DNA of 52,142 nt from a virus (IMGVR_UViG_3300000525_000005:1-52142); one strand, 5' to 3'; shown: positions 1-52,142, counted from the stretch's first letter. The notes: a model not told the origin generated them from the sequence alone. Program-made: numbers and translations.

Positions 1-183
1 GAGCCTTTAATGTGGAAGACTATGGAGGGTTATTTTATACAAATGACGGCTGAACTATTCAAAGAGTTTCAAGTTTTAATGATGCTAAATACTCAGCGTA
101 TTTATGAAAAAGCGGAATGGCATAAAGTAATGATGGGATCCATAGAGGATCCTTTAAGTTATGACTACTCTCAAAATTGGTAA
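1..183 (+). CDS. C-terminal end of an unidentified protein (partial)
   Basis: An open frame enters from the left edge and ends at the TAA at 181-183, giving the last 60 residues. The tail is rich in Met and aromatic residues and ends in YSQNW. I do not recognise it. It lies on the same strand as the lysis cassette and is followed by a strong terminator at 197-220, so it is probably the last gene of a late transcript that starts outside the window. A structural or tail-associated role is possible but not shown. Confidence 0.6.
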   Translation, partial: EPLMWKTMEGYFIQMTAELFKEFQVLMMLNTQRIYEKAEWHKVMMGSIEDPLSYDYSQNW

Positions 184-196
184 ATGTATAAATAAG

Positions 197-220
197 AAAC
201 CCTCCTAGTGAGGGTTTTTT
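197..220 (+). terminator. Intrinsic terminator after the partial gene
   Basis: The stem AAACCCTC/GAGGGTTT closes a short CTAGT loop and runs into six T residues. It sits 14 nt after the stop codon of the upstream gene and before the lysis cassette, as expected for a rho-independent terminator. Confidence 0.85.
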
Positions 221-297
221 ATTAGATAAATATTATGTACCAAGTAAGTATTACATATAGGATGTTATTTTATTCACGGGTATTTTATGGATTCTCT

Positions 298-753
298 ATG
301 AAACGAATTATACATAAACTGGGGCAAGGGAGAGCCTTCATATTTGGTTTACCAACAAAGAGTGTAGAGTTACTAAATGGTCTTTGTGCTTTCTTTTTCT
401 CAATGACGTTTCTAATAGCGGAAGCACTTACAAGCAGGTTTGAGATTTATAGAAACTTTATATATATAGACATGCCAGTAATTTGGATGGGTATGTTATT
501 AGTAAGTATTACACAGTTTAGGCTACTGTTTAGGGATACTCTTGAATCAAATATAGGTAGTGTTCTTATACTACGATTATCTTGTGTGGTGTGGTTTTCT
601 TGTGCTCTTCTATTTGGAGTTGATTCTCTTTTACTAAATACGGAATTTTTCACCTACTCTTCAATATCTTTTCTTTGTCTAATCGCTAGCTTAGAGCTTG
701 GCAATAGAAACAGTTACGAGGAATTACTAAGGAAAGAATGTAGGAATGATTAA
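298..753 (+). CDS. Small multi-pass membrane protein of the lysis cassette
   Basis: About 151 residues from the ATG at 298 (MKRIIHK...). The frame is open to an ATG at 235, which has no Shine-Dalgarno sequence; the 298 start has only a weak GGA upstream, so the start is uncertain. Four hydrophobic stretches are visible, beginning around LLNGLCAFFF, MPVIWMGMLLV, VLILRLSCVVWF and SSISFLCLIA, with a charged C-terminus. The stop overlaps the next start (TAATG), so it is cotranslated with the holin-like gene and the endolysin. A holin, antiholin or other lysis-membrane role is inferred from context only. I do not recognise the family. Confidence 0.65.
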   Translation: MKRIIHKLGQGRAFIFGLPTKSVELLNGLCAFFFSMTFLIAEALTSRFEIYRNFIYIDMPVIWMGMLLVSITQFRLLFRDTLESNIGSVLILRLSCVVWFSCALLFGVDSLLLNTEFFTYSSISFLCLIASLELGNRNSYEELLRKECRND

Positions 754-1127
754 TGGAAATTTATATATTAGCAATGCAGGTATTTATAGTACCTCAAGTG
801 ATTGCTGGATTTGTAGGGGGCTTATTAGGTATAGCTTCCATTTTTAGGAGTAATAAGGAGTTATATGGTTTAGAGCTTACTATTATATTTAGTTTGTTTG
901 GAATTTTAGTAGCAGGTTCTGTAGCAGAATACGCTTTTATGGTTAAAGAATTAGATTCAGTTATTCTACATATCGTATTAGGATCCCTAACAGGATTATT
1001 AGGCTCTTCAGGTATTGATGCATTAAGATTAACAGCTCCTAAGTTCATGCAGGACTTAGTAGATGATACAGGCCAGTCTCTTATTAAAAGGATTCTGGTA
1101 TTTCTCAAATTAAGGAAAGATGAATGA
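753..1127 (+). CDS. Putative holin
   Basis: A 124-residue protein with three predicted membrane segments (about residues 9-28, 40-63 and 70-91), glycine-rich turns (GFVGGLLG, LTGLLGSSG) and a charged C-terminal tail ending KLRKDE. Size, topology and position two genes before an endolysin fit a phage holin, which would form the inner-membrane lesion that releases the endolysin. Its start overlaps the upstream stop by one base and its stop overlaps the downstream start as ATGA, so translation is coupled on both sides. The family was not checked by search; it could instead be an antiholin. Confidence 0.6.
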   Translation: MEIYILAMQVFIVPQVIAGFVGGLLGIASIFRSNKELYGLELTIIFSLFGILVAGSVAEYAFMVKELDSVILHIVLGSLTGLLGSSGIDALRLTAPKFMQDLVDDTGQSLIKRILVFLKLRKDE

Positions 1128-1318
1128 GTATGGTAAGTAATTGGAAAGAAGTATATAAGTCATACGCAGTGTTATTCCCTGCTGTGGCTGTAGCAGCTAT
1201 AAACATATTAGATGCTAGTGTTAGTGCTAACTTAGTACCAACGTCTTTAATTCCTGTTGTGGTTATATTTACAGGCGGTTTAGGTTGGGTCATTAGACAA
1301 AACAATATAAGGAAGTAA
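1124..1318 (+). CDS. Small two-pass membrane protein of the lysis cassette
   Basis: 64 residues with two hydrophobic helices, around YAVLFPAVAVAAINIL and LIPVVVIFTGGLGWVI, and a basic C-terminus. It overlaps the preceding holin-like gene (ATGA) and ends one base before the endolysin start. This size and topology suit a second holin or an antiholin working with the neighbouring membrane proteins. No spanin-like lipobox or coiled coil is seen. The function is inferred from position. Confidence 0.6.
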   Translation: MSMVSNWKEVYKSYAVLFPAVAVAAINILDASVSANLVPTSLIPVVVIFTGGLGWVIRQNNIRK

Positions 1319-1319
1319 A

Positions 1320-1859
1320 ATGATTTTAGTTTCTGCTGGGCATTCAGATACTGACCCAGGTGCTGTGAACAAACATGATCGTAAAGAGGCTGATATAGCT
1401 CGTGATATGCGTAATATGGTTGCTCTATATCTTCGTAGAGATAGTAACTATAGAATTACGACTGATGGTATTAGTATGAACAACAAGCCATTAAGAGAAG
1501 CTGTACGATTAGTAGGTAAAGGGAAAGATGATATTGCTATTGAGTTTCATTGCAATGCCTTCCACAGTGAAGCTGCTAGGGGTACAGAGGCTCTTGCACA
1601 GTCAAAGGATAAAGAACTATCACAAATACTTTGTAAGGCTGTGTCAGAGGTTATGGACATTCCTGTACGTGGTAGTGATGGTGGTTGGAAGCATGAAGGC
1701 TCAGGTCAGCACAGTAGACTGGCTTTTGTTAGATCTGGTGGAATCATATTAGAACTATTTTTTATTACTAATCCATCTGAGTTAGCCACTTGGGATGCTA
1801 AGAAATGGTTAGTAGCAAAAAGAGTAGCAAAGGAAATCTTACTATTTGCTGATAAGTAG
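1320..1859 (+). CDS. Endolysin: N-acetylmuramoyl-L-alanine amidase (Amidase_3 type)
   Basis: A 179-residue zinc amidase predicted to cut the bond between N-acetylmuramic acid and L-alanine in peptidoglycan at lysis. Family landmarks are visible: SAGHSDTDPGA with H8, E23 in KEADIA, H77 in IEFHCNAF (the three usual zinc ligands), and E145 in GGIILELFFITNP, the usual catalytic glutamate. There is no signal peptide and no cell-wall-binding domain, so release probably depends on the holin-like proteins just upstream. It is the last gene of the + strand lysis cassette and is followed by a terminator at 1896-1921. N4 itself uses a different endolysin type (N-acetylmuramidase), so this gene differs from the N4 model. 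Confidence 0.92.
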   Translation: MILVSAGHSDTDPGAVNKHDRKEADIARDMRNMVALYLRRDSNYRITTDGISMNNKPLREAVRLVGKGKDDIAIEFHCNAFHSEAARGTEALAQSKDKELSQILCKAVSEVMDIPVRGSDGGWKHEGSGQHSRLAFVRSGGIILELFFITNPSELATWDAKKWLVAKRVAKEILLFADK

Positions 1860-1895
1860 TTATAATATAATCTCTCCTGAGTTAGAATTAATTAT

Positions 1896-1921
1896 AAAGC
1901 CCATTCCTTGAAATGGGCTTT
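1896..1921. terminator. Bidirectional terminator between convergent lysis and early/middle operons
   Basis: A perfect ten-base-pair stem AAAGCCCATT/AATGGGCTTT with a six-base loop. T-rich sequence follows on the + strand and A-rich sequence precedes it, so it can work in both directions. It separates the + strand endolysin gene from the end of the long - strand operon. Confidence 0.85.
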
Positions 1922-1942
1922 ATTTTGTCTATAGTTTGAGTA

Positions 1943-2284
1943 TTACTGTACTGCTTCAGCACGAATACTGGTACGTACTTCATCTAATCTTTTAGTAGCA
2001 TGTCCGATAAACTCTTCATTCATATCCATATCCAACATACCAAGCATTGCAACAGCTACTTCAGTATTAAGCTCTTTATCATCTTCTTCCAAAATAGTAC
2101 GGATTAAAGCTGAGGTCATAAGTTTAATGACTTCACCTTTATTAGGACTGGCTACCCAAAACGATACTGGTTTATCTTCTTGTTTAACTAAAGAGATGAC
2201 AGTCATATTCAAATCTTTAGTTACAGCGATATCATCAAATGCACTTTCTAAATGGTCTAATAGTACTTCTTGTGTATTACTCAT
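1943..2284 (-). CDS. Hypothetical protein, last gene of the early/middle operon
   Basis: 113 residues, acidic and helical, with no membrane segment or recognised motif. The start is preceded by AGAGAG, a modest ribosome binding site. It is the final gene before the two-way terminator and follows the Nudix gene by about 30 nt. I do not recognise the family. Confidence 0.7.
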   Translation of the reverse strand: MSNTQEVLLDHLESAFDDIAVTKDLNMTVISLVKQEDKPVSFWVASPNKGEVIKLMTSALIRTILEEDDKELNTEVAVAMLGMLDMDMNEEFIGHATKRLDEVRTSIRAEAVQ

Positions 2285-2314
2285 AATTATTTACTCTCTT
2301 CTTTGTTGGATGGT

Positions 2315-2950
2315 TTATACGTGCATTTCTTGTAGTTCGTCAATTAGAGACTGTGACCAGTTCTCATAACGGTGTTTCTCTGCTTCCATTTCAGGTAGGG
2401 TTTTCCATTCTGGTAAATGAATCTCTGAAGGATCAGGATCAACCATATCTGTAGAACTAAGCTCTATTGCATACACATAACCAGCATGCACTTGTCCTAC
2501 TTGGTTAGTATTATCCAATAAGAGTATATAATTCTCTATGAATTGAAATGGTTTAGTTAAATCAAGACGTAACTCTTCTTCAAGTTCACGCATGATACTT
2601 GGTGTTAGATTAAAGTTCTTCAAATCAATGTCACCAATATCTACATGCCCACCAAAACCACACGACAAAGAACCATGCAGACGATCTTCAGCACCTTTAG
2701 CTCTAGAGTAAGTTAGGATTTGATCACCACAACTGATCAGTACATAGGGAAGAACTTGAGGAAGTTGTTGAGCAATCCTGAATAGATCAGGATTTTTACT
2801 ATCTGCTACTTCACGAGAAAGAAAATGAAAATGTTTTTCGTCTACTTCAGCCATATTAAAGTCATAGACATTATTACCTTTAATTTTAGGAGGCATACCA
2901 ATTACTTCACTAAAAGATTTGCGTGTTACACATAATACTGGATTCATCAT
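2315..2950 (-). CDS. Nudix hydrolase-like protein
   Basis: 211 residues. The central part has a Nudix-type signature: a GFGGHVDIGD glycine-rich loop followed after a short insertion by RELEEEL, which supplies the metal-binding acidic residues of the REUXEE element. The arrangement (a LISCGDQILTYSR strand, then the GFGGH loop) recalls the phosphoesterase/MutT-like group COG4112. Nudix enzymes hydrolyse nucleoside diphosphates linked to another group; the substrate here is unknown, and nucleotide-pool cleaning during phage replication is one possibility. Two consecutive ATG codons mark the start, preceded by AGGTAAAATATTA. Confidence 0.8.
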   Translation of the reverse strand: MMNPVLCVTRKSFSEVIGMPPKIKGNNVYDFNMAEVDEKHFHFLSREVADSKNPDLFRIAQQLPQVLPYVLISCGDQILTYSRAKGAEDRLHGSLSCGFGGHVDIGDIDLKNFNLTPSIMRELEEELRLDLTKPFQFIENYILLLDNTNQVGQVHAGYVYAIELSSTDMVDPDPSEIHLPEWKTLPEMEAEKHRYENWSQSLIDELQEMHV

Positions 2951-3177
2951 TAATATTTTACCTTTGATTTGGCAACTCGTTGCCTGTTAAATGATATTAG
3001 CTCATCTACTTTTGAAGCATAAGCTAATGCGTCTTCTTTACAATGAATGACTTCATTGTTAAGTGTAATCCAACCTTTACCTCTATCAGTAAATACGGCA
3101 ACCAGTTCTCCGTTACCTACAATGATATTATCCTGTCCTGGAAATTGATCGTATTTAGCTGGATCTCTATGCCACAT
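2950..3177 (-). CDS. Hypothetical protein
   Basis: 75 residues with a basic C-terminus (RQRVAKSKVKY) and no recognised motif. A GGAG ribosome binding site precedes the ATG. The stop overlaps the Nudix start by one base (TAATG), so the two are probably cotranslated. It follows the C-terminal DNA polymerase gene after about 70 nt. Confidence 0.7.
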   Translation of the reverse strand: MWHRDPAKYDQFPGQDNIIVGNGELVAVFTDRGKGWITLNNEVIHCKEDALAYASKVDELISFNRQRVAKSKVKY

Positions 3178-3246
3178 AAACCTAACTCCAATGTAAACAA
3201 AAGTAATGTGAAGTTAGCACATACCTTGTTACAGAGGGGTTTTTAG

Positions 3247-3990
3247 TTACTTATTTAAGGCTAAGCTTAAGTGTTCCTTTAAATCAGACGTAGAAAGTCC
3301 ATTAGGTAGGGTTATAGGCGTTGCCCATGAAGGGTGATACAGATCCATCTCAGATTCTAGTTTGACCTTGTCATGGGCGATCTCAGGAAGTTCTTGCCAG
3401 CTCATTTCTTCTATCAAATTGTCATTGACCCATTTAAGTACATGTAGGTCATCTTTAATCATTAAATAGATAGCATCATGAATCAAAGAGACGGGGAATA
3501 TATCATAACGATATTCAGATACCCAGACCTTCTCCATGAACGCTACAGCAGCTCTATTATTCAATAGGCCATAACTCTGACCTGAGATAGCATTACCTAC
3601 GCTACGAGCCTCTGAGGAGCTTATAGTAGCTGTAGCACTATTACCTAGAATAGATCTGGCTAGTACAGGGGTTCTTACCCTTAAGCCAAATGCTACAGTG
3701 GCATATCCCAACTCACAGCACTCTTGTAGTTTACGAGCAGTCCAATCAGCAGACTCTTTATAGAGTGTGTGATAATTCTGAAAGATGGACTTGGATTCAT
3801 ACTCTGTAAAACCACAATTCTTCATAAGTCCTATGTGGGATCCTCCGTACGTAAGTAAAAAGGTAGGTTCTTTAGAAGCATCACGTACACTTTTAGAGTC
3901 CTTAACAATGCTGTTGATCTGGGATACGTTATATTCTTTGAGAGAGATTTCATTGATGGAATTAATATCACCTGTAATGAGAATCTCCAT
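3247..3990 (-). CDS. Split family A DNA polymerase, C-terminal fragment (motifs B and C)
   Basis: 247 residues forming the last third of the polymerase domain. Motif B (O helix) reads RDASKEPTFLLTYGG, matching R-x3-K-x3-F-x3-YG, and motif C is IHDAIY with the second catalytic aspartate. Motif A and the exonuclease are in the separate gene at 5830-8105. The fragment has its own ATG with a strong ribosome binding site (AAGGAGACATAATT), so it is translated as its own protein and should assemble with the N-terminal part in trans. Five small genes and an HNH-like gene lie between the two halves. The break falls in the variable stretch between motifs A and B. I see no intron core that would join it to the upstream part. 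Confidence 0.9.
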   Translation of the reverse strand: MEILITGDINSINEISLKEYNVSQINSIVKDSKSVRDASKEPTFLLTYGGSHIGLMKNCGFTEYESKSIFQNYHTLYKESADWTARKLQECCELGYATVAFGLRVRTPVLARSILGNSATATISSSEARSVGNAISGQSYGLLNNRAAVAFMEKVWVSEYRYDIFPVSLIHDAIYLMIKDDLHVLKWVNDNLIEEMSWQELPEIAHDKVKLESEMDLYHPSWATPITLPNGLSTSDLKEHLSLALNK

Positions 3991-3992
3991 AA

Positions 3993-4292
3993 TTATGTCT
4001 CCTTATCAAAACTACCCGTTAAAGGGATGACATCATAGTGAACCATACCATTATTAGTAAAGTCCTCTAAAGTGGTGGCATTACGGACAGAAGTAAGAAT
4101 ACGTTGAGCATACTCTGTTTCTTTAATGGCCCACTTATAATGTATATCATTAGAGAGGGTTTCAATTTCTTGTTCAAGACTAGTTATTAAATTATTTTGA
4201 ATGATATCAAAAGCAGTAGATGAATAAGCAGTCATTGCTGGTGATTGAATTTCTGTGTACTGGTCATACGTACCGTAGTGAATTATTTGCAT
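3993..4292 (-). CDS. Hypothetical protein between the polymerase fragments
   Basis: 99 residues, mostly helical and acidic, no recognised domain. The start at 4292 overlaps the stop of the upstream gene, and its end lies 2 nt from the polymerase C-fragment start. It is one of the genes that separate the two polymerase halves. Confidence 0.65.
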   Translation of the reverse strand: MQIIHYGTYDQYTEIQSPAMTAYSSTAFDIIQNNLITSLEQEIETLSNDIHYKWAIKETEYAQRILTSVRNATTLEDFTNNGMVHYDVIPLTGSFDKET

Positions 4293-4756
4293 TAGGTTTC
4301 CCTATAGTAGAATTTATTTTCACATTCAATACAGTGAAGATAATTCATTTGTGAGCAATCAGATTGTGGTACAACATCATTAGGAAGATTACAGTGAGGG
4401 CAGTAAGCTACTAAGCAACTGTCAGCTACTTTATACTGGTTTAAAACCAGCATTTGATTGTACAGATTAGAAGTTTCTGATTCTACATAATCTTTACCAC
4501 AGTTTATAGGAGTATCCCCATAATGAGATGTATGAAAACCAATTATCCAATGATCATTAGGTATATCATCATGTATTACTTCTTCTCTCATGTCTGAAGA
4601 GATACTAGACCAATTAAGGCCACCATGGACTGATACAGGGATATGCTCACAACTAACACCATACCAAGGACTAGATGGCGGCAAGACTAAGTAACCATTA
4701 CCCCATCCCTGTTCCCTATGAGTATTCCATGTATTTTCTACAATGAAAGTTTTCAT
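4292..4756 (-). CDS. Hypothetical protein with a possible C-terminal zinc ribbon
   Basis: 154 residues from the ATG at 4756 (MKTFIVENTW), preferred over an in-frame ATG 24 nt upstream because GGGGA lies about 10 nt before it and it overlaps the upstream stop as ATGA. The C-terminal part has paired cysteines, CPHC and CIEC about 26 residues apart, a possible zinc ribbon. The first residues (MKTF, Trp-Asn) resemble the neighbouring small MKTYT-type proteins, so the N-terminus may be related to them. Function unknown. Confidence 0.65.
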   Translation of the reverse strand: MKTFIVENTWNTHREQGWGNGYLVLPPSSPWYGVSCEHIPVSVHGGLNWSSISSDMREEVIHDDIPNDHWIIGFHTSHYGDTPINCGKDYVESETSNLYNQMLVLNQYKVADSCLVAYCPHCNLPNDVVPQSDCSQMNYLHCIECENKFYYRET

Positions 4757-4920
4757 GGCTGATCCCCGTATACAAAGCATTCAATATTCTCAGTGAACAT
4801 TCTAATGTCCTCATTATTAAAAGATTCCATGGCTTTATCTTTTGCCTCATCTTCAGTATCAGCATAAATAATGATAGTTCCTTCTTTATTCTCTGATATT
4901 AATACTTCATACTTATTCAT
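4753..4920 (-). CDS. Small protein of the MKTYT-like family, copy 3
   Basis: 55 residues (MNKYEVLISEN...). A good ribosome binding site, AGGAGATGAATC, precedes the ATG, and start and stop both overlap the neighbours as ATGA. It shares with the two genes upstream an opening beta strand (MxxYxVLI), a short turn, a second strand and a helix starting D/S-x-DEA. Function unknown. Confidence 0.65.
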   Translation of the reverse strand: MNKYEVLISENKEGTIIIYADTEDEAKDKAMESFNNEDIRMFTENIECFVYGDQP

Positions 4921-5093
4921 GATTCATCTCCTAGAATAAAGAATTCAACATGCTGGAAATCACCAGAGTCTAAGACATACTTCTCATCAGACCACTCATT
5001 TGAAACCATGTTCCAAGCTTCATCCCTTGATTCTGCTTCAATTTCCACTGTCTTTGAAGAAGTCTCTTCAATTAATACTGTATATGTTTTCAT
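4917..5093 (-). CDS. Small protein of the MKTYT-like family, copy 2
   Basis: 58 residues (MKTYTVLIEETSSK...). Same plan as its neighbours: MKTYT strand, a second strand (VEIEAES), then a helix starting RDEA. The ribosome binding site is weaker (AAGAAGG). The start lies 3 nt after the upstream stop, and the stop overlaps the next start (ATGA). Function unknown. Confidence 0.65.
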   Translation of the reverse strand: MKTYTVLIEETSSKTVEIEAESRDEAWNMVSNEWSDEKYVLDSGDFQHVEFFILGDES

Positions 5094-5096
5094 ATT

Positions 5097-5276
5097 TTAA
5101 TTGCCTTCTTCATTAATTAAAGTCACATTTCCACCATCATACGTAGCTTCCCTTAAATCCATATTAAAAGTATCTTGGTATGTTTGAGCATCATCATAAG
5201 CTTCTTCCGCAGAGTTAGCAGAAAATGTTCGTTCTACATTCCAAGTTTCTGATATTTTAAAAGTATATGTTTTCAT
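5097..5276 (-). CDS. Small protein of the MKTYT-like family, copy 1
   Basis: 59 residues from the ATG at 5276 (MKTYTFKISETW...). A start further upstream at 5315 would overlap the HNH-like gene and lacks a ribosome binding site, while AAAGGA lies 7 nt before 5276. The helix start SAEEAYDDAQ aligns with RDEA and EDEA of the next two genes, so these look like tandem duplicates. Function unknown; small acidic proteins of this kind are common among phage early genes. Confidence 0.7.
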   Translation of the reverse strand: MKTYTFKISETWNVERTFSANSAEEAYDDAQTYQDTFNMDLREATYDGGNVTLINEEGN

Positions 5277-5293
5277 ACTGTTTCCTTTTATGT

Positions 5294-5833
5294 TTAAGTA
5301 TCTGAGTATTTCCATATAAAATTACCAGCAGTTTTTAATTTACCTTTGGCACACTTAACAATAGATGGATGAGTAACACCTGTCCTTTCTGATGCAATAG
5401 TTATAGAAGCATAGGAATCTATATACTCACTATCTAAAGTGTACTGACTAACGCTACGAACAGGGTAGCTAACAGTAGATTGAATTTTAGAGCTATTACG
5501 ATTATCCCAATAAAGGTTATCTGCATGTATGTTATGTAAATTACCATCAATATAGGTTAGGTACTTATAGCTATAGGGGTTATCCATAAACTGTTCAGCT
5601 ACCAAATGGGCTACCTTTTCGCTTGATGATTTACCTAAGTAATAAAGATGAACCCTAGGAAACTTACCTGTAAAGTCTAGTTTCCTAGAATTACCATAGA
5701 AGTTAGGTGAAATAGACCTCATCTCACCGTTACGATTAATGGCATAAGCAATGGTGTACCTTTTAACATGGTAAAACTGATCGTCAGGATGTACCTGACT
5801 ATTGGTAAAATTAACGGGTCTAGAAATTATCAT
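5294..5833 (-). CDS. HNH/NUMOD1-type endonuclease, probably degenerate, inserted in the split polymerase locus
   Basis: 179 residues. The middle resembles an HNH_3 nuclease core: YIDGNLHNIHADNLYW compares with the usual HxDGNxxNNxxxNLxW. The first histidine, normally in NHIDGN, is tyrosine here (TYIDGN), so cleavage activity may be lost. The C-terminal part, from VRSVSQYTLDSEYIDSYAS on, resembles a NUMOD1 DNA-binding repeat (helix-turn with a final FIWKY). The start overlaps the stop of the N-terminal polymerase part (ATGA). It lies exactly at the second break of the polymerase gene, which suggests that a homing gene caused the split. Confidence 0.75.
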   Translation of the reverse strand: MIISRPVNFTNSQVHPDDQFYHVKRYTIAYAINRNGEMRSISPNFYGNSRKLDFTGKFPRVHLYYLGKSSSEKVAHLVAEQFMDNPYSYKYLTYIDGNLHNIHADNLYWDNRNSSKIQSTVSYPVRSVSQYTLDSEYIDSYASITIASERTGVTHPSIVKCAKGKLKTAGNFIWKYSDT

Positions 5834-8105
5834 TTTATATCCTTAAACTTGTTATAGAATTCAATGGCACTATAAGTAGTACCATCATGATTTATAGTGT
5901 CTGTATCTTTAAAGGATAAGCCATTCACTTCAAAGCAGCGTTCTGTAGTAGCTTGTTGGACATTAGGAAGTTTATCAGGCCAATAGGTATGTGCTCTAAG
6001 AGCATGGCCGTCATACCCGTCAATGTAGACTTTTATCTTATTTTTATCTTTAGTTAGTAGAGCATTGATTCTATCTTCTACAATTATGTTCGCTACAGTT
6101 CGTTAGGTTGTAACCGTGGGCTAACCACTGCTATACGTCACCACATAGTTCAGACTATATCTTCACCTTCAGCATTACCTGTTTAGGTGTCCTCCGCTTC
6201 GGATCACTTGACCCTACTCCCCAATGGGATAGTCGTTAAACGTCCAAGTACTTAGTACAAGTTTCGCTTGGTATTGTCTCGTTGAGAGTTCTACCAAATT
6301 CAAAGGATTTAACACAATACATTTCTGTACTGTTCGCCTAGATTTAAGCTAGAGAAATCAGCTCCTACGAATAAATAACCCTTTGGGGGTTTAAAGCAGG
6401 ATTTAACCGCTTTTCCATATTTACTCCCTCCAGATGGTAAATTCTGAAGGTTAATCTTAGAGCTAGACATCCTACCAGAAAGTGTACCGTTGAGATTGAA
6501 GTTACCATGTAAGTAATGCCATCCACCTTTTTTAAATGATTCCTTGAATGCTGGTATGAAAGTGCTAAGAATCTTATCAACTTGGCTTAAGTTAATTAGA
6601 GACTCAAGTAATTCCTTAATCTCATCATCCTTAGTATGATTAATGAGCTTGGCTAGTATCTTAGCACCAGTAGCAGGATTCTTGGTAGGGGTGAAGTCAA
6701 TCTCAGGTAATTGTAATACCTCATAAAGAAGTACTTGTAATTGGTTAGGACTGCTAGGATTGAAAACCATATCATTAACCTTATCCATACCATGTACTTT
6801 GGTTTTTAGTTTAGAGTTAATATCTGCAAGAGCATTAACTTGTATAGTATGAATAGCATCTTTGGTATATTTACTATCTAAGACAATATCTAGATTCTGA
6901 TTACTTAAATTTAATAAGTAGGCTTCAGTTTCTTTAACTTGACCCATATCAATAGGCATACCCATTAGCTCCATCTGAACGATAAGCTTAATACTAGGTA
7001 ACATAATTTCTTCATAGATCCCTAACTGATCATCTTTGAGCATCATAGGATAGTACTTGTTGAATACATAATAAGTAGCTACACAGTCTTCTACATTATA
7101 AATTAGTAATTCATCTACTGGTATTTTAGAGATATCAGTAACATCAATACCCCAATTACCCATGTAAGGTTGGGCTAGTACTTTTAAACCAAGTTCATTA
7201 CCTGCTGTAGTATTGGTAGCTAAGTAAGCAATAATCTTAGTGTCGTGTATGTTCTTACACATAACGTCTAGTCCATGAAGCATACCTCTATAGTCTAGTG
7301 GATGTTTCATAAAACAGTTAAAGATAATCTGTTTGATATCAAAAGTTGCATTATGATAGATAACCTTACCGGTATATCTTTCAAAGAATCTCTTAATAAG
7401 GGTATGAATTTTACTGGTGTCATAAGCTTTATGTTTAATATGGGCTGATAGTCCAGACCTCTCATTCCATGCAAATGCAATAGAACCTAAACCACCTTCA
7501 TTAAGTTTTAAGCCATAAGTCTCAACATCACAAGTGATTGTAGGTTTGTTATGTAAGCCGTCTAAGGCCAGTTGAAAGGCTTCAAGGTCAGTATTCTGAT
7601 AGTACTGAGGGTCTAACAGAACATCTTCACCTAGAGGTACTAGAGTACCATTGATATGATTGGCTAATGTCTCAATAGACATATCAATTTTATGAATCTG
7701 ATTTGGATTATGTAAAAGTACACCGTAATTTAAACCATAACAAATAGATATATGAGTGAATCCTTTAACTGAGCAAGGTAATACATATCCTGTATGTTGT
7801 TCTGCTTTACGCTCACCAGTTAATACTTTGAAGTAAGCAGCATCAGCTACAAAGACTGTAGTGATACCTAGTTTAACTAAAGCTGGTAATAGGTAGGAGA
7901 GGTATTTTTTGGCTTGTGTAGCAGTAACCTTGTCGTTAGGGTAATGTAAATCAAATGCAATTAATTGATCTAAAGCAACTCCTAACTTTACAAGTGGGTC
8001 TACGTAATAGTTCTTAATCTTATCTGGTTTAAAGTATTTCTCTTTGATAAGAATAGCCACTTGGTATTCTTCTTCTAAGTTTCCTGCAAAAGTAGCATGA
8101 TTCAT
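5830..8105 (-). CDS. Split family A DNA polymerase, N-terminal part (exonuclease plus motif A), interrupted by a group I intron
   Basis: Spliced as 8105-6347 joined to 6080-5830, giving 669 residues. The 3'-5' exonuclease shows CDVETYGL (D193, E195), HNATFD and NVEDCVAT. The polymerase part has SGRMSSSKINLQNLP and motif A ADFSSLEDRIN with catalytic D583. Unspliced, the frame ends 11 codons after motif A, so splicing is needed. Exon 2 continues INALLTKDKNK and ends FYNKFKDIK at a TGA that overlaps the HNH-like start. Motifs B and C are in the separate gene at 3247-3990. Both exon lengths are frame-consistent. This is the N4 gp39-type replicative polymerase. AGGA precedes the ATG at close spacing. 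Confidence 0.92.
6081..6346 (-). mobile_element. Group I intron (266 nt, no ORF) in DNA polymerase motif A
   Basis: The 5' exon ends in T and the intron ends in G, as group I introns require, and removing 6346-6081 restores an unbroken ADFSSLEDRIN. A P7-type pairing is visible: GACTAT (sense, 6234-6229) with ATAGTC inside GATATAGTC (sense, 6158-6153). The sense strand also carries AACTCTCA near the start of the core, shared with the intron at 13768-14651. There is no room for a homing gene, so it is a minimal intron. The full fold was not computed, and a repeated TTA/GTA at the borders leaves two bases of ambiguity that only the U/G rule resolves. Confidence 0.87.
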
Positions 8106-8112
8106 AATAATC

Positions 8113-8553
8113 CTAAAGTAATGAGTTAAGTAATTGCTCCCTAATAATGTCTCTTATTTCCTCTACAGAGTCAGGTAATTTACAATCACTCTCTGGGTAA
8201 ATAACACCTTCTAGGAAATAATGAGCATCCTTGGGGAACAGAGTATACAGATCTGAAGCTGTACTATCTCTTAAGAAATCAAATAATAAGTATTGAAGTT
8301 TCTTGTAAGAGTCCTCAATTTCAATATTATTAGTAGAGGTAGAATCAAACCATGACCTAAGATCTTTATGAAGGGGTTTAACAGATAATCCTTTAATAAG
8401 GATATAAGTTTTCCCACCATAAAAATAATTAGGGGATCCTGATTGTTCTTTTTGAGCTGAGTAAATAGATTGATACTGGTGGGTTATTTCTTTACGAGAC
8501 TGCTTAAATATAGAGGATAATATAATCATTAGAAAGGGTTTAGGCTTACTCAT
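8113..8553 (-). CDS. Hypothetical protein upstream of DNA polymerase
   Basis: 146 residues, with AAGGAAATACT before the ATG. The N-terminus has a short hydrophobic stretch (FLMIILSSIF) followed by basic residues, too short for a confident membrane segment. The rest is helical and Leu/Asp-rich. It ends 7 nt before the polymerase start, so the two are probably cotranscribed. I do not recognise it. Confidence 0.7.
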   Translation of the reverse strand: MSKPKPFLMIILSSIFKQSRKEITHQYQSIYSAQKEQSGSPNYFYGGKTYILIKGLSVKPLHKDLRSWFDSTSTNNIEIEDSYKKLQYLLFDFLRDSTASDLYTLFPKDAHYFLEGVIYPESDCKLPDSVEEIRDIIREQLLNSLL

Positions 8554-8761
8554 AGTATTTCCTTATAAGCACAAAAAAGTCCCTTATATATATATAATAT
8601 AAGAGACTATAAGTAACTAGTTCCTTCCGTACACAAGTACTGACGTACTTGTGTACTGCTAATAGAGACTAGTATAGGGTAGTGGTGTTGGGGTTAAGGT
8701 TATGTTTTTTGAGTGGAAGAGACAAATGCAGTTTAACGGTGATTTGAAAGTCTGTCAAGAA
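8554..8761. other. Gene-free gap in the replication operon
   Basis: 208 nt without a supported gene. It holds an AT run (8587-8602), the large inverted repeat at 8629-8656, and two related strings AGAGACTATAAG and AGAGACTAGTATAG on either side of that repeat. No tRNA or T-tract terminator is seen. It is the only sizeable gap between the helicase block and the polymerase block, so a promoter, processing site or replication element is possible. Confidence 0.5.
8629..8656. repeat. Perfect 12-bp inverted repeat with TGAC loop
   Basis: Arms GTACACAAGTAC and GTACTTGTGTAC match perfectly around a four-base TGAC loop. No T-tract follows on either strand, so it is not a typical terminator. On the - strand the loop reads GTCA. 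It may act as a cruciform, a transcript hairpin or a protein-binding site. Confidence 0.85.
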
Positions 8762-9115
8762 TTAATTAAATTTTTCTTTAATTACTTCCATTAGAGGTAA
8801 CATGTCCCTAGATACATCTGAGTATTCTTCCATCTCTTTTTCTGAGATAAATGCACGATCACCTTCTTCTGCATAATCTCCTTGGACAACTATTTCATCA
8901 CCCGCCCAACAACCAACAAGCTCATCCAGAGGGTACTCTAATCTATTAAGATCACCTCCACCTCGTCCATTACTATTAGCAAGTAGTATAAATAAGAGTG
9001 TAGAAGTAGAAGTTGGATGACCAACCTGTTCTAAGAGCTTTAATCCATTATCTAAGATATGTGGATTTAATAACTGCTTCTTCGTTTTATTATAAATCAA
9101 GTGATACTGTCCCAT
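8762..9115 (-). CDS. Conserved phage hypothetical protein
   Basis: 117 residues with a distinctive composition: MGQYHLIYNKTKKQLLNPH at the start, a glycine-rich LLANSNGRGGGDLN in the middle, then VGCWAGDEIVVQGDYAEEGDR. This pattern recalls small conserved proteins of many large phages; the role is unknown to me. It overlaps the upstream gene by one base (TAATG), so translation is coupled. No membrane segment or catalytic motif is seen. Confidence 0.75.
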   Translation of the reverse strand: MGQYHLIYNKTKKQLLNPHILDNGLKLLEQVGHPTSTSTLLFILLANSNGRGGGDLNRLEYPLDELVGCWAGDEIVVQGDYAEEGDRAFISEKEMEEYSDVSRDMLPLMEVIKEKFN

Positions 9116-9339
9116 TATCCATTCTCCTCTGGTTCTGGTGGATTAATATAACCGTTGTAACGTTCAAGTGTCTTCATTGCTTCTGAAGCCATATGAAGTT
9201 CCTCAGGATGGATATGAATCTTTTCACCATCTGATCTTGTTATCATAGCCATTAAACTTTCAAACTCATGGCTTACTGTTACTTCTGGATCACCATCACC
9301 AACAGTAATGGTTTCAAATCTATATTTTAATTCATTCAT
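9115..9339 (-). CDS. Hypothetical acidic protein
   Basis: 74 residues ending in an acidic, proline-rich tail (NPPEPEENG). It overlaps the helicase stop (ATGA) at its start and the next gene by one base at its end, so it is part of a tightly coupled helicase operon. No recognised domain. Confidence 0.7.
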   Translation of the reverse strand: MNELKYRFETITVGDGDPEVTVSHEFESLMAMITRSDGEKIHIHPEELHMASEAMKTLERYNGYINPPEPEENG

Positions 9340-10562
9340 TGGATGTCACCTGTTAGAACCACTTGTTTGCTGGCTCGTGAAATGGCTACGTAGAGTAGTC
9401 GTGCTAGAGCTACAGGACTTCGTACATGGCTCAAGGAGCCCAAGTCAATGTAAACAGTCTCAAAGGTACTACCTTGAGATTTGTGTACTGTAGACGAGTA
9501 CATAGGGCGTAAATCAGCTAATGAATCATATAAGTAAGAAGCTTCTTCCTTATCCAAATGGTCATCAGCATCTAGAATGTCCTCAATGGCCTTTAGAGCC
9601 TTCTTAGGACTATCAGGTACATATACTTCAACTGAGGCTTTCATGGTCATTAAGAAGAACGTGGTGCCATTACAGTCAGGTATATGAGACTTGTATGGTG
9701 CTTTACCTTCAATGATAACTTCTTCATCAGTTTTAATAGATTTAACATAATGATTACTTACTACGGTATCTCCAGCAACTAACTCAGTTCTGCCATTGGC
9801 CAAACCAAATAAATGAGTATTGTGATGATTAACCACATTATTGGTTCCTGCTAGTACACGGTGATGTAGTGTAAGAGATTCATCAATGATAAATACCTTC
9901 TCAGTCATTATCTGAAACTCTTCAGAAGAGATACGAATAATCTCATCACTTAACTCTATGAGCGGGAATGGTATTGCGCCATCAGATTCAATGAATGCTT
10001 TGAACTTATTACAAATAGCAGCAATTTTAGGTGCCTTGGTTTGACGTACTGGTGTTGTAAGAGTAATGAGATCATACCCTTGTTCAAATACTGGACAAGT
10101 AGTAGATTTAACTGGTGTCAGTTGATTACGATCACCAATAAAGATAACTTTAATCTTGTCACTGATCTCATCAATAAATTTTAATAGTTTTTTATCAATG
10201 TATGAACACTCATCTACTACTAGAACACACTTTCTATCTCCTAGCTTATCTCTAGCATTTTGTGACTTGATAAGATTTCCTCTATAGGGTCTTAACCCTA
10301 AAAGTGAATGAATAGTACTGACTTCTTGGTTAGGTAAGTTGATTTGAATGGCTTGTTTGGCTTTGTTGGTGGTTGCTGTGAAGAACCAGTCTAGAGGGAT
10401 TCCTGCATTACTGTCTCGTATATCTTTCATAACTTGTACGATAGTAACGGTTTTTCCAGTTCCAGCGGATCCTGTGAGGATAATACGATTATCTGTATCG
10501 TCTCTAATAAAATTAACTAGCTCATCTCTAGCTTCTGTTTGATCTTGGTTTAAAGTAATCAT
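9336..10562 (-). CDS. SF1 DNA helicase (Dda/RecD-like), N4 gp37-type
   Basis: 408 residues. Walker A is GSAGTGKTV at residues 31-39, motif II is VLVVDECSYID (the DE pair), motif III follows as VIFIGDRNQLTPV, and the C-terminal VHKSQGSTFETVYIDLG and YVAISRASKQVVLTG are motifs V and VI of SF1B helicases such as T4 Dda and RecD. It should unwind DNA 5' to 3' during phage replication, using ATP. It is flanked by ATGA overlaps with small genes on both sides and lies upstream of the DNA polymerase, the same neighbourhood as in N4. Confidence 0.93.
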   Translation of the reverse strand: MITLNQDQTEARDELVNFIRDDTDNRIILTGSAGTGKTVTIVQVMKDIRDSNAGIPLDWFFTATTNKAKQAIQINLPNQEVSTIHSLLGLRPYRGNLIKSQNARDKLGDRKCVLVVDECSYIDKKLLKFIDEISDKIKVIFIGDRNQLTPVKSTTCPVFEQGYDLITLTTPVRQTKAPKIAAICNKFKAFIESDGAIPFPLIELSDEIIRISSEEFQIMTEKVFIIDESLTLHHRVLAGTNNVVNHHNTHLFGLANGRTELVAGDTVVSNHYVKSIKTDEEVIIEGKAPYKSHIPDCNGTTFFLMTMKASVEVYVPDSPKKALKAIEDILDADDHLDKEEASYLYDSLADLRPMYSSTVHKSQGSTFETVYIDLGSLSHVRSPVALARLLYVAISRASKQVVLTGDIQ

Positions 10563-10726
10563 GCCCTATCCTTAAATAATTCATTAACTATTTCAGTAAT
10601 GCTTAACCATTCATTTTTATGTATGGTTACACAGTTACTATCATTTAAATCTTTTATAACCACGTATGAACCGTATCTTGCAAAACGTAAAGGGGTGTTT
10701 TCTAGGTAAATATATTTATTTGCCAT
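10559..10726 (-). CDS. Small hypothetical protein before the helicase
   Basis: 55 residues (MANKYIYLENTPLRF...). The ATG is preceded by AAGGAATTAAAT, a strong ribosome binding site, and the TGA overlaps the helicase start as ATGA. It looks like a compact beta-rich start followed by a helix (SITEIVNELFKD). Function unknown. Confidence 0.65.
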   Translation of the reverse strand: MANKYIYLENTPLRFARYGSYVVIKDLNDSNCVTIHKNEWLSITEIVNELFKDRA

Positions 10727-10728
10727 AT

Positions 10729-11838
10729 TTAATTCCTTATATTTATATGGATAACCTTACCGTATGGCTGTTTCCAATCAGGGTTATTAAAGATAACCCA
10801 TATAACTGGTTGCCTAGGTTTAGTTAATTGTTCTGTATGGAATCCACCATCAGTTAATACGATGAGGGCTTCTGATTTACTAGTGATAAAGTGCTGAATA
10901 ACTACTTCAGGGTAAGTACCACCATGTCCTGTAAACTTAACTTTAGATAGTTGATTAATACTCTTAATTGAATCTACGGATTGTAGTATGTGGTCAAACT
11001 GTATTAGCTCTAATTCTCTGGGTGTGGTTGTCTTGAATACACCATGTACTTCAGATATAAACTGAGTAAATTGGTTTTCAGAAACAGAGCCTGAAGTATC
11101 AATGGCAAAACTAATTTTACTAAGACTCTCTTCATCCCTGATATGTGGCATATAAATATCTGTAAACCTTTTATTAGGACGGGCCCAAGAATAATCACTC
11201 TTATCTAGTGCCATCATGAATCTTCTTAGGACTACCTTCCAATTAACTTTTGGTTTAGCCATTTGTATAATCATACGTCTGATTGATTCGGGAACAGAAC
11301 CACCAGCTTCCCTCATATCAGTTATCTGAACAGCACGTACAATCATATCTTGAATTTCTGAAGCTGTTTCAGAAGATTCATTTGGATCCCCCTCTTCTAG
11401 GTCACCATCCATAGGATTATCAATAGAATCGGGCAATAGCTCATAGACCTCTTCAGTAGACATCCCTTCATATACAGGATCTATTAAACCTACAGATGGC
11501 ATAACTAAACCTTGGTTAACAAGCTCAAGATTAATTACATAATCTGCTGCTGCATTATGTTTCATAGGATCCCTATCACCACGGCGCAGCATGTGCTGAT
11601 AAACTACATGCATAGTCTCGTGAGCAAGAAGAAAGGTACGTTGTTTTTCAGGTAAATCCATGAAAAATTTAGTCCCTAATTTAATGTATTTACCATTGGT
11701 ACAAGCAGTAGGGATGGTGTCATCATAAAACACTTCTAAAGAGCACATGACAGTAGATACGAAAGTAGTATTCTTGGCTTTCATCATGTCAATTTTTGCT
11801 TTAGACAATGCACGGTCTAAATCTTCTTGGAGATACAT
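10729..11838 (-). CDS. VWA domain protein with metallopeptidase-like N-terminus (N4 gp25-type)
   Basis: 369 residues. The N-terminal region has HETMHVVYQH (H73, E74, H77), the HExxH zinc motif of the DUF2201/VWA-like metallopeptidase group, in the same helix context as in that family. The C-terminal half is a von Willebrand A domain with a MIDAS motif DTSGS (D247-S251), then TGHGGT and LTDGG, which complete metal binding. It lies downstream of the MoxR-like AAA ATPase, and such pairs usually form a chaperone-like complex. N4 has the same pair (gp24/gp25); their role in phage growth is not well defined. Confidence 0.87.
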   Translation of the reverse strand: MYLQEDLDRALSKAKIDMMKAKNTTFVSTVMCSLEVFYDDTIPTACTNGKYIKLGTKFFMDLPEKQRTFLLAHETMHVVYQHMLRRGDRDPMKHNAAADYVINLELVNQGLVMPSVGLIDPVYEGMSTEEVYELLPDSIDNPMDGDLEEGDPNESSETASEIQDMIVRAVQITDMREAGGSVPESIRRMIIQMAKPKVNWKVVLRRFMMALDKSDYSWARPNKRFTDIYMPHIRDEESLSKISFAIDTSGSVSENQFTQFISEVHGVFKTTTPRELELIQFDHILQSVDSIKSINQLSKVKFTGHGGTYPEVVIQHFITSKSEALIVLTDGGFHTEQLTKPRQPVIWVIFNNPDWKQPYGKVIHINIRN

Positions 11839-11848
11839 GGTATTTTCC

Positions 11849-12151
11849 TTATAGGATTTTATCTAATGCTAATAATTTGAATTCATCTATTAATAATATA
11901 TGAAGGTTAGATCGTTCTATAGTGTAGGTTAAGTATTCAGAAATTGCTTTTAAAGAAGCTTTAGAACTTTTAGAAAGGATGGGATTATTTTTATCATATA
12001 AGAGTACTGACTTAGTACATCTATCATAATGAGTCAGTAAAAAAGAAGCACAAATTTCTGGAGGTGCATTAGTCATATTTACTTCATACCTATGAGCCAT
12101 TATAATTTTAACTAGCTCTGAATCACTAGGAATTACTGTTGAATGGGTCAT
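11849..12151 (-). CDS. Small hypothetical protein, ABC-tail family (ends LALDKIL)
   Basis: 100 residues. The N-terminus IPSDSELVKIIMAHRY resembles IPTDEVLVYTIMLYYT of the next gene upstream, and both have a Cys-containing helix followed by a LTHY or ITQY step, so the two look like diverged duplicates. The C-terminus ends LLALDKIL, like several other small proteins around the AAA ATPase gene. Start overlaps the upstream stop (ATGA). Function unknown. The name in the call is descriptive only. Confidence 0.65.
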   Translation of the reverse strand: MTHSTVIPSDSELVKIIMAHRYEVNMTNAPPEICASFLLTHYDRCTKSVLLYDKNNPILSKSSKASLKAISEYLTYTIERSNLHILLIDEFKLLALDKIL

Positions 12152-12462
12152 ATTATTTCTTCTATTTTTTTGAGTAGTATCTCATCTCGTAATGCACGAT
12201 ATAGAGGTGATGAGTTTGAATCATGGTTAGATAGTCTGAGATATCTTTTGGTATTCCGCATAACTTTACGAAGGTCAGAAGTAAGTATACTAGTGTTTTG
12301 ATTAAATTCTAATACAGTATTAAGATGTGTTGAATATTGAGTAATACACTGGCAAATAGAGAAGTGAGGATCCTTATTATTTAAATCTGATGTGTAATAG
12401 AGCATTATGGTATAAACAAGTACCTCATCAGTAGGTATGGAGTTCCTAGGTAAATTTATCAT
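12148..12462 (-). CDS. Small hypothetical protein (ends KKIEEII)
   Basis: 104 residues, a likely paralogue of the gene at 11849-12151: matching start (IPTDEVLVYTIM) and matching Cys helix. It ends LLKKIEEII, the hydrophobic tail pattern shared by neighbours. AGAAGAAATAATA near its end serves as the ribosome binding site of the next gene. Function unknown. Confidence 0.65.
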   Translation of the reverse strand: MINLPRNSIPTDEVLVYTIMLYYTSDLNNKDPHFSICQCITQYSTHLNTVLEFNQNTSILTSDLRKVMRNTKRYLRLSNHDSNSSPLYRALRDEILLKKIEEII

Positions 12463-12498
12463 AAGTTCTCTTTAATGTATTTTAATAGGTAGTACTGC

Positions 12499-12756
12499 TC
12501 ACAACAGTTCCCTTGTTAATTGGTTTGATTTCATAATAGATATGGCTAAATCTATATATTCCTTTGACATACTAGGTCTACTACCTACTGAAAAAAGCTT
12601 ACCTAACCAATCAGAATACTCTGATTTATTTCTTGGGTCTCTCGTCACATGGTATAGTCTGAATCTATCAATTACGCAGTCTTCATACGAATTTATGGGA
12701 GATTTATAAGCATCATAAAAGACCCTCTCAATAAACTCTTTTTCTTGTTCCGTCAT
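12499..12756 (-). CDS. Small hypothetical protein (ends LTRELL)
   Basis: 85 residues, mixed charge, helical, no recognised motif. TAGGAGAAATATT precedes the ATG, which overlaps the upstream stop (ATGA). It belongs to the run of 85-105-residue proteins between the AAA ATPase and VWA genes; its end (NQLTRELL) only loosely fits the shared tail. Confidence 0.6.
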   Translation of the reverse strand: MTEQEKEFIERVFYDAYKSPINSYEDCVIDRFRLYHVTRDPRNKSEYSDWLGKLFSVGSRPSMSKEYIDLAISIMKSNQLTRELL

Positions 12757-13046
12757 AATATTTCTCCTATTGAGTTAAGAAGAACCCTTTGAATACATAA
12801 ATTAAGTAGTTCTGTTTCTATTTGATTAAATTTATCTATGAACCTTCCCATTCTGTGATAATGAAATTTAATATCTTCAAAGGTAGCAGATTCATGGTAC
12901 TCATGATATTCCATAACCTCCACGGCAATTCTATGTTTTTCATACACTTCTAGTAGTTTTTCTTTAACGAACTCTTCTACAGAAAGGTCACCAGTTAAGG
13001 TGACCTCTGAGAATACGAAATCTACTATTATTCGTCTAATTTCCAT
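12753..13046 (-). CDS. Small hypothetical protein (ends NSIGEIL)
   Basis: 97 residues, His- and Glu-rich in the middle (VMEYHEYHES) and helical. The tail LLNSIGEIL matches the pattern hydrophobic-x-x-Ile-Ile/Leu in neighbouring small proteins. AGGAACTTCCT precedes the ATG, and it starts 9 nt after the AAA ATPase stop. Function unknown. Confidence 0.65.
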   Translation of the reverse strand: MEIRRIIVDFVFSEVTLTGDLSVEEFVKEKLLEVYEKHRIAVEVMEYHEYHESATFEDIKFHYHRMGRFIDKFNQIETELLNLCIQRVLLNSIGEIL

Positions 13047-13055
13047 AGGAAGTTC

Positions 13056-14947
13056 CTAGTAAATATGGCGGGCTAAGCTAAGTATCCAATCCTTAAGCTC
13101 CTTTTTAAGTAGATTAGGCTGACGAGCTTTGATCTCTCTTAATGCGCAGATCTGTAACTCTGGTGGGAAGCGACCAAGGTAAACAGCACAGGCTTTAGCA
13201 TTTTCTGGGAGGATGTTATGAGCGATTAGGCCCATAATAGCCCAACGAATACTCATGTTAGAGCTGATTTCAAGACCTTCTGGATCATTAATAATGTCCT
13301 CAAAGCTATGTAAGCTCTTATAAAGTGTTAAGAAGCTTAGGAACTCAGTAGCAACACCCTCACCTAATAAAGAGCTCACAAGGGACTTGTGAGTGCTGTC
13401 TAGCTTTTTACCATCAGTTGTATCAGATAGCATTTCAAGAGTGCGTGGGCAAGCGTACGGAGTTGTTGCGTCAGGATCAAAGGTATAGATGTATTTAGGG
13501 AATCGTCCAATAAATGAAGTGATACGAATATCAATGTGGCCAGCAGCCCATTCCATCCACTCTTTATGGTTTAATTCTAAATAGAAGTGAGCGAATCGTG
13601 AAATCAGTGCTGTGCTCATAGGATTAACAATCGCATTATCATCATCCATGTTACCAGCAGCTAATTTGAATAGGTTAGGATGAAGTTTATGCTGTCCAAT
13701 CATATGATCTAGTGTGAATTTATAAGCAGCAGCCTGAGTAGACTGTTTAGCTGAGTTAAATTCATCGCATTGTTTTCTATATAAGTCGCAACACTTACAT
13801 ACGTTCTCATTACTTACGTAAATGAACTGCTACATGTCGCCATGCAGAGAAGACCATATCAAGACCCTAAAGTTCTTAGGGTCGTTACCGTTTCCAACAT
13901 CATTAGCTTATGTTGTACTCCCATTTCAGGGATGGTCGTTTGGCGTTTAAATGAAATTTGTCGCATATCCAAATTGCTGTAAATTATTACTATTTACATA
14001 TTCATCATAAGCTTTAGCAGCTTGTTTTTCACAAGTAAATCTTCCTAGAGGAATGGTCTCGCCTTTGAACCCAATACATACACACCATTTGTTCCTCTGC
14101 TTAGACCATGAAACACCTACGTACTGTGAAGAGCTGTTTTTACGCTTCTTACTAGCATTAGTGAATCTGTTTTTTTGAAGTCCTGTATCCCAGGCATGTT
14201 GACAGTTCTCAGACTGTGTAACCCATTCTAAGTTAGTAGGTGAGTTATTAAGTTGATTTCCGTCTTTATGATTGACAACAGGTTTATTCAAAGGATTAGA
14301 TACAAAAGCTAAAGCTACTAAGCGATGAATCTGGAATTTATGTACTTTACTATTTCTGTATAAGTTGATACATAAATACCCTCTGTGATTGGTATATGGT
14401 TTTACGTAATTCCTGTTTTTATACTTGTATTTAGAATTAGGGCATCTTCTTACGTTTCCTAAATTAGATACATTATAAGGTAGGTCTTGAACGTCTTTCC
14501 AAATTTCATTATTTAGCACAGGATTGTCTCTTTGTATTAGTAAGTTGAACTCAAGTATAACGAGTAACCAACCATAATACAATTAAATGAGAGTTTCCCT
14601 GTTTAGGTAACTTTTGACATACAATTACTTGTATGAAAGCCCGATTATTTAAGCATCACCAACCAACCGTCATAACCATCAGGGATAGGGTCACCTTCTA
14701 ATGGGAAAGTATCAAATGGGATGAAACTAGCTACACCTTCTGAGAAGCCAGGAAGCCCATTAAAATCACTGGGGTCCATATCAGTTAATCGTAGATCAAT
14801 AAACTTAAGGTTACGTTTCTTGGCAAGCTGTCTTCCAATAGAAGATTTACCAATTCCAGGAGATGAATGCAGGAATGGGCAGATAGGTTTCTTAGCATCC
14901 CACAGCATTTCAATATGTGGTTTAACTTGTGAGATAGTAACTTGCAT
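13056..14947 (-). CDS. MoxR-like AAA ATPase (N4 gp24-type), interrupted by a group I intron
   Basis: Spliced as 14947-14652 joined to 13767-13056, giving 335 residues. Walker A is SSPGIGKS (residues 28-35). Splicing restores WLVMLDEFNSA, with Walker B D100 and E101 right after the splice point, and continues AAAYKFTLDHMIGQHKLHP into AAGNMDDDNAIVNPMSTALISRF, the usual sensor and arginine-finger region. Without splicing the frame stops one codon after the break. It pairs with the VWA protein downstream; such complexes remodel proteins or assemblies with ATP. A ribosome binding site AAGGAAAATACT precedes the ATG. Confidence 0.9.
13768..14651 (-). mobile_element. Group I intron (884 nt) with HNH gene, in AAA ATPase Walker B
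   Basis: The 5' exon ends in T and the intron ends in G, and removal restores LVMLDEFNSA in frame (296 + 712 nt). P7-type strands are visible: GACCAT (sense, 13937-13932) with ATGGTC inside GATATGGTC (sense, 13857-13852). These are the same positions and nearly the same letters as in the polymerase intron (GACTAT/ATAGTC), with compensating bases, and both share AACTCTCA near the 5' side. The endonuclease gene at 13947-14582 occupies a peripheral loop between the 5' part and the P3-P7 region. Confidence 0.88.
13947..14582 (-). CDS. Intron-encoded HNH homing endonuclease with AP2 domain
   Basis: 211 residues. NUMOD4-like start (EIWKDV...YNVSNLGNVRR), HNH_3 core (IHRLVALAF then VVNHKDGNQLNNSPTNLEWV with the catalytic NHKDGN histidine intact), and a C-terminal AP2-type DNA-binding domain (SQYVGVSWSKQRNKW through AAKAYDEY). 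This is the standard layout for phage group I intron endonucleases, which cut intron-less alleles to spread the intron. No clear ribosome binding site precedes the ATG at 14582, so the exact start or its translation control is uncertain. Confidence 0.9.
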   Translation of the reverse strand: MYYGWLLVILEFNLLIQRDNPVLNNEIWKDVQDLPYNVSNLGNVRRCPNSKYKYKNRNYVKPYTNHRGYLCINLYRNSKVHKFQIHRLVALAFVSNPLNKPVVNHKDGNQLNNSPTNLEWVTQSENCQHAWDTGLQKNRFTNASKKRKNSSSQYVGVSWSKQRNKWCVCIGFKGETIPLGRFTCEKQAAKAYDEYVNSNNLQQFGYATNFI

Positions 14948-14960
14948 AGTATTTTCCTTA

Positions 14961-15239
14961 TTAAAGTATTTTATTTATTTGATGGACTTTTAAACCATCT
15001 ATAACAAGATTAGTAAGACCGTCCCCTGAGAATTCATTTAAAGAATACTGAAGATGGAGTAGTTCATTAAGATGAGGCTCAGGAAGTCTTTCTAATAAAT
15101 CAATAGATATTCTAAGTTCATTATCTAGATCCTGTAAGGCATAAACAGCAGCAGTCTCTATACTCTTATCAGAGTAGTCTGCATTTGTGTATCCTTTGAC
15201 TGCTAATAGAGCTAGGTATTCCATTATTGGATTAGTCAT
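14961..15239 (-). CDS. Small hypothetical protein (ends HQINKIL)
   Basis: 92 residues, acidic and helical with many Leu. The tail VHQINKIL fits the shared end pattern of the small proteins on the other side of the AAA ATPase. The start overlaps the upstream stop by one base (TAATG). Function unknown. Confidence 0.65.
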   Translation of the reverse strand: MTNPIMEYLALLAVKGYTNADYSDKSIETAAVYALQDLDNELRISIDLLERLPEPHLNELLHLQYSLNEFSGDGLTNLVIDGLKVHQINKIL

Positions 15240-15508
15240 TAGATTATCCTATTGATAAGAGCCATACGAATCTGATCTTCTAGTTCCTTCTTAAGAGGTG
15301 AATGAGGATCAAGATGCATAACTTTTAAATATTTTATCATTTGTTTAGTACTTTCTGGAGGTTCACTTAGTGATCGTTTATAAGAAGATTGAGTAACGCG
15401 TGTATAACTATTAAGAGCTCTATACGCATTTTGTTCAGCGCTGAGATGATGATCTATAGTAAATCCATTGGTTTTAAGGATCATAGTAGCTAATTGAGAA
15501 ATGTCCAT
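15239..15508 (-). CDS. Small hypothetical protein (ends ALINRII)
   Basis: 89 residues; helical, with a tail MALINRII that fits the local end pattern. The start overlaps the upstream stop by one base (TAATG). The same block contains an HTH protein, so it may be regulatory, but no domain is recognised. Confidence 0.65.
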   Translation of the reverse strand: MDISQLATMILKTNGFTIDHHLSAEQNAYRALNSYTRVTQSSYKRSLSEPPESTKQMIKYLKVMHLDPHSPLKKELEDQIRMALINRII

Positions 15509-15756
15509 TAGCGTTCAACTAAACGATACTTACGTAATTGAGCTACAGTTGTAATTCCACCCATACGTAATAGAGAGAGTAATTCATGTTGAGCATCTGT
15601 CTTATACCAAGACAAATCAATGATATTCATATCTGCTAAAGCACGTTTAACAGATTGAACTGTGACTGAAAAACGGTTAGAGATTTCCTCATATGTAAGA
15701 CCATCTTTAAGATGTAAATCAACTAAGAATTGTTTCTCTTCTTGAGTAAGTTTCAT
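15508..15756 (-). CDS. Putative helix-turn-helix DNA-binding protein
   Basis: 82 residues. LTYEEISNRFSVTVQSVKRALADMNI has the length and pattern of a sigma-70 region 4/RNAP-type HTH (YEEIAxxxxVsxxxVxRxL). Two further helices follow. AAGGAAAAAACC precedes the ATG. It heads the small-gene block in front of the AAA ATPase and might regulate phage or host transcription. The HTH call rests on pattern alone. Confidence 0.65.
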   Translation of the reverse strand: MKLTQEEKQFLVDLHLKDGLTYEEISNRFSVTVQSVKRALADMNIIDLSWYKTDAQHELLSLLRMGGITTVAQLRKYRLVER

Positions 15757-15830
15757 GGTTTTTTCCTTGAGTTAGGTATCAGACAGTATCCAGTATGAAA
15801 TTGGTTTTTGGAAGTAGTTAGATGTCAGTT

Positions 15831-16034
15831 TTAATGAATTTGGTTAAGCTGAGAGATGGATGTAAAATCAATCCCACAGTTAATAAGAGAAGTGATAACT
15901 TCAATACGATGCTCTAACATTTGAAAGTCGTGTTCACTAGCAAATTCTAAATCGTTTTCGTATTGTAGTAACAAGTCTGAGCAGTTATAAACAGGCTCAA
16001 TACTTGGACGAGATCTGCTTATAACAGTACTCAT
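15831..16034 (-). CDS. Small hypothetical protein
   Basis: 67 residues without a recognised domain. AAGGAGACAACT gives a strong ribosome binding site. A gap of about 75 nt follows it, containing nothing that I recognise. Confidence 0.65.
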   Translation of the reverse strand: MSTVISRSRPSIEPVYNCSDLLLQYENDLEFASEHDFQMLEHRIEVITSLINCGIDFTSISQLNQIH

Positions 16035-16048
16035 AGTTGTCTCCTTAA

Positions 16049-16870
16049 TTAGATTTCTAAATAGCGGATGGAGTTATCTTCATTTAAAGGAACAGCATAG
16101 TTCCATTCAGAATTAGTAGTACGGATAGGTAATGTATCCTCAGTATTCATAGATAGTACGCTCTGAGGACAGAACGTACGTGAAGGTCTTTTACACCGCT
16201 CTTCGGATATATCTGAAACAGCACAACGTATACTATCCTCATACATATTTTTGTCTAATAAATAACTGAGAAGTTCCATACCTGAGATAGTACGTTTAGT
16301 TACTACTGCAACAGGTACTTCTAGAGTAAGCGGTTTACCAAAAGAATCTACAGGTACAGCATAGTCCCAAGAGCAGCCACAAGTCAGAAACTCATGAATG
16401 CTGCTATGGCTGTATCCTACTACTGTATTCCTTGCCCCATTCATGATAGCTACAGAGTCACTCGTATCACTAACGAAAGAGAAAAATGGAGCTTGATTAG
16501 TATTAATAAGGTATTCAGCAAGAGATGTACCAGTTAAGCTAACGGTATCTTGATTCTCATACACACGCCTAGTTCCATCAGTATTTAGTGGAGTGGCAAA
16601 ACGATAGGGATCGTCATATGTCTCATACTTATATGGAGAATCCTCTAATCTACTAGTAACGAAAGCGATATTTCTTAAGTCAACAACGTTCTCATTAATG
16701 TCAGATACTGAGCAAAGAACAATACCTTCAGTTTCTAATAAGTAATCACAGAAAGTAGGACCTACTAATTCTTCAGTTTTTCCTTCACCTTTTAAAGTTT
16801 TGATTTCTTCCTCTGCTTCTTTTAGACGTTTGGTTAATTCTTCACGAGATAGTACTAAACTGTCTGACAT
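16049..16870 (-). CDS. Hypothetical protein with three internal repeats
   Basis: 273 residues. After a short coiled-coil start (EELTKRLKEAEEEIKTLKGE) there are three diverged repeats of about 80 residues: each begins G-x-x-L-x-YLL/I (FCDYLLETEG, LAEYLINTNQ, LLSYLLDKNM), has a VSD step (CSVSDI, FVSDTS, AVSDIS) and ends near W/F-x-A-T/V-P (YRFATPL, WDYAVPV, WNYAVPL). Cysteines recur but in no obvious metal-binding spacing. A tandem-duplicated binding module is likely; its ligand is unknown. TGAGGAACTACC precedes the ATG. Confidence 0.7.
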   Translation of the reverse strand: MSDSLVLSREELTKRLKEAEEEIKTLKGEGKTEELVGPTFCDYLLETEGIVLCSVSDINENVVDLRNIAFVTSRLEDSPYKYETYDDPYRFATPLNTDGTRRVYENQDTVSLTGTSLAEYLINTNQAPFFSFVSDTSDSVAIMNGARNTVVGYSHSSIHEFLTCGCSWDYAVPVDSFGKPLTLEVPVAVVTKRTISGMELLSYLLDKNMYEDSIRCAVSDISEERCKRPSRTFCPQSVLSMNTEDTLPIRTTNSEWNYAVPLNEDNSIRYLEI

Positions 16871-16886
16871 GGTAGTTCCTCATTTA

Positions 16887-17276
16887 TTAAGATGTATGGA
16901 CTAAGCCCATATGTTTATAGACAGTAGTAGATACTGTTTTATTATTCTCAACGCTATGTTGAGACTGTTTAAATGTAAATGGATAACAAGGCCTAAAACC
17001 ATTAATAGTTAGTACCTTATCTAGTACAGCATTAAAGTAAGGGGCGCCACCCAACATGATACTGTCTACCTTATACATACCAGATATACGTATGTACTCT
17101 TGGAGTACAAAAACAATATCATTAGCACGTTCAATTAGTTGGGTAACTGTAGGTATAGGTTGAAAAGTACCAAGAGCATTAATTCTACTAATATACTCAT
17201 GAGGTAGATCTATGATACCTACAGCTTTTTGATCTTCTGTAGCTTTATGGCGAGTAAGGTTAAGTATGGTTTCCAT
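16887..17276 (-). CDS. Conserved phage hypothetical protein
   Basis: 129 residues from the ATG at 17276 (METILNLTRHKA); AGGAAACACT lies before it. An upstream in-frame ATG at 17381 is rejected because it would be translated through a terminator. The pattern NLTRHKATxEQ ... GIIDLP ... SIMLGGAPYFNAVLDKVLTI ... PCYPFTFKQS ... YKHMGLV recalls a family of short phage and prophage proteins of unknown function. The fold looks alpha/beta with a GGAP loop. No catalytic role can be stated. Confidence 0.7.
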   Translation of the reverse strand: METILNLTRHKATEDQKAVGIIDLPHEYISRINALGTFQPIPTVTQLIERANDIVFVLQEYIRISGMYKVDSIMLGGAPYFNAVLDKVLTINGFRPCYPFTFKQSQHSVENNKTVSTTVYKHMGLVHTS

Positions 17277-17300
17277 AGTGTTTCCTGGGGTGAAAAAGAA

Positions 17301-17324
17301 AAAGCCACTCAAATGAGTGGCTTT
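17301..17324 (-). terminator. Terminator after the 59-residue gene
   Basis: Stem AAAGCCACTC/GAGTGGCTTT with a four-base loop; on the - strand it runs into TTCTTTTTC. It lies between the gene at 17342-17521 and the ATG at 17276. Nearly the same stem is found at 38244-38271. Confidence 0.8.
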
Positions 17325-17341
17325 ATTAGTTTTAGTTATTG

Positions 17342-17521
17342 TTAACCGTCCCAACCTTCGTTGTATTGAATACCTACCCAAGATTCATCGTTATATGGGT
17401 AGGGTACAATATCCATATCATTCATAATATCGTCTAACTCTTCTTTCCTAGCTTGGGATTTCTCCATATCTGAACGATTGAAATGGTTTTTTATTGTCAC
17501 ATAAAAGTTTGAATCTTTCAT
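17342..17521 (-). CDS. Small hypothetical protein
   Basis: 59 residues (MKDSNFYVTIKNHF...), starting after AAGGAGAT, a strong ribosome binding site, and ending GWDG just before the terminator at 17301. Acidic with several Met-Asp steps. No recognised domain. Confidence 0.65.
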   Translation of the reverse strand: MKDSNFYVTIKNHFNRSDMEKSQARKEELDDIMNDMDIVPYPYNDESWVGIQYNEGWDG

Positions 17522-17582
17522 TGTAAATCTCCTTGGTATTTATTGGAGTATATTAGATTAGTATTACACTAACCTAATCCAA

Positions 17583-17609
17583 ACACGGGCAGAATGCCCC
17601 ATAGTTTAA
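17583..17609 (-). promoter_or_regulatory. GGGCA hairpin element, site 1
   Basis: The - strand reads CTAGTTAAACTATGGGGCA, then a hairpin GGGCA-TTC-TGCCC. A near copy, CTAATTAAATATGGGGCA with stem GGGGCA/TGCCCC, lies at 21145-21165. Both lie just after an early gene or promoter and before a small gene with a strong ribosome binding site. A promoter for the phage RNA polymerase, a processing site or a weak terminator are all possible. Confidence 0.45.
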
Positions 17610-17774
17610 CTAGAGTGGTTTATATCTGTTATTGAATTCTTCTACAATACAATGATCTGATACACCTTCAGGTAAGTACTCAAACGTTACTTCCATATCC
17701 TCTATGAACAAGACACGAACATTTGAGCCATACTTTACACTAATATATACATGACCTATCTTTGGGTATTTCAT
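17610..17774 (-). CDS. Small hypothetical protein after RNAP2
   Basis: 54 residues from the ATG at 17774 (MKYPKIGHVY), which follows the RNAP2 stop (17776) by one base. A second in-frame ATG at 17789 overlaps the RNAP2 end; neither has a strong ribosome binding site, so translation is probably coupled to RNAP2. Beta-rich, acidic end. Function unknown. Confidence 0.55.
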   Translation of the reverse strand: MKYPKIGHVYISVKYGSNVRVLFIEDMEVTFEYLPEGVSDHCIVEEFNNRYKPL

Positions 17775-17775
17775 A

Positions 17776-18972
17776 TCAGGATATTCCATAGTTGGATTGT
17801 CTAACGATAGTAGCAAGCTCTTGAACATTATCACGCTTCTCTACTACAGCATCAGACTGATACAGTTGGTTTAAGATATCATCAATGATAGTACTCTCTA
17901 CTAGATCACCCATAATATCTGCGTATACTCTTCTCATTTGATTACAGTTAACTGGTGAACATGCGAAACTATCATGTATGGTAATGATTTCAAAAGGTTT
18001 ATGTTTTAAACTCATCTCAATCATACGTATAAGTGCTGCACGCATAGCAGGTGGGTAGGTAGCCATAGTACGTATATCTACTTCATCTAACATAGTCATA
18101 TCAACTATATTAGTCTCTTCATATCTACGTGATTGAACAGACTCTTCATTAGAAATATAAGCTGTCTTTAAATACTTTAATGCATCATTAAGCTTACGTG
18201 GTGAGTAGTTGCAACGTCTAATAAGTGTACGTAATACATAGGCATCAATACTGTGTACTACGTTAGATATAAGGGATACACCCTTTTCTGTAGACTCAAT
18301 GACTTGTACCCTAACTACTGGTGTATATCGTAGTTCTTCTACATGTACTTTAGTTTCTATTGTAGTAGTAACTGGTACTACTGCTTGATGACCGTCAGGT
18401 AATGCCCATGAGTTTATATCTACATCTGGATTCCAAGCATTACGTAGTAACTCTAGTAACTCATAAGCTCCTGGACACTCTCTCTCAAGGGTTTCAAAGA
18501 ATTGTGGTAGTAAGTCCCCAAAGATCTCTTTAGGGACCTTGACAGAGCCGTAGAATCCCTTCATTACCGCACTCTTAGCCTCAGCTCTTGATATTTCAAT
18601 GTCTTCGTCCATATGTTCATTCATAGACTGTGTTAGTAGAGTATAAGCATCTGTCCTCTTATTAGGTAGTACAAGCCCTGTAAGCGTACAACCTGCTTTA
18701 CAACCCATTACTGCTGACATTATCTGTAAGCCACTACAGATAGCATCTAGGGCTACTGTGTGACCTACTTCCTGACCTTGTTGGGTCTGTCTTAAAGCAT
18801 TGACTGCTTTCATATATAGATAAGGCTCATCTGCTATAGTAGATAGCAATTCTAAATCGTCTATGTTCTTTTTGACCCATTCAATACGATCTTCATACTC
18901 CATTTTGTCATGTCCGAAGTAATTTGCGATGTCTATGGCTAGGTACTGCATTGGATTGTATTCATTAAACAT
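17776..18972 (-). CDS. Phage RNA polymerase subunit 2, RNAP2 (N4 gp16-type)
   Basis: 398 residues, close to the size of N4 RNAP2. It carries the C-terminal palm and fingers of a T7-like single-subunit RNA polymerase: motif A LDAICSGLQIMSAVMG (catalytic Asp in DAICSGLQ), motif B RAEAKSAVMKGFYGS (R, K and YG spaced as in the T7 family), and motif C TIHDSFAC with the second Asp. The N-terminal part of the enzyme is a separate gene (RNAP1). In N4 the two subunits form the enzyme that transcribes middle genes. AAAGGAAAATACCT precedes the ATG. Confidence 0.93.
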   Translation of the reverse strand: MFNEYNPMQYLAIDIANYFGHDKMEYEDRIEWVKKNIDDLELLSTIADEPYLYMKAVNALRQTQQGQEVGHTVALDAICSGLQIMSAVMGCKAGCTLTGLVLPNKRTDAYTLLTQSMNEHMDEDIEISRAEAKSAVMKGFYGSVKVPKEIFGDLLPQFFETLERECPGAYELLELLRNAWNPDVDINSWALPDGHQAVVPVTTTIETKVHVEELRYTPVVRVQVIESTEKGVSLISNVVHSIDAYVLRTLIRRCNYSPRKLNDALKYLKTAYISNEESVQSRRYEETNIVDMTMLDEVDIRTMATYPPAMRAALIRMIEMSLKHKPFEIITIHDSFACSPVNCNQMRRVYADIMGDLVESTIIDDILNQLYQSDAVVEKRDNVQELATIVRQSNYGIS

Positions 18973-18996
18973 AGGTATTTTCCTTTATGTATTGGT

Positions 18997-19251
18997 TTAA
19001 CTAATGCAGAAGCCTTCAAAAGGTCTAACTGAAAACATTTTTGATAATTTTAGTTTTACTGATTTATCATTTAAAACTTCTGAGGGTGTGAAGTCAGTTG
19101 AGAATTGCATGGACAGTATAAATTGCTTATTTACATGATAAGTAGTAAGTACTTCTACTTGCCATGTAGTAGTGTCCTTAAGGATAACGTTGACTGTCAC
19201 ACCTGCGGATTCTAACGCTGTATAAAATGTTGGGTAGCATATAGTAGCCAT
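18997..19251 (-). CDS. Hypothetical protein between RNAP1 and RNAP2
   Basis: 84 residues, beta-rich start (VTVNVILKDTTTWQVEV) and basic middle. AAGGAGTATCTTT gives a strong ribosome binding site. One of three small genes inserted between the two polymerase subunits, which are adjacent in N4. Function unknown. Confidence 0.65.
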   Translation of the reverse strand: MATICYPTFYTALESAGVTVNVILKDTTTWQVEVLTTYHVNKQFILSMQFSTDFTPSEVLNDKSVKLKLSKMFSVRPFEGFCIS

Positions 19252-19279
19252 AAAGATACTCCTTAATATGTGTGGGTAC

Positions 19280-19305
19280 GAGCTACCGCCTAACGGCTAT
19301 AGCTC
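19280..19305 (-). other. Hairpin overlapping the stop codon of the 78-residue gene
   Basis: Outer arms GAGCTA/TAGCTC enclose a smaller GCC-GTTA-GGC stem. No T-tract follows. It lies between two genes and could slow ribosomes, act in RNA processing or terminate weakly. Confidence 0.4.
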
Positions 19306-19526
19306 TCATTCATTTGTTGTCTTAATATAGTGATATAAGCAGAGTGTGAGAAGAACAGCTTTAGGTTTAACATCCACTCTGAGTTAGCACGTGTTAAGAA
19401 TGTTACATCCCTATCGTGTAATGGAAATGAGACATAGGCTGTCACTTTCCCATCTATACCTACAGGATAGATATTATGTGTTTTTAATTTATATAGTTTT
19501 CTTACTTCTTTCCTAGTGAATATCAT
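19290..19526 (-). CDS. Hypothetical protein between RNAP1 and RNAP2
   Basis: 78 residues, basic N-terminus (TRKEVRKLYKLKTH), no recognised domain. AAGGAGAATTATA is a strong ribosome binding site. Part of the small gene insertion between the polymerase subunits. Confidence 0.65.
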   Translation of the reverse strand: MIFTRKEVRKLYKLKTHNIYPVGIDGKVTAYVSFPLHDRDVTFLTRANSEWMLNLKLFFSHSAYITILRQQMNESYSR

Positions 19527-19537
19527 TATAATTCTCC

Positions 19538-19756
19538 TTAATACTTTAATTCTCTAATTTCAAATGAGTCATATGGGAAGCGATCCTCACACATATCTTT
19601 TAATTCTTGGGCCAATTCCTTTTGATTTAAGAATGTAGCTGAACTGGGTGCCACATCAAGCATGATGATGGTTCTATTACTGGATGACATACCTCTATCT
19701 ATATTTAGTACGAATTTACCTGTACCACTAACTACACCATAGAATACATTTTCCAT
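19538..19756 (-). CDS. Hypothetical protein directly after RNAP1
   Basis: 72 residues, start overlapping the RNAP1 stop by one base (TAATG), so translation is coupled. GGGAGAG lies inside the RNAP1 end as ribosome binding site. C-terminal half acidic and helical. Function unknown. Confidence 0.65.
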   Translation of the reverse strand: MENVFYGVVSGTGKFVLNIDRGMSSSNRTIIMLDVAPSSATFLNQKELAQELKDMCEDRFPYDSFEIRELKY

Positions 19757-20676
19757 TATAACTCTCCCGTTATTAACTCTTTCTTCTTTAGGTTAAAACT
19801 GGCCTTCTCGTATCCAGTTCCTTGGGTATTAAAATGATAACCCTGTGCGTATAGTCTCCCTCTTTTGTCGGGTTTGTGGGTTAGGTAAACTGTCCTGTCT
19901 TTGATGATATTCTTAAGATGATTAAACTGTTCTAAGTAACGGTCATAAGTGAGCATACTATTATGGTAAGACTCCCTATCTTTGTGTGACATTCTTGCTA
20001 ACTCATTAACAGCTATCTCCTTTTTATTAAATGGTTTAGTCATGTCAGTTATGAATGTATCTAGTACATACTCATTAGCATTCATAGTATTGATTACATC
20101 TAGACTGATATTCCCTGAATGGTCGTTATCCCTACCACCTAGGATTACTGTGTCCTTATTGATGGTCTTATAACCACTCTCACTATTACTAGTGAGTAGT
20201 TGTGGTCTTTCTACCATCGGAGGTAGATAACATCCCACGTATATCTGTCTCTGTAGCTCGTCAGAAGGCTTTACCAGTGATTGTATGATGTATGTACCAC
20301 CAATACTCTTATCAAGCCCATATAGCCCTACAGGAACTAATAGAGCTATTAAGTCACATACCAGTTGTATGTTATCTAATTTGGTAAGGTCATGAGATAA
20401 GTTAACCATTCCACCCACTGATATTAGTGGCAATCCTTTACTACAGTGGAGAGTAATAGTAGTGAATATTTCTACTGCTATATCCTCTAGGTGATGATAT
20501 CTAATAGCATCTTTTCTGCGTTCATGACTGCCCCACTTTGTCTCCATCATCCAGTCTTTTAGTACTAGGACTGCATGGTCTATATGAGTCATTAAGTCTT
20601 CTACTAACTCTAGTCTTACTGCCTCTTTCACATGCTGTTTATGTAGTAGATGTTCTACCTGATTTTGACTTATCAT
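19756..20676 (-). CDS. Phage RNA polymerase subunit 1, RNAP1 (N4 gp15-type)
   Basis: 306 residues from the ATG at 20676 (MISQNQVEHLL); AAGGGTG lies before it, and the in-frame ATG at 20718 has a poorer context. It is the N-terminal portion of a T7-like RNA polymerase and ends with the DxxGR element KPDKRGRLYAQG, followed by YHFNTQGTGYEKASF, which in T7 contacts the template and hybrid. Motifs A to C are in RNAP2. The two subunits together form the N4-type middle polymerase. Somewhat longer than N4 RNAP1 as I recall it. Confidence 0.88.
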   Translation of the reverse strand: MISQNQVEHLLHKQHVKEAVRLELVEDLMTHIDHAVLVLKDWMMETKWGSHERRKDAIRYHHLEDIAVEIFTTITLHCSKGLPLISVGGMVNLSHDLTKLDNIQLVCDLIALLVPVGLYGLDKSIGGTYIIQSLVKPSDELQRQIYVGCYLPPMVERPQLLTSNSESGYKTINKDTVILGGRDNDHSGNISLDVINTMNANEYVLDTFITDMTKPFNKKEIAVNELARMSHKDRESYHNSMLTYDRYLEQFNHLKNIIKDRTVYLTHKPDKRGRLYAQGYHFNTQGTGYEKASFNLKKKELITGEL

Positions 20677-20683
20677 ACATATA

Positions 20684-20899
20684 TCACCCTTTATGTTTGT
20701 TTCTATATGAAGTGACAATGTTATATTTACTACGATAGTGTTTACCGTATTCTACTGCCACATCAATAGCTCTATAACCTTCTGAGAGTGCTTCACGAAT
20801 ACATGTGATATCAATAGCATCATATGTAAGTCCCATTAGATCTAGGTGAGATTTAATATACTCTCTCTGTTTCTTAATCTCTTTGGCTTTAGTATTCAT
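20684..20899 (-). CDS. Small early protein, paralogue of the gene at 20913-21116
   Basis: 71 residues. The segment LSEGYRAIDVAVEYGKHYR aligns with LSPGYTVLDVVVAYARTVR of its upstream neighbour, and the N-terminal helices also match, so the two are tandem duplicates. AAGGTAATACTT precedes the ATG. Basic C-terminus. Function unknown. Confidence 0.7.
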   Translation of the reverse strand: MNTKAKEIKKQREYIKSHLDLMGLTYDAIDITCIREALSEGYRAIDVAVEYGKHYRSKYNIVTSYRNKHKG

Positions 20900-20912
20900 A
20901 AGTATTACCTTA

Positions 20913-21116
20913 TTAAGTTATTAAGTTATTAATACGTACTGTTCTAGCGTAGGCTACTACTACATCTAATACCGTGTATCCTGGACTTAGTACCATATAG
21001 ATACTACTAATTTCCTCAGGACTGTGTTCAAGGTTTAGTTGGTCTAAATGCTTGATAATATCTGTATAGTGCTTGGTTCTAATTTCAGCTGCTTGGCTTT
21101 CTAATGTGGGTGTCAT
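20913..21116 (-). CDS. Small early protein, paralogue of the gene at 20684-20899
   Basis: 67 residues from the ATG at 21116 (MTPTLES); an open extension to 21164 would begin inside the GGGGCA hairpin and is not favoured. AGGAAATAGT precedes the chosen start. It is the first gene after the early promoter-like element at 21179-21220. Function unknown. Confidence 0.65.
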   Translation of the reverse strand: MTPTLESQAAEIRTKHYTDIIKHLDQLNLEHSPEEISSIYMVLSPGYTVLDVVVAYARTVRINNLIT

Positions 21117-21144
21117 ACTATTTCCTAATGATTTAATCGCACAC

Positions 21145-21165
21145 AAGGGGCACAAATGCCCCATA
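21145..21165 (-). promoter_or_regulatory. GGGGCA hairpin element, site 2
   Basis: Stem GGGGCA/TGCCCC with a four-base loop, preceded on the - strand by CTAATTAAATAT. This is a near copy of the element at 17583-17609, and the stems differ in length but not in pairing. It lies between a promoter-like hairpin and the 21116 start. Confidence 0.45.
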
Positions 21166-21178
21166 TTTAATTAGATAA

Positions 21179-21220
21179 GTACCACCCCAAGCCCGTCAGG
21201 GCCAGTGGAGCAATAGGTAC
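21179..21220 (-). promoter_or_regulatory. Candidate virion RNA polymerase early promoter, site A
   Basis: The - strand has GCCC-TGAC-GGGC followed by TTGGGGTGG, lying about 65 nt before the small gene at 21116. Sites B (21972-22007) and C (22428-22463) have the same TGAC loop and a TTGGTGTAG tail, but different stems that still pair. N4 virion RNA polymerase recognises short hairpins of this type, and N4 has three early promoters. Here site A is the most diverged: the CTATCTAA box upstream is lost. Confidence 0.5.
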
Positions 21221-21249
21221 TGTCTGATCTCTAGTAGTGTCTGTTCCCT

Positions 21250-21325
21250 TCAGGCAATATAACTGACCACATCTTTTCGTGGTCACCATTGCCTTAAAGA
21301 GCAATACACGGTGTTTTGTGTATTG
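21250..21325 (-). other. Structured gene-free region with nested stems
   Basis: On the - strand, AGGCAAT/ATTGCCT encloses TGACCAC/GTGGTCA, and CAATACAC/GTGTATTG forms a separate eight-base-pair hairpin just upstream. No T-tracts or tRNA signature are present. It may be a small structured RNA, a processing site or a weak terminator for the 26-residue gene at 21337. Confidence 0.5.
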
Positions 21326-21336
21326 ATTGTGGTTAT

Positions 21337-21417
21337 CTATTTAGGGTCAGTGAAGTATGCTGCTATCCCTAGAGTGAGTAGGAATGCACCAAAGACTACT
21401 AATATTAATACGAGCAT
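21337..21417 (-). CDS. 26-residue single-pass membrane miniprotein
   Basis: The ATG at 21417 is preceded by AAGGAGTAGTAC, one of the best ribosome binding sites in the window, at ideal spacing. The product is almost entirely one hydrophobic helix (LVLILVVFGAFLLTLGIAAYF) with a TDPK end. It lies in the first transcribed early genes. A membrane-acting host-modifying peptide is possible. Confidence is limited by its length. Confidence 0.55.
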   Translation of the reverse strand: MLVLILVVFGAFLLTLGIAAYFTDPK

Positions 21418-21420
21418 GTA

Positions 21421-21558
21421 CTACTCCTTAACTAGTAAAGGGATAACTACTAGTACACACCAGCCATCAGCACGAGCTAGACTAGATGCTTCGTATGTAG
21501 ATAGAGCATTGTACTGGGTGTAGACACCACAACGTGTTATTACGCTATATGTTTTCAT
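21421..21558 (-). CDS. Small early protein, MKTYS start
   Basis: 45 residues from the ATG at 21558; AAGGAAATACCTT lies before it, and an upstream in-frame ATG at 21603 is not supported. The start MKTYSV and helix STYEASSLA resemble the MKTYT-type proteins near 5 kb, so it may be a distant member. It ends 3 nt before the miniprotein start. Function unknown. Confidence 0.6.
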   Translation of the reverse strand: MKTYSVITRCGVYTQYNALSTYEASSLARADGWCVLVVIPLLVKE

Positions 21559-21640
21559 AAGGTATTTCCTTAATGATTGATAGATAAAAGAATGACCACA
21601 CACCCGAAGGTATGTAGTCAGTAGTCAGTTTAGTATCAGG

Positions 21641-21937
21641 TTATGCAATAGATGCCATAATTGAATCTAGGTCAAGTTCTGTTTTAATTTTAGAACTAAC
21701 TCCTGCTTCACGGTAATAAGCATCTGCAATGGCTGAACCAAATGCTGCTTGTGCAAACTTCTCGTTAGCTTGACATTTCTCAATGATATCGTCTTGATCA
21801 TCTATAATCATAAATCCAATCTGGTCAACTGGAGCTACTGAACCTTTACGGTATAGATTGATGTAATGTTTAGCTGGAGTACGGTCACTGTTGTTAGTAG
21901 TGGGAGTATTGGTATTATTTGAGGTTAAACGTGCCAT
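21641..21937 (-). CDS. Early hypothetical protein
   Basis: 98 residues from the ATG at 21937 (MARLTSNN), after AAAGGAATACCATC; an in-frame ATG at 21964 has no ribosome binding site. The first 25 residues are Asn/Thr-rich and probably disordered; the rest is beta then helical (YINLYRKGSVAPVDQIGFMIID). Directly downstream of promoter-like site B. Function unknown. Confidence 0.7.
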   Translation of the reverse strand: MARLTSNNTNTPTTNNSDRTPAKHYINLYRKGSVAPVDQIGFMIIDDQDDIIEKCQANEKFAQAAFGSAIADAYYREAGVSSKIKTELDLDSIMASIA

Positions 21938-21971
21938 GATGGTATTCCTTTGATTGAAGAACAAGATTGTC

Positions 21972-22007
21972 CTACACCAAAACCGTCAGGTTAATCTGTT
22001 TAGATAG
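21972..22007 (-). promoter_or_regulatory. Candidate virion RNA polymerase early promoter, site B
   Basis: The - strand reads CTATCTAAACAGATT, then AACC-TGAC-GGTT, then TTGGTGTAG. Site C has CTATCTAACAGATGG, GAGC-TGAC-GCTC, and TTGGTGTAG. The stems differ at every position except the loop-closing C-G pair, yet pair perfectly in both, so the hairpin is maintained. It sits about 35 nt before the 21937 start. Function inferred from N4. Confidence 0.6.
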
Positions 22008-22174
22008 GTAGGCTAGGATTGGACAGAGTAGTAAGTACAGTCTCCCGCAGAAGATGGATCTGTCAAGAACCTGTAAGCTACGCTAGTGTACCTGTCCTGT
22101 CCAAGCCTTGTGTCTTGTGTCGTAGTACATTGTGTCGTAGTAGAACTACCACTCCGAAGAGTGATAGCTGATAG
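22008..22174. other. Gene-free leader between the first two early genes
   Basis: No supported gene. It contains a repeated string TTGTGTCGTAGTA (two copies near 22115-22145) and, just after the 22175 stop, a stable - strand hairpin CACTC-TTCG-GAGTG with a UUCG tetraloop, which may mark the 3' end of the first early transcript. TTGACA on the - strand near 22050 lacks a matching -10 box. Confidence 0.45.
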
Positions 22175-22393
22175 CTATGAATCCATGAGATCATTGATGA
22201 TTTGATTGACATCTTTCTCTGGCATACCTGCATCTGAATCCATGAATATCTTGTACTTAGTAGCTGCCTCGTTACGAGACTGAGCTAGCCCTAACATGGT
22301 CTGGTCTGCGACAATTTCTAATGACTTAGATGCTTTGTTTACAACGCCAAAGATAGACATGAGTGCTGATAAGAATGCGGTGAATGCTTGCAT
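22175..22393 (-). CDS. First early gene: small hypothetical protein
   Basis: 72 residues. The N-terminus has a hydrophobic helix (FTAFLSALMSIFGVV), then a charged helical part (NQIINDLMDS at the end). AAGGAGTAATATC gives a strong ribosome binding site, and promoter-like site C lies 35 nt upstream. By position this is the first gene expressed after infection. Function unknown; a membrane-associated host-takeover role is possible. Confidence 0.7.
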   Translation of the reverse strand: MQAFTAFLSALMSIFGVVNKASKSLEIVADQTMLGLAQSRNEAATKYKIFMDSDAGMPEKDVNQIINDLMDS

Positions 22394-22735
22394 GATATTA
22401 CTCCTTGAGTTAACAACGGATTGTTGTCTACACCAAGAGCGTCAGCTCCATCTGTTAGATAGATAGAACTCTTTGAGTTGTCAGCTTGCTGGCAATGTAT
22501 TGAATTGTGGAAAGTGAGTAAGAATCATTAATTTAGATGGAAAGTGAGGGGGGGTAGTTTGGGTTTTTGGATCTGGAAGTAAGAACCACTAAACTCACAC
22601 AGTATTTTTATAATTTTGAAAAAGTTGATGAAAAGTTGAATCCCTATAAGTATCCCTAAAATTCTGAAATAATTTTGGTACTAATCCCACCATAAGGTAG
22701 TCTGTCTACAATACTTATAATCTCGTAGGAGAGAC
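22394..22735. other. Divergent gap between early (-) and late (+) genes; probable site of the physical genome ends
   Basis: 342 nt without a gene. It holds promoter-like site C at its left edge, a seven-G run near 22550, a duplicated GAAAGTGAG string around 22508-22550, and AT-rich sequence with TATAAT at 22609-22614 and TATAAG at 22645-22650 that may serve late transcription. In linear N4 the early genes start at the left end and the terminase-side genes at the right end, so their meeting here suggests a joined end. Confidence 0.5.
22428..22463 (-). promoter_or_regulatory. Candidate virion RNA polymerase early promoter, site C
   Basis: The - strand reads CTATCTAACAGATGG, then GAGC-TGAC-GCTC, then TTGGTGTAG. 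It lies about 35 nt before the first early gene (start 22393). See site B for the covarying stem. N4 early promoters consist of a short hairpin with a 5-7 bp stem and a small loop, active as single-stranded DNA, so the match is in kind, not in letters. Confidence 0.6.
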
Positions 22736-23431
22736 ATGACTACGTTATCCACAGAAGTTCTAGAAAGAGCTCTACCTGATAAGTTTAAGAGCAGTTTGAA
22801 TCAGGAACTCCTAGATCTTATAAATACAACTCTAAGTGATCCAGATTTACAGGAGACTTATAGAGATAACTTTCTCAGTTATATAGATATCTTAAATGAA
22901 GGTAGATTTAAAATAACTGATTACCTAAGTGCAGTTAAATACACCACCCATAAACTCATGGGGAATACTAATATAGATTCCTACATGAAGACCTTCCCTG
23001 ATAGATATACAGATATGTTAAGAAGAGGATTATCTAATAAAGATATGTCTTCTATTATCACTGTATATAATAAATCTAAATTGGTTAATCTTATAATGGC
23101 CCAGTCTATTATACCTTCCTGGATTATTAACCAACATCACTATCAAGACGCTATTAATCATCAAGCTTATTTAATGATTCATGCTAATAGTGAGAAGGTT
23201 CAAAGTGACGCAGCCAACAGCATCATGACTCAACTCAAACCACCAGAAGTAGCTAAGGTGGAGATTGATATTGGTGTTAAAGATAATGACCTTATTAGTG
23301 AGTTAAGAGAAACCACAATTAAAATGGCATCACAACAATTGAGATTAATTGAAGGTGGTGTTATTACAGCCAAAGGTGCTGCTGAGCAGCAAGTCATTGA
23401 GAGGAGGGTTTATGAAGACGATGATGAATAA
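22736..23431 (+). CDS. Putative terminase small subunit / N4 gp69-like protein
   Basis: 231 residues, all helical and charged, with an acidic end (RRVYEDDDE). Patterns such as LPDKFKSSLNQELLDLIN, DNFLSYIDILNEGRFKITDYLSAVKY and ANSEKVQSDAANS recall the N4-type protein encoded just upstream of the large terminase. By position it should recognise phage DNA or help the large subunit in packaging. TAGGAGAGAC precedes the ATG. It is the first gene of the late block; a direct search would settle the family. Confidence 0.7.
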   Translation: MTTLSTEVLERALPDKFKSSLNQELLDLINTTLSDPDLQETYRDNFLSYIDILNEGRFKITDYLSAVKYTTHKLMGNTNIDSYMKTFPDRYTDMLRRGLSNKDMSSIITVYNKSKLVNLIMAQSIIPSWIINQHHYQDAINHQAYLMIHANSEKVQSDAANSIMTQLKPPEVAKVEIDIGVKDNDLISELRETTIKMASQQLRLIEGGVITAKGAAEQQVIERRVYEDDDE

Positions 23432-23612
23432 TATTATTAGAGACACAGAAGCACAGTTACTAGTAGCTTTGATGATTTCTACTTATATAATCTATGATCT
23501 AAAAGATAGTATTTTATGGTTAGTTATCTTATTAATATGGTTTATTAACTTTGCATTAAGGGCTTCTTATTTAAGCGTCAAAGCCACAGGCGGTGACGCT
23601 AATGGAGAATAA
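23412..23612 (+). CDS. Small membrane protein before the terminase
   Basis: 66 residues from the ATG at 23412 after GAGGAGGGTTT; an open frame upstream lies inside the previous gene. Two hydrophobic segments (LLVALMISTYIIY and ILWLVILLIWFINFAL). It overlaps the genes on both sides. A similar small membrane ORF is common beside N4-like terminases; its role is unknown. Confidence 0.65.
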   Translation: MKTMMNNIIRDTEAQLLVALMISTYIIYDLKDSILWLVILLIWFINFALRASYLSVKATGGDANGE

Positions 23613-26202
23613 AACTGGAGTAAGTAGGTTTAAGCGTAAAGAGATAGGTGAGTGGTTAAAAGAGGTAGATTACTCTGATGACCCTAACTATATTCCTAGT
23701 AGTTTTGCACTAGAGTTTATTACTTTTATTAAATTGGTTAATGGTGGTGAAGGGGAGGAGAACGTATCCCCTGTTATCCACTTAAAGATGTTGGACAAGT
23801 TAGATGGGGATATTAGAAACGTAGCTAATATGATCTTTCGTGGTGCTGGTAAGACTACGTTAATGGCTGAGTATCTTATTCTATTCTTAGCAGTGTATGG
23901 ACGCTTGCCCGCCTTTGGGCGGGTCAAGCTAGTCCTATATGTATCAGATAGTATTGATAACGGTGTTAAGTCAATGAGAAAAAACTTAGAATCTCGTTGG
24001 GAAAGTAGTGATTTTCTACAGAAGTATTTACCTAAGAGTGGTCTTAAGCTAACTGATATTAGGTGGGAATTTAAGAACATTAATGGCACTAAGTTTGTTG
24101 TTAAAGGTTATGGCGCTAAAGCATTGCCATTATCATCTAAGTTATATACTGAAGATGGTTTCACCACTATTGGGGACTGCTCTATTGGAGATATGATTTA
24201 TAGTCCTGAGGGTGATTTGAGAGAGATTACCCAGAAGAGTGAGATATTCAATAAACCTATGTACCGCATTAAGCTTAGAGATGGTAGGTCTATTGATGTT
24301 AGTGATGATCATATTAATAGTGTGGTTTTAAACACTAATCCCAATAATATAGCTAGATATGAAGAATATGACATATCTACTAAAGACTTAATGGAGCAGA
24401 AGTTATGGCATAGAAGAGGTTACGATTTAGCATTTATTAAGAATACTGATCCAGTAAAATATACTGAGAAAAAGTTACCTATTGATCCTTATACTCTTGG
24501 TTTGTTGTTAGGTGATGGGAGTATTAAGAGTAACGGAGCTAGTGTTCTACACTGCCATAAAGATGATTGGGAATTCTATAAGACACAGATACCTTATAGG
24601 TTAGGTAGTCAATACGTGGATAAGAGAAATACTAATGTCATGTCTATCAGTATTATGGACTTAAATAAGCATACTTTAGACTTAGGTATTAGAGGTCATG
24701 GTGACTTTAAGTTTATCCCTGATATGTACCAAAGAGGTAGTATTTCACAAAGGTTGAGCTTAGTTCAGGGCTTAATGGATACAGATGGTACAGTACTCCC
24801 TAACGGTAGATGTCAGTACACAAGTAACTCTAAAAAATTAGTAGATGGTTTAGCAGAACTTGTACGCTCGTTAGGTGGTACAGCACATATTTCTTGTAGA
24901 CTTAAATACTATAAAATAGAGGTTACTTTAAATACTATGAACTGTGCTCGTATACCTCGTAAAGCCAGTCGTATTAAGCCTAAAGAACGTTATAGAAATA
25001 TGATAGGTATTGAGAGCATTGAACCTATTGAAAGTGTTCCTAGTCAGTGTATAGCTATAGATAGCGACTCTCATCAATACTTAACTGAGGGTTATACACG
25101 TACCCATAATACTGGTATTCGTGGTGTTAAGGAAATGGGGACCAGGCCACAAATGGCCATCATGGATGATTTAGTATCTAACGATGATTCCCGATCACCC
25201 ACTGTTATTCAGGCCATTAAAGATACAGTAGGTCAGGCTATTAAGTATGCACTTCATCCTAAGAGATCTAAATGTATATGGCTTGGTACTCCTTTTAATG
25301 CTAATGATCCTTTATATGAGGCAATGGAGTCTGGTGCATGGGATGTAAGTGTTTATCCTATATGCGAGAAGTTCCCTTGTAGTAGGGAGGAGTTTAGAGG
25401 TGCGTGGGAAGATAGGTTTGATTATGATTACGTAGAGCTCATGTACGAGGAGTCTCTGGCCCAAGGTCAGGTTAACGGTTTCTACCAAGAGCTTATGCTA
25501 CAGATTATGTCTGATGAAGATAGGCTGGTATTAGATAATGATATTAAATGGTTTACCTTGTCGCATCTTATGGATAATAGGAGTAGCTTTAATTTCTACA
25601 TTACTACTGATTTTGCAACCAGTGAGAAGGAGTCTGCTGACTTTAGTTTCATTAGTGTTTGGGCCGTTAATAATAAAGGAAGTTATTATTGGGTAGATGG
25701 TATTTGTAAAAGACAGACAATGGACGTTAATATAGATAATCTGTTTCAGTTTGCTGTTAAATATAAACCGTTATCAGTAGGTGTAGAAGTATCAGGACAA
25801 CAGGGTGGTTTCATTTCTTGGATAGAAAGAGAGATGATGAGTAGGAATATTTATTTCTTATTAGCTTCTAGTAGTAATGAAAGTAAAGCAGGTATTAGAC
25901 CAACAGGTACTAAGCTTGAAAGGTTTAACGTGGCAGTACCAGATTTTAAACTAGGAAGATTTCATTTTCCGATTGAAAAGAAGTTAACAGTTCCAGTAAA
26001 AGAAATGCTATTAGAAATTAGTCAGGCCTCTATTGGCGGTTTCAAGAGCAAGCATGATGATGCTTTAGATACCGTTTCTATGTTGTCTCTTATGCAAATA
26101 TGGCTACCTAGTGAGGAGTCAAAATGGAAAAGGGCAGGGGATAACATATGGGGATTAGAAGCAGAAGAATCTTATTCAACTCTAAACAGTTACATCGTCT
26201 AA
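23593..26202 (+). CDS. Terminase large subunit containing an intein (N4 gp68-type)
   Basis: 869 residues from GTG 23593 (or 866 from ATG 23602, which has a plausible AGGCGGTG upstream). Extein: Walker A FRGAGKTT in the N-terminal ATPase, Walker B MAIMDDL after the intein, and a nuclease domain with YITTDFATSE and a final HDDALDTV. Excluding residues 177-506, the mature protein is about 539 residues, normal for the family. It drives DNA into the head using ATP and cuts the concatemer. The intein lies between VKGYGAK and TGIRGVKEMG, so splicing restores a continuous domain before Walker B. Activity should depend on protein splicing. Confidence 0.94.
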   Translation: MTLMENKTGVSRFKRKEIGEWLKEVDYSDDPNYIPSSFALEFITFIKLVNGGEGEENVSPVIHLKMLDKLDGDIRNVANMIFRGAGKTTLMAEYLILFLAVYGRLPAFGRVKLVLYVSDSIDNGVKSMRKNLESRWESSDFLQKYLPKSGLKLTDIRWEFKNINGTKFVVKGYGAKALPLSSKLYTEDGFTTIGDCSIGDMIYSPEGDLREITQKSEIFNKPMYRIKLRDGRSIDVSDDHINSVVLNTNPNNIARYEEYDISTKDLMEQKLWHRRGYDLAFIKNTDPVKYTEKKLPIDPYTLGLLLGDGSIKSNGASVLHCHKDDWEFYKTQIPYRLGSQYVDKRNTNVMSISIMDLNKHTLDLGIRGHGDFKFIPDMYQRGSISQRLSLVQGLMDTDGTVLPNGRCQYTSNSKKLVDGLAELVRSLGGTAHISCRLKYYKIEVTLNTMNCARIPRKASRIKPKERYRNMIGIESIEPIESVPSQCIAIDSDSHQYLTEGYTRTHNTGIRGVKEMGTRPQMAIMDDLVSNDDSRSPTVIQAIKDTVGQAIKYALHPKRSKCIWLGTPFNANDPLYEAMESGAWDVSVYPICEKFPCSREEFRGAWEDRFDYDYVELMYEESLAQGQVNGFYQELMLQIMSDEDRLVLDNDIKWFTLSHLMDNRSSFNFYITTDFATSEKESADFSFISVWAVNNKGSYYWVDGICKRQTMDVNIDNLFQFAVKYKPLSVGVEVSGQQGGFISWIEREMMSRNIYFLLASSSNESKAGIRPTGTKLERFNVAVPDFKLGRFHFPIEKKLTVPVKEMLLEISQASIGGFKSKHDDALDTVSMLSLMQIWLPSEESKWKRAGDNIWGLEAEESYSTLNSYIV
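24121..25110 (+). mobile_element. Intein with LAGLIDADG endonuclease in the large terminase
   Basis: 330 residues. Block A starts ALPLSSKLYTEDGFTTIGD, so residue 1 is Ala and not Cys/Ser. Block B has VSDDH. Two dodecapeptide motifs, LGLLLGDGSI and LVQGLMDTDGTV, mark a LAGLIDADG endonuclease. The end is SQCIAIDSDSHQYL..., then THN followed by Thr as +1. Cys in block F and THN-T fit class 3 inteins, which are common in phage terminases, but the Trp expected next to the block B His (DHLW) is Asn here (DHIN). Confidence 0.92.
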
Positions 26203-26213
26203 GGAATAAAATA

Positions 26214-26828
26214 ATGAAAGTATCTTATATCATGGAGGCTTTAGCGTCAGGTGAGTTAGCTAACTTAAACCTAGCTGAAGACCGGATTAATATTAAACCA
26301 GACAAGATGGTTATCGTACTTAGAAATATTAATAGAGGACTGGAAGATTTACACACAAGGTTTTTGTTACGTAGGGCCAACGCTTATATAGATGTGGTTC
26401 CTGATCAGTTTGAGTATATCGTGAACACTGACGATTTTATAGAAATATTAGATGTGTATGTAAACAATAAGAGACTAGATGCTTATGAATATGGCTTAGG
26501 AGATGTTAATAAATTTAGGCTTAATAATAAATTAGGTATTACTGATGATCTGCGTGTAGAGTACAAAGCAAGTCATAAAGTACTCACTGAATTAGATATC
26601 TCACTAGACACAGAAGTTAATCTTCCCTCTTCATATCTTAATGCTCTGATGTACTTTGTGGCTTCTCGTTTATTTGCAGGTGCAGTTAATCAATTGGATG
26701 GTGACCTGAATGAAGGAGTATCTTATGAACGAAAGTATCAAGATGAAATAATGATGTTAAGTCAGCAAGGTATTGATGTTGACGGTCTTAATGAATTTAA
26801 CGGTTTCCGAAGTAGAGGGTTTGTATAA
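26214..26828 (+). CDS. Head-tail adaptor-like protein (N4 gp67-type)
   Basis: 204 residues from the ATG at 26214 after TAAGGAATAAAATA; an in-frame ATG at 26148 lies inside the terminase end. Helical bundle-like sequence with a YIDVVPDQFEYIV segment and a C-terminal FRSRGFV, of the size of adaptor proteins that sit under the portal. Position between terminase and portal supports this. N4 gp67 is a virion protein at the same place. Confidence 0.65.
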   Translation: MKVSYIMEALASGELANLNLAEDRINIKPDKMVIVLRNINRGLEDLHTRFLLRRANAYIDVVPDQFEYIVNTDDFIEILDVYVNNKRLDAYEYGLGDVNKFRLNNKLGITDDLRVEYKASHKVLTELDISLDTEVNLPSSYLNALMYFVASRLFAGAVNQLDGDLNEGVSYERKYQDEIMMLSQQGIDVDGLNEFNGFRSRGFV

Positions 26829-29116
26829 TGGCTAGACCTGATTTATCTAAATACTCTGATGAAGAGATTGTTAGTGGTGATATCAAAATTAATAAGAGTA
26901 CCACTAAGAAAAAGAAGCAAACAAGTTGGAAGAATGAACCAACTCTAGAAGACTTGAAAGAAGATTTAGAAGGAGCTAAGAATGATCGCTCTGCTTTTAT
27001 AAGTAAGCTTGACAAGTGGAACAACTTGTACGAAGCACCTAAGTTTGGAAGTGATGACTCCAAAACCAGTCGTGTTAACGTAAAGCTTATACGTAAGCAA
27101 GTAGAGTGGCGTTGTCCTGCCTTATCTGAACCCTTTCTATCTACTAATAACTTATTTGAGGTTAAAGCTTTAACACATGAAGATGTGCCTAGAGCGTTGC
27201 AAAACTCGCTAGTGATAAATAGGCAGTTTAATACTCAATTAGATAAAGTTAATTTAGTAGATAAGGTAGTCAGAAAGGTTGTAAAGGACGGATCAGTAGT
27301 TGCTCGTCTTGGCTGGAAATTTAAAGAAGTCAAGATCAAAGAGATGGTGATGCAGTACGAGTACATGCCAGCTACAGAACAGGAGGCTGAACAGCTAGGG
27401 CAAAAGTACGAAGAACTCTCCCAAATGCAGGTCAATGAACCTGACTCCTACGAGCAACTACCCGAAGAGTTAAAAGCAGGGATGGAGATGTCAATGGAGC
27501 AACAACAGTTGCTTATTGCTATGCCGTCAGAAGAAGTTGAAGTTGAGTCAATGAAGACCATTGTTAATAAGCCAACAGTAGAAGTCTGTAATACCAAGAA
27601 TATTTATATAGATCCTACCTGTAATGGTGAAATTGATAATGCTCAATTTATTATTTATAGTTATGAGAGTTCGCTATCTGATTTAAAAAAAGACGGTAAC
27701 TTTAAGAATTTGGATTCACTAGAAAACTATGATGAGTCTGGTAGCCTAGACCATGACAATGCAAGCCAGAACAAGAACTTTAAATTTAAAGATGAGGCTC
27801 GTAAGAAGTTAGTCGTTTATGAGTATTGGGGTTATCGTGATATTGACGGTTCTGGTGAGACAACTTCATTTACTACCAGTTGGGTAGGCAGCACTGTTAT
27901 CCGTATGGAAGAGAATCCTTTTCCTGATGCCAAACCACCATTCGTAATGTTTAACTATATCCCTGAGGAAGACTCAGTGTATGGTATTCCTGATGCTGAA
28001 TTATTAGGTGATAACCAAGAAATCCTAAGCGCAATTACTCGTGGCATGATTGATATCATGGGTAAGAACGCTAACGGTCAGACTGGTGTAAGTAAACAAT
28101 TCCTGGATGTAAGTAATCAGCTTAAGTATCGTAAAGGTGAAGATTATCAGTTCAACATGGGATTTGATCCAAGAGCACATATACATACTCACGCTTTCCC
28201 TGAAATTCCACAATCTGCTATGCAGATGACTCAATTGCTACAGAATGACTCTGAATCCATGTCAGGCATCAAAGCCTTTGGTCAAGATGGTTTATCAGCA
28301 GTTAACTTTGGTAGTACAGCCACAGGTGTTAGAGGCGTATTAGATGCAGTCTCTAAACGTGAGTTAAGTATCTTAAGAAGAATATCAGAAGGCTTTAAAG
28401 AGATTGGTCGTAAGATTATCTCAATGAATGCTGAGTTCTTAGCAGAAGAAGAAGTAATACGTGTTACTAACAGTGAGTTCGTCACAGTACGTAGAGATGA
28501 TCTAGCAGGTGATTTTGATCTTACTCTTACTATTTCAACAGCTGAAGCAGACAACGCTAAAGCAGAAGAGTTGGCTTTCATGTTACAGACTATGGGTGAA
28601 ACCATGGGTCAAGAAGTAATGAAGACTATTCTGGTTGAGATTGCCACATTACGCAAGATGCCAGATCTAGCTAAGAAGATTGAAGAATACGAGCCATCTC
28701 CTGATCCATTCCAAGAACAGATGCAAGAATTAGAATTGGCTTATAAACAAGCTGAAATTGAGAAGATACAAGCAGAGTCAGCAGAGCTACAAGCTAAAGC
28801 CATGGTTTATCAGACTAAAGTGTCTGTTGAGGAAGCCAGAGCTAAATCATTAGAAGGGGACGCTAGTAATAAGGCCCTAAACTTCGCTGAGAAAGACTCA
28901 GGAATGAAGCAAGCTAATGACATGGAGAAGCAGAATGCAATCAATGAGGGGAACCTCATGAATCAGGAAGCGAAGAACCAAGGACAAGCTCAAGCTCAAA
29001 AAGATAAACATAATATGGACATTCTTAAAGGAGCAGCTGATAGTGAATTATCTGGTGGCCCTGGGATAGATTTACCTGAAATGGGTACAGAAGGTGTAGC
29101 TATAGACGTAATGTAA
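26828..29116 (+). CDS. Portal protein (N4 gp59-type)
   Basis: 762 residues, essentially the length of N4 gp59. Conserved-looking blocks include VRKVVKDGSVVARLGWKFK, CNTKNIYIDPTCNGEIDNAQF, EDSVYGIPDAELLGDNQE and a clip/crown helix region with MQMTQLLQNDSESMSGI. The C-terminal 120 residues are Gln/Glu/Ala-rich coiled coil (ELAYKQAEIEKIQAES). It forms the twelve-fold ring at the tail vertex through which DNA enters and leaves. Start overlaps the adaptor stop. Followed by a hairpin at 29127-29153. Confidence 0.9.
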   Translation: MARPDLSKYSDEEIVSGDIKINKSTTKKKKQTSWKNEPTLEDLKEDLEGAKNDRSAFISKLDKWNNLYEAPKFGSDDSKTSRVNVKLIRKQVEWRCPALSEPFLSTNNLFEVKALTHEDVPRALQNSLVINRQFNTQLDKVNLVDKVVRKVVKDGSVVARLGWKFKEVKIKEMVMQYEYMPATEQEAEQLGQKYEELSQMQVNEPDSYEQLPEELKAGMEMSMEQQQLLIAMPSEEVEVESMKTIVNKPTVEVCNTKNIYIDPTCNGEIDNAQFIIYSYESSLSDLKKDGNFKNLDSLENYDESGSLDHDNASQNKNFKFKDEARKKLVVYEYWGYRDIDGSGETTSFTTSWVGSTVIRMEENPFPDAKPPFVMFNYIPEEDSVYGIPDAELLGDNQEILSAITRGMIDIMGKNANGQTGVSKQFLDVSNQLKYRKGEDYQFNMGFDPRAHIHTHAFPEIPQSAMQMTQLLQNDSESMSGIKAFGQDGLSAVNFGSTATGVRGVLDAVSKRELSILRRISEGFKEIGRKIISMNAEFLAEEEVIRVTNSEFVTVRRDDLAGDFDLTLTISTAEADNAKAEELAFMLQTMGETMGQEVMKTILVEIATLRKMPDLAKKIEEYEPSPDPFQEQMQELELAYKQAEIEKIQAESAELQAKAMVYQTKVSVEEARAKSLEGDASNKALNFAEKDSGMKQANDMEKQNAINEGNLMNQEAKNQGQAQAQKDKHNMDILKGAADSELSGGPGIDLPEMGTEGVAIDVM

Positions 29117-29126
29117 AATAAATTAG

Positions 29127-29153
29127 GTTATGGCCTACAGTTTAGGTTATAAC
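29127..29153 (+). other. Hairpin after the portal gene
   Basis: Arms GTTATGGCCTA/TAGGTTATAAC pair over 11 bp including two G-U pairs, around a CAGTT loop. No T-tract follows, so it is not a standard terminator; it may be a processing site or attenuator before the gp58-like gene. Confidence 0.5.
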
Positions 29154-29179
29154 TACAACAATTAAACAGGAAGGTAAGA

Positions 29180-29500
29180 ATGTCAACACGCAGTGATTTA
29201 ACTAAGCAAATTGCAACTTATGAAAGTGAAGTAGGCAATGCAGATGCTTTAGGTAGATTAATGGTCAATAAGGACTTTAAGGAGGTATTTCTTGAAGGTT
29301 ACTGTAAAGCTCATGCTTTATCACTAATTAAAGATTTATCTAATTATAGTACTGATACCTCAGATTACCGTAACATTGTTGAAGACTTAGATGCTATAAG
29401 TCGTTTTCAAACTTACTTAAACGAAACCACTATTAAAGGGCAATTAGCCAAAGCTGATCTAGTATTAGCTAAGTCAATCCCTGACAGCGAGTTAAATTAA
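29180..29500 (+). CDS. N4 gp58-like hypothetical protein
   Basis: 106 residues, helical, with no recognised motif. It lies between portal and gp57-like gene, the place of gp58 in N4. AGGAAGGTAAGA precedes the ATG, and its stop overlaps the next start (TAATG). Function unknown. Confidence 0.65.
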   Translation: MSTRSDLTKQIATYESEVGNADALGRLMVNKDFKEVFLEGYCKAHALSLIKDLSNYSTDTSDYRNIVEDLDAISRFQTYLNETTIKGQLAKADLVLAKSIPDSELN

Positions 29501-30684
29501 TGTCTGATTTATATGATTTGTCCGATGAAGAGCTAGCTAATTTAGATTTAGATACTCTGAATACTGAAGAACCTGAACCTCAAGAGGAAGAATTAGTAGA
29601 CGAAGAACCTGTTGACGAAACGCCAGAAGAAGAGGAAGAAGCATTAGAAGCTGAAGCTGACGATCAATCAGAAACAGAAGCTGCTAGTGATGAAGACTTT
29701 TCAGAGGAAACTCCTGAACAGGAAGACGAGGATACTGAGGAAGATCTTGAGGAAGATACCAATGTTGCTGACAATGTCTCTGATAAAGATACTCAGGAAG
29801 ATGTAGATGCTGAGGGTGAGGAAAAGGGCAATAAGCAGACTAAGAAAGATAAGGAAGAGAAGTCTGATAGCCAAAGCACAGAAGACTTGCAATCTTTCTA
29901 TGATGCGGTTACTGCTGAATTTAAAGCCAATGGTAAAGATATGCGGGTTACTAATCCAGCGGATATTAAAGCTTTAATTCAACAAGGCGTTAATTATAGT
30001 AAAAAGATGGCAGGTCTAAAACCTGTAATGCCTATTGTTAAGACTTTACAAGAACATGGCTTAGCAGATCCTGCGAAGATATCTTATTTAATTGATTTAC
30101 ATAATAAGGATCCTAAGGCGATTGCGAAACTTGTTAAAGATAGTGGTACAGATCTATACGAGTTTGACTCAGATGCTGGTGACAATTATGTAGCGGTTAA
30201 TAAGGTACATGAAGAAAGCAAACTTGACGAAGTTATGCAAGAACTAGATAGTTCTCCTAAGTTTAATGAAATGTTGGAGAGTTTGTCTGGGTCGTGGGAC
30301 ACTGAAAGCAAGCAGTTCATTGTTGATAACCCTGGGGTACTAAGGGTGTTAAATCAGCAAATGGACAGTGGGATGTTTGGGCAGATTACTAACGGTATTG
30401 AATATGAAAGGATGTGTGGACGTTTAAAAGATGTCTCGTATATTGAAGCGTATTCACAGGTAGAAAATGCTATGGCGCAGGCTAATCAACCTAAAGAAAA
30501 AGAAGAAGCAGCTCCAGTTCTTAAGGCACCAAGACCTAAGGCTAAAGTTGCAAGTAATAGTTCTAAGAAACGTAAGGTAGCTAGCCCACAGTCAGGTGGA
30601 TCTAATGCCAAAGAATCATTTAATCCATTAGAAGTATCTGATGAAGAGCTTCTAGACATGATGGATCAACAATCCAAATATTAA
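29500..30684 (+). CDS. Putative scaffold/assembly protein (N4 gp57-type)
   Basis: 394 residues. The first 125 are extremely acidic (runs of Glu and Asp with Thr/Ser), the middle is helical, and a basic stretch near 350-365 (PRPKAKVASNSSKKRKVASP) precedes an acidic end. Immediately upstream of the major capsid gene, where many phages encode a scaffolding protein, and an acidic disordered start is common in scaffolds. A scaffold role is therefore inferred. No protease is seen next to it. Confidence 0.65.
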   Translation: MSDLYDLSDEELANLDLDTLNTEEPEPQEEELVDEEPVDETPEEEEEALEAEADDQSETEAASDEDFSEETPEQEDEDTEEDLEEDTNVADNVSDKDTQEDVDAEGEEKGNKQTKKDKEEKSDSQSTEDLQSFYDAVTAEFKANGKDMRVTNPADIKALIQQGVNYSKKMAGLKPVMPIVKTLQEHGLADPAKISYLIDLHNKDPKAIAKLVKDSGTDLYEFDSDAGDNYVAVNKVHEESKLDEVMQELDSSPKFNEMLESLSGSWDTESKQFIVDNPGVLRVLNQQMDSGMFGQITNGIEYERMCGRLKDVSYIEAYSQVENAMAQANQPKEKEEAAPVLKAPRPKAKVASNSSKKRKVASPQSGGSNAKESFNPLEVSDEELLDMMDQQSKY

Positions 30685-30701
30685 TTTAAAGGAATTTTAA
30701 G

Positions 30702-31877
30702 ATGGCAGTAGCAACTAAACAAGGTCAAACATATAACGACGGTGCCAGTACTGTTGGTTCCGTACAGTTAAATCCGCATGCTTATGAGCGAAAATCCCTG
30801 ATTGAAGCACGTCATGAACAGTACTTTGGTCAGTTGGCTGATGTACGTACGATGCCTAAGAACTCAGGTACAGTAATTAAGCAGTATCATTATCTACCGT
30901 TGTTAGATGATGCCAACATTAACGATCAAGGTATTGATGCCTCTGGTGCTGAACTAGTTAATGGTAACCTTTATGGCTCAAGCAAAGACGTTGGTTTGAT
31001 TCCTGGCAAGTTACCTTTGCTTGGTGAAACTGGTGGTCGTGTTAACCGTGTTGGTTTTAAACGTAAAGAGATTGAAGGTACATTTGAGAAGTTTGGTTTC
31101 TTCACAGAATGGTCTAAAGATCTAATGAACTTTGACTCTGATGCTGATTTGATGAACCACATCATGCGAGAGCTGATGACTGGTGCCATGCAAATCACTG
31201 AAGACGCATTACAAATTGATTTACTAACCAACGCAGCTACTACTTACTACACTGGTACTGCTACTACTAACGCCACTATTGATAACACCTCTGAGCTTAC
31301 TTATTCAGATTTGATGCGTGTTGCAATTACTTTGGACAACAACCGTACACCTAAGCAAACCAAGATTATTACTGGTACTCGTAATATTGATACCAAGACT
31401 ATTCCTGCTTGCCGTGTTGCTTATTGCGGTTCAGAGATGATTCATACACTTGAAGCCATGAAAGATCTACATGGTGAGCGTGCATTCATCCCAGTCAATC
31501 AATATTCAGCTGGTACTACTTTGCTTAAAGGCGAACGTGGTTCTGTAGGTGAGTTCCGTTTCATCGTTGTGCCTAACATGTTTAAATGGTCAGGTGCGGG
31601 TGCTGGTACTCCAAACAGTGCATATCATGCAACGGGTGCTAACTATGATGCATTCCCAATCTTAATTGTAGGTGATGAGTCATTTACTACTATTGGTTTC
31701 CAAACTGATGGTAAGTCTAACAAGTTTGAAACTGTTACACGTAAACCTGGTATTGAAACTGCTGATCGTAATGATCCGTATGGCGAAATGGGTTTCAGTT
31801 CTATCAAGTGGTGGTACGGCTTTATGGGCCTACGTACTGAGCGTATTGCTGTTATCAAAACTTCAGCTAAGATGTAG
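30702..31877 (+). CDS. Major capsid protein (N4 gp56-type)
   Basis: 391 residues, close to N4 gp56. Recognisable features: a [27 protein letters not shown] start, a glycine-rich loop with [23 protein letters not shown], an E-loop-like region, [19 protein letters not shown], and [13 protein letters not shown] near the end. It has markedly more C and G at third positions than its neighbours, as expected of a very highly expressed gene. AAAGGAATTTTAAG precedes the ATG, and a strong terminator follows. Confidence 0.92.
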
Positions 31878-31888
31878 TTAGCTTAGTG

Positions 31889-31914
31889 GCTCAGTCCCTA
31901 TAAGGGGACTGGGC
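31889..31914 (+). terminator. Terminator after the major capsid gene
   Basis: Stem GCTCAGTCCC/GGGACTGGGC with one T-G pair and a six-base loop, followed by TATTCTTTTTTATTT. Partial termination here would keep capsid mRNA above that of the genes downstream. Confidence 0.88.
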
Positions 31915-31953
31915 TATTCTTTTTTATTTAACTTAATTTTAAGGTATAAGATA

Positions 31954-32481
31954 ATGGCTACAGATATTAAGAAAGAAGCGGCCCAACCAACAGAGTTGGA
32001 AAACCTGAAAACTCAAGCAGACATTCTAAAGCTAGATTATAAAGCGAACATCACCGCTAAAGATCTACGCAAACAAATTATGGCAGAACTTACTTCTTTT
32101 GATGATTCTGAAGGAACTTCAGAGAAAGATCGTGCAGATATGATTGCTGAGAATACTAAACTGGTTCGTTGTATGGTTATGCCAGTGGCAGCTCACATGA
32201 GAGATTATCAAGGTCAATTATTTGGTGCAGGTAACTCTGTATTGGGTATTGTCAGTAAATTTGTTTTATTTAATACAGAATACCAAGTACCCAATATCAT
32301 CCTTAAACAGATCCAAGCCCAAGAGATGCAATTCTTCACTACTCGTAGAGTTAATGGTCAAGATGTTCGTGAGTCTAAAATGCGTAAAGCATTTAACGTA
32401 GATATCTTAGATCAAATTACCCAAGAAGAACTGGATGAGTTAAGCCGTAGCCAAGAGAATCGTCACGCTATTGATGCATAA
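31954..32481 (+). CDS. N4 gp55-like protein
   Basis: 175 residues, helical N-terminus, then VRCMVMPVAAHMRDYQGQLFG and a C-terminal helical part. Position directly after the capsid gene matches N4 gp55. Function unknown; a capsid-associated role is possible. AAGGTATAAGATA precedes the ATG. Confidence 0.65.
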   Translation: MATDIKKEAAQPTELENLKTQADILKLDYKANITAKDLRKQIMAELTSFDDSEGTSEKDRADMIAENTKLVRCMVMPVAAHMRDYQGQLFGAGNSVLGIVSKFVLFNTEYQVPNIILKQIQAQEMQFFTTRRVNGQDVRESKMRKAFNVDILDQITQEELDELSRSQENRHAIDA

Positions 32482-32498
32482 TAAATAAGGATTAGAAG

Positions 32499-33674
32499 AT
32501 GCCAGATACAATACCCATTGAAGTTCCAGTAGACTTTAATATTAATGAACTAACAGATGGTACAGTAAATGGTGCTGGTGTTTTTGATGTCCTTATGAAG
32601 TCTGTTAAAGCTCATCTAAGAGAAGAGTTTGATGCTAATAGAATAAGAGCCACAGATTACGCCAACGTTTATACTATGACTATGGGTCAGGTATTAGCAC
32701 AATCCACTCAGTACGCTACATCAAGAGCACGACTAGAGTTAGAACTCCAAGCTACTGAAGCTCAAATTGGTAAGATAAGTGCTGATACGGTATTAGTTAC
32801 TAAGCAATGTTTACTAGTAGAAGCTCAAGCAGTTAGAGAGAGCATACAAACCACTAATATTGAGGCCAATACCCGTCAGTTAGATTACATCACTAACATA
32901 CAACTACCTAGTCAAGTTGCCAGCACAGACGCGCAGACTGCGCTAACTATAAAACAACAAGCAAAACTAACTCAAGAAAATCTGAACTTAGCAGCACAGA
33001 AAGAACAGATGGATAAACAATCTTTAGATATTGTAGCTGGTACATTATTGAAAGGTGTTGAGTTGGATATGCAAACCTTTAATCGTGACTTCAAACAACC
33101 TCAAGAACTTATTTTGATGAACAAAGAAGTTGCTATTAAAGAAAGCCAATTACTAATAACTGCTAAAGAGTTGTTAGTTAAACAGGCCCAAGTAGATACA
33201 GCTAATAAAGATATTCAACTTAAAGAATCTCAACTTTCTCTGAGTATTAAAGAGTTATTAATTAAACAAACTCAAGTTGATATAGCAAATGAAGAGATAC
33301 TAATTAAGAAAGCGCAGTTACTAGTTACTAAGTATGAACTAACTAATAAACTACCTGCTGAAGTATCATTGGTTAACTCTCAATCAGATCTGTATTCACA
33401 GAAGTCAATTACTGAGAAAGCTCAAGTAGACAGTACAGTTATTGGTGTGGGTTCAGTTACTGATCTTAATAATAAGTTAATCACTGAGCAGTCTAAGACT
33501 TTCTTAAGGAGTGCACAGCAGACAGCGGCCAAGCTATTAATTGATACTTGGAACGTTAGGCATACAGCAGACCCTGATGGTAACTTGGAGGATAATAATA
33601 ACAAGTTAGAAGATGCGACCATTGGACGTGCGGTACAGGCAGTAATGGGTGGGATTGATATTATTATCCCTTAA
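32499..33674 (+). CDS. N4 gp54-like structural protein with coiled-coil repeats
   Basis: 391 residues. Most of residues 80-310 is Gln/Leu/Lys-rich helix. Near residues 205-290 there are three tandem repeats of about 28 residues (units starting NKEVAIKESQL, NKDIQLKESQL, NEEILIKKAQL, each with KELL- or YELT-like centres). A long fibre or tail-associated coiled coil is likely. In N4, gp54 is a virion protein of the tail region. AAGGATTAGAAG precedes the ATG. Confidence 0.7.
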   Translation: MPDTIPIEVPVDFNINELTDGTVNGAGVFDVLMKSVKAHLREEFDANRIRATDYANVYTMTMGQVLAQSTQYATSRARLELELQATEAQIGKISADTVLVTKQCLLVEAQAVRESIQTTNIEANTRQLDYITNIQLPSQVASTDAQTALTIKQQAKLTQENLNLAAQKEQMDKQSLDIVAGTLLKGVELDMQTFNRDFKQPQELILMNKEVAIKESQLLITAKELLVKQAQVDTANKDIQLKESQLSLSIKELLIKQTQVDIANEEILIKKAQLLVTKYELTNKLPAEVSLVNSQSDLYSQKSITEKAQVDSTVIGVGSVTDLNNKLITEQSKTFLRSAQQTAAKLLIDTWNVRHTADPDGNLEDNNNKLEDATIGRAVQAVMGGIDIIIP

Positions 33675-33689
33675 AGGTTTTAATATAAG

Positions 33690-33723
33690 ATAGGGCATTG
33701 GAAACAATGTCCTATTTTTTTTT
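33690..33723 (+). terminator. Terminator between the gp54- and gp53-like genes
   Basis: Stem ATAGGGCATTG/CAATGTCCTAT with one G-U pair and a GAAA tetraloop, followed by a run of ten Ts. A very strong rho-independent terminator. Confidence 0.92.
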
Positions 33724-33737
33724 ATGGGTAAAATATT

Positions 33738-36056
33738 ATGGGTAGCAAGACGTATGTAAACTCAGTAACAGAGAGGTTACTAGAGAGTAAGAACTTTCAT
33801 AGCTCAAGTGATCTTGGTATGCAAAGATATCTATACGAGCAAAAGACTAAGACAAAACCTAACATGAGGGGGAAATCAATAAGTGATTGTCTACTAGGCG
33901 CAGCAAAAGGATCTATGCCTAAGAAGTTTAGATCAGCTTATAATCTGGCATCCAATACAGATAGATATACATATGGGTTACCTCAATCTTATCTAAGTAC
34001 CACAGCCACTCAAGATATTAATAATAGTTTTGAGACTTATTTGAATACACAAGAAACAGGTGTAGTAGAGGTTATATACAGTAAGCTCAATAGTAAAAAC
34101 ATGTATCACTATGCTTGGGGTAAGGTATTTGAGGATCTTGGTTATAGCTCTAAGTCAAATGAACTTAAAGTAGTTAGTGTATCTAAAGGCACGCCTTGCT
34201 ATCTATTCAGTAGTCAATTAACTCTCTCACAGAGGTCTTATGAAAAGTATTTATTAGACGGTAACTTAGAACAGAATGGTTTAAGTATGTCTTATGGAGC
34301 GGCCTTTGAGAGAGAAGAGAATCCGTACAGAGAGCAGCCAGATATCCTTATGGGGCTCAATAGTAAGCTAAGTGTAGTATACGCTTATGAGAAGGGAGGG
34401 GAGGTCTTAAAAGGTATACTAGACATAATCTTAGAAGATGTAAATCCAGCTATCACAGAAGCAGAAGTAGAAGAAACTCCTCCTATATTTGATTGGTGGG
34501 GAATTAGAATAGAGTCTAGGGAGCCTAATACCTTACCTACTGAGAATGAGTACATTCAAGCCATGTATTTAGTAGATGGAGTCATGAAGATATTCAGTTA
34601 CGAGTATCAATCAGGTGGTATACCAGAAGTAGATACTTCAGTAAGTTATGAAGAAAGTATAGGTCAGTATTACCCTCGCATATACATACGAGAACATGCT
34701 AGGTATACGAAGGATTTACCTAAAGATAATATTAGAAGAGAAAGCACAGTTAAAATGCTTAATAAACTTGGTTTAAAGATAGAGCAAATCACTGATCAGT
34801 TACACGAAGCAATAGGAGAAGTAGATGGTGATTACAAGTATATGTTCTTACATCTAACAGTTTCTATTAATAAAGATAAAGATGATTTAACAACAGGTAA
34901 ATATCTATTTAATTATTTTGATTCTTTAAGAGAAGTGAGTGGCACTATTCCAACCAGTCATAGGAAAGTCCCAATACTCTCTAATGAGAAAGGTAATATT
35001 AATCAAAGTGTTAGAGATGGATCATATAATCAAGAGATAAGCTTTTGGAAGACTGGTAAAAGTATTAAGAATGGTATTGCTAAAAATAATGCAGGAGTAG
35101 AACTAGAGATAGGAGATCACTGTGTTAAGTATAAATCCTTAAATTATACTGGTATACATACCATAATCAAACAGATAAATACCAGTCAGTACATTGAGTT
35201 AGAAGTTGCTGGTTTAGTTATGAGACATAAGTTCTACGGTCAAACCGTTACTGCTGGTGGTGGTGATGATAATTTAACTATACCTTTAGATAAAATAGCA
35301 GTAGAAAGTCTCGTTCTAAAAGATCAAGAATTACTTGTAAACAGGTCATTACAACTAACGATTACCACAATGAAAGTTGTTAAAACAAAGTGGTATCAAA
35401 CCGGTATTTTTAAAGTAGTTCTGGTTGTTATATCTATTGCTATAAATATAGTAATCCCCGGATCTGGACTGACACTAATGGCTTTACTACAAGCGGTGGC
35501 TACAACCATAGTGATAGGTATAGCTGTAAACTTGGCTGTGGGGTTACTAGTTAAACTTGCAGTGTCTATAGGCTTGTCTTCAGAGTTAGTAGCAGTTATA
35601 GCATTTATTGCTACATTAGCCACTTTGGCCGCAACAGGCCGTATAGACTTCAGTAAAGTAATAGATGCAAGAGCTTTAATGAATGGTTTAAATATAGCTA
35701 AAAATGCACATGGTAAGTCTGTAGCTATAGGTATAGAAACAGTTAAAGGTAAGATGGATGACTTCAAAGAATATGCTGATGACCAATGGAAGAAGTTAGA
35801 AGCTGCTCAAGATATGCTTGATACTGGAGTTATTCCCCCTAGTCTAATGATGTTAACTGGGCCCATAAACCAAATAGAAGTTTATTTGGGAGAGAGCGCT
35901 AAAGAGTTCTATACTAGATTAACCACGATAGATGTTTATGACTTTACAGTTAATATGGTTGAATACTTTGAAGAGATATACACAACCCCTCCTAAATACA
36001 AGCATATAAAGACTGTTAATTCTGTAGACATTACTGACGTATTATTAATTACTTAA
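33738..36056 (+). CDS. N4 gp53-like structural/ejection protein with a hydrophobic domain
   Basis: 772 residues. The N-terminal 540 are mixed beta and helical. Residues 560-634 are strongly hydrophobic with at least three potential membrane helices (FKVVLVVISIAINIVI, VATTIVIGIAVNLAVGLLV, LVAVIAFIATLATLAA), followed by a helical tail. Such a segment in a virion protein suggests insertion into the host membrane during DNA ejection. N4 gp53 lies at this place. Promoter or ribosome binding site is weak: GGGTAAAATATT precedes the ATG. Confidence 0.7.
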   Translation: MGSKTYVNSVTERLLESKNFHSSSDLGMQRYLYEQKTKTKPNMRGKSISDCLLGAAKGSMPKKFRSAYNLASNTDRYTYGLPQSYLSTTATQDINNSFETYLNTQETGVVEVIYSKLNSKNMYHYAWGKVFEDLGYSSKSNELKVVSVSKGTPCYLFSSQLTLSQRSYEKYLLDGNLEQNGLSMSYGAAFEREENPYREQPDILMGLNSKLSVVYAYEKGGEVLKGILDIILEDVNPAITEAEVEETPPIFDWWGIRIESREPNTLPTENEYIQAMYLVDGVMKIFSYEYQSGGIPEVDTSVSYEESIGQYYPRIYIREHARYTKDLPKDNIRRESTVKMLNKLGLKIEQITDQLHEAIGEVDGDYKYMFLHLTVSINKDKDDLTTGKYLFNYFDSLREVSGTIPTSHRKVPILSNEKGNINQSVRDGSYNQEISFWKTGKSIKNGIAKNNAGVELEIGDHCVKYKSLNYTGIHTIIKQINTSQYIELEVAGLVMRHKFYGQTVTAGGGDDNLTIPLDKIAVESLVLKDQELLVNRSLQLTITTMKVVKTKWYQTGIFKVVLVVISIAINIVIPGSGLTLMALLQAVATTIVIGIAVNLAVGLLVKLAVSIGLSSELVAVIAFIATLATLAATGRIDFSKVIDARALMNGLNIAKNAHGKSVAIGIETVKGKMDDFKEYADDQWKKLEAAQDMLDTGVIPPSLMMLTGPINQIEVYLGESAKEFYTRLTTIDVYDFTVNMVEYFEEIYTTPPKYKHIKTVNSVDITDVLLIT

Positions 36057-36065
36057 GGAAACAAG

Positions 36066-36728
36066 ATGAACAATCAATACCCAAGAAGACAGCCTAACGA
36101 GAACTATTACAATCCTCAGCCTGCTGCTACTCAATTACCACCATTAAGTTTTGACCCTAATTCTGGATTCTCTGGTGGCTATGCTGCTCCCTCAGGTTTT
36201 GGACCATCTTCTGTAGGGGGTTATATGAATGGAGGAGCCTATCAACCAAATGCTATGCAACAACAGCAGAACACGGTTGGACAGATTGCCAGTACTAATA
36301 ACTTTGATCCTAATCCTATTAAGACTTTTGGGTTAGACGGTGGATCTTTTGAATATGGAAACCAAGTAAACGGTTTATCTGGAAACTCTGATGCTTTTGA
36401 TACTGCATGGGGAAAGACTGAAGGAATATCGGACAATTATAAAGGAGAAAGTTCTTTAGGATCAGCGTGGGATAAGATGGGGTTTGGTGAAAAAGGAGCT
36501 GCTGTACTAGGTGGGGTATCCAGTGTATATGGAATGTACAATGCACATAAAGCAGGTAAGTTAGCTAAAGATCAATTCTCCTTTCAAAAGAAAGCTTTCA
36601 ATAAGAACTTTGATGCACAAGCCAAAATGACCAACTCTGGACTAGCAGATAGACAGGCAGCTAGATATGCACGTAACCCTGACCAACATAAATCAGTGAA
36701 AGATTATATGACTAAGTATGGAGTATAA
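36066..36728 (+). CDS. N4 gp52-like protein
   Basis: 220 residues. The first 110 are Asn/Gln/Pro/Gly-rich and probably disordered; a short Gly/Ala stretch (GEKGAAVLGGVSSVYGMYNA) and a basic helical end follow. AAGGAAACAAG precedes the ATG. Position corresponds to N4 gp52, a virion protein. It may be an ejected or tail protein. Confidence 0.65.
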   Translation: MNNQYPRRQPNENYYNPQPAATQLPPLSFDPNSGFSGGYAAPSGFGPSSVGGYMNGGAYQPNAMQQQQNTVGQIASTNNFDPNPIKTFGLDGGSFEYGNQVNGLSGNSDAFDTAWGKTEGISDNYKGESSLGSAWDKMGFGEKGAAVLGGVSSVYGMYNAHKAGKLAKDQFSFQKKAFNKNFDAQAKMTNSGLADRQAARYARNPDQHKSVKDYMTKYGV

Positions 36729-36731
36729 GAT

Positions 36732-38240
36732 ATGGCTGTTAATAGGTTTAATCAAATAGCTGCCCCTAACTTTAGTAATTCTAATGATTTATTAAAGTTA
36801 TCAATGGATCAAGGAAACCAAGCTCTTGCAGGTCTTACCCAGACTTGGGATGATGCTATGAAGGGGGTACAGAATAGGGTACAGGGTGACATGCAAAGCC
36901 TGATAAACAGTCAGAGTGCAGCTGACTTAAGGGATCCCGCTAAGAAACAACTGTTACAACAACAACTTTCAGATATGGATAATGAAGGCAATCTTAGGAT
37001 GGCAGACATGGCTAAGATGAATGCTTACCAAGATAATAGGTCAGGAGTACTGGTAGGTAGAGATCAAGCCATTAATCAAAACAGTCTAACTAGCGCTAGG
37101 GTTATAGGTCAAGGCTTAAACAATCAAATTACTGAAGTAGAAAATAATAGAACAGTTAAGGGTTATAATAAAGAGGATGCTGCTAGTGCAGAGGCGAAAA
37201 TATATGATGAACAGGTAGATGGTTACTTAAATGTTATTAGAAATAGAGATAGATTTGCTGAAGGTTCTCCAGAAGCGTTAGCTAATGCTCAGGCAGGGGC
37301 TGACTATTTAGCGGGATTTGGGCCTATGTCTAATGCGCAAGTTTATAGATTCCAAGAAGCTGTAAATCAAAAGTTATCTGGTAAGAACAAAGCTAATCAA
37401 GCCAATACATCTACTAATCAAAAGTTAAATGCAGGAGCAATTAATATTGCTTCCGCACAAAAGAGATTAGATAATATGGATGAAGATCAAAGTATGGAGG
37501 TTGATCTTCATGCTATAAAGGTTATGAATAATACCAACTCAACAAGAAATGATATACAAAATGCTCTTGATAAAACATCACTTTCTATTGGAGGTAATAA
37601 AAGTGAGAGGTTTTTGGATGATAACAATAATGTTGTCACTAATTGGAAAGCAGTAGCTGGAAGAGTAGCAAGTAACGCTACTAAATTAACTGAAAGTGTT
37701 CTTAACCCTGAGGATGTTCAAGACTTTGTTCAATATTCCATGGAGTCCAGAGGAGAAGATGTATCTTCTAGAGACAGAAACTCAATGGAAGCGGTTAATA
37801 GATTCTTTACTCGTCATGCTGCCAACGCTGAAAATACAGATGAAATGTTAAGTGAAAAGCAAAAGTATGAAGTATATTCAAGATATATGACAGGAGGAGA
37901 TCAGTTTAGTAGATGGGGATTATCTGTTAACGAAGCTAATAGGTTAAATAAGATTATGCCTAATCTTATTAAACAACAGCTTGACGGGGACAAGAAGAAA
38001 GTAGGGGATAAACTTAGAACATACTACTTAGATGTATTTAATGGTTTAAGTGCTGGAAAGTTTGGAGTAGCTGCTGGTAAAGCAGCTATTGAGATGGGGC
38101 TAGGTACTGACAATCCACACTTTAATTATTTCCCTAAAGGAGTACAGAATCAACTTAAGATTGTTAATAAATCCAGGGCTAAATCAGTAGCTGGAAGTCA
38201 AACATTTCTAGGGGTCTTTCAAGACGCTAAGAATAGATAA
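36732..38240 (+). CDS. N4 gp51-like virion protein
   Basis: 502 residues, almost entirely helical with many Asn, Gln and Asp, no membrane segment. Located between gp52-like and virion polymerase genes, as N4 gp51. In N4, gp51 is among the proteins that accompany the polymerase in the virion; whether it is ejected here is not shown. A terminator follows. Confidence 0.7.
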   Translation: MAVNRFNQIAAPNFSNSNDLLKLSMDQGNQALAGLTQTWDDAMKGVQNRVQGDMQSLINSQSAADLRDPAKKQLLQQQLSDMDNEGNLRMADMAKMNAYQDNRSGVLVGRDQAINQNSLTSARVIGQGLNNQITEVENNRTVKGYNKEDAASAEAKIYDEQVDGYLNVIRNRDRFAEGSPEALANAQAGADYLAGFGPMSNAQVYRFQEAVNQKLSGKNKANQANTSTNQKLNAGAINIASAQKRLDNMDEDQSMEVDLHAIKVMNNTNSTRNDIQNALDKTSLSIGGNKSERFLDDNNNVVTNWKAVAGRVASNATKLTESVLNPEDVQDFVQYSMESRGEDVSSRDRNSMEAVNRFFTRHAANAENTDEMLSEKQKYEVYSRYMTGGDQFSRWGLSVNEANRLNKIMPNLIKQQLDGDKKKVGDKLRTYYLDVFNGLSAGKFGVAAGKAAIEMGLGTDNPHFNYFPKGVQNQLKIVNKSRAKSVAGSQTFLGVFQDAKNR

Positions 38241-38243
38241 GAA

Positions 38244-38271
38244 ATAAAGCCACTTTAATAAGTGGCTTTAT
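38244..38271 (+). terminator. Terminator before the virion RNA polymerase gene
   Basis: Stem ATAAAGCCACTT/AAGTGGCTTTAT with a TAAT loop, followed by TTTTTG. It separates the giant gene from the upstream late genes, so the giant gene needs its own promoter. Confidence 0.9.
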
Positions 38272-38292
38272 TTTTGATACCTATACATCAAT

Positions 38293-38321
38293 CTGTGTAC
38301 AATCAGTACCATTAATATAAT
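38293..38321 (+). promoter_or_regulatory. Candidate promoter of the virion RNA polymerase gene
   Basis: A consensus TATAAT (38316-38321) lies after a terminator and before the 38343 start, at a spacing that would place the transcript start near 38328. The -35 position holds CTGTGT, a poor match. N4 late promoters are host sigma-70 promoters with weak -35 boxes, so this fits, but it is inference. Confidence 0.5.
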
Positions 38322-38342
38322 ACTTAAATAAGAGTGAGTCCT

Positions 38343-41300
38343 ATGGCTACGAATAATTCCGTTACTGATATCCTCGCACAAGCTAGAATAAATGCTCCAG
38401 CTACAGTACGGGAAGCTCAGAATAGTGCTAAAAATCGTTTGGCTCAGATATCCGGTGTTGATACGACAGCTGCACCTCAGTCAAGTTTCCCTAACTATGA
38501 TGAATACGAGGCAATAACTGCTCAAGCTCAAAGTGAGGCTGTGATGCAAGGTATGCCTCTAGCTAGAAGACAGGATGAGAAACAGAAAGACTTATTAAGT
38601 GCAGTAGCAGGGGGTGGTGTTGGTGTGGCTAATACAGTAGCAACTGGTGGTGCACTTATAGGTAGTGGTTGGAGAAATATAGGAGAAGCTTTTGCAGGAA
38701 AACAAGCAACTCCTGCTGATGAATGGATAAATAATACCACTAATGCTCTAGGTATTAACCAAGCACAGGATTATTGGAATGATCAAGAATCTTCGATTAC
38801 TAAAGGTAAAAGAGCACAGCTTAGCTCTATAATGGAAAATCCTAATATAGGGGAGATTGAACGTGCCAAACAGACAGGTCAGTATTACTTAGATAATCCA
38901 GATATGCTAGGTCTAGATACTGCTAAGGTAGTACCTCAATCCTTAATGGAAATGTACATTGGCGGTAAATTTATTAAAGGTAGTAGACACCTTAATAAAC
39001 TAGGAGCAGGAACTAAAGCAGGCATTAATGCTGGTGGTTCTATATCTCTTAATACAGTAAATCAGATAGCACGTAACGAAGATGTTGAACTAACACCTAG
39101 GAATCTTGCAGTAGCTGGCGGTATTGGTTTTGCTGGTGGTGCTGTTACTAAGCTTATGGCTGGTGGTAAAGGCTTTGATGTGGATGGACTATTTACAGGT
39201 GGTTCTAATAATATAGCAGCCGCTAGTGCTCCAAGAGCTATTGCATCTGGTTTTGCAAAAGAGTTTTTAGAAGAAGCTACACAGGAAGGCCCTATTGAGG
39301 GTGGCGGTATGAACTACATTGAGGGTAATCCTCTTATGCAAGGTGTAGGTGGTAAAGCAGCTCAAGGTGGTGCTTTAGGTGCTACATCTTCTTTTGGATT
39401 GGGTCTTGGCCCCAATATATTAAATAATGTAGCCAGTGATGCTCAATTAGCTCAACAAAGAAGAGTAGAACAAGATCAAGCTGTTAATGGAAAACCTGAT
39501 GAGAATGCAGATGTAGAAAGTCCTAAGTACAATCCATCTAGATCATACAAACAAGCTATCAGAGATCAAGGTTCTAATGACCCAGAAGTTCGTAAAGCTG
39601 CTTTAGATTCAATGAAAGATATTAGTTATAAAGCTGACAAGAAGATGTTTGAATTAGATGAAGCTATCAGAGCTGAAGTTGATCCTACAGTTAAAGCTGA
39701 TTTGATTGCTCAGAAAGATGCTTTTGAAAATGAGAAATTGACTCCTCTTAAAGCTGAAATCAAGAATTACATGAACTATGTACAAAAGAACCAGAAAGAA
39801 CTTCTTACTAAGATTGGTTTAGAAATAGGTCAAGTACAGGCACGTAGAACAGCTCTCACAGAGGCTGCTAGTGCTGAGATAGAAGTACCTGAGACAAGTA
39901 CAGCTTCTATGAATAATGGTACGCCTACGGCTGCCACAGCTCCAGCTACGGCCCCAACTGTATCACCTAATAAGGGTAAATATAGTGATCTAATTGACGG
40001 GAAGGCTAAGCAGTATGGTGTGGCTCCAACATTAATTAATGCCATGGTACAAGCAGAATCAGCATTTGATCCTAATGCTAAGTCACCTGTGGGTGCTAGC
40101 GGCCTAATGCAACTAATGCCCGATACGGCTGAAGAGTTGGGTGTACATGACTCTACTAATCCTGAACAGAATATTGATGGTGGGGTTAGGTACATAAAAC
40201 AATTACAGGATAAGTATAAAGGTAATATTACCCACGCTCTTATGGCGTACAACTGGGGTATGGGTAACGTTGACCAATATATAGCTGATAGAGCTGCTGG
40301 TAAGAAACCTAGAATGCCTGAGGAAACTCGTAATTACGTTAATAAAATTAAAGCTAACGTAAGAAGTATGCAAACCAATAAAACTAGTAGTTCTAGTCCA
40401 AGTACTGCAAGGGATCCTAAGAACTATCTTAAGTATAGTAATTCTGGTGCTAGTCGTAATGAAAAACTAGATAGTAAACTAGAGAAAGCTTTAGGATTCC
40501 TACAAGACATGGGAGTCACCTACGATATTAACTCAGGTGGGCAATCAGCTACGAGCAGAGGTAAAGTAGGGAGTACAGCGCATAATGACGGACATGCAGG
40601 TGATGGTGTTCTTATATATAAAGGTAGGGAGCTTCATTGGAATAATAAAGAAGACTTACCTATTTTAGAGAAGATTGTAGAAGAAGCTGCTGCCAATGGT
40701 ATTAATGCCATAGGTGCTGGTTACATGGGTAAAAGAGGTAAGATACATTTTGGTATTCAAAAGAATGGTGGAGCATGGGGTGGTGGTGGAACTACTGACA
40801 GTCCTGGTTTTAAGTGGGTAACTGACGCTCAAGAAAGAGGTAAGAACCGTAAACCTACTACTCCTATGGACACCACTGCTGAAGTACAGGAAGAAGAGGA
40901 TGTTTGGGAAGATGTAGTTATAGAAGATATTGAAGAGCTAAATGTTGAGGAGAGTCCAGAACTAACTGCCAATACTAAAGAGATGGAAGATGTTAAGGAA
41001 CGTGGTAAAGCTGTTATTAGAAATTCATTCAGTACTCTAACTAATGACGAGATTGATAATCATCCATTAATGAGTACTGAACAAAAAGAGGCATTGCGTG
41101 TGCTATCTGGTATAAAAACTGAGATGGCTAATTTGCGTGACACAAATAAAGTCACTAAAGACATTATGGAAGGGGATCAAAAAAGTAAGAGTGGAGATCC
41201 TCAAACCAGACATTTAGGTGTTAAACAGTACAATGAAATACTAACTCAAGCTGTAGCTGTGAATGATGTAGAAACAGTTAATAAATATATGGGATTCTTA

Positions 41301-44300
41301 AATAGATTTGCTGAAAACCATGAGTCTAAAAGTGAGTTAATTCAAAGATTAATACCTAAATCTAGTCGTGCTAACCCTATTAAGATTGCCCCTAATGAAG
41401 ATGGTTTATGGGTAGATGCGACTAAGTTTACAGATGCGGAATACAAAGCTGCTAGAGGTACAGAAGTTCGTGGTAGTAATAAGATGACTACTGCTATCGC
41501 AAAAGAATCTGAAGTGTTATCTAATCTAAGAGATGCTTGGGAAACCAGTACCACTACGATGATGGAGGGTGTAACTCCGTCTGTAGCAAAGACTCCAACT
41601 AAGGTTAAAACTCCTAATGTACCTGTAAATCAGACACCTACGCCTACGGCTCCAGTGTCCTCTACTAAATACTCACCAGTGGATAATTCTCAAGCAACTC
41701 CTGAAGGTGGATTTTACTTAGGAAGAGTAAAAGATGCAGAGGGTATAACTTCTAGTATGTCTATTATAAACCCTAATAAAGATGGGTCTGCTGATAATAT
41801 TGGTAAGCCTGGTTGGTTGGGTGATCAGAATAAGAACAAACCTGTAAGTACCTATATTACTGACTTTAAAGAGTACGCCAGTAAGTACGAAAAGTTTGTA
41901 CCTCAACTTATAGAAGACCTATCCAAAGACCTATATGGCTATGTAAAACCTGCTAATAATTCAGAGACTAACTTCTTAGCTGACATGTCAGAGATGATTG
42001 AAGGAAAGTCTAAAGAAGAAGTTTCTGAACTTGTTAAACGTATCCAAAGTTATACTAAGAAGGGTGGTATTAAATTAGAAACAGCCATTACTGAGAAAGG
42101 TGGTCTAACTAATAAGATGTTAGGTTTTGATAAGGTTAATGAATTTGGTTTAAACACAACCACAGACGAAACCCTATCAGAAAATAAAGCTCAAATAGAT
42201 AATATGCTTGCTGATAATCCCAATACTGATTTCCCAAGTACAGGTCTTGGTGCCAATATACAGGCATCAGCTCCTAAGACGTTCCAGTACCTCAATGAGA
42301 AGCTTAAGAGTGAGTTAGGGGTAAACAATGCTGAACTGATTAAGAACGCTACTACAGAGCCTATAGAGAGTAAAAAACGTAGCTCTATTAAGGCAGGAAA
42401 GAAGGCTGGAAAAGCATCTGCTCCTATTAAGCCTACTAAGACTCCTAATGAGAAATCTAATAAGAGTGCAACTGGTGATAAGGAATACACAAACCAATAC
42501 ACTCACACAGAGAAGAGCACAGATGAGGTGTGGGAAATTCTTATTAATAGAAACAGTGAAACTAATGAGATTGAGGATGTATCCCTAGTACAAGGAACTG
42601 AGCCAGTTGAATCATTTACTACACCTAGTAAGACAATGAGTGATGAAGCGGTAATCAAATGGTTACAACAGGGCCCTGAGAAAGTAACTGGTATTTATAC
42701 TCAAACCAACTATAACTTAGAGTCAGTAGTTGAGCCTGAGATGAAAACTGAGTATGTAGGTAAAACACTTCTACCTACTGATGTGGTGAGTAAGGTAAAT
42801 AAATTAGTTGATGTAATGTCTAACTTTATAAATGATTTAGATATGAAGAACATTACTACCAAAGATAAGGCTCTATACACAAGTATCATTAATACATTAA
42901 ACAACTTTAACCCTAACTTAAAACTAAAGATCTCTAAACAAGGTGAGAATTCTTATGATGTTAAGACTAATACTATTACCGTTAATCCTTCTAACGGTGA
43001 ACATATACTCAAAGGGATAGCTAGACTCTCCATTGAGAGTAGTACCTCTAATGTAGTAAATGCTTTAGAGGGTACGGGTACTGATAACCTATCTTATAAG
43101 GGATCTGAGTTAGTTAAATTAAATAAGGATATCACCTATATAAAACAGATCATTAATAGAAATGGTTTATTAGGTACAGATGAAAAATTGGATATTAACT
43201 TACGTAAACGTCTGTTGAATGCGCTGAGCTCTAACAGTAATTTACTGAGTGCTGCGACTACTGATACTGAGATAATGGAATACCTTCAGTCTATTAGTTA
43301 TAACTTAGAAAATAATAAAGCTAAGAGTAGTGTATTTAAGAAGATTGTGGATTCATTACGTTCATTCTTTAAGATTGGTAATAACAATGAAATAGCAACT
43401 ATGTATGACAAGTTGTTAGAGATAACAGCCCGTGCTGCTCAAGTACAGGCCATGAATAAAGAAGTTAGTTTTAATAATACTGAGGAGGGTAAAGCAAGCA
43501 TATTCCAGAATATGTTAGAAGCCAATTCTGATGAGGAAATGGCAAAATCTTATTATTCACGGAATAACTTATTGGCTAAGTTTAAACAAGTAACCAGTAA
43601 GGGTAAACCATTATCAGGAGTGGCTAATCTTGCGTCTAAGCTCAAGTTAGACTTAATGCAGGGGATTAACACTCTTGCAAATTTAAGTCCCTCTAGAGCT
43701 CAACGAGAGCAGATGGAAGACTTCCTGAAGTTTAGAGATGAGCTTGCTATACATCTTATGGATACCTTTGTCCAAAAGAAAATCACATACAATGATGATG
43801 GGTCAGTGAAAAACGATTTCAGCTCACAAGATTTGAAGTCTCATCTAATGGATGCTGAAGGTAACATTGATGAGAATACTCTTACGGCTGCTGCTTTAGC
43901 TGCTTATGATTGGTCAAGTGAGTATGGCAATAAAACCATAAACTTAGATAAAGATATTCGTAAGTTACTTAACCTAGATCCTGAATCTAAAGATAGTATA
44001 CCTAGTCATATAAGAGATCAGTATATTGATGGGGTTATGATTAAGAATACTCAGAGTTCTAGTTTGGGTAATAAGACTTTGCAGTTATTAAATATTCAAT
44101 CAAATCTTAAAGGTAGTATAGAAGTAGAGTCTGAGCTTGCTAATAGTATTGGCGAGTGGATTGTTAACTCTATGCAGTCTGCTGACTTAATTCACATGAG
44201 AACAATGTCTTCTGATACTCACATACAGAATATAACTGATGTAGGTGGTGAGTTAGTCTCTAATAGTGGTAATGACTCCAAGGATATTAATGATAGTAAT

Positions 44301-47300
44301 GGTTTAATTACGTTCATATCTACTGTTGATAAAGACAGTAAGAATAGGAATCCAAGACTACAGGAAATAGTAGATGCAAGTAGAGGTACTCTTAACTACA
44401 TGCAGAGTATCTTTGGTAGTGAAATTGGTTTAGTCAGTCCTTTAATGAAGAAGCCAGAGGAAACCAAAAAGTCTATTAGAGGTACATCTAAGAATATTAG
44501 TGATATGCAAGCTGCTGATATGGCAGTCATGCAAGATGAGCCTATGCGTGTAAACGATGATTCTTATGATGCTCTTATGTTAGTTATGGAAAAGTTCCGT
44601 GGTGATGCATTAGTAATGATGGAAGCTGAAGTAACTGATGAACAGTTAGCTGCTGAACACGTAAGTGATAGGCATAGCGTTCAATCTGCTGCTGAAGGAC
44701 AGTTCCGTGAGATAGAGAACATGATGGACTTTGTGGGTACTCTAGGTAAGGACAGTACTGGCAACAGAGAAGAGTTCTTTGATAGTGTTTATGGTGCTAA
44801 GAATAATCGTATGCACTATGGCTCTAATATGGTTAACTTTCAGTTGAGTAAGATACATAGATCTGTTGTGGAATACGGTAACTTTAAGTCTGAGATAGAT
44901 ATCTCTCAATGGAATGAGTCTACTCCTAACTGGTTCAACGAAGATGGCACTACAAGTGATCTTGGTTTAATGTTACGTGGGATTATGGAGCAAGCTGAAG
45001 GTACTGAGAATTTAATTAGAGAGGCTTTAAAAGGTACTGCATTCTCTCAGGGATTCACTGTAGATAAATTACCTAGTGAAGTAGCTCTTGATCCGTTTTT
45101 TGATTATTTAAATTCAGATCCTCAAGTACTCAAAGCAATAGATGCTATGGATATATTGATGAACAATCCTAATAAGTTCAACCAATTGGATATGGATAGC
45201 ATAACTGAGCTGGTAAGTTTTTGGGAAGGTGGAGCTGGTTCATTCAGAGTATTATCTGAGCTAACAAAGCTAATGAAAGCATCTAAGAAAGGTGATACCA
45301 AAATTACTACCTCTATTGGTGTTGGTTCTGATGGTGTTAATAATGGTATCGCTATCAGTACTATTCAAATGGGTGTGGCTAAAGCCAGATTCTTAGCTCA
45401 GGTAGGTATTATCACTACTGCTGAAGAATACTCGCAAGTGAAAGGTTACTTTGATACACGTAAGATTAAAGATTTAGGTGATTACTACGAAGGTTTAAAG
45501 ACCATATTACTACCTTACCTAGAGTCGCAGACAGGTGTGGCTAAGTCTATGATTGATCTTAATACTAGTATCAAAGAACGTAAGTTCATGAAGGCTATAC
45601 TAATACCGTTTGGTTATAGTGCTGGTAATAAAAGATTAGAACAGATTGCTTTTAGTCAGGTACTAGAAGATATTAAAGGGTCATTTAAGAAACTTGCTGC
45701 TATGGATGAGACAAGCCAGAAAGCCATTGATCTTAAATTACAGCTGGAATCTGATTTATCTAATGTTATTGGATCTAAAGTAAACCTACCTCAAGGGAAA
45801 GCTGTATTAGAATATTGGTTTGATAACAAACAGATCAAGGCTATGAAAGAAGTGCATAGTTCAGGTATATCTGAAGCTATTCTTGAATCTATAGAAGAGT
45901 ACGCTGGTACATTCATCTTAGAACGTAATCGTAACGTGAAGATGCAAGGTGCTAACTCTGAAGCTTATTTAGTTATTAAAAGAGAGGCAGAGTATAAAGC
46001 TAAGGAAGCTTATGTAGAGTCGTTGAAAGAGTCTGACCTATACAAAGACATGCCTGATAAACAGGTTAGGGCCATTGTTGAAGCTGAAGGAATGCCTGCT
46101 GCTTATTACATGGAGAATGCAGAAAGTGTATTAGCTAAGATTAGACCAAGTGTTAGAACCCCATTCAATAATCTAACTGAGGATAGTGATTCTGACTTCA
46201 ACATGATGAGAGATAAGAAAACTCTTAAGGGTAACCCTAATAGTAGTACAGCAGGTAAGAGAGTATCTGATGGTAACTTAGAGTCATCTACAGTAGCCTC
46301 ATCTATTATGAGAATGATAGAGGAGTCTGTAGGGATCACTGTGAGCTCTGCTCAAGTTCAAGGTGTAGATGCTTTCATTGCTGCTTGGGCCAGTGCTAGG
46401 GGCGGTAAGGTAAACCGTAACATCCATGACCAAGGTGATAGTGGTGTAAGTAACTATATGACTATGGGGCAAGCACAGAACCAAGCTACCTTTGAAGCAT
46501 TGAAGATATACCATGTACAGGCAGAGTCATACTCTAGTTTAAAACGTACTCTTAAGAGTATGACAGAACTACTAGAGAACGAGGAAATAAGTAGAGCTAC
46601 CTATGAAGAGGGTATCAAGAAAATGGTGGAAGGTTTAATAGGCAATAAAGGCCTAGAAACTGCTATAAGTGAGGCAAGGGATGGAGGAATAGTTAGTGAT
46701 TCATCTACAATGAGTCAAGTATTTACAGCTGTCTATTTACCTATCTTTAGTGATTTTAATCAATCAGTTAAAGATGCTGAGTATAATAAACTAGATACCC
46801 TCAAAACTATGAGAGTCGTTCAACAGTATGCTGGTGAGAATGCTGAATATTTAGTTACTGATGCTGATAGAGCTTCAGTAGATCTAGAGTATGCAAAAGT
46901 AGATTCTAAGATACAAAATATGAAAGACACTATTTATGAAGTAGGTACATCTTTAAGTAAAGTATACGAAGATACTGATAGTAGTATTAATACAGAAGAA
47001 GATACCCAACCAAAGGTTCATGAAATTGAATCTTTACTAGCCCAATTCGTATCTAAAAGTAATAAAACTGGGGATCCAATATCTGACGTAGAGAGTAGTC
47101 TATTTCGTTATGTAATAGATGCTATGAAGTCTGTTAATCCAGACCTAAAAGTAACTATCAGTAAGGAAGAGGGTATTAAAAGTAATGGTTATTATAAACC
47201 TACTACTAATGAGATTGTCTTACTTGAAAGTATGATGATGAGATCTACTCCAAGAGAAGCAGCAGCCGTACTAGTACATGAAGTAGTACATGCTATAACT

Positions 47301-50300
47301 ACTAATAAGATGCTTTATTCTATGGATCCAGAGGTGAGAGCTGCTTTCAATGAATTGCAACTTATGCATACAGAACTAGCAGCTAAGGCACCCAAAAGAA
47401 TGACAGAGAAAGGTGGAACTCTTGAGAACGTATTTGAGATGATTGCCTACGGTATGACTGAAGCCAAGCATATGAAATGGATAGTTGCTAACCTTAATGG
47501 TAAAGACTATGCAATGAGTAATACTGTCAGTGAGAGAGCAACTAACCTTGAAAGGTTCATGGGAGCTGTTAAGACTTTCTTGTTTGGTGATAAGCAAAGA
47601 AAGAGTAAGAAGTATTTAAAGGGTGTGGCCAACTTTTCTAGAATGCAGCAGTTGATGGATATAACCATTAAAGGGTTAACTGAGCAAGAACTCAAGGCTA
47701 GTAAAGCTGGTTTAAAGGCTAATCAATACTCTAATGCTCAACAGAGTCCTCTAGAGAACCTTAAAAGTTTATCTGAGGGGAATGTATCAAGTGAGCACGT
47801 AGAGCACCTGAACGGCATCCTAGACAGTACTATTAGTGATCGTATCAATAGAAGTCCAGAGGATGAGACAATGGTACAGGGTATCATTGATAACATATCT
47901 CAGAGAGCTATAGCAGCAGGGTTCAGACTTAGCGATAAAGAGCTGTATACCATGGAGATTGTTAAAGCCATAACTAATAGCTATCTAGAGAAGAATAGTG
48001 GATCTAAGAGTGCACAAGAGCTACGTGAGGTGTTTAAGAATGTAACTAAACAGCTTACTAGAGAAAGTTTCTTAAGTGACTCTAGTACAGCTACAGCGAG
48101 TGATATTGCTATTGCCCAGCGTAAGCTGAACTATGTTATGGCTCAGGATGCTAAAAACTATAAGGAGCAAGTAGAACGTTTTACTGCTCTTGCTGCTACT
48201 AGTGAAGAGTTTAGAACATTGGTAGATAGTTTAAGTAGTGAGCGTAAGAGTGATCGTCAAGGTACGTGGTTTGATAAGTTGATGGCTGCTCTTGAGAATA
48301 TGTTCAGATTTACCACTGGCAAAGTATTAGGAACCAATGGGCCCAATAGCCAGCAAGTAGACCAATTAATGAATCACTTGTCTAAGATTAATGAGAGAGC
48401 TCTCAGTAATAATATGAGCAAAATAGACACTATGTACACGGAGTCTCTAAAGGTAATTACTACCCCCTTAAACTGGACAACTAATAAATTGATTGACGGT
48501 ATCTTCCAAGCAGTAGATATGAGTACAAGTGTCTTACCAGCTAATAGTGGATTAGCAGCAGCAACTAGAGCTATGACTAAAGCTAGAAAGACAGGTATCA
48601 ATGAGATTGGTGAACAGCTCATTAGAAATAATGCAGCAATGGGGCCCAACAGCAACACCAGCGGTAGACAGTCAGGATGGGGTGAATTCTTAAATGAGTT
48701 AGTTCGTACTAAAGGTATGAAAGCTACTGTAGAAGAATTGATCCGTATGACTAATAAGGTAGGTCAAACCAGGGATACTGTTAAGAAGAATACTGTTAGA
48801 GCTTTAATGAAAGTTTTCTCTAATAATGGAGAAGACCTAACCGTTGCTGAAAATAATTCCTTGACTCAGGTAATACTAAGAACTGATATAGGGAGTTTAC
48901 TTGGTAAAGGGTATCAAGTAGCTAGAGTCATGAAGTTAATTAGGAATCCTCAAGAGCGTGCATTAGAAGTCTCTAAATTAGAAACTCAGATACTTGGTTT
49001 CAGTAATGGTAATGACATGATCCTTCAGACTAAATCACTAGCTCTGTACATGGCTAAAGAAGAGAGTAGTGAGCACTTAGTTAAGAACGCAGAAAACATT
49101 GCTATTGGTAAGGACAGTTGGTATGAGACTGATATGTCTAATATGAATACTGATATAAGAGACGCTGTTGATAGCCTAGCAAGCCTATATGCTATTGATT
49201 ATGCAGACCAGACTCACAGAACTACTTTAATAGACTTGATGAGTAGAGAAGAAGAAGGAGTTAAAGCCATACTTCAAACTCATAAGGACATTGCAATAGA
49301 AGCTAAAAAAGGGTTTAGTGAGAACCCTTACAGCTATATCAAAGGTTACTCACCGCAGCTAACTAATCCACTTAAATCATTGGTCTTTTCAGAGACTAAG
49401 AAAGAGATTGATGAGCTAAAATTAAAAGGATGGGTTGAGGTATCAGATAGTAGACTTAAGCAAGATAGGTCAGATAATACTGATGCAAGGTCGTTAATGT
49501 TCCACGATGATATGTTATATCAAGATTATGTATCTGGTGCTTTAGATATGAAAGATACTCATGCAAAAGGTACTACAGTCTACAATCTTAGTTCTTTAAA
49601 TGATCTTAATAGAGTTCAGAGAGTCAAGATGCAGGCAAGACGTTCTAGAGTTAATAGTACTGATTATATGAGTTTTGACCCTAGAAAGGAGACTAAGAGT
49701 AATCTAATAGCTGCTTATAATAGTGAAGGTGTTGTTATGAGTTATGGTTATGAGATGGGTGGTAACTTAAGGGATACTTACTTAGAACGTAATAATAATG
49801 GTTTTGAAATGTTAGGAACCATGCAAAGTGATGCTAAGTTTAAACCAACTATTGCGGAGTCTCAAAGAGAAGTAGCAAGGGCATTACACACAGACTTTGG
49901 TAAATCTTATGGTACAGACCCAAGACAGTATGTGACATTAGACCCTAACTCTAAAGATCCCAATGTTCAGACTATGTGGAAAATGATGCCTTACGCTTTC
50001 AAAGAGGAGGCTACTAAACTGTTTGGTAAGGACAATCCTATAGTAGTAAGGTCTAACGTTTACAACGCAGTATTTGGATTTAAAGCTTACTCTATATCTG
50101 ACATGTTTGATGCAGTTAAAACAGATAATAGCAACACAGCAGAGAAACTAGCAGTTACAGTAGCCAAAGCTGTTATGGGAGAGAAAGCACAAACTAAAGT
50201 ACTTCAAGCTGAAAGGTTATACCAAAAAGGTATTGATAAGATGAAGAGCTTTATTGTTATCCGTAATCATGCAGTATTGATGGGTAACATTATTGCTAAC

Positions 50301-51107
50301 TCACTACTTCTTTCACTACATGGTGTACCACCAGCACAACAAATGAAGGATATGATTAGTGTATGGCGTAATGGTGGTAACTATAGAAAACTTGCCAGTA
50401 GAATTACAGAGATAGATACTGAACTATCAATTAATCAGTCTAGACCTAAAGAGGTTAGTAGATTGAATAGAGAGAAGAATATCGCTCTAAAAGAGATGGA
50501 ACAAAATCCTATGCACACGTTTATGGAAGCGGGATTGATGTCTACTATTGTAGAGGACATTGGAGTTAATACTGAGGATACTGGTTTCAAGTCTGATCTA
50601 GATAAGAAGATAGAGGAACTAGAAGGATACGTACCTGAGCAAGTAAGAACAGCATTTGAATGGGTTGTTATGAGTCCTGGTACTCCATTACATGATTTTA
50701 TGAAGCACTCTACACAGTTCTCTGATTTAGCTGCTAAGTACTCATTGGCTAATCATGTAATGAAAGATGGTACTTCAATGAAAGATGCTATTACTTTAGC
50801 TCAGGATAACTTCATTAATTATGACGTACCTACAGGTAAAGGTATTGACTACATGAATAGAATGGGTTTATTCATGTTTACTAAATTCTTTATTAGATTC
50901 CAACAAGTTCTTATGAATAGGTTAGATCAGAAGGCTGGTAGTACGATTGCACAGCATGTAGGTATGGAATACTTCACAGGATTATCAGGTGTCTTAGACC
51001 CATTAGCAATTACTAGATTGGGTAATAGTCCGTTAGAAGCAGGAATATTTAATTATGGTAATGCATTTGGGAATATATCTACTATTGATTTTATAACAGG
51101 TACGTAA
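38343..51107 (+). CDS. Giant virion RNA polymerase (N4 gp50-type) with peptidoglycan-degrading domains
   Basis: 4254 residues from the ATG at 38343 (a GTG at 38334 is also in frame); N4 vRNAP is 3500. Domains in order: lytic transglycosylase (about 543-650, catalytic E572 in VQAESAFDP, then GLMQLMP and AYNWGMGNV); an M15-like hydrolase (H747, H751, D754 in AHNDGHAGD, H802 in IHFG); a helical region; T7-like polymerase motifs R2156 (NNRMHYG), motif A D2330 (SDGVNNGIAIS), motif B R2413/K2417/Y2425, motif C D2696 (IHDQ); an HExxH domain (HEVVH 2979-2983); then a long helical tail. It should be ejected into the host and transcribe early genes. The hydrolases probably open the cell wall during entry. 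Confidence 0.93.
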   Translation: MATNNSVTDILAQARINAPATVREAQNSAKNRLAQISGVDTTAAPQSSFPNYDEYEAITAQAQSEAVMQGMPLARRQDEKQKDLLSAVAGGGVGVANTVATGGALIGSGWRNIGEAFAGKQATPADEWINNTTNALGINQAQDYWNDQESSITKGKRAQLSSIMENPNIGEIERAKQTGQYYLDNPDMLGLDTAKVVPQSLMEMYIGGKFIKGSRHLNKLGAGTKAGINAGGSISLNTVNQIARNEDVELTPRNLAVAGGIGFAGGAVTKLMAGGKGFDVDGLFTGGSNNIAAASAPRAIASGFAKEFLEEATQEGPIEGGGMNYIEGNPLMQGVGGKAAQGGALGATSSFGLGLGPNILNNVASDAQLAQQRRVEQDQAVNGKPDENADVESPKYNPSRSYKQAIRDQGSNDPEVRKAALDSMKDISYKADKKMFELDEAIRAEVDPTVKADLIAQKDAFENEKLTPLKAEIKNYMNYVQKNQKELLTKIGLEIGQVQARRTALTEAASAEIEVPETSTASMNNGTPTAATAPATAPTVSPNKGKYSDLIDGKAKQYGVAPTLINAMVQAESAFDPNAKSPVGASGLMQLMPDTAEELGVHDSTNPEQNIDGGVRYIKQLQDKYKGNITHALMAYNWGMGNVDQYIADRAAGKKPRMPEETRNYVNKIKANVRSMQTNKTSSSSPSTARDPKNYLKYSNSGASRNEKLDSKLEKALGFLQDMGVTYDINSGGQSATSRGKVGSTAHNDGHAGDGVLIYKGRELHWNNKEDLPILEKIVEEAAANGINAIGAGYMGKRGKIHFGIQKNGGAWGGGGTTDSPGFKWVTDAQERGKNRKPTTPMDTTAEVQEEEDVWEDVVIEDIEELNVEESPELTANTKEMEDVKERGKAVIRNSFSTLTNDEIDNHPLMSTEQKEALRVLSGIKTEMANLRDTNKVTKDIMEGDQKSKSGDPQTRHLGVKQYNEILTQAVAVNDVETVNKYMGFLNRFAENHESKSELIQRLIPKSSRANPIKIAPNEDGLWVDATKFTDAEYKAARGTEVRGSNKMTTAIAKESEVLSNLRDAWETSTTTMMEGVTPSVAKTPTKVKTPNVPVNQTPTPTAPVSSTKYSPVDNSQATPEGGFYLGRVKDAEGITSSMSIINPNKDGSADNIGKPGWLGDQNKNKPVSTYITDFKEYASKYEKFVPQLIEDLSKDLYGYVKPANNSETNFLADMSEMIEGKSKEEVSELVKRIQSYTKKGGIKLETAITEKGGLTNKMLGFDKVNEFGLNTTTDETLSENKAQIDNMLADNPNTDFPSTGLGANIQASAPKTFQYLNEKLKSELGVNNAELIKNATTEPIESKKRSSIKAGKKAGKASAPIKPTKTPNEKSNKSATGDKEYTNQYTHTEKSTDEVWEILINRNSETNEIEDVSLVQGTEPVESFTTPSKTMSDEAVIKWLQQGPEKVTGIYTQTNYNLESVVEPEMKTEYVGKTLLPTDVVSKVNKLVDVMSNFINDLDMKNITTKDKALYTSIINTLNNFNPNLKLKISKQGENSYDVKTNTITVNPSNGEHILKGIARLSIESSTSNVVNALEGTGTDNLSYKGSELVKLNKDITYIKQIINRNGLLGTDEKLDINLRKRLLNALSSNSNLLSAATTDTEIMEYLQSISYNLENNKAKSSVFKKIVDSLRSFFKIGNNNEIATMYDKLLEITARAAQVQAMNKEVSFNNTEEGKASIFQNMLEANSDEEMAKSYYSRNNLLAKFKQVTSKGKPLSGVANLASKLKLDLMQGINTLANLSPSRAQREQMEDFLKFRDELAIHLMDTFVQKKITYNDDGSVKNDFSSQDLKSHLMDAEGNIDENTLTAAALAAYDWSSEYGNKTINLDKDIRKLLNLDPESKDSIPSHIRDQYIDGVMIKNTQSSSLGNKTLQLLNIQSNLKGSIEVESELANSIGEWIVNSMQSADLIHMRTMSSDTHIQNITDVGGELVSNSGNDSKDINDSNGLITFISTVDKDSKNRNPRLQEIVDASRGTLNYMQSIFGSEIGLVSPLMKKPEETKKSIRGTSKNISDMQAADMAVMQDEPMRVNDDSYDALMLVMEKFRGDALVMMEAEVTDEQLAAEHVSDRHSVQSAAEGQFREIENMMDFVGTLGKDSTGNREEFFDSVYGAKNNRMHYGSNMVNFQLSKIHRSVVEYGNFKSEIDISQWNESTPNWFNEDGTTSDLGLMLRGIMEQAEGTENLIREALKGTAFSQGFTVDKLPSEVALDPFFDYLNSDPQVLKAIDAMDILMNNPNKFNQLDMDSITELVSFWEGGAGSFRVLSELTKLMKASKKGDTKITTSIGVGSDGVNNGIAISTIQMGVAKARFLAQVGIITTAEEYSQVKGYFDTRKIKDLGDYYEGLKTILLPYLESQTGVAKSMIDLNTSIKERKFMKAILIPFGYSAGNKRLEQIAFSQVLEDIKGSFKKLAAMDETSQKAIDLKLQLESDLSNVIGSKVNLPQGKAVLEYWFDNKQIKAMKEVHSSGISEAILESIEEYAGTFILERNRNVKMQGANSEAYLVIKREAEYKAKEAYVESLKESDLYKDMPDKQVRAIVEAEGMPAAYYMENAESVLAKIRPSVRTPFNNLTEDSDSDFNMMRDKKTLKGNPNSSTAGKRVSDGNLESSTVASSIMRMIEESVGITVSSAQVQGVDAFIAAWASARGGKVNRNIHDQGDSGVSNYMTMGQAQNQATFEALKIYHVQAESYSSLKRTLKSMTELLENEEISRATYEEGIKKMVEGLIGNKGLETAISEARDGGIVSDSSTMSQVFTAVYLPIFSDFNQSVKDAEYNKLDTLKTMRVVQQYAGENAEYLVTDADRASVDLEYAKVDSKIQNMKDTIYEVGTSLSKVYEDTDSSINTEEDTQPKVHEIESLLAQFVSKSNKTGDPISDVESSLFRYVIDAMKSVNPDLKVTISKEEGIKSNGYYKPTTNEIVLLESMMMRSTPREAAAVLVHEVVHAITTNKMLYSMDPEVRAAFNELQLMHTELAAKAPKRMTEKGGTLENVFEMIAYGMTEAKHMKWIVANLNGKDYAMSNTVSERATNLERFMGAVKTFLFGDKQRKSKKYLKGVANFSRMQQLMDITIKGLTEQELKASKAGLKANQYSNAQQSPLENLKSLSEGNVSSEHVEHLNGILDSTISDRINRSPEDETMVQGIIDNISQRAIAAGFRLSDKELYTMEIVKAITNSYLEKNSGSKSAQELREVFKNVTKQLTRESFLSDSSTATASDIAIAQRKLNYVMAQDAKNYKEQVERFTALAATSEEFRTLVDSLSSERKSDRQGTWFDKLMAALENMFRFTTGKVLGTNGPNSQQVDQLMNHLSKINERALSNNMSKIDTMYTESLKVITTPLNWTTNKLIDGIFQAVDMSTSVLPANSGLAAATRAMTKARKTGINEIGEQLIRNNAAMGPNSNTSGRQSGWGEFLNELVRTKGMKATVEELIRMTNKVGQTRDTVKKNTVRALMKVFSNNGEDLTVAENNSLTQVILRTDIGSLLGKGYQVARVMKLIRNPQERALEVSKLETQILGFSNGNDMILQTKSLALYMAKEESSEHLVKNAENIAIGKDSWYETDMSNMNTDIRDAVDSLASLYAIDYADQTHRTTLIDLMSREEEGVKAILQTHKDIAIEAKKGFSENPYSYIKGYSPQLTNPLKSLVFSETKKEIDELKLKGWVEVSDSRLKQDRSDNTDARSLMFHDDMLYQDYVSGALDMKDTHAKGTTVYNLSSLNDLNRVQRVKMQARRSRVNSTDYMSFDPRKETKSNLIAAYNSEGVVMSYGYEMGGNLRDTYLERNNNGFEMLGTMQSDAKFKPTIAESQREVARALHTDFGKSYGTDPRQYVTLDPNSKDPNVQTMWKMMPYAFKEEATKLFGKDNPIVVRSNVYNAVFGFKAYSISDMFDAVKTDNSNTAEKLAVTVAKAVMGEKAQTKVLQAERLYQKGIDKMKSFIVIRNHAVLMGNIIANSLLLSLHGVPPAQQMKDMISVWRNGGNYRKLASRITEIDTELSINQSRPKEVSRLNREKNIALKEMEQNPMHTFMEAGLMSTIVEDIGVNTEDTGFKSDLDKKIEELEGYVPEQVRTAFEWVVMSPGTPLHDFMKHSTQFSDLAAKYSLANHVMKDGTSMKDAITLAQDNFINYDVPTGKGIDYMNRMGLFMFTKFFIRFQQVLMNRLDQKAGSTIAQHVGMEYFTGLSGVLDPLAITRLGNSPLEAGIFNYGNAFGNISTIDFITGT

Positions 51108-51176
51108 AAGTAATATTACTACTTAAGGCATGTAGAAGGTTACTATATGTCTTTCGTGGTTTATAAGGGGTTTATA

Positions 51177-51506
51177 ATGTATGAAACCATAACTATTAAA
51201 CAATATGACAGTCTTAGTATTTTATGTAGATACACAGAAGATGACGGTACTGTAACTAATTTAACAGGTACTAAAGTTGAAGTTGATGTTAAGACACTAA
51301 GCGGGATACTTATAAGTAACCTAATTGTAGATGCTAGTGATATTGGTTTAGGTGAATTTACTATTTCTTCTGACTTAGTATCTATTTACCCGGGTAAGTA
51401 CTTAATAGATATCTTATTTACAGATTTATTAAGTGAGGATAGGGTAGCTAGTGAGACTTTCCAATTACTTGTTAATCCGTCAATAACAATTCCCAGAGGG
51501 ATTTAA
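51177..51506 (+). CDS. Small beta-rich tail-associated protein
   Basis: 109 residues from the ATG at 51177 after AAGGGGTTTATA; an in-frame ATG at 51147 has no ribosome binding site. The sequence alternates short beta strands (ITIKQYDSLSILC, VEVDVKTLSG, YLIDILFTD) and resembles N-terminal baseplate/fibre modules such as BppU-type domains. It lies directly in front of a repeat fibre gene. A tail or fibre attachment role is inferred. Confidence 0.6.
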   Translation: MYETITIKQYDSLSILCRYTEDDGTVTNLTGTKVEVDVKTLSGILISNLIVDASDIGLGEFTISSDLVSIYPGKYLIDILFTDLLSEDRVASETFQLLVNPSITIPRGI

Positions 51507-51511
51507 TCATA

Positions 51512-52142
51512 TGGCTAAGTTAGAATTAATTACCAAGAGTAAGACTGAGATAATAGAGGTAGCTAAGTCTCCCAGAGGGTTTGCAGGACTGACAGGAGAA
51601 ATTAACTCAGTATCTGTAGAAACTGGTCTAGTAGGTAGTGAAGCTTCTGTAGTGTTGTCAGGAGAGACTACCAATAGAGATATATCTTTCACTATTCCTA
51701 GAGGTAGTAGAGGCTACTCTGGTACTATTGAATCTATGTCAGTTGCAACAGGTAATGCGTATACAGAGGCAGCTTTAATTCTTGGGGGTACTCCTGAAAA
51801 TAGAATTATTGACTTAACAATACCTCGTGGAGACAAAGGAAACACAGGCACTATTAACAGTATAACTGCAACTACAGGTATTGAAGGTAGTTTAGTTAAA
51901 TCAACAGTATCTGGTGATCCTACTAATAGAGATATTGCTCTGATTATCCCAAGGGGGGATAAAGGGGCAACTGGTACCATTAACAGTATCACTGCTATTA
52001 CTGGCTTACCTTATACAGCAGCAAGTGCTGTGGCTACGGGGGATGCATCCAATAGAGATATATCCATTACTGTTCCTCGTGGTGATAAGGGTGAAACAGG
52101 AACGATTAAGAGTGTTAGTGCTACGACAGGTTTAGTAGGTAG
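51512..52142 (+). CDS. Repeat-containing tail fibre protein (partial, runs off the window)
   Basis: 210 complete codons are visible. After residue 30, four tandem repeats of exactly 42 residues occur (31-72, 73-114, 115-156, 157-198), and a fifth begins. Each has I-x-S-hydrophobic-S/T...TG, then NRDI or NRII, then IPRG/VPRGDKG-x-TGT. The (PRG)DKG-x-TG steps resemble the short collagen-like linkers of phage fibres. It should extend from the particle and contact the host. At the DNA level the units are 126 nt but diverged. The start has no clear ribosome binding site, so coupling to the gene 5 nt upstream is likely. Confidence 0.8.

Follow-up and report, generated by a model that had tools for sequence, protein, structure and literature searches.

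A probable two-chain DNA polymerase of an N4-like phage, interrupted by a group I intron and probably broken by a mobile cassette

The DNA polymerase gene described here is interrupted twice, and it likely specifies a two-chain enzyme broken by a mobile cassette (probability about 0.74), with chain 1 made from an intron-spliced mRNA and chain 2 started separately at position 3990. The presence of two chains, the match to a group I intron, the homology of the tails and heads at the break ends, the repeated acquisition of the break, the selection on the tails and the association of a short insert with an intact HNH gene are shown from sequence alone. Docking and activity of the chains, ribosomal hopping, masking of the target and the order of events are inferred. 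The stretch of DNA analyzed, hereafter the window, is a whole 52,142-nt IMG/VR virus record (IMGVR_UViG_3300000525_000005:1-52142) and represents a fragment of an N4-like (Schitoviridae-type) phage. This assignment rests on the best relatives of the polymerase, which are Schitoviridae, on a very large virion-protein-like ORF, and on a two-gene RNA polymerase, typical of the N4-like group (JA-1 annotation; phrog_2051). Exon 1 of the polymerase is approximately 47% identical to N4-like polymerases, and the window's polymerase forms a long branch in the tree. The initial annotation, made before any database search, had placed the split gene at 3247-8105 with small genes between its parts, and the ORF map upheld this placement (Table 1).

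Table 1. Features of the polymerase locus (3247-8105, minus strand) in the window.
Feature	Coordinates	Strand	Evidence
DNA polymerase exon 1 (3'-5' exonuclease, most of the N-terminal half, start of motif A)	6347..8105	-	ORF; PF01612 and PF00476 in the spliced protein
Group I intron, 266 nt, without internal homing endonuclease ORF	6081..6346	-	RF00028, 73.1 bits; join restores GADFSSLEDRIN
Polymerase exon 2 (end of motif A to site-2 break) and element-encoded tail	5830..6080	-	Spliced ORF of 669 aa; TGA overlaps HNH start
Tail module RCFEVNGLSFKDTDTINHDGTTYSAIEFYNKFKDIK	5833..5940	-	Homologous tails at two break sites; alignment; fold model; selection in relatives
Decayed HNH homing endonuclease gene (NUMOD1; catalytic NHKDG to TYIDG)	5294..5833	-	phrog_959, E 2e-11; NUMOD1; alignment
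Small cargo gene 1	5097..5315	-	ORF; no family match
Small cargo gene 2	4917..5093	-	phrog_25553, E 2.6e-5
Small cargo gene 3	4753..4920	-	ORF; phrog_38690, weak
Small cargo gene 4	4292..4756	-	phrog_2164, E 8e-10
Small cargo gene 5	3993..4292	-	ORF
Head module MEILITGDINSINEISLKEYNVSQ	3919..3990	-	Aligned with heads of nine other site-2 fractures; AAGGAG 8 nt upstream
Polymerase C-part (motif B, HDAIY; motif B without insert)	3247..3990	-	PF00476 positions 203-373; intact motif B; no hairpin, z +0.55

The first interruption is a group I intron by sequence match (Rfam RF00028, Intron_gpI; 73.1 bits against a gathering score of 50; E 9.8e-17; 6361-6131, minus strand), with self-splicing itself inferred. 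Joining U6347 to 6080 removes 6346-6081, with its final G, and yields GADFSSLEDRIN, the native motif A of the relatives; the joined exons read GADFSSLEDRINALLTKD, in agreement with unbroken relatives, and alternative in-frame U/G joins gain or lose residues. The splice rules are met by the final U of the 5' exon, the final G of the intron and the restoration of a conserved protein, and the earlier claim that this interruption obeys such rules and restores ADFSSLEDRIN held on both the Rfam match and the exon join. Taken alone, the intron is ordinary. Vibrio phage JA-1 carries an HNH-containing insertion within the same codons (DFNSL^EDNVN), which Rfam did not score as group I, though it did score other JA-1 insertions; its authors reported three HNH genes splitting N4 homologues, including the DNA polymerase, and suggested that an intron may carry the HNH genes (PMC3670811).

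The second interruption separates two polymerase genes. The spliced N-part has a single stop at 5830, whose TGA overlaps the ATG of the next ORF, and the C-part has its own ribosome binding site, AAGGAG, 8 nt before its ATG at 3990. Over the 381 positions of the Pfam DNA_pol_A model, the N-part covers 12-198, in addition to the exonuclease, and the C-part 203-373, such that the two pieces abut in the family model. The break falls between motifs A and B, with motif B (R..SKEPTFLLTYGG) and the HDAIY motif both in the C-part; both parts are fully open and retain their catalytic motifs, and an HNH-like ORF (5833-5294) followed by five small ORFs down to 3993 lies between them. The initial annotation had described this same arrangement, a true gene break between motifs A and B with that stop, that start and a strong ribosome binding site, with an HNH-like gene and five small genes in between, and all of it held. 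Its model, in which a spliced N-terminal protein pairs with a C-terminal protein that is made separately and carries the other catalytic Asp, is the best supported, with assembly and activity inferred. Our analysis adds that the break ends carry a homing-element tail and head, recurring in unrelated polymerases, and that the bare split is not new (Pollock, SP5M and Pylas in databases; JA-1 reported).

A search for relatives with unbroken genes, as the initial annotation had suggested, did find them. In these the stretch is one ORF (...DGYDGHSLRA..YF.D.MPDI.DTVESINSI...R..SK.PTFALTYQGT); the window is broken after LPNV, where the N-part continues into QQATTERCFEVNGLSFKDTDTINHDGTTYSAIEFYNKFKDIK, and its C-part opens with MEILITGDINSINEISLKEYNVSQINSI. 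Because the relatives are unbroken here and the window's site is also the breakpoint in eight or more other lineages, the break is more than chance. The locus also meets the criterion for genes-in-pieces, an endonuclease gene between the halves of one enzyme with unbroken relatives existing. The HNH gene of the window is catalytically decayed, with TYIDG where relatives have NHKDG or close variants, and the break is therefore likely to be the fossil of a formerly mobile cassette, an inference from the sequence.

The sequences flanking the break, an N-part tail of 36-45 residues and a C-part head of 24 residues, are not polymerase sequence and were supplied by the homing element. Klebsiella phage Pylas and Escherichia phages Pollock, Jura and SP5M are broken at a different place (site 1; KVY^DGYDGH), 20-25 residues upstream of the window's site (site 2), with an HNH gene at the break and a tail like MGVTVYTVTIEGVDHHIRDDDTIVYDGKTYTGEEFYDAF. 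The tails of metagenomic contigs broken at the window's site, for example PEERCYIAKVGGTDIHFRASDTLEYEGKTYTGEEFYEAF, match those of the Pollock type (E 2e-7), and this homologous module at two insertion sites implies that the tail belongs to the element. The window's tail alone gave only a weak match (best E 0.7); its membership rests on position, on alignment and on a TTERCF start shared with the tail of L122 (AETTERCFQLKVG...), a relative broken in the same way. Heads align in ten site-2 fractures, the window and nine others. Broken forms are scattered in the N-part tree, several of them with strong support beside an unbroken sister (L122 with L105, L017 with L041, L042 with L058), and the break must therefore have been acquired several times.

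Changes in Pollock-group tails are mostly silent (e.g., pS 0.48, pN 0.07), and the tails of nuclease-free fractures are still under selection (L167/L175, pS 0.37, pN 0.06). Since tail and head are selected at the protein level and persist where the nuclease gene is gone, they probably serve as docking modules of the two-chain enzyme, although docking remains an inference. No family for the tail was found in Pfam, and Foldseek returned no match with the tail model, in which the window's tail, modeled alone, is predicted to form two hairpins and a helix (bb-bb-alpha; pLDDT 86). In the predicted model of the L122 N-part, the tail is ordered and the palm, without its other half, is disordered. The disorder of this truncated palm is a point against the main reading.

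The C-parts of the first split relatives examined were all out of frame at motif B. An unbiased scan of IMG/VR for five-nucleotide inserts of whatever sequence at PT^F or LT^Y retrieved 17 stretches, two unrelated and 15 from N4-like polymerases in 11 lineages; in 15/15 polymerases the insert opens with a stop codon directly after the Thr codon (TAGCT, TAACT, TAATT, TAACC, TGACT, TAACG or TAACA), and skipping the insert restores the native motif exactly. A one-nucleotide scan after the Phe codon (UUU-C or UUU-U) added four more lineages, one of which (L136) sits in a site-1 cassette. The take-off codon is number 36-47, and in the five-nucleotide class the take-off Thr codon follows a stem of 8-13 bp at a distance of 0-2 nt. 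The 42 nt upstream of this codon gave -13.1 to -23.8 kcal/mol in the five-nucleotide lineages and -10.6 to -19.8 kcal/mol in the +1 class, against means of -4.9 (PT) and -6.1 (LT) kcal/mol for the same region of 64 unbroken genes. Stems of at least 5 bp ending at the codon occurred in 3/64 of these controls at PT and 11/64 at LT, making the LT position less specific. Shuffle z-scores were strong in three lineages (L053, -6.2; L042, -5.8; L026, -5.4) and weaker in two (L017, -2.0; L104, -1.7). Take-off and landing codons were ACN and ACN in five of the ten cases tabulated and ACN and GCT or ATT in the other five, and the downstream frame had no ATG, GTG or TTG before the resume codon in 9/11 genes tested.

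These five-nucleotide and +1 inserts look like short ribosomal hops, analogous to T4 gene 60/MobA, with hopping inferred from sequence. Sequencing error was rejected as a source of the frameshifts, given that every polymerase insert from the unbiased five-nucleotide scan is stop-first (15/15) and lies behind a hairpin. Two loci, L128 and L132, are identical through the hop and 73% identical thereafter; this pattern resembles co-conversion, a reading not relied on because the shared stretch measures exactly 127 nt and assemblers commonly use words of that length. Tail and head searches of isolate phages found no site-2 fracture with a hop, and a GTDB pattern scan, limited to stop-type gaps at PT^F, found none, so the hop class rests on IMG/VR contigs. 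The window's C-part has an open frame with no coding gap and no hairpin (z +0.55).

The polymerase of Acinetobacter phage nACB1 is interrupted within motif B (PTFA^LTYMG) by an HNH-bearing insertion, the HNH product of which is 50% identical to that of the hop-bearing locus L104. This placement makes motif B the likely target of the nACB1/L104-type HNH, and the insert would then mask motif B from the cassette's own nuclease; both recognition and masking are inferred. The 3' end of the nACB1 insertion appears group I-like by eye only.

Among all site-2 fractures with a readable intervening region, an intact HNH gene was found in 12/13 with the insert, the exception (L026) retaining an eroded remnant, and in 1/9 without it, this one (L163) having an HNH of another type and the window being among the other eight (Fisher p 2e-4; 2e-5 without L026, L163 and the window). 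The Fisher values are a guide only, as metagenomic relatives are not phylogenetically independent, and the HNH scoring rule and the exclusions were chosen after the data had been seen. The absence of an insert from the window is as expected, because its nuclease died. A capped, pattern-selected IMG/VR sample with intact motif B comprised 80 loci; 76 of them qualified as polymerase by score, and the sample included 57 unbroken genes and 8 site-2 breaks lacking an insert.

The mechanism that we propose would begin with a cassette consisting of an HNH homing endonuclease gene flanked by coding sequence for an N-part tail and a C-part head. While the cassette is active, its motif B target, a few dozen codons downstream, would have to be masked, and the mask in the relatives would be the hairpin and the following 5-nt or 1-nt insert, which ribosomes would skip. 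A cassette with tail, HNH gene, head and masking insert would arrive, its nuclease would die or be replaced, the insert would then be lost, and the fracture, tail and head would stay; the insert/HNH association and the selected tails of nuclease-free fractures support this order, itself inferred. The window may represent the stage at which the nuclease lacks catalytic residues, cargo genes have moved in, motif B is in frame again and the fracture persists. Chain 1 would be translated after the group I intron had removed itself from the mRNA, chain 2 from a separate start at 3990, and tail and head would dock the two without covalent joining. A bolder reading, which we favor by a narrow margin, is that the window preserves the remains of a class of mobile cassettes that fracture phage polymerases and, when active, mask their own target by a compact programmed hop (a hairpin up to the Thr codon, a stop plus two nucleotides and re-pairing 5 nt on, or +1 at UUU-Y). 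These short bypasses would form a family distinct from T4 gene 60, accompanied by docking tails that are element-encoded and possibly derived from inteins.

The rival explanation that survives best, albeit unlikely, is that the chains reassemble through the polymerase fold alone, with tail and head as passive leftovers. Split NrdA and gp43 do reassemble (PMC2988022); however, tails and heads are selected at the protein level and outlast the nuclease. Protein trans-splicing, with the tail as the N fragment and the head as the C fragment of a split intein yielding one covalent polymerase, is very unlikely. In its favor, the tail profile has a short match, of 20 residues and without a Pfam hit, to block A in the solved structure of a PolB split intein (PDB 9hth, E 1.3e-4), and its matches to the Aes508 and CP21 N-inteins exceed those of 2000 shuffles. 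Aes508 is also a precedent, since its polymerase combines a group I intron with a homing endonuclease and a split intein. However, a first Cys/Ser is not conserved in the tails, HN is missing before the junction, the head Asn is followed by S, R or Q (S being native in unbroken enzymes), the head profile has no intein match, and a 24-aa head is far below the partner of 100-odd aa that a short IntN requires. The tail may have descended from an intein; intein splicing is unlikely.

A second RNA intron joining 5830 to 3990 is also very unlikely. An HNH gene between gene halves is a frequent intron marker, as suggested for JA-1 (PMC3670811), but the tails and heads are selected at the protein level, the C-part starts from a signal of its own, and the supposed intron would contain five genes. 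Rfam scores the first intron well but detected none at the second break, either in the window or in five further site-2 loci; this point is weak alone, as Rfam missed the JA-1 polymerase insertion too. A broken, non-functional polymerase (pseudogene) with a replacement elsewhere would fit the fragmentary record and the window's long tree branch, but is very unlikely given that both parts are fully open with catalytic motifs and that in the records of five fractured relatives, too, the broken copy is the only one present. The initial annotation had held that an intact polymerase elsewhere in the genome would refute its model; none was found in the 52,142-nt record, which is only a fragment of a genome of a kind usually 70-76 kb long.

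Returning to the two-chain reading, the window resembles the T4-like genes-in-pieces (Aeh1 nrdA/mobE, gene 43 of phages 25 and 44RR, T4 39/60 with mobA) in that a freestanding endonuclease gene splits an essential enzyme. The separate chains of those systems assemble: the parts of split phage gp43 co-purify and are active, the NrdA of Aeh1 functions although split (PMC2988022), and T4 gp39 and gp60 assemble (PMC3014915). The window differs from them in its family A, N4-like polymerase, its decayed nuclease and five added cargo genes, and in tail and head modules, conserved and shared between break sites, of which the literature examined gave no description. It also resembles Aes508-type split PolB, with a group I intron, a homing endonuclease gene, split polymerase parts and a tail with some resemblance to N-intein block A, but it lacks splicing residues and belongs to family A rather than B. 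HNH-split N4-like polymerases and genes-in-pieces are already known; so far as the literature examined shows, what is new is that fractures share tail and head modules, that breakage recurred at two sites and that there are candidate short hops. The window would represent a late stage of a homing element, with a dead nuclease, an essential gene in two pieces and putative docking ends kept. Reassembly of fractured enzymes in the T4-like cases has been called an open question (PMC2988022), and it can be put to the test on the many natural pairs whose tails are conserved.

The relatives matter more than the window itself. T4 gene 39 was split by a homing endonuclease, and the 50-nt bypassed insert after codon 46 may have protected against the nuclease; in gene 60 a stop follows the take-off codon, and a 5' stem-loop has been proposed as motor (PMC3014915, PMC5009743). 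The relatives likewise have the C-part gene downstream of a homing endonuclease, a gap at codon 36-47 (T4: 46), a stop right after the take-off codon, a 5' stem-loop and a landing codon that is mostly re-pairable. Unlike T4 gene 60, their gap is 5 nt (or +1) instead of 50, the stem stands directly before the take-off codon, and the feature is absent from the window. A 2016 recoding review noted that the gene 60 bypass had long been presumed to have shorter counterparts, with matched codons (PMC5009743); the loci in at least 11 lineages look like this presumed set, and their five-nucleotide gaps are short enough for simple reporters. The split Schitoviridae polymerases of Pollock, SP5M, Pylas and JA-1 are the same enzyme with an HNH gene between the halves, the first three having a tail homologous to the window's and JA-1 an interruption in the codons of the window's intron. 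Unlike the window, Pollock, SP5M and Pylas are broken at site 1, and Pylas is annotated as a spliced join.

Hop-like arrangements were found at motif B of the C-terminal part of the family A DNA polymerase gene in 14 loci related to the window (L053, L104, L017, L026, L042, L116, L121, L122, L125, L128, L130, L135, L136, and L138). Each includes a Thr codon with a hairpin immediately 5', followed by a stop-initiated 5-nt insert or else by a UUU-Y +1 shift, and these arrangements are candidates for programmed ribosomal hopping. The L128 and L132 contigs are identical over 127 nt spanning the hop, versus 73% identity beyond it; this pattern could reflect either co-conversion or an assembly-graph branch.

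Klebsiella phage Pylas (L003) is annotated with a spliced, two-exon polymerase; an Rfam search detected no intron there, and the element-encoded tail of the N-terminal part suggests two separate proteins. Acinetobacter phage nACB1 (L114) is annotated with separate DNA polymerase genes; it probably has a single gene with an HNH-bearing intron within motif B, the intron type being judged by eye only. The related locus L027 (L080) is fractured at site 2, the window's break position, and its HNH frame is continuous with a polymerase C-terminal part lacking motif B. This fusion may be either a deletion derivative or an assembly chimera.

Features and polymerase regions in the window and related loci
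Source	Feature	Coordinates	Details
Window	Perfect inverted repeat, 12-bp	8629-8656	GTACACAAGTAC-GTCA-GTACTTGTGTAC
Window	Second HNH homing endonuclease gene	13947-14582	NUMOD4, HNH_3, AP2-like
Window	Large terminase ORF	23593-26202	LAGLIDADG_3 match within apparent intein
L027 (L080)	Polymerase region	1-3300	
Pylas (L003)	Polymerase region	3001-6281	
nACB1 (L114)	Polymerase region	3860-4710	

Within the window, the inverted repeat lies upstream of the polymerase operon. The apparent terminase intein would be full-length, at ~330 residues (ALPLSSKLY...TRTHN), and the second HNH gene retains an intact VNHKDG catalytic motif.
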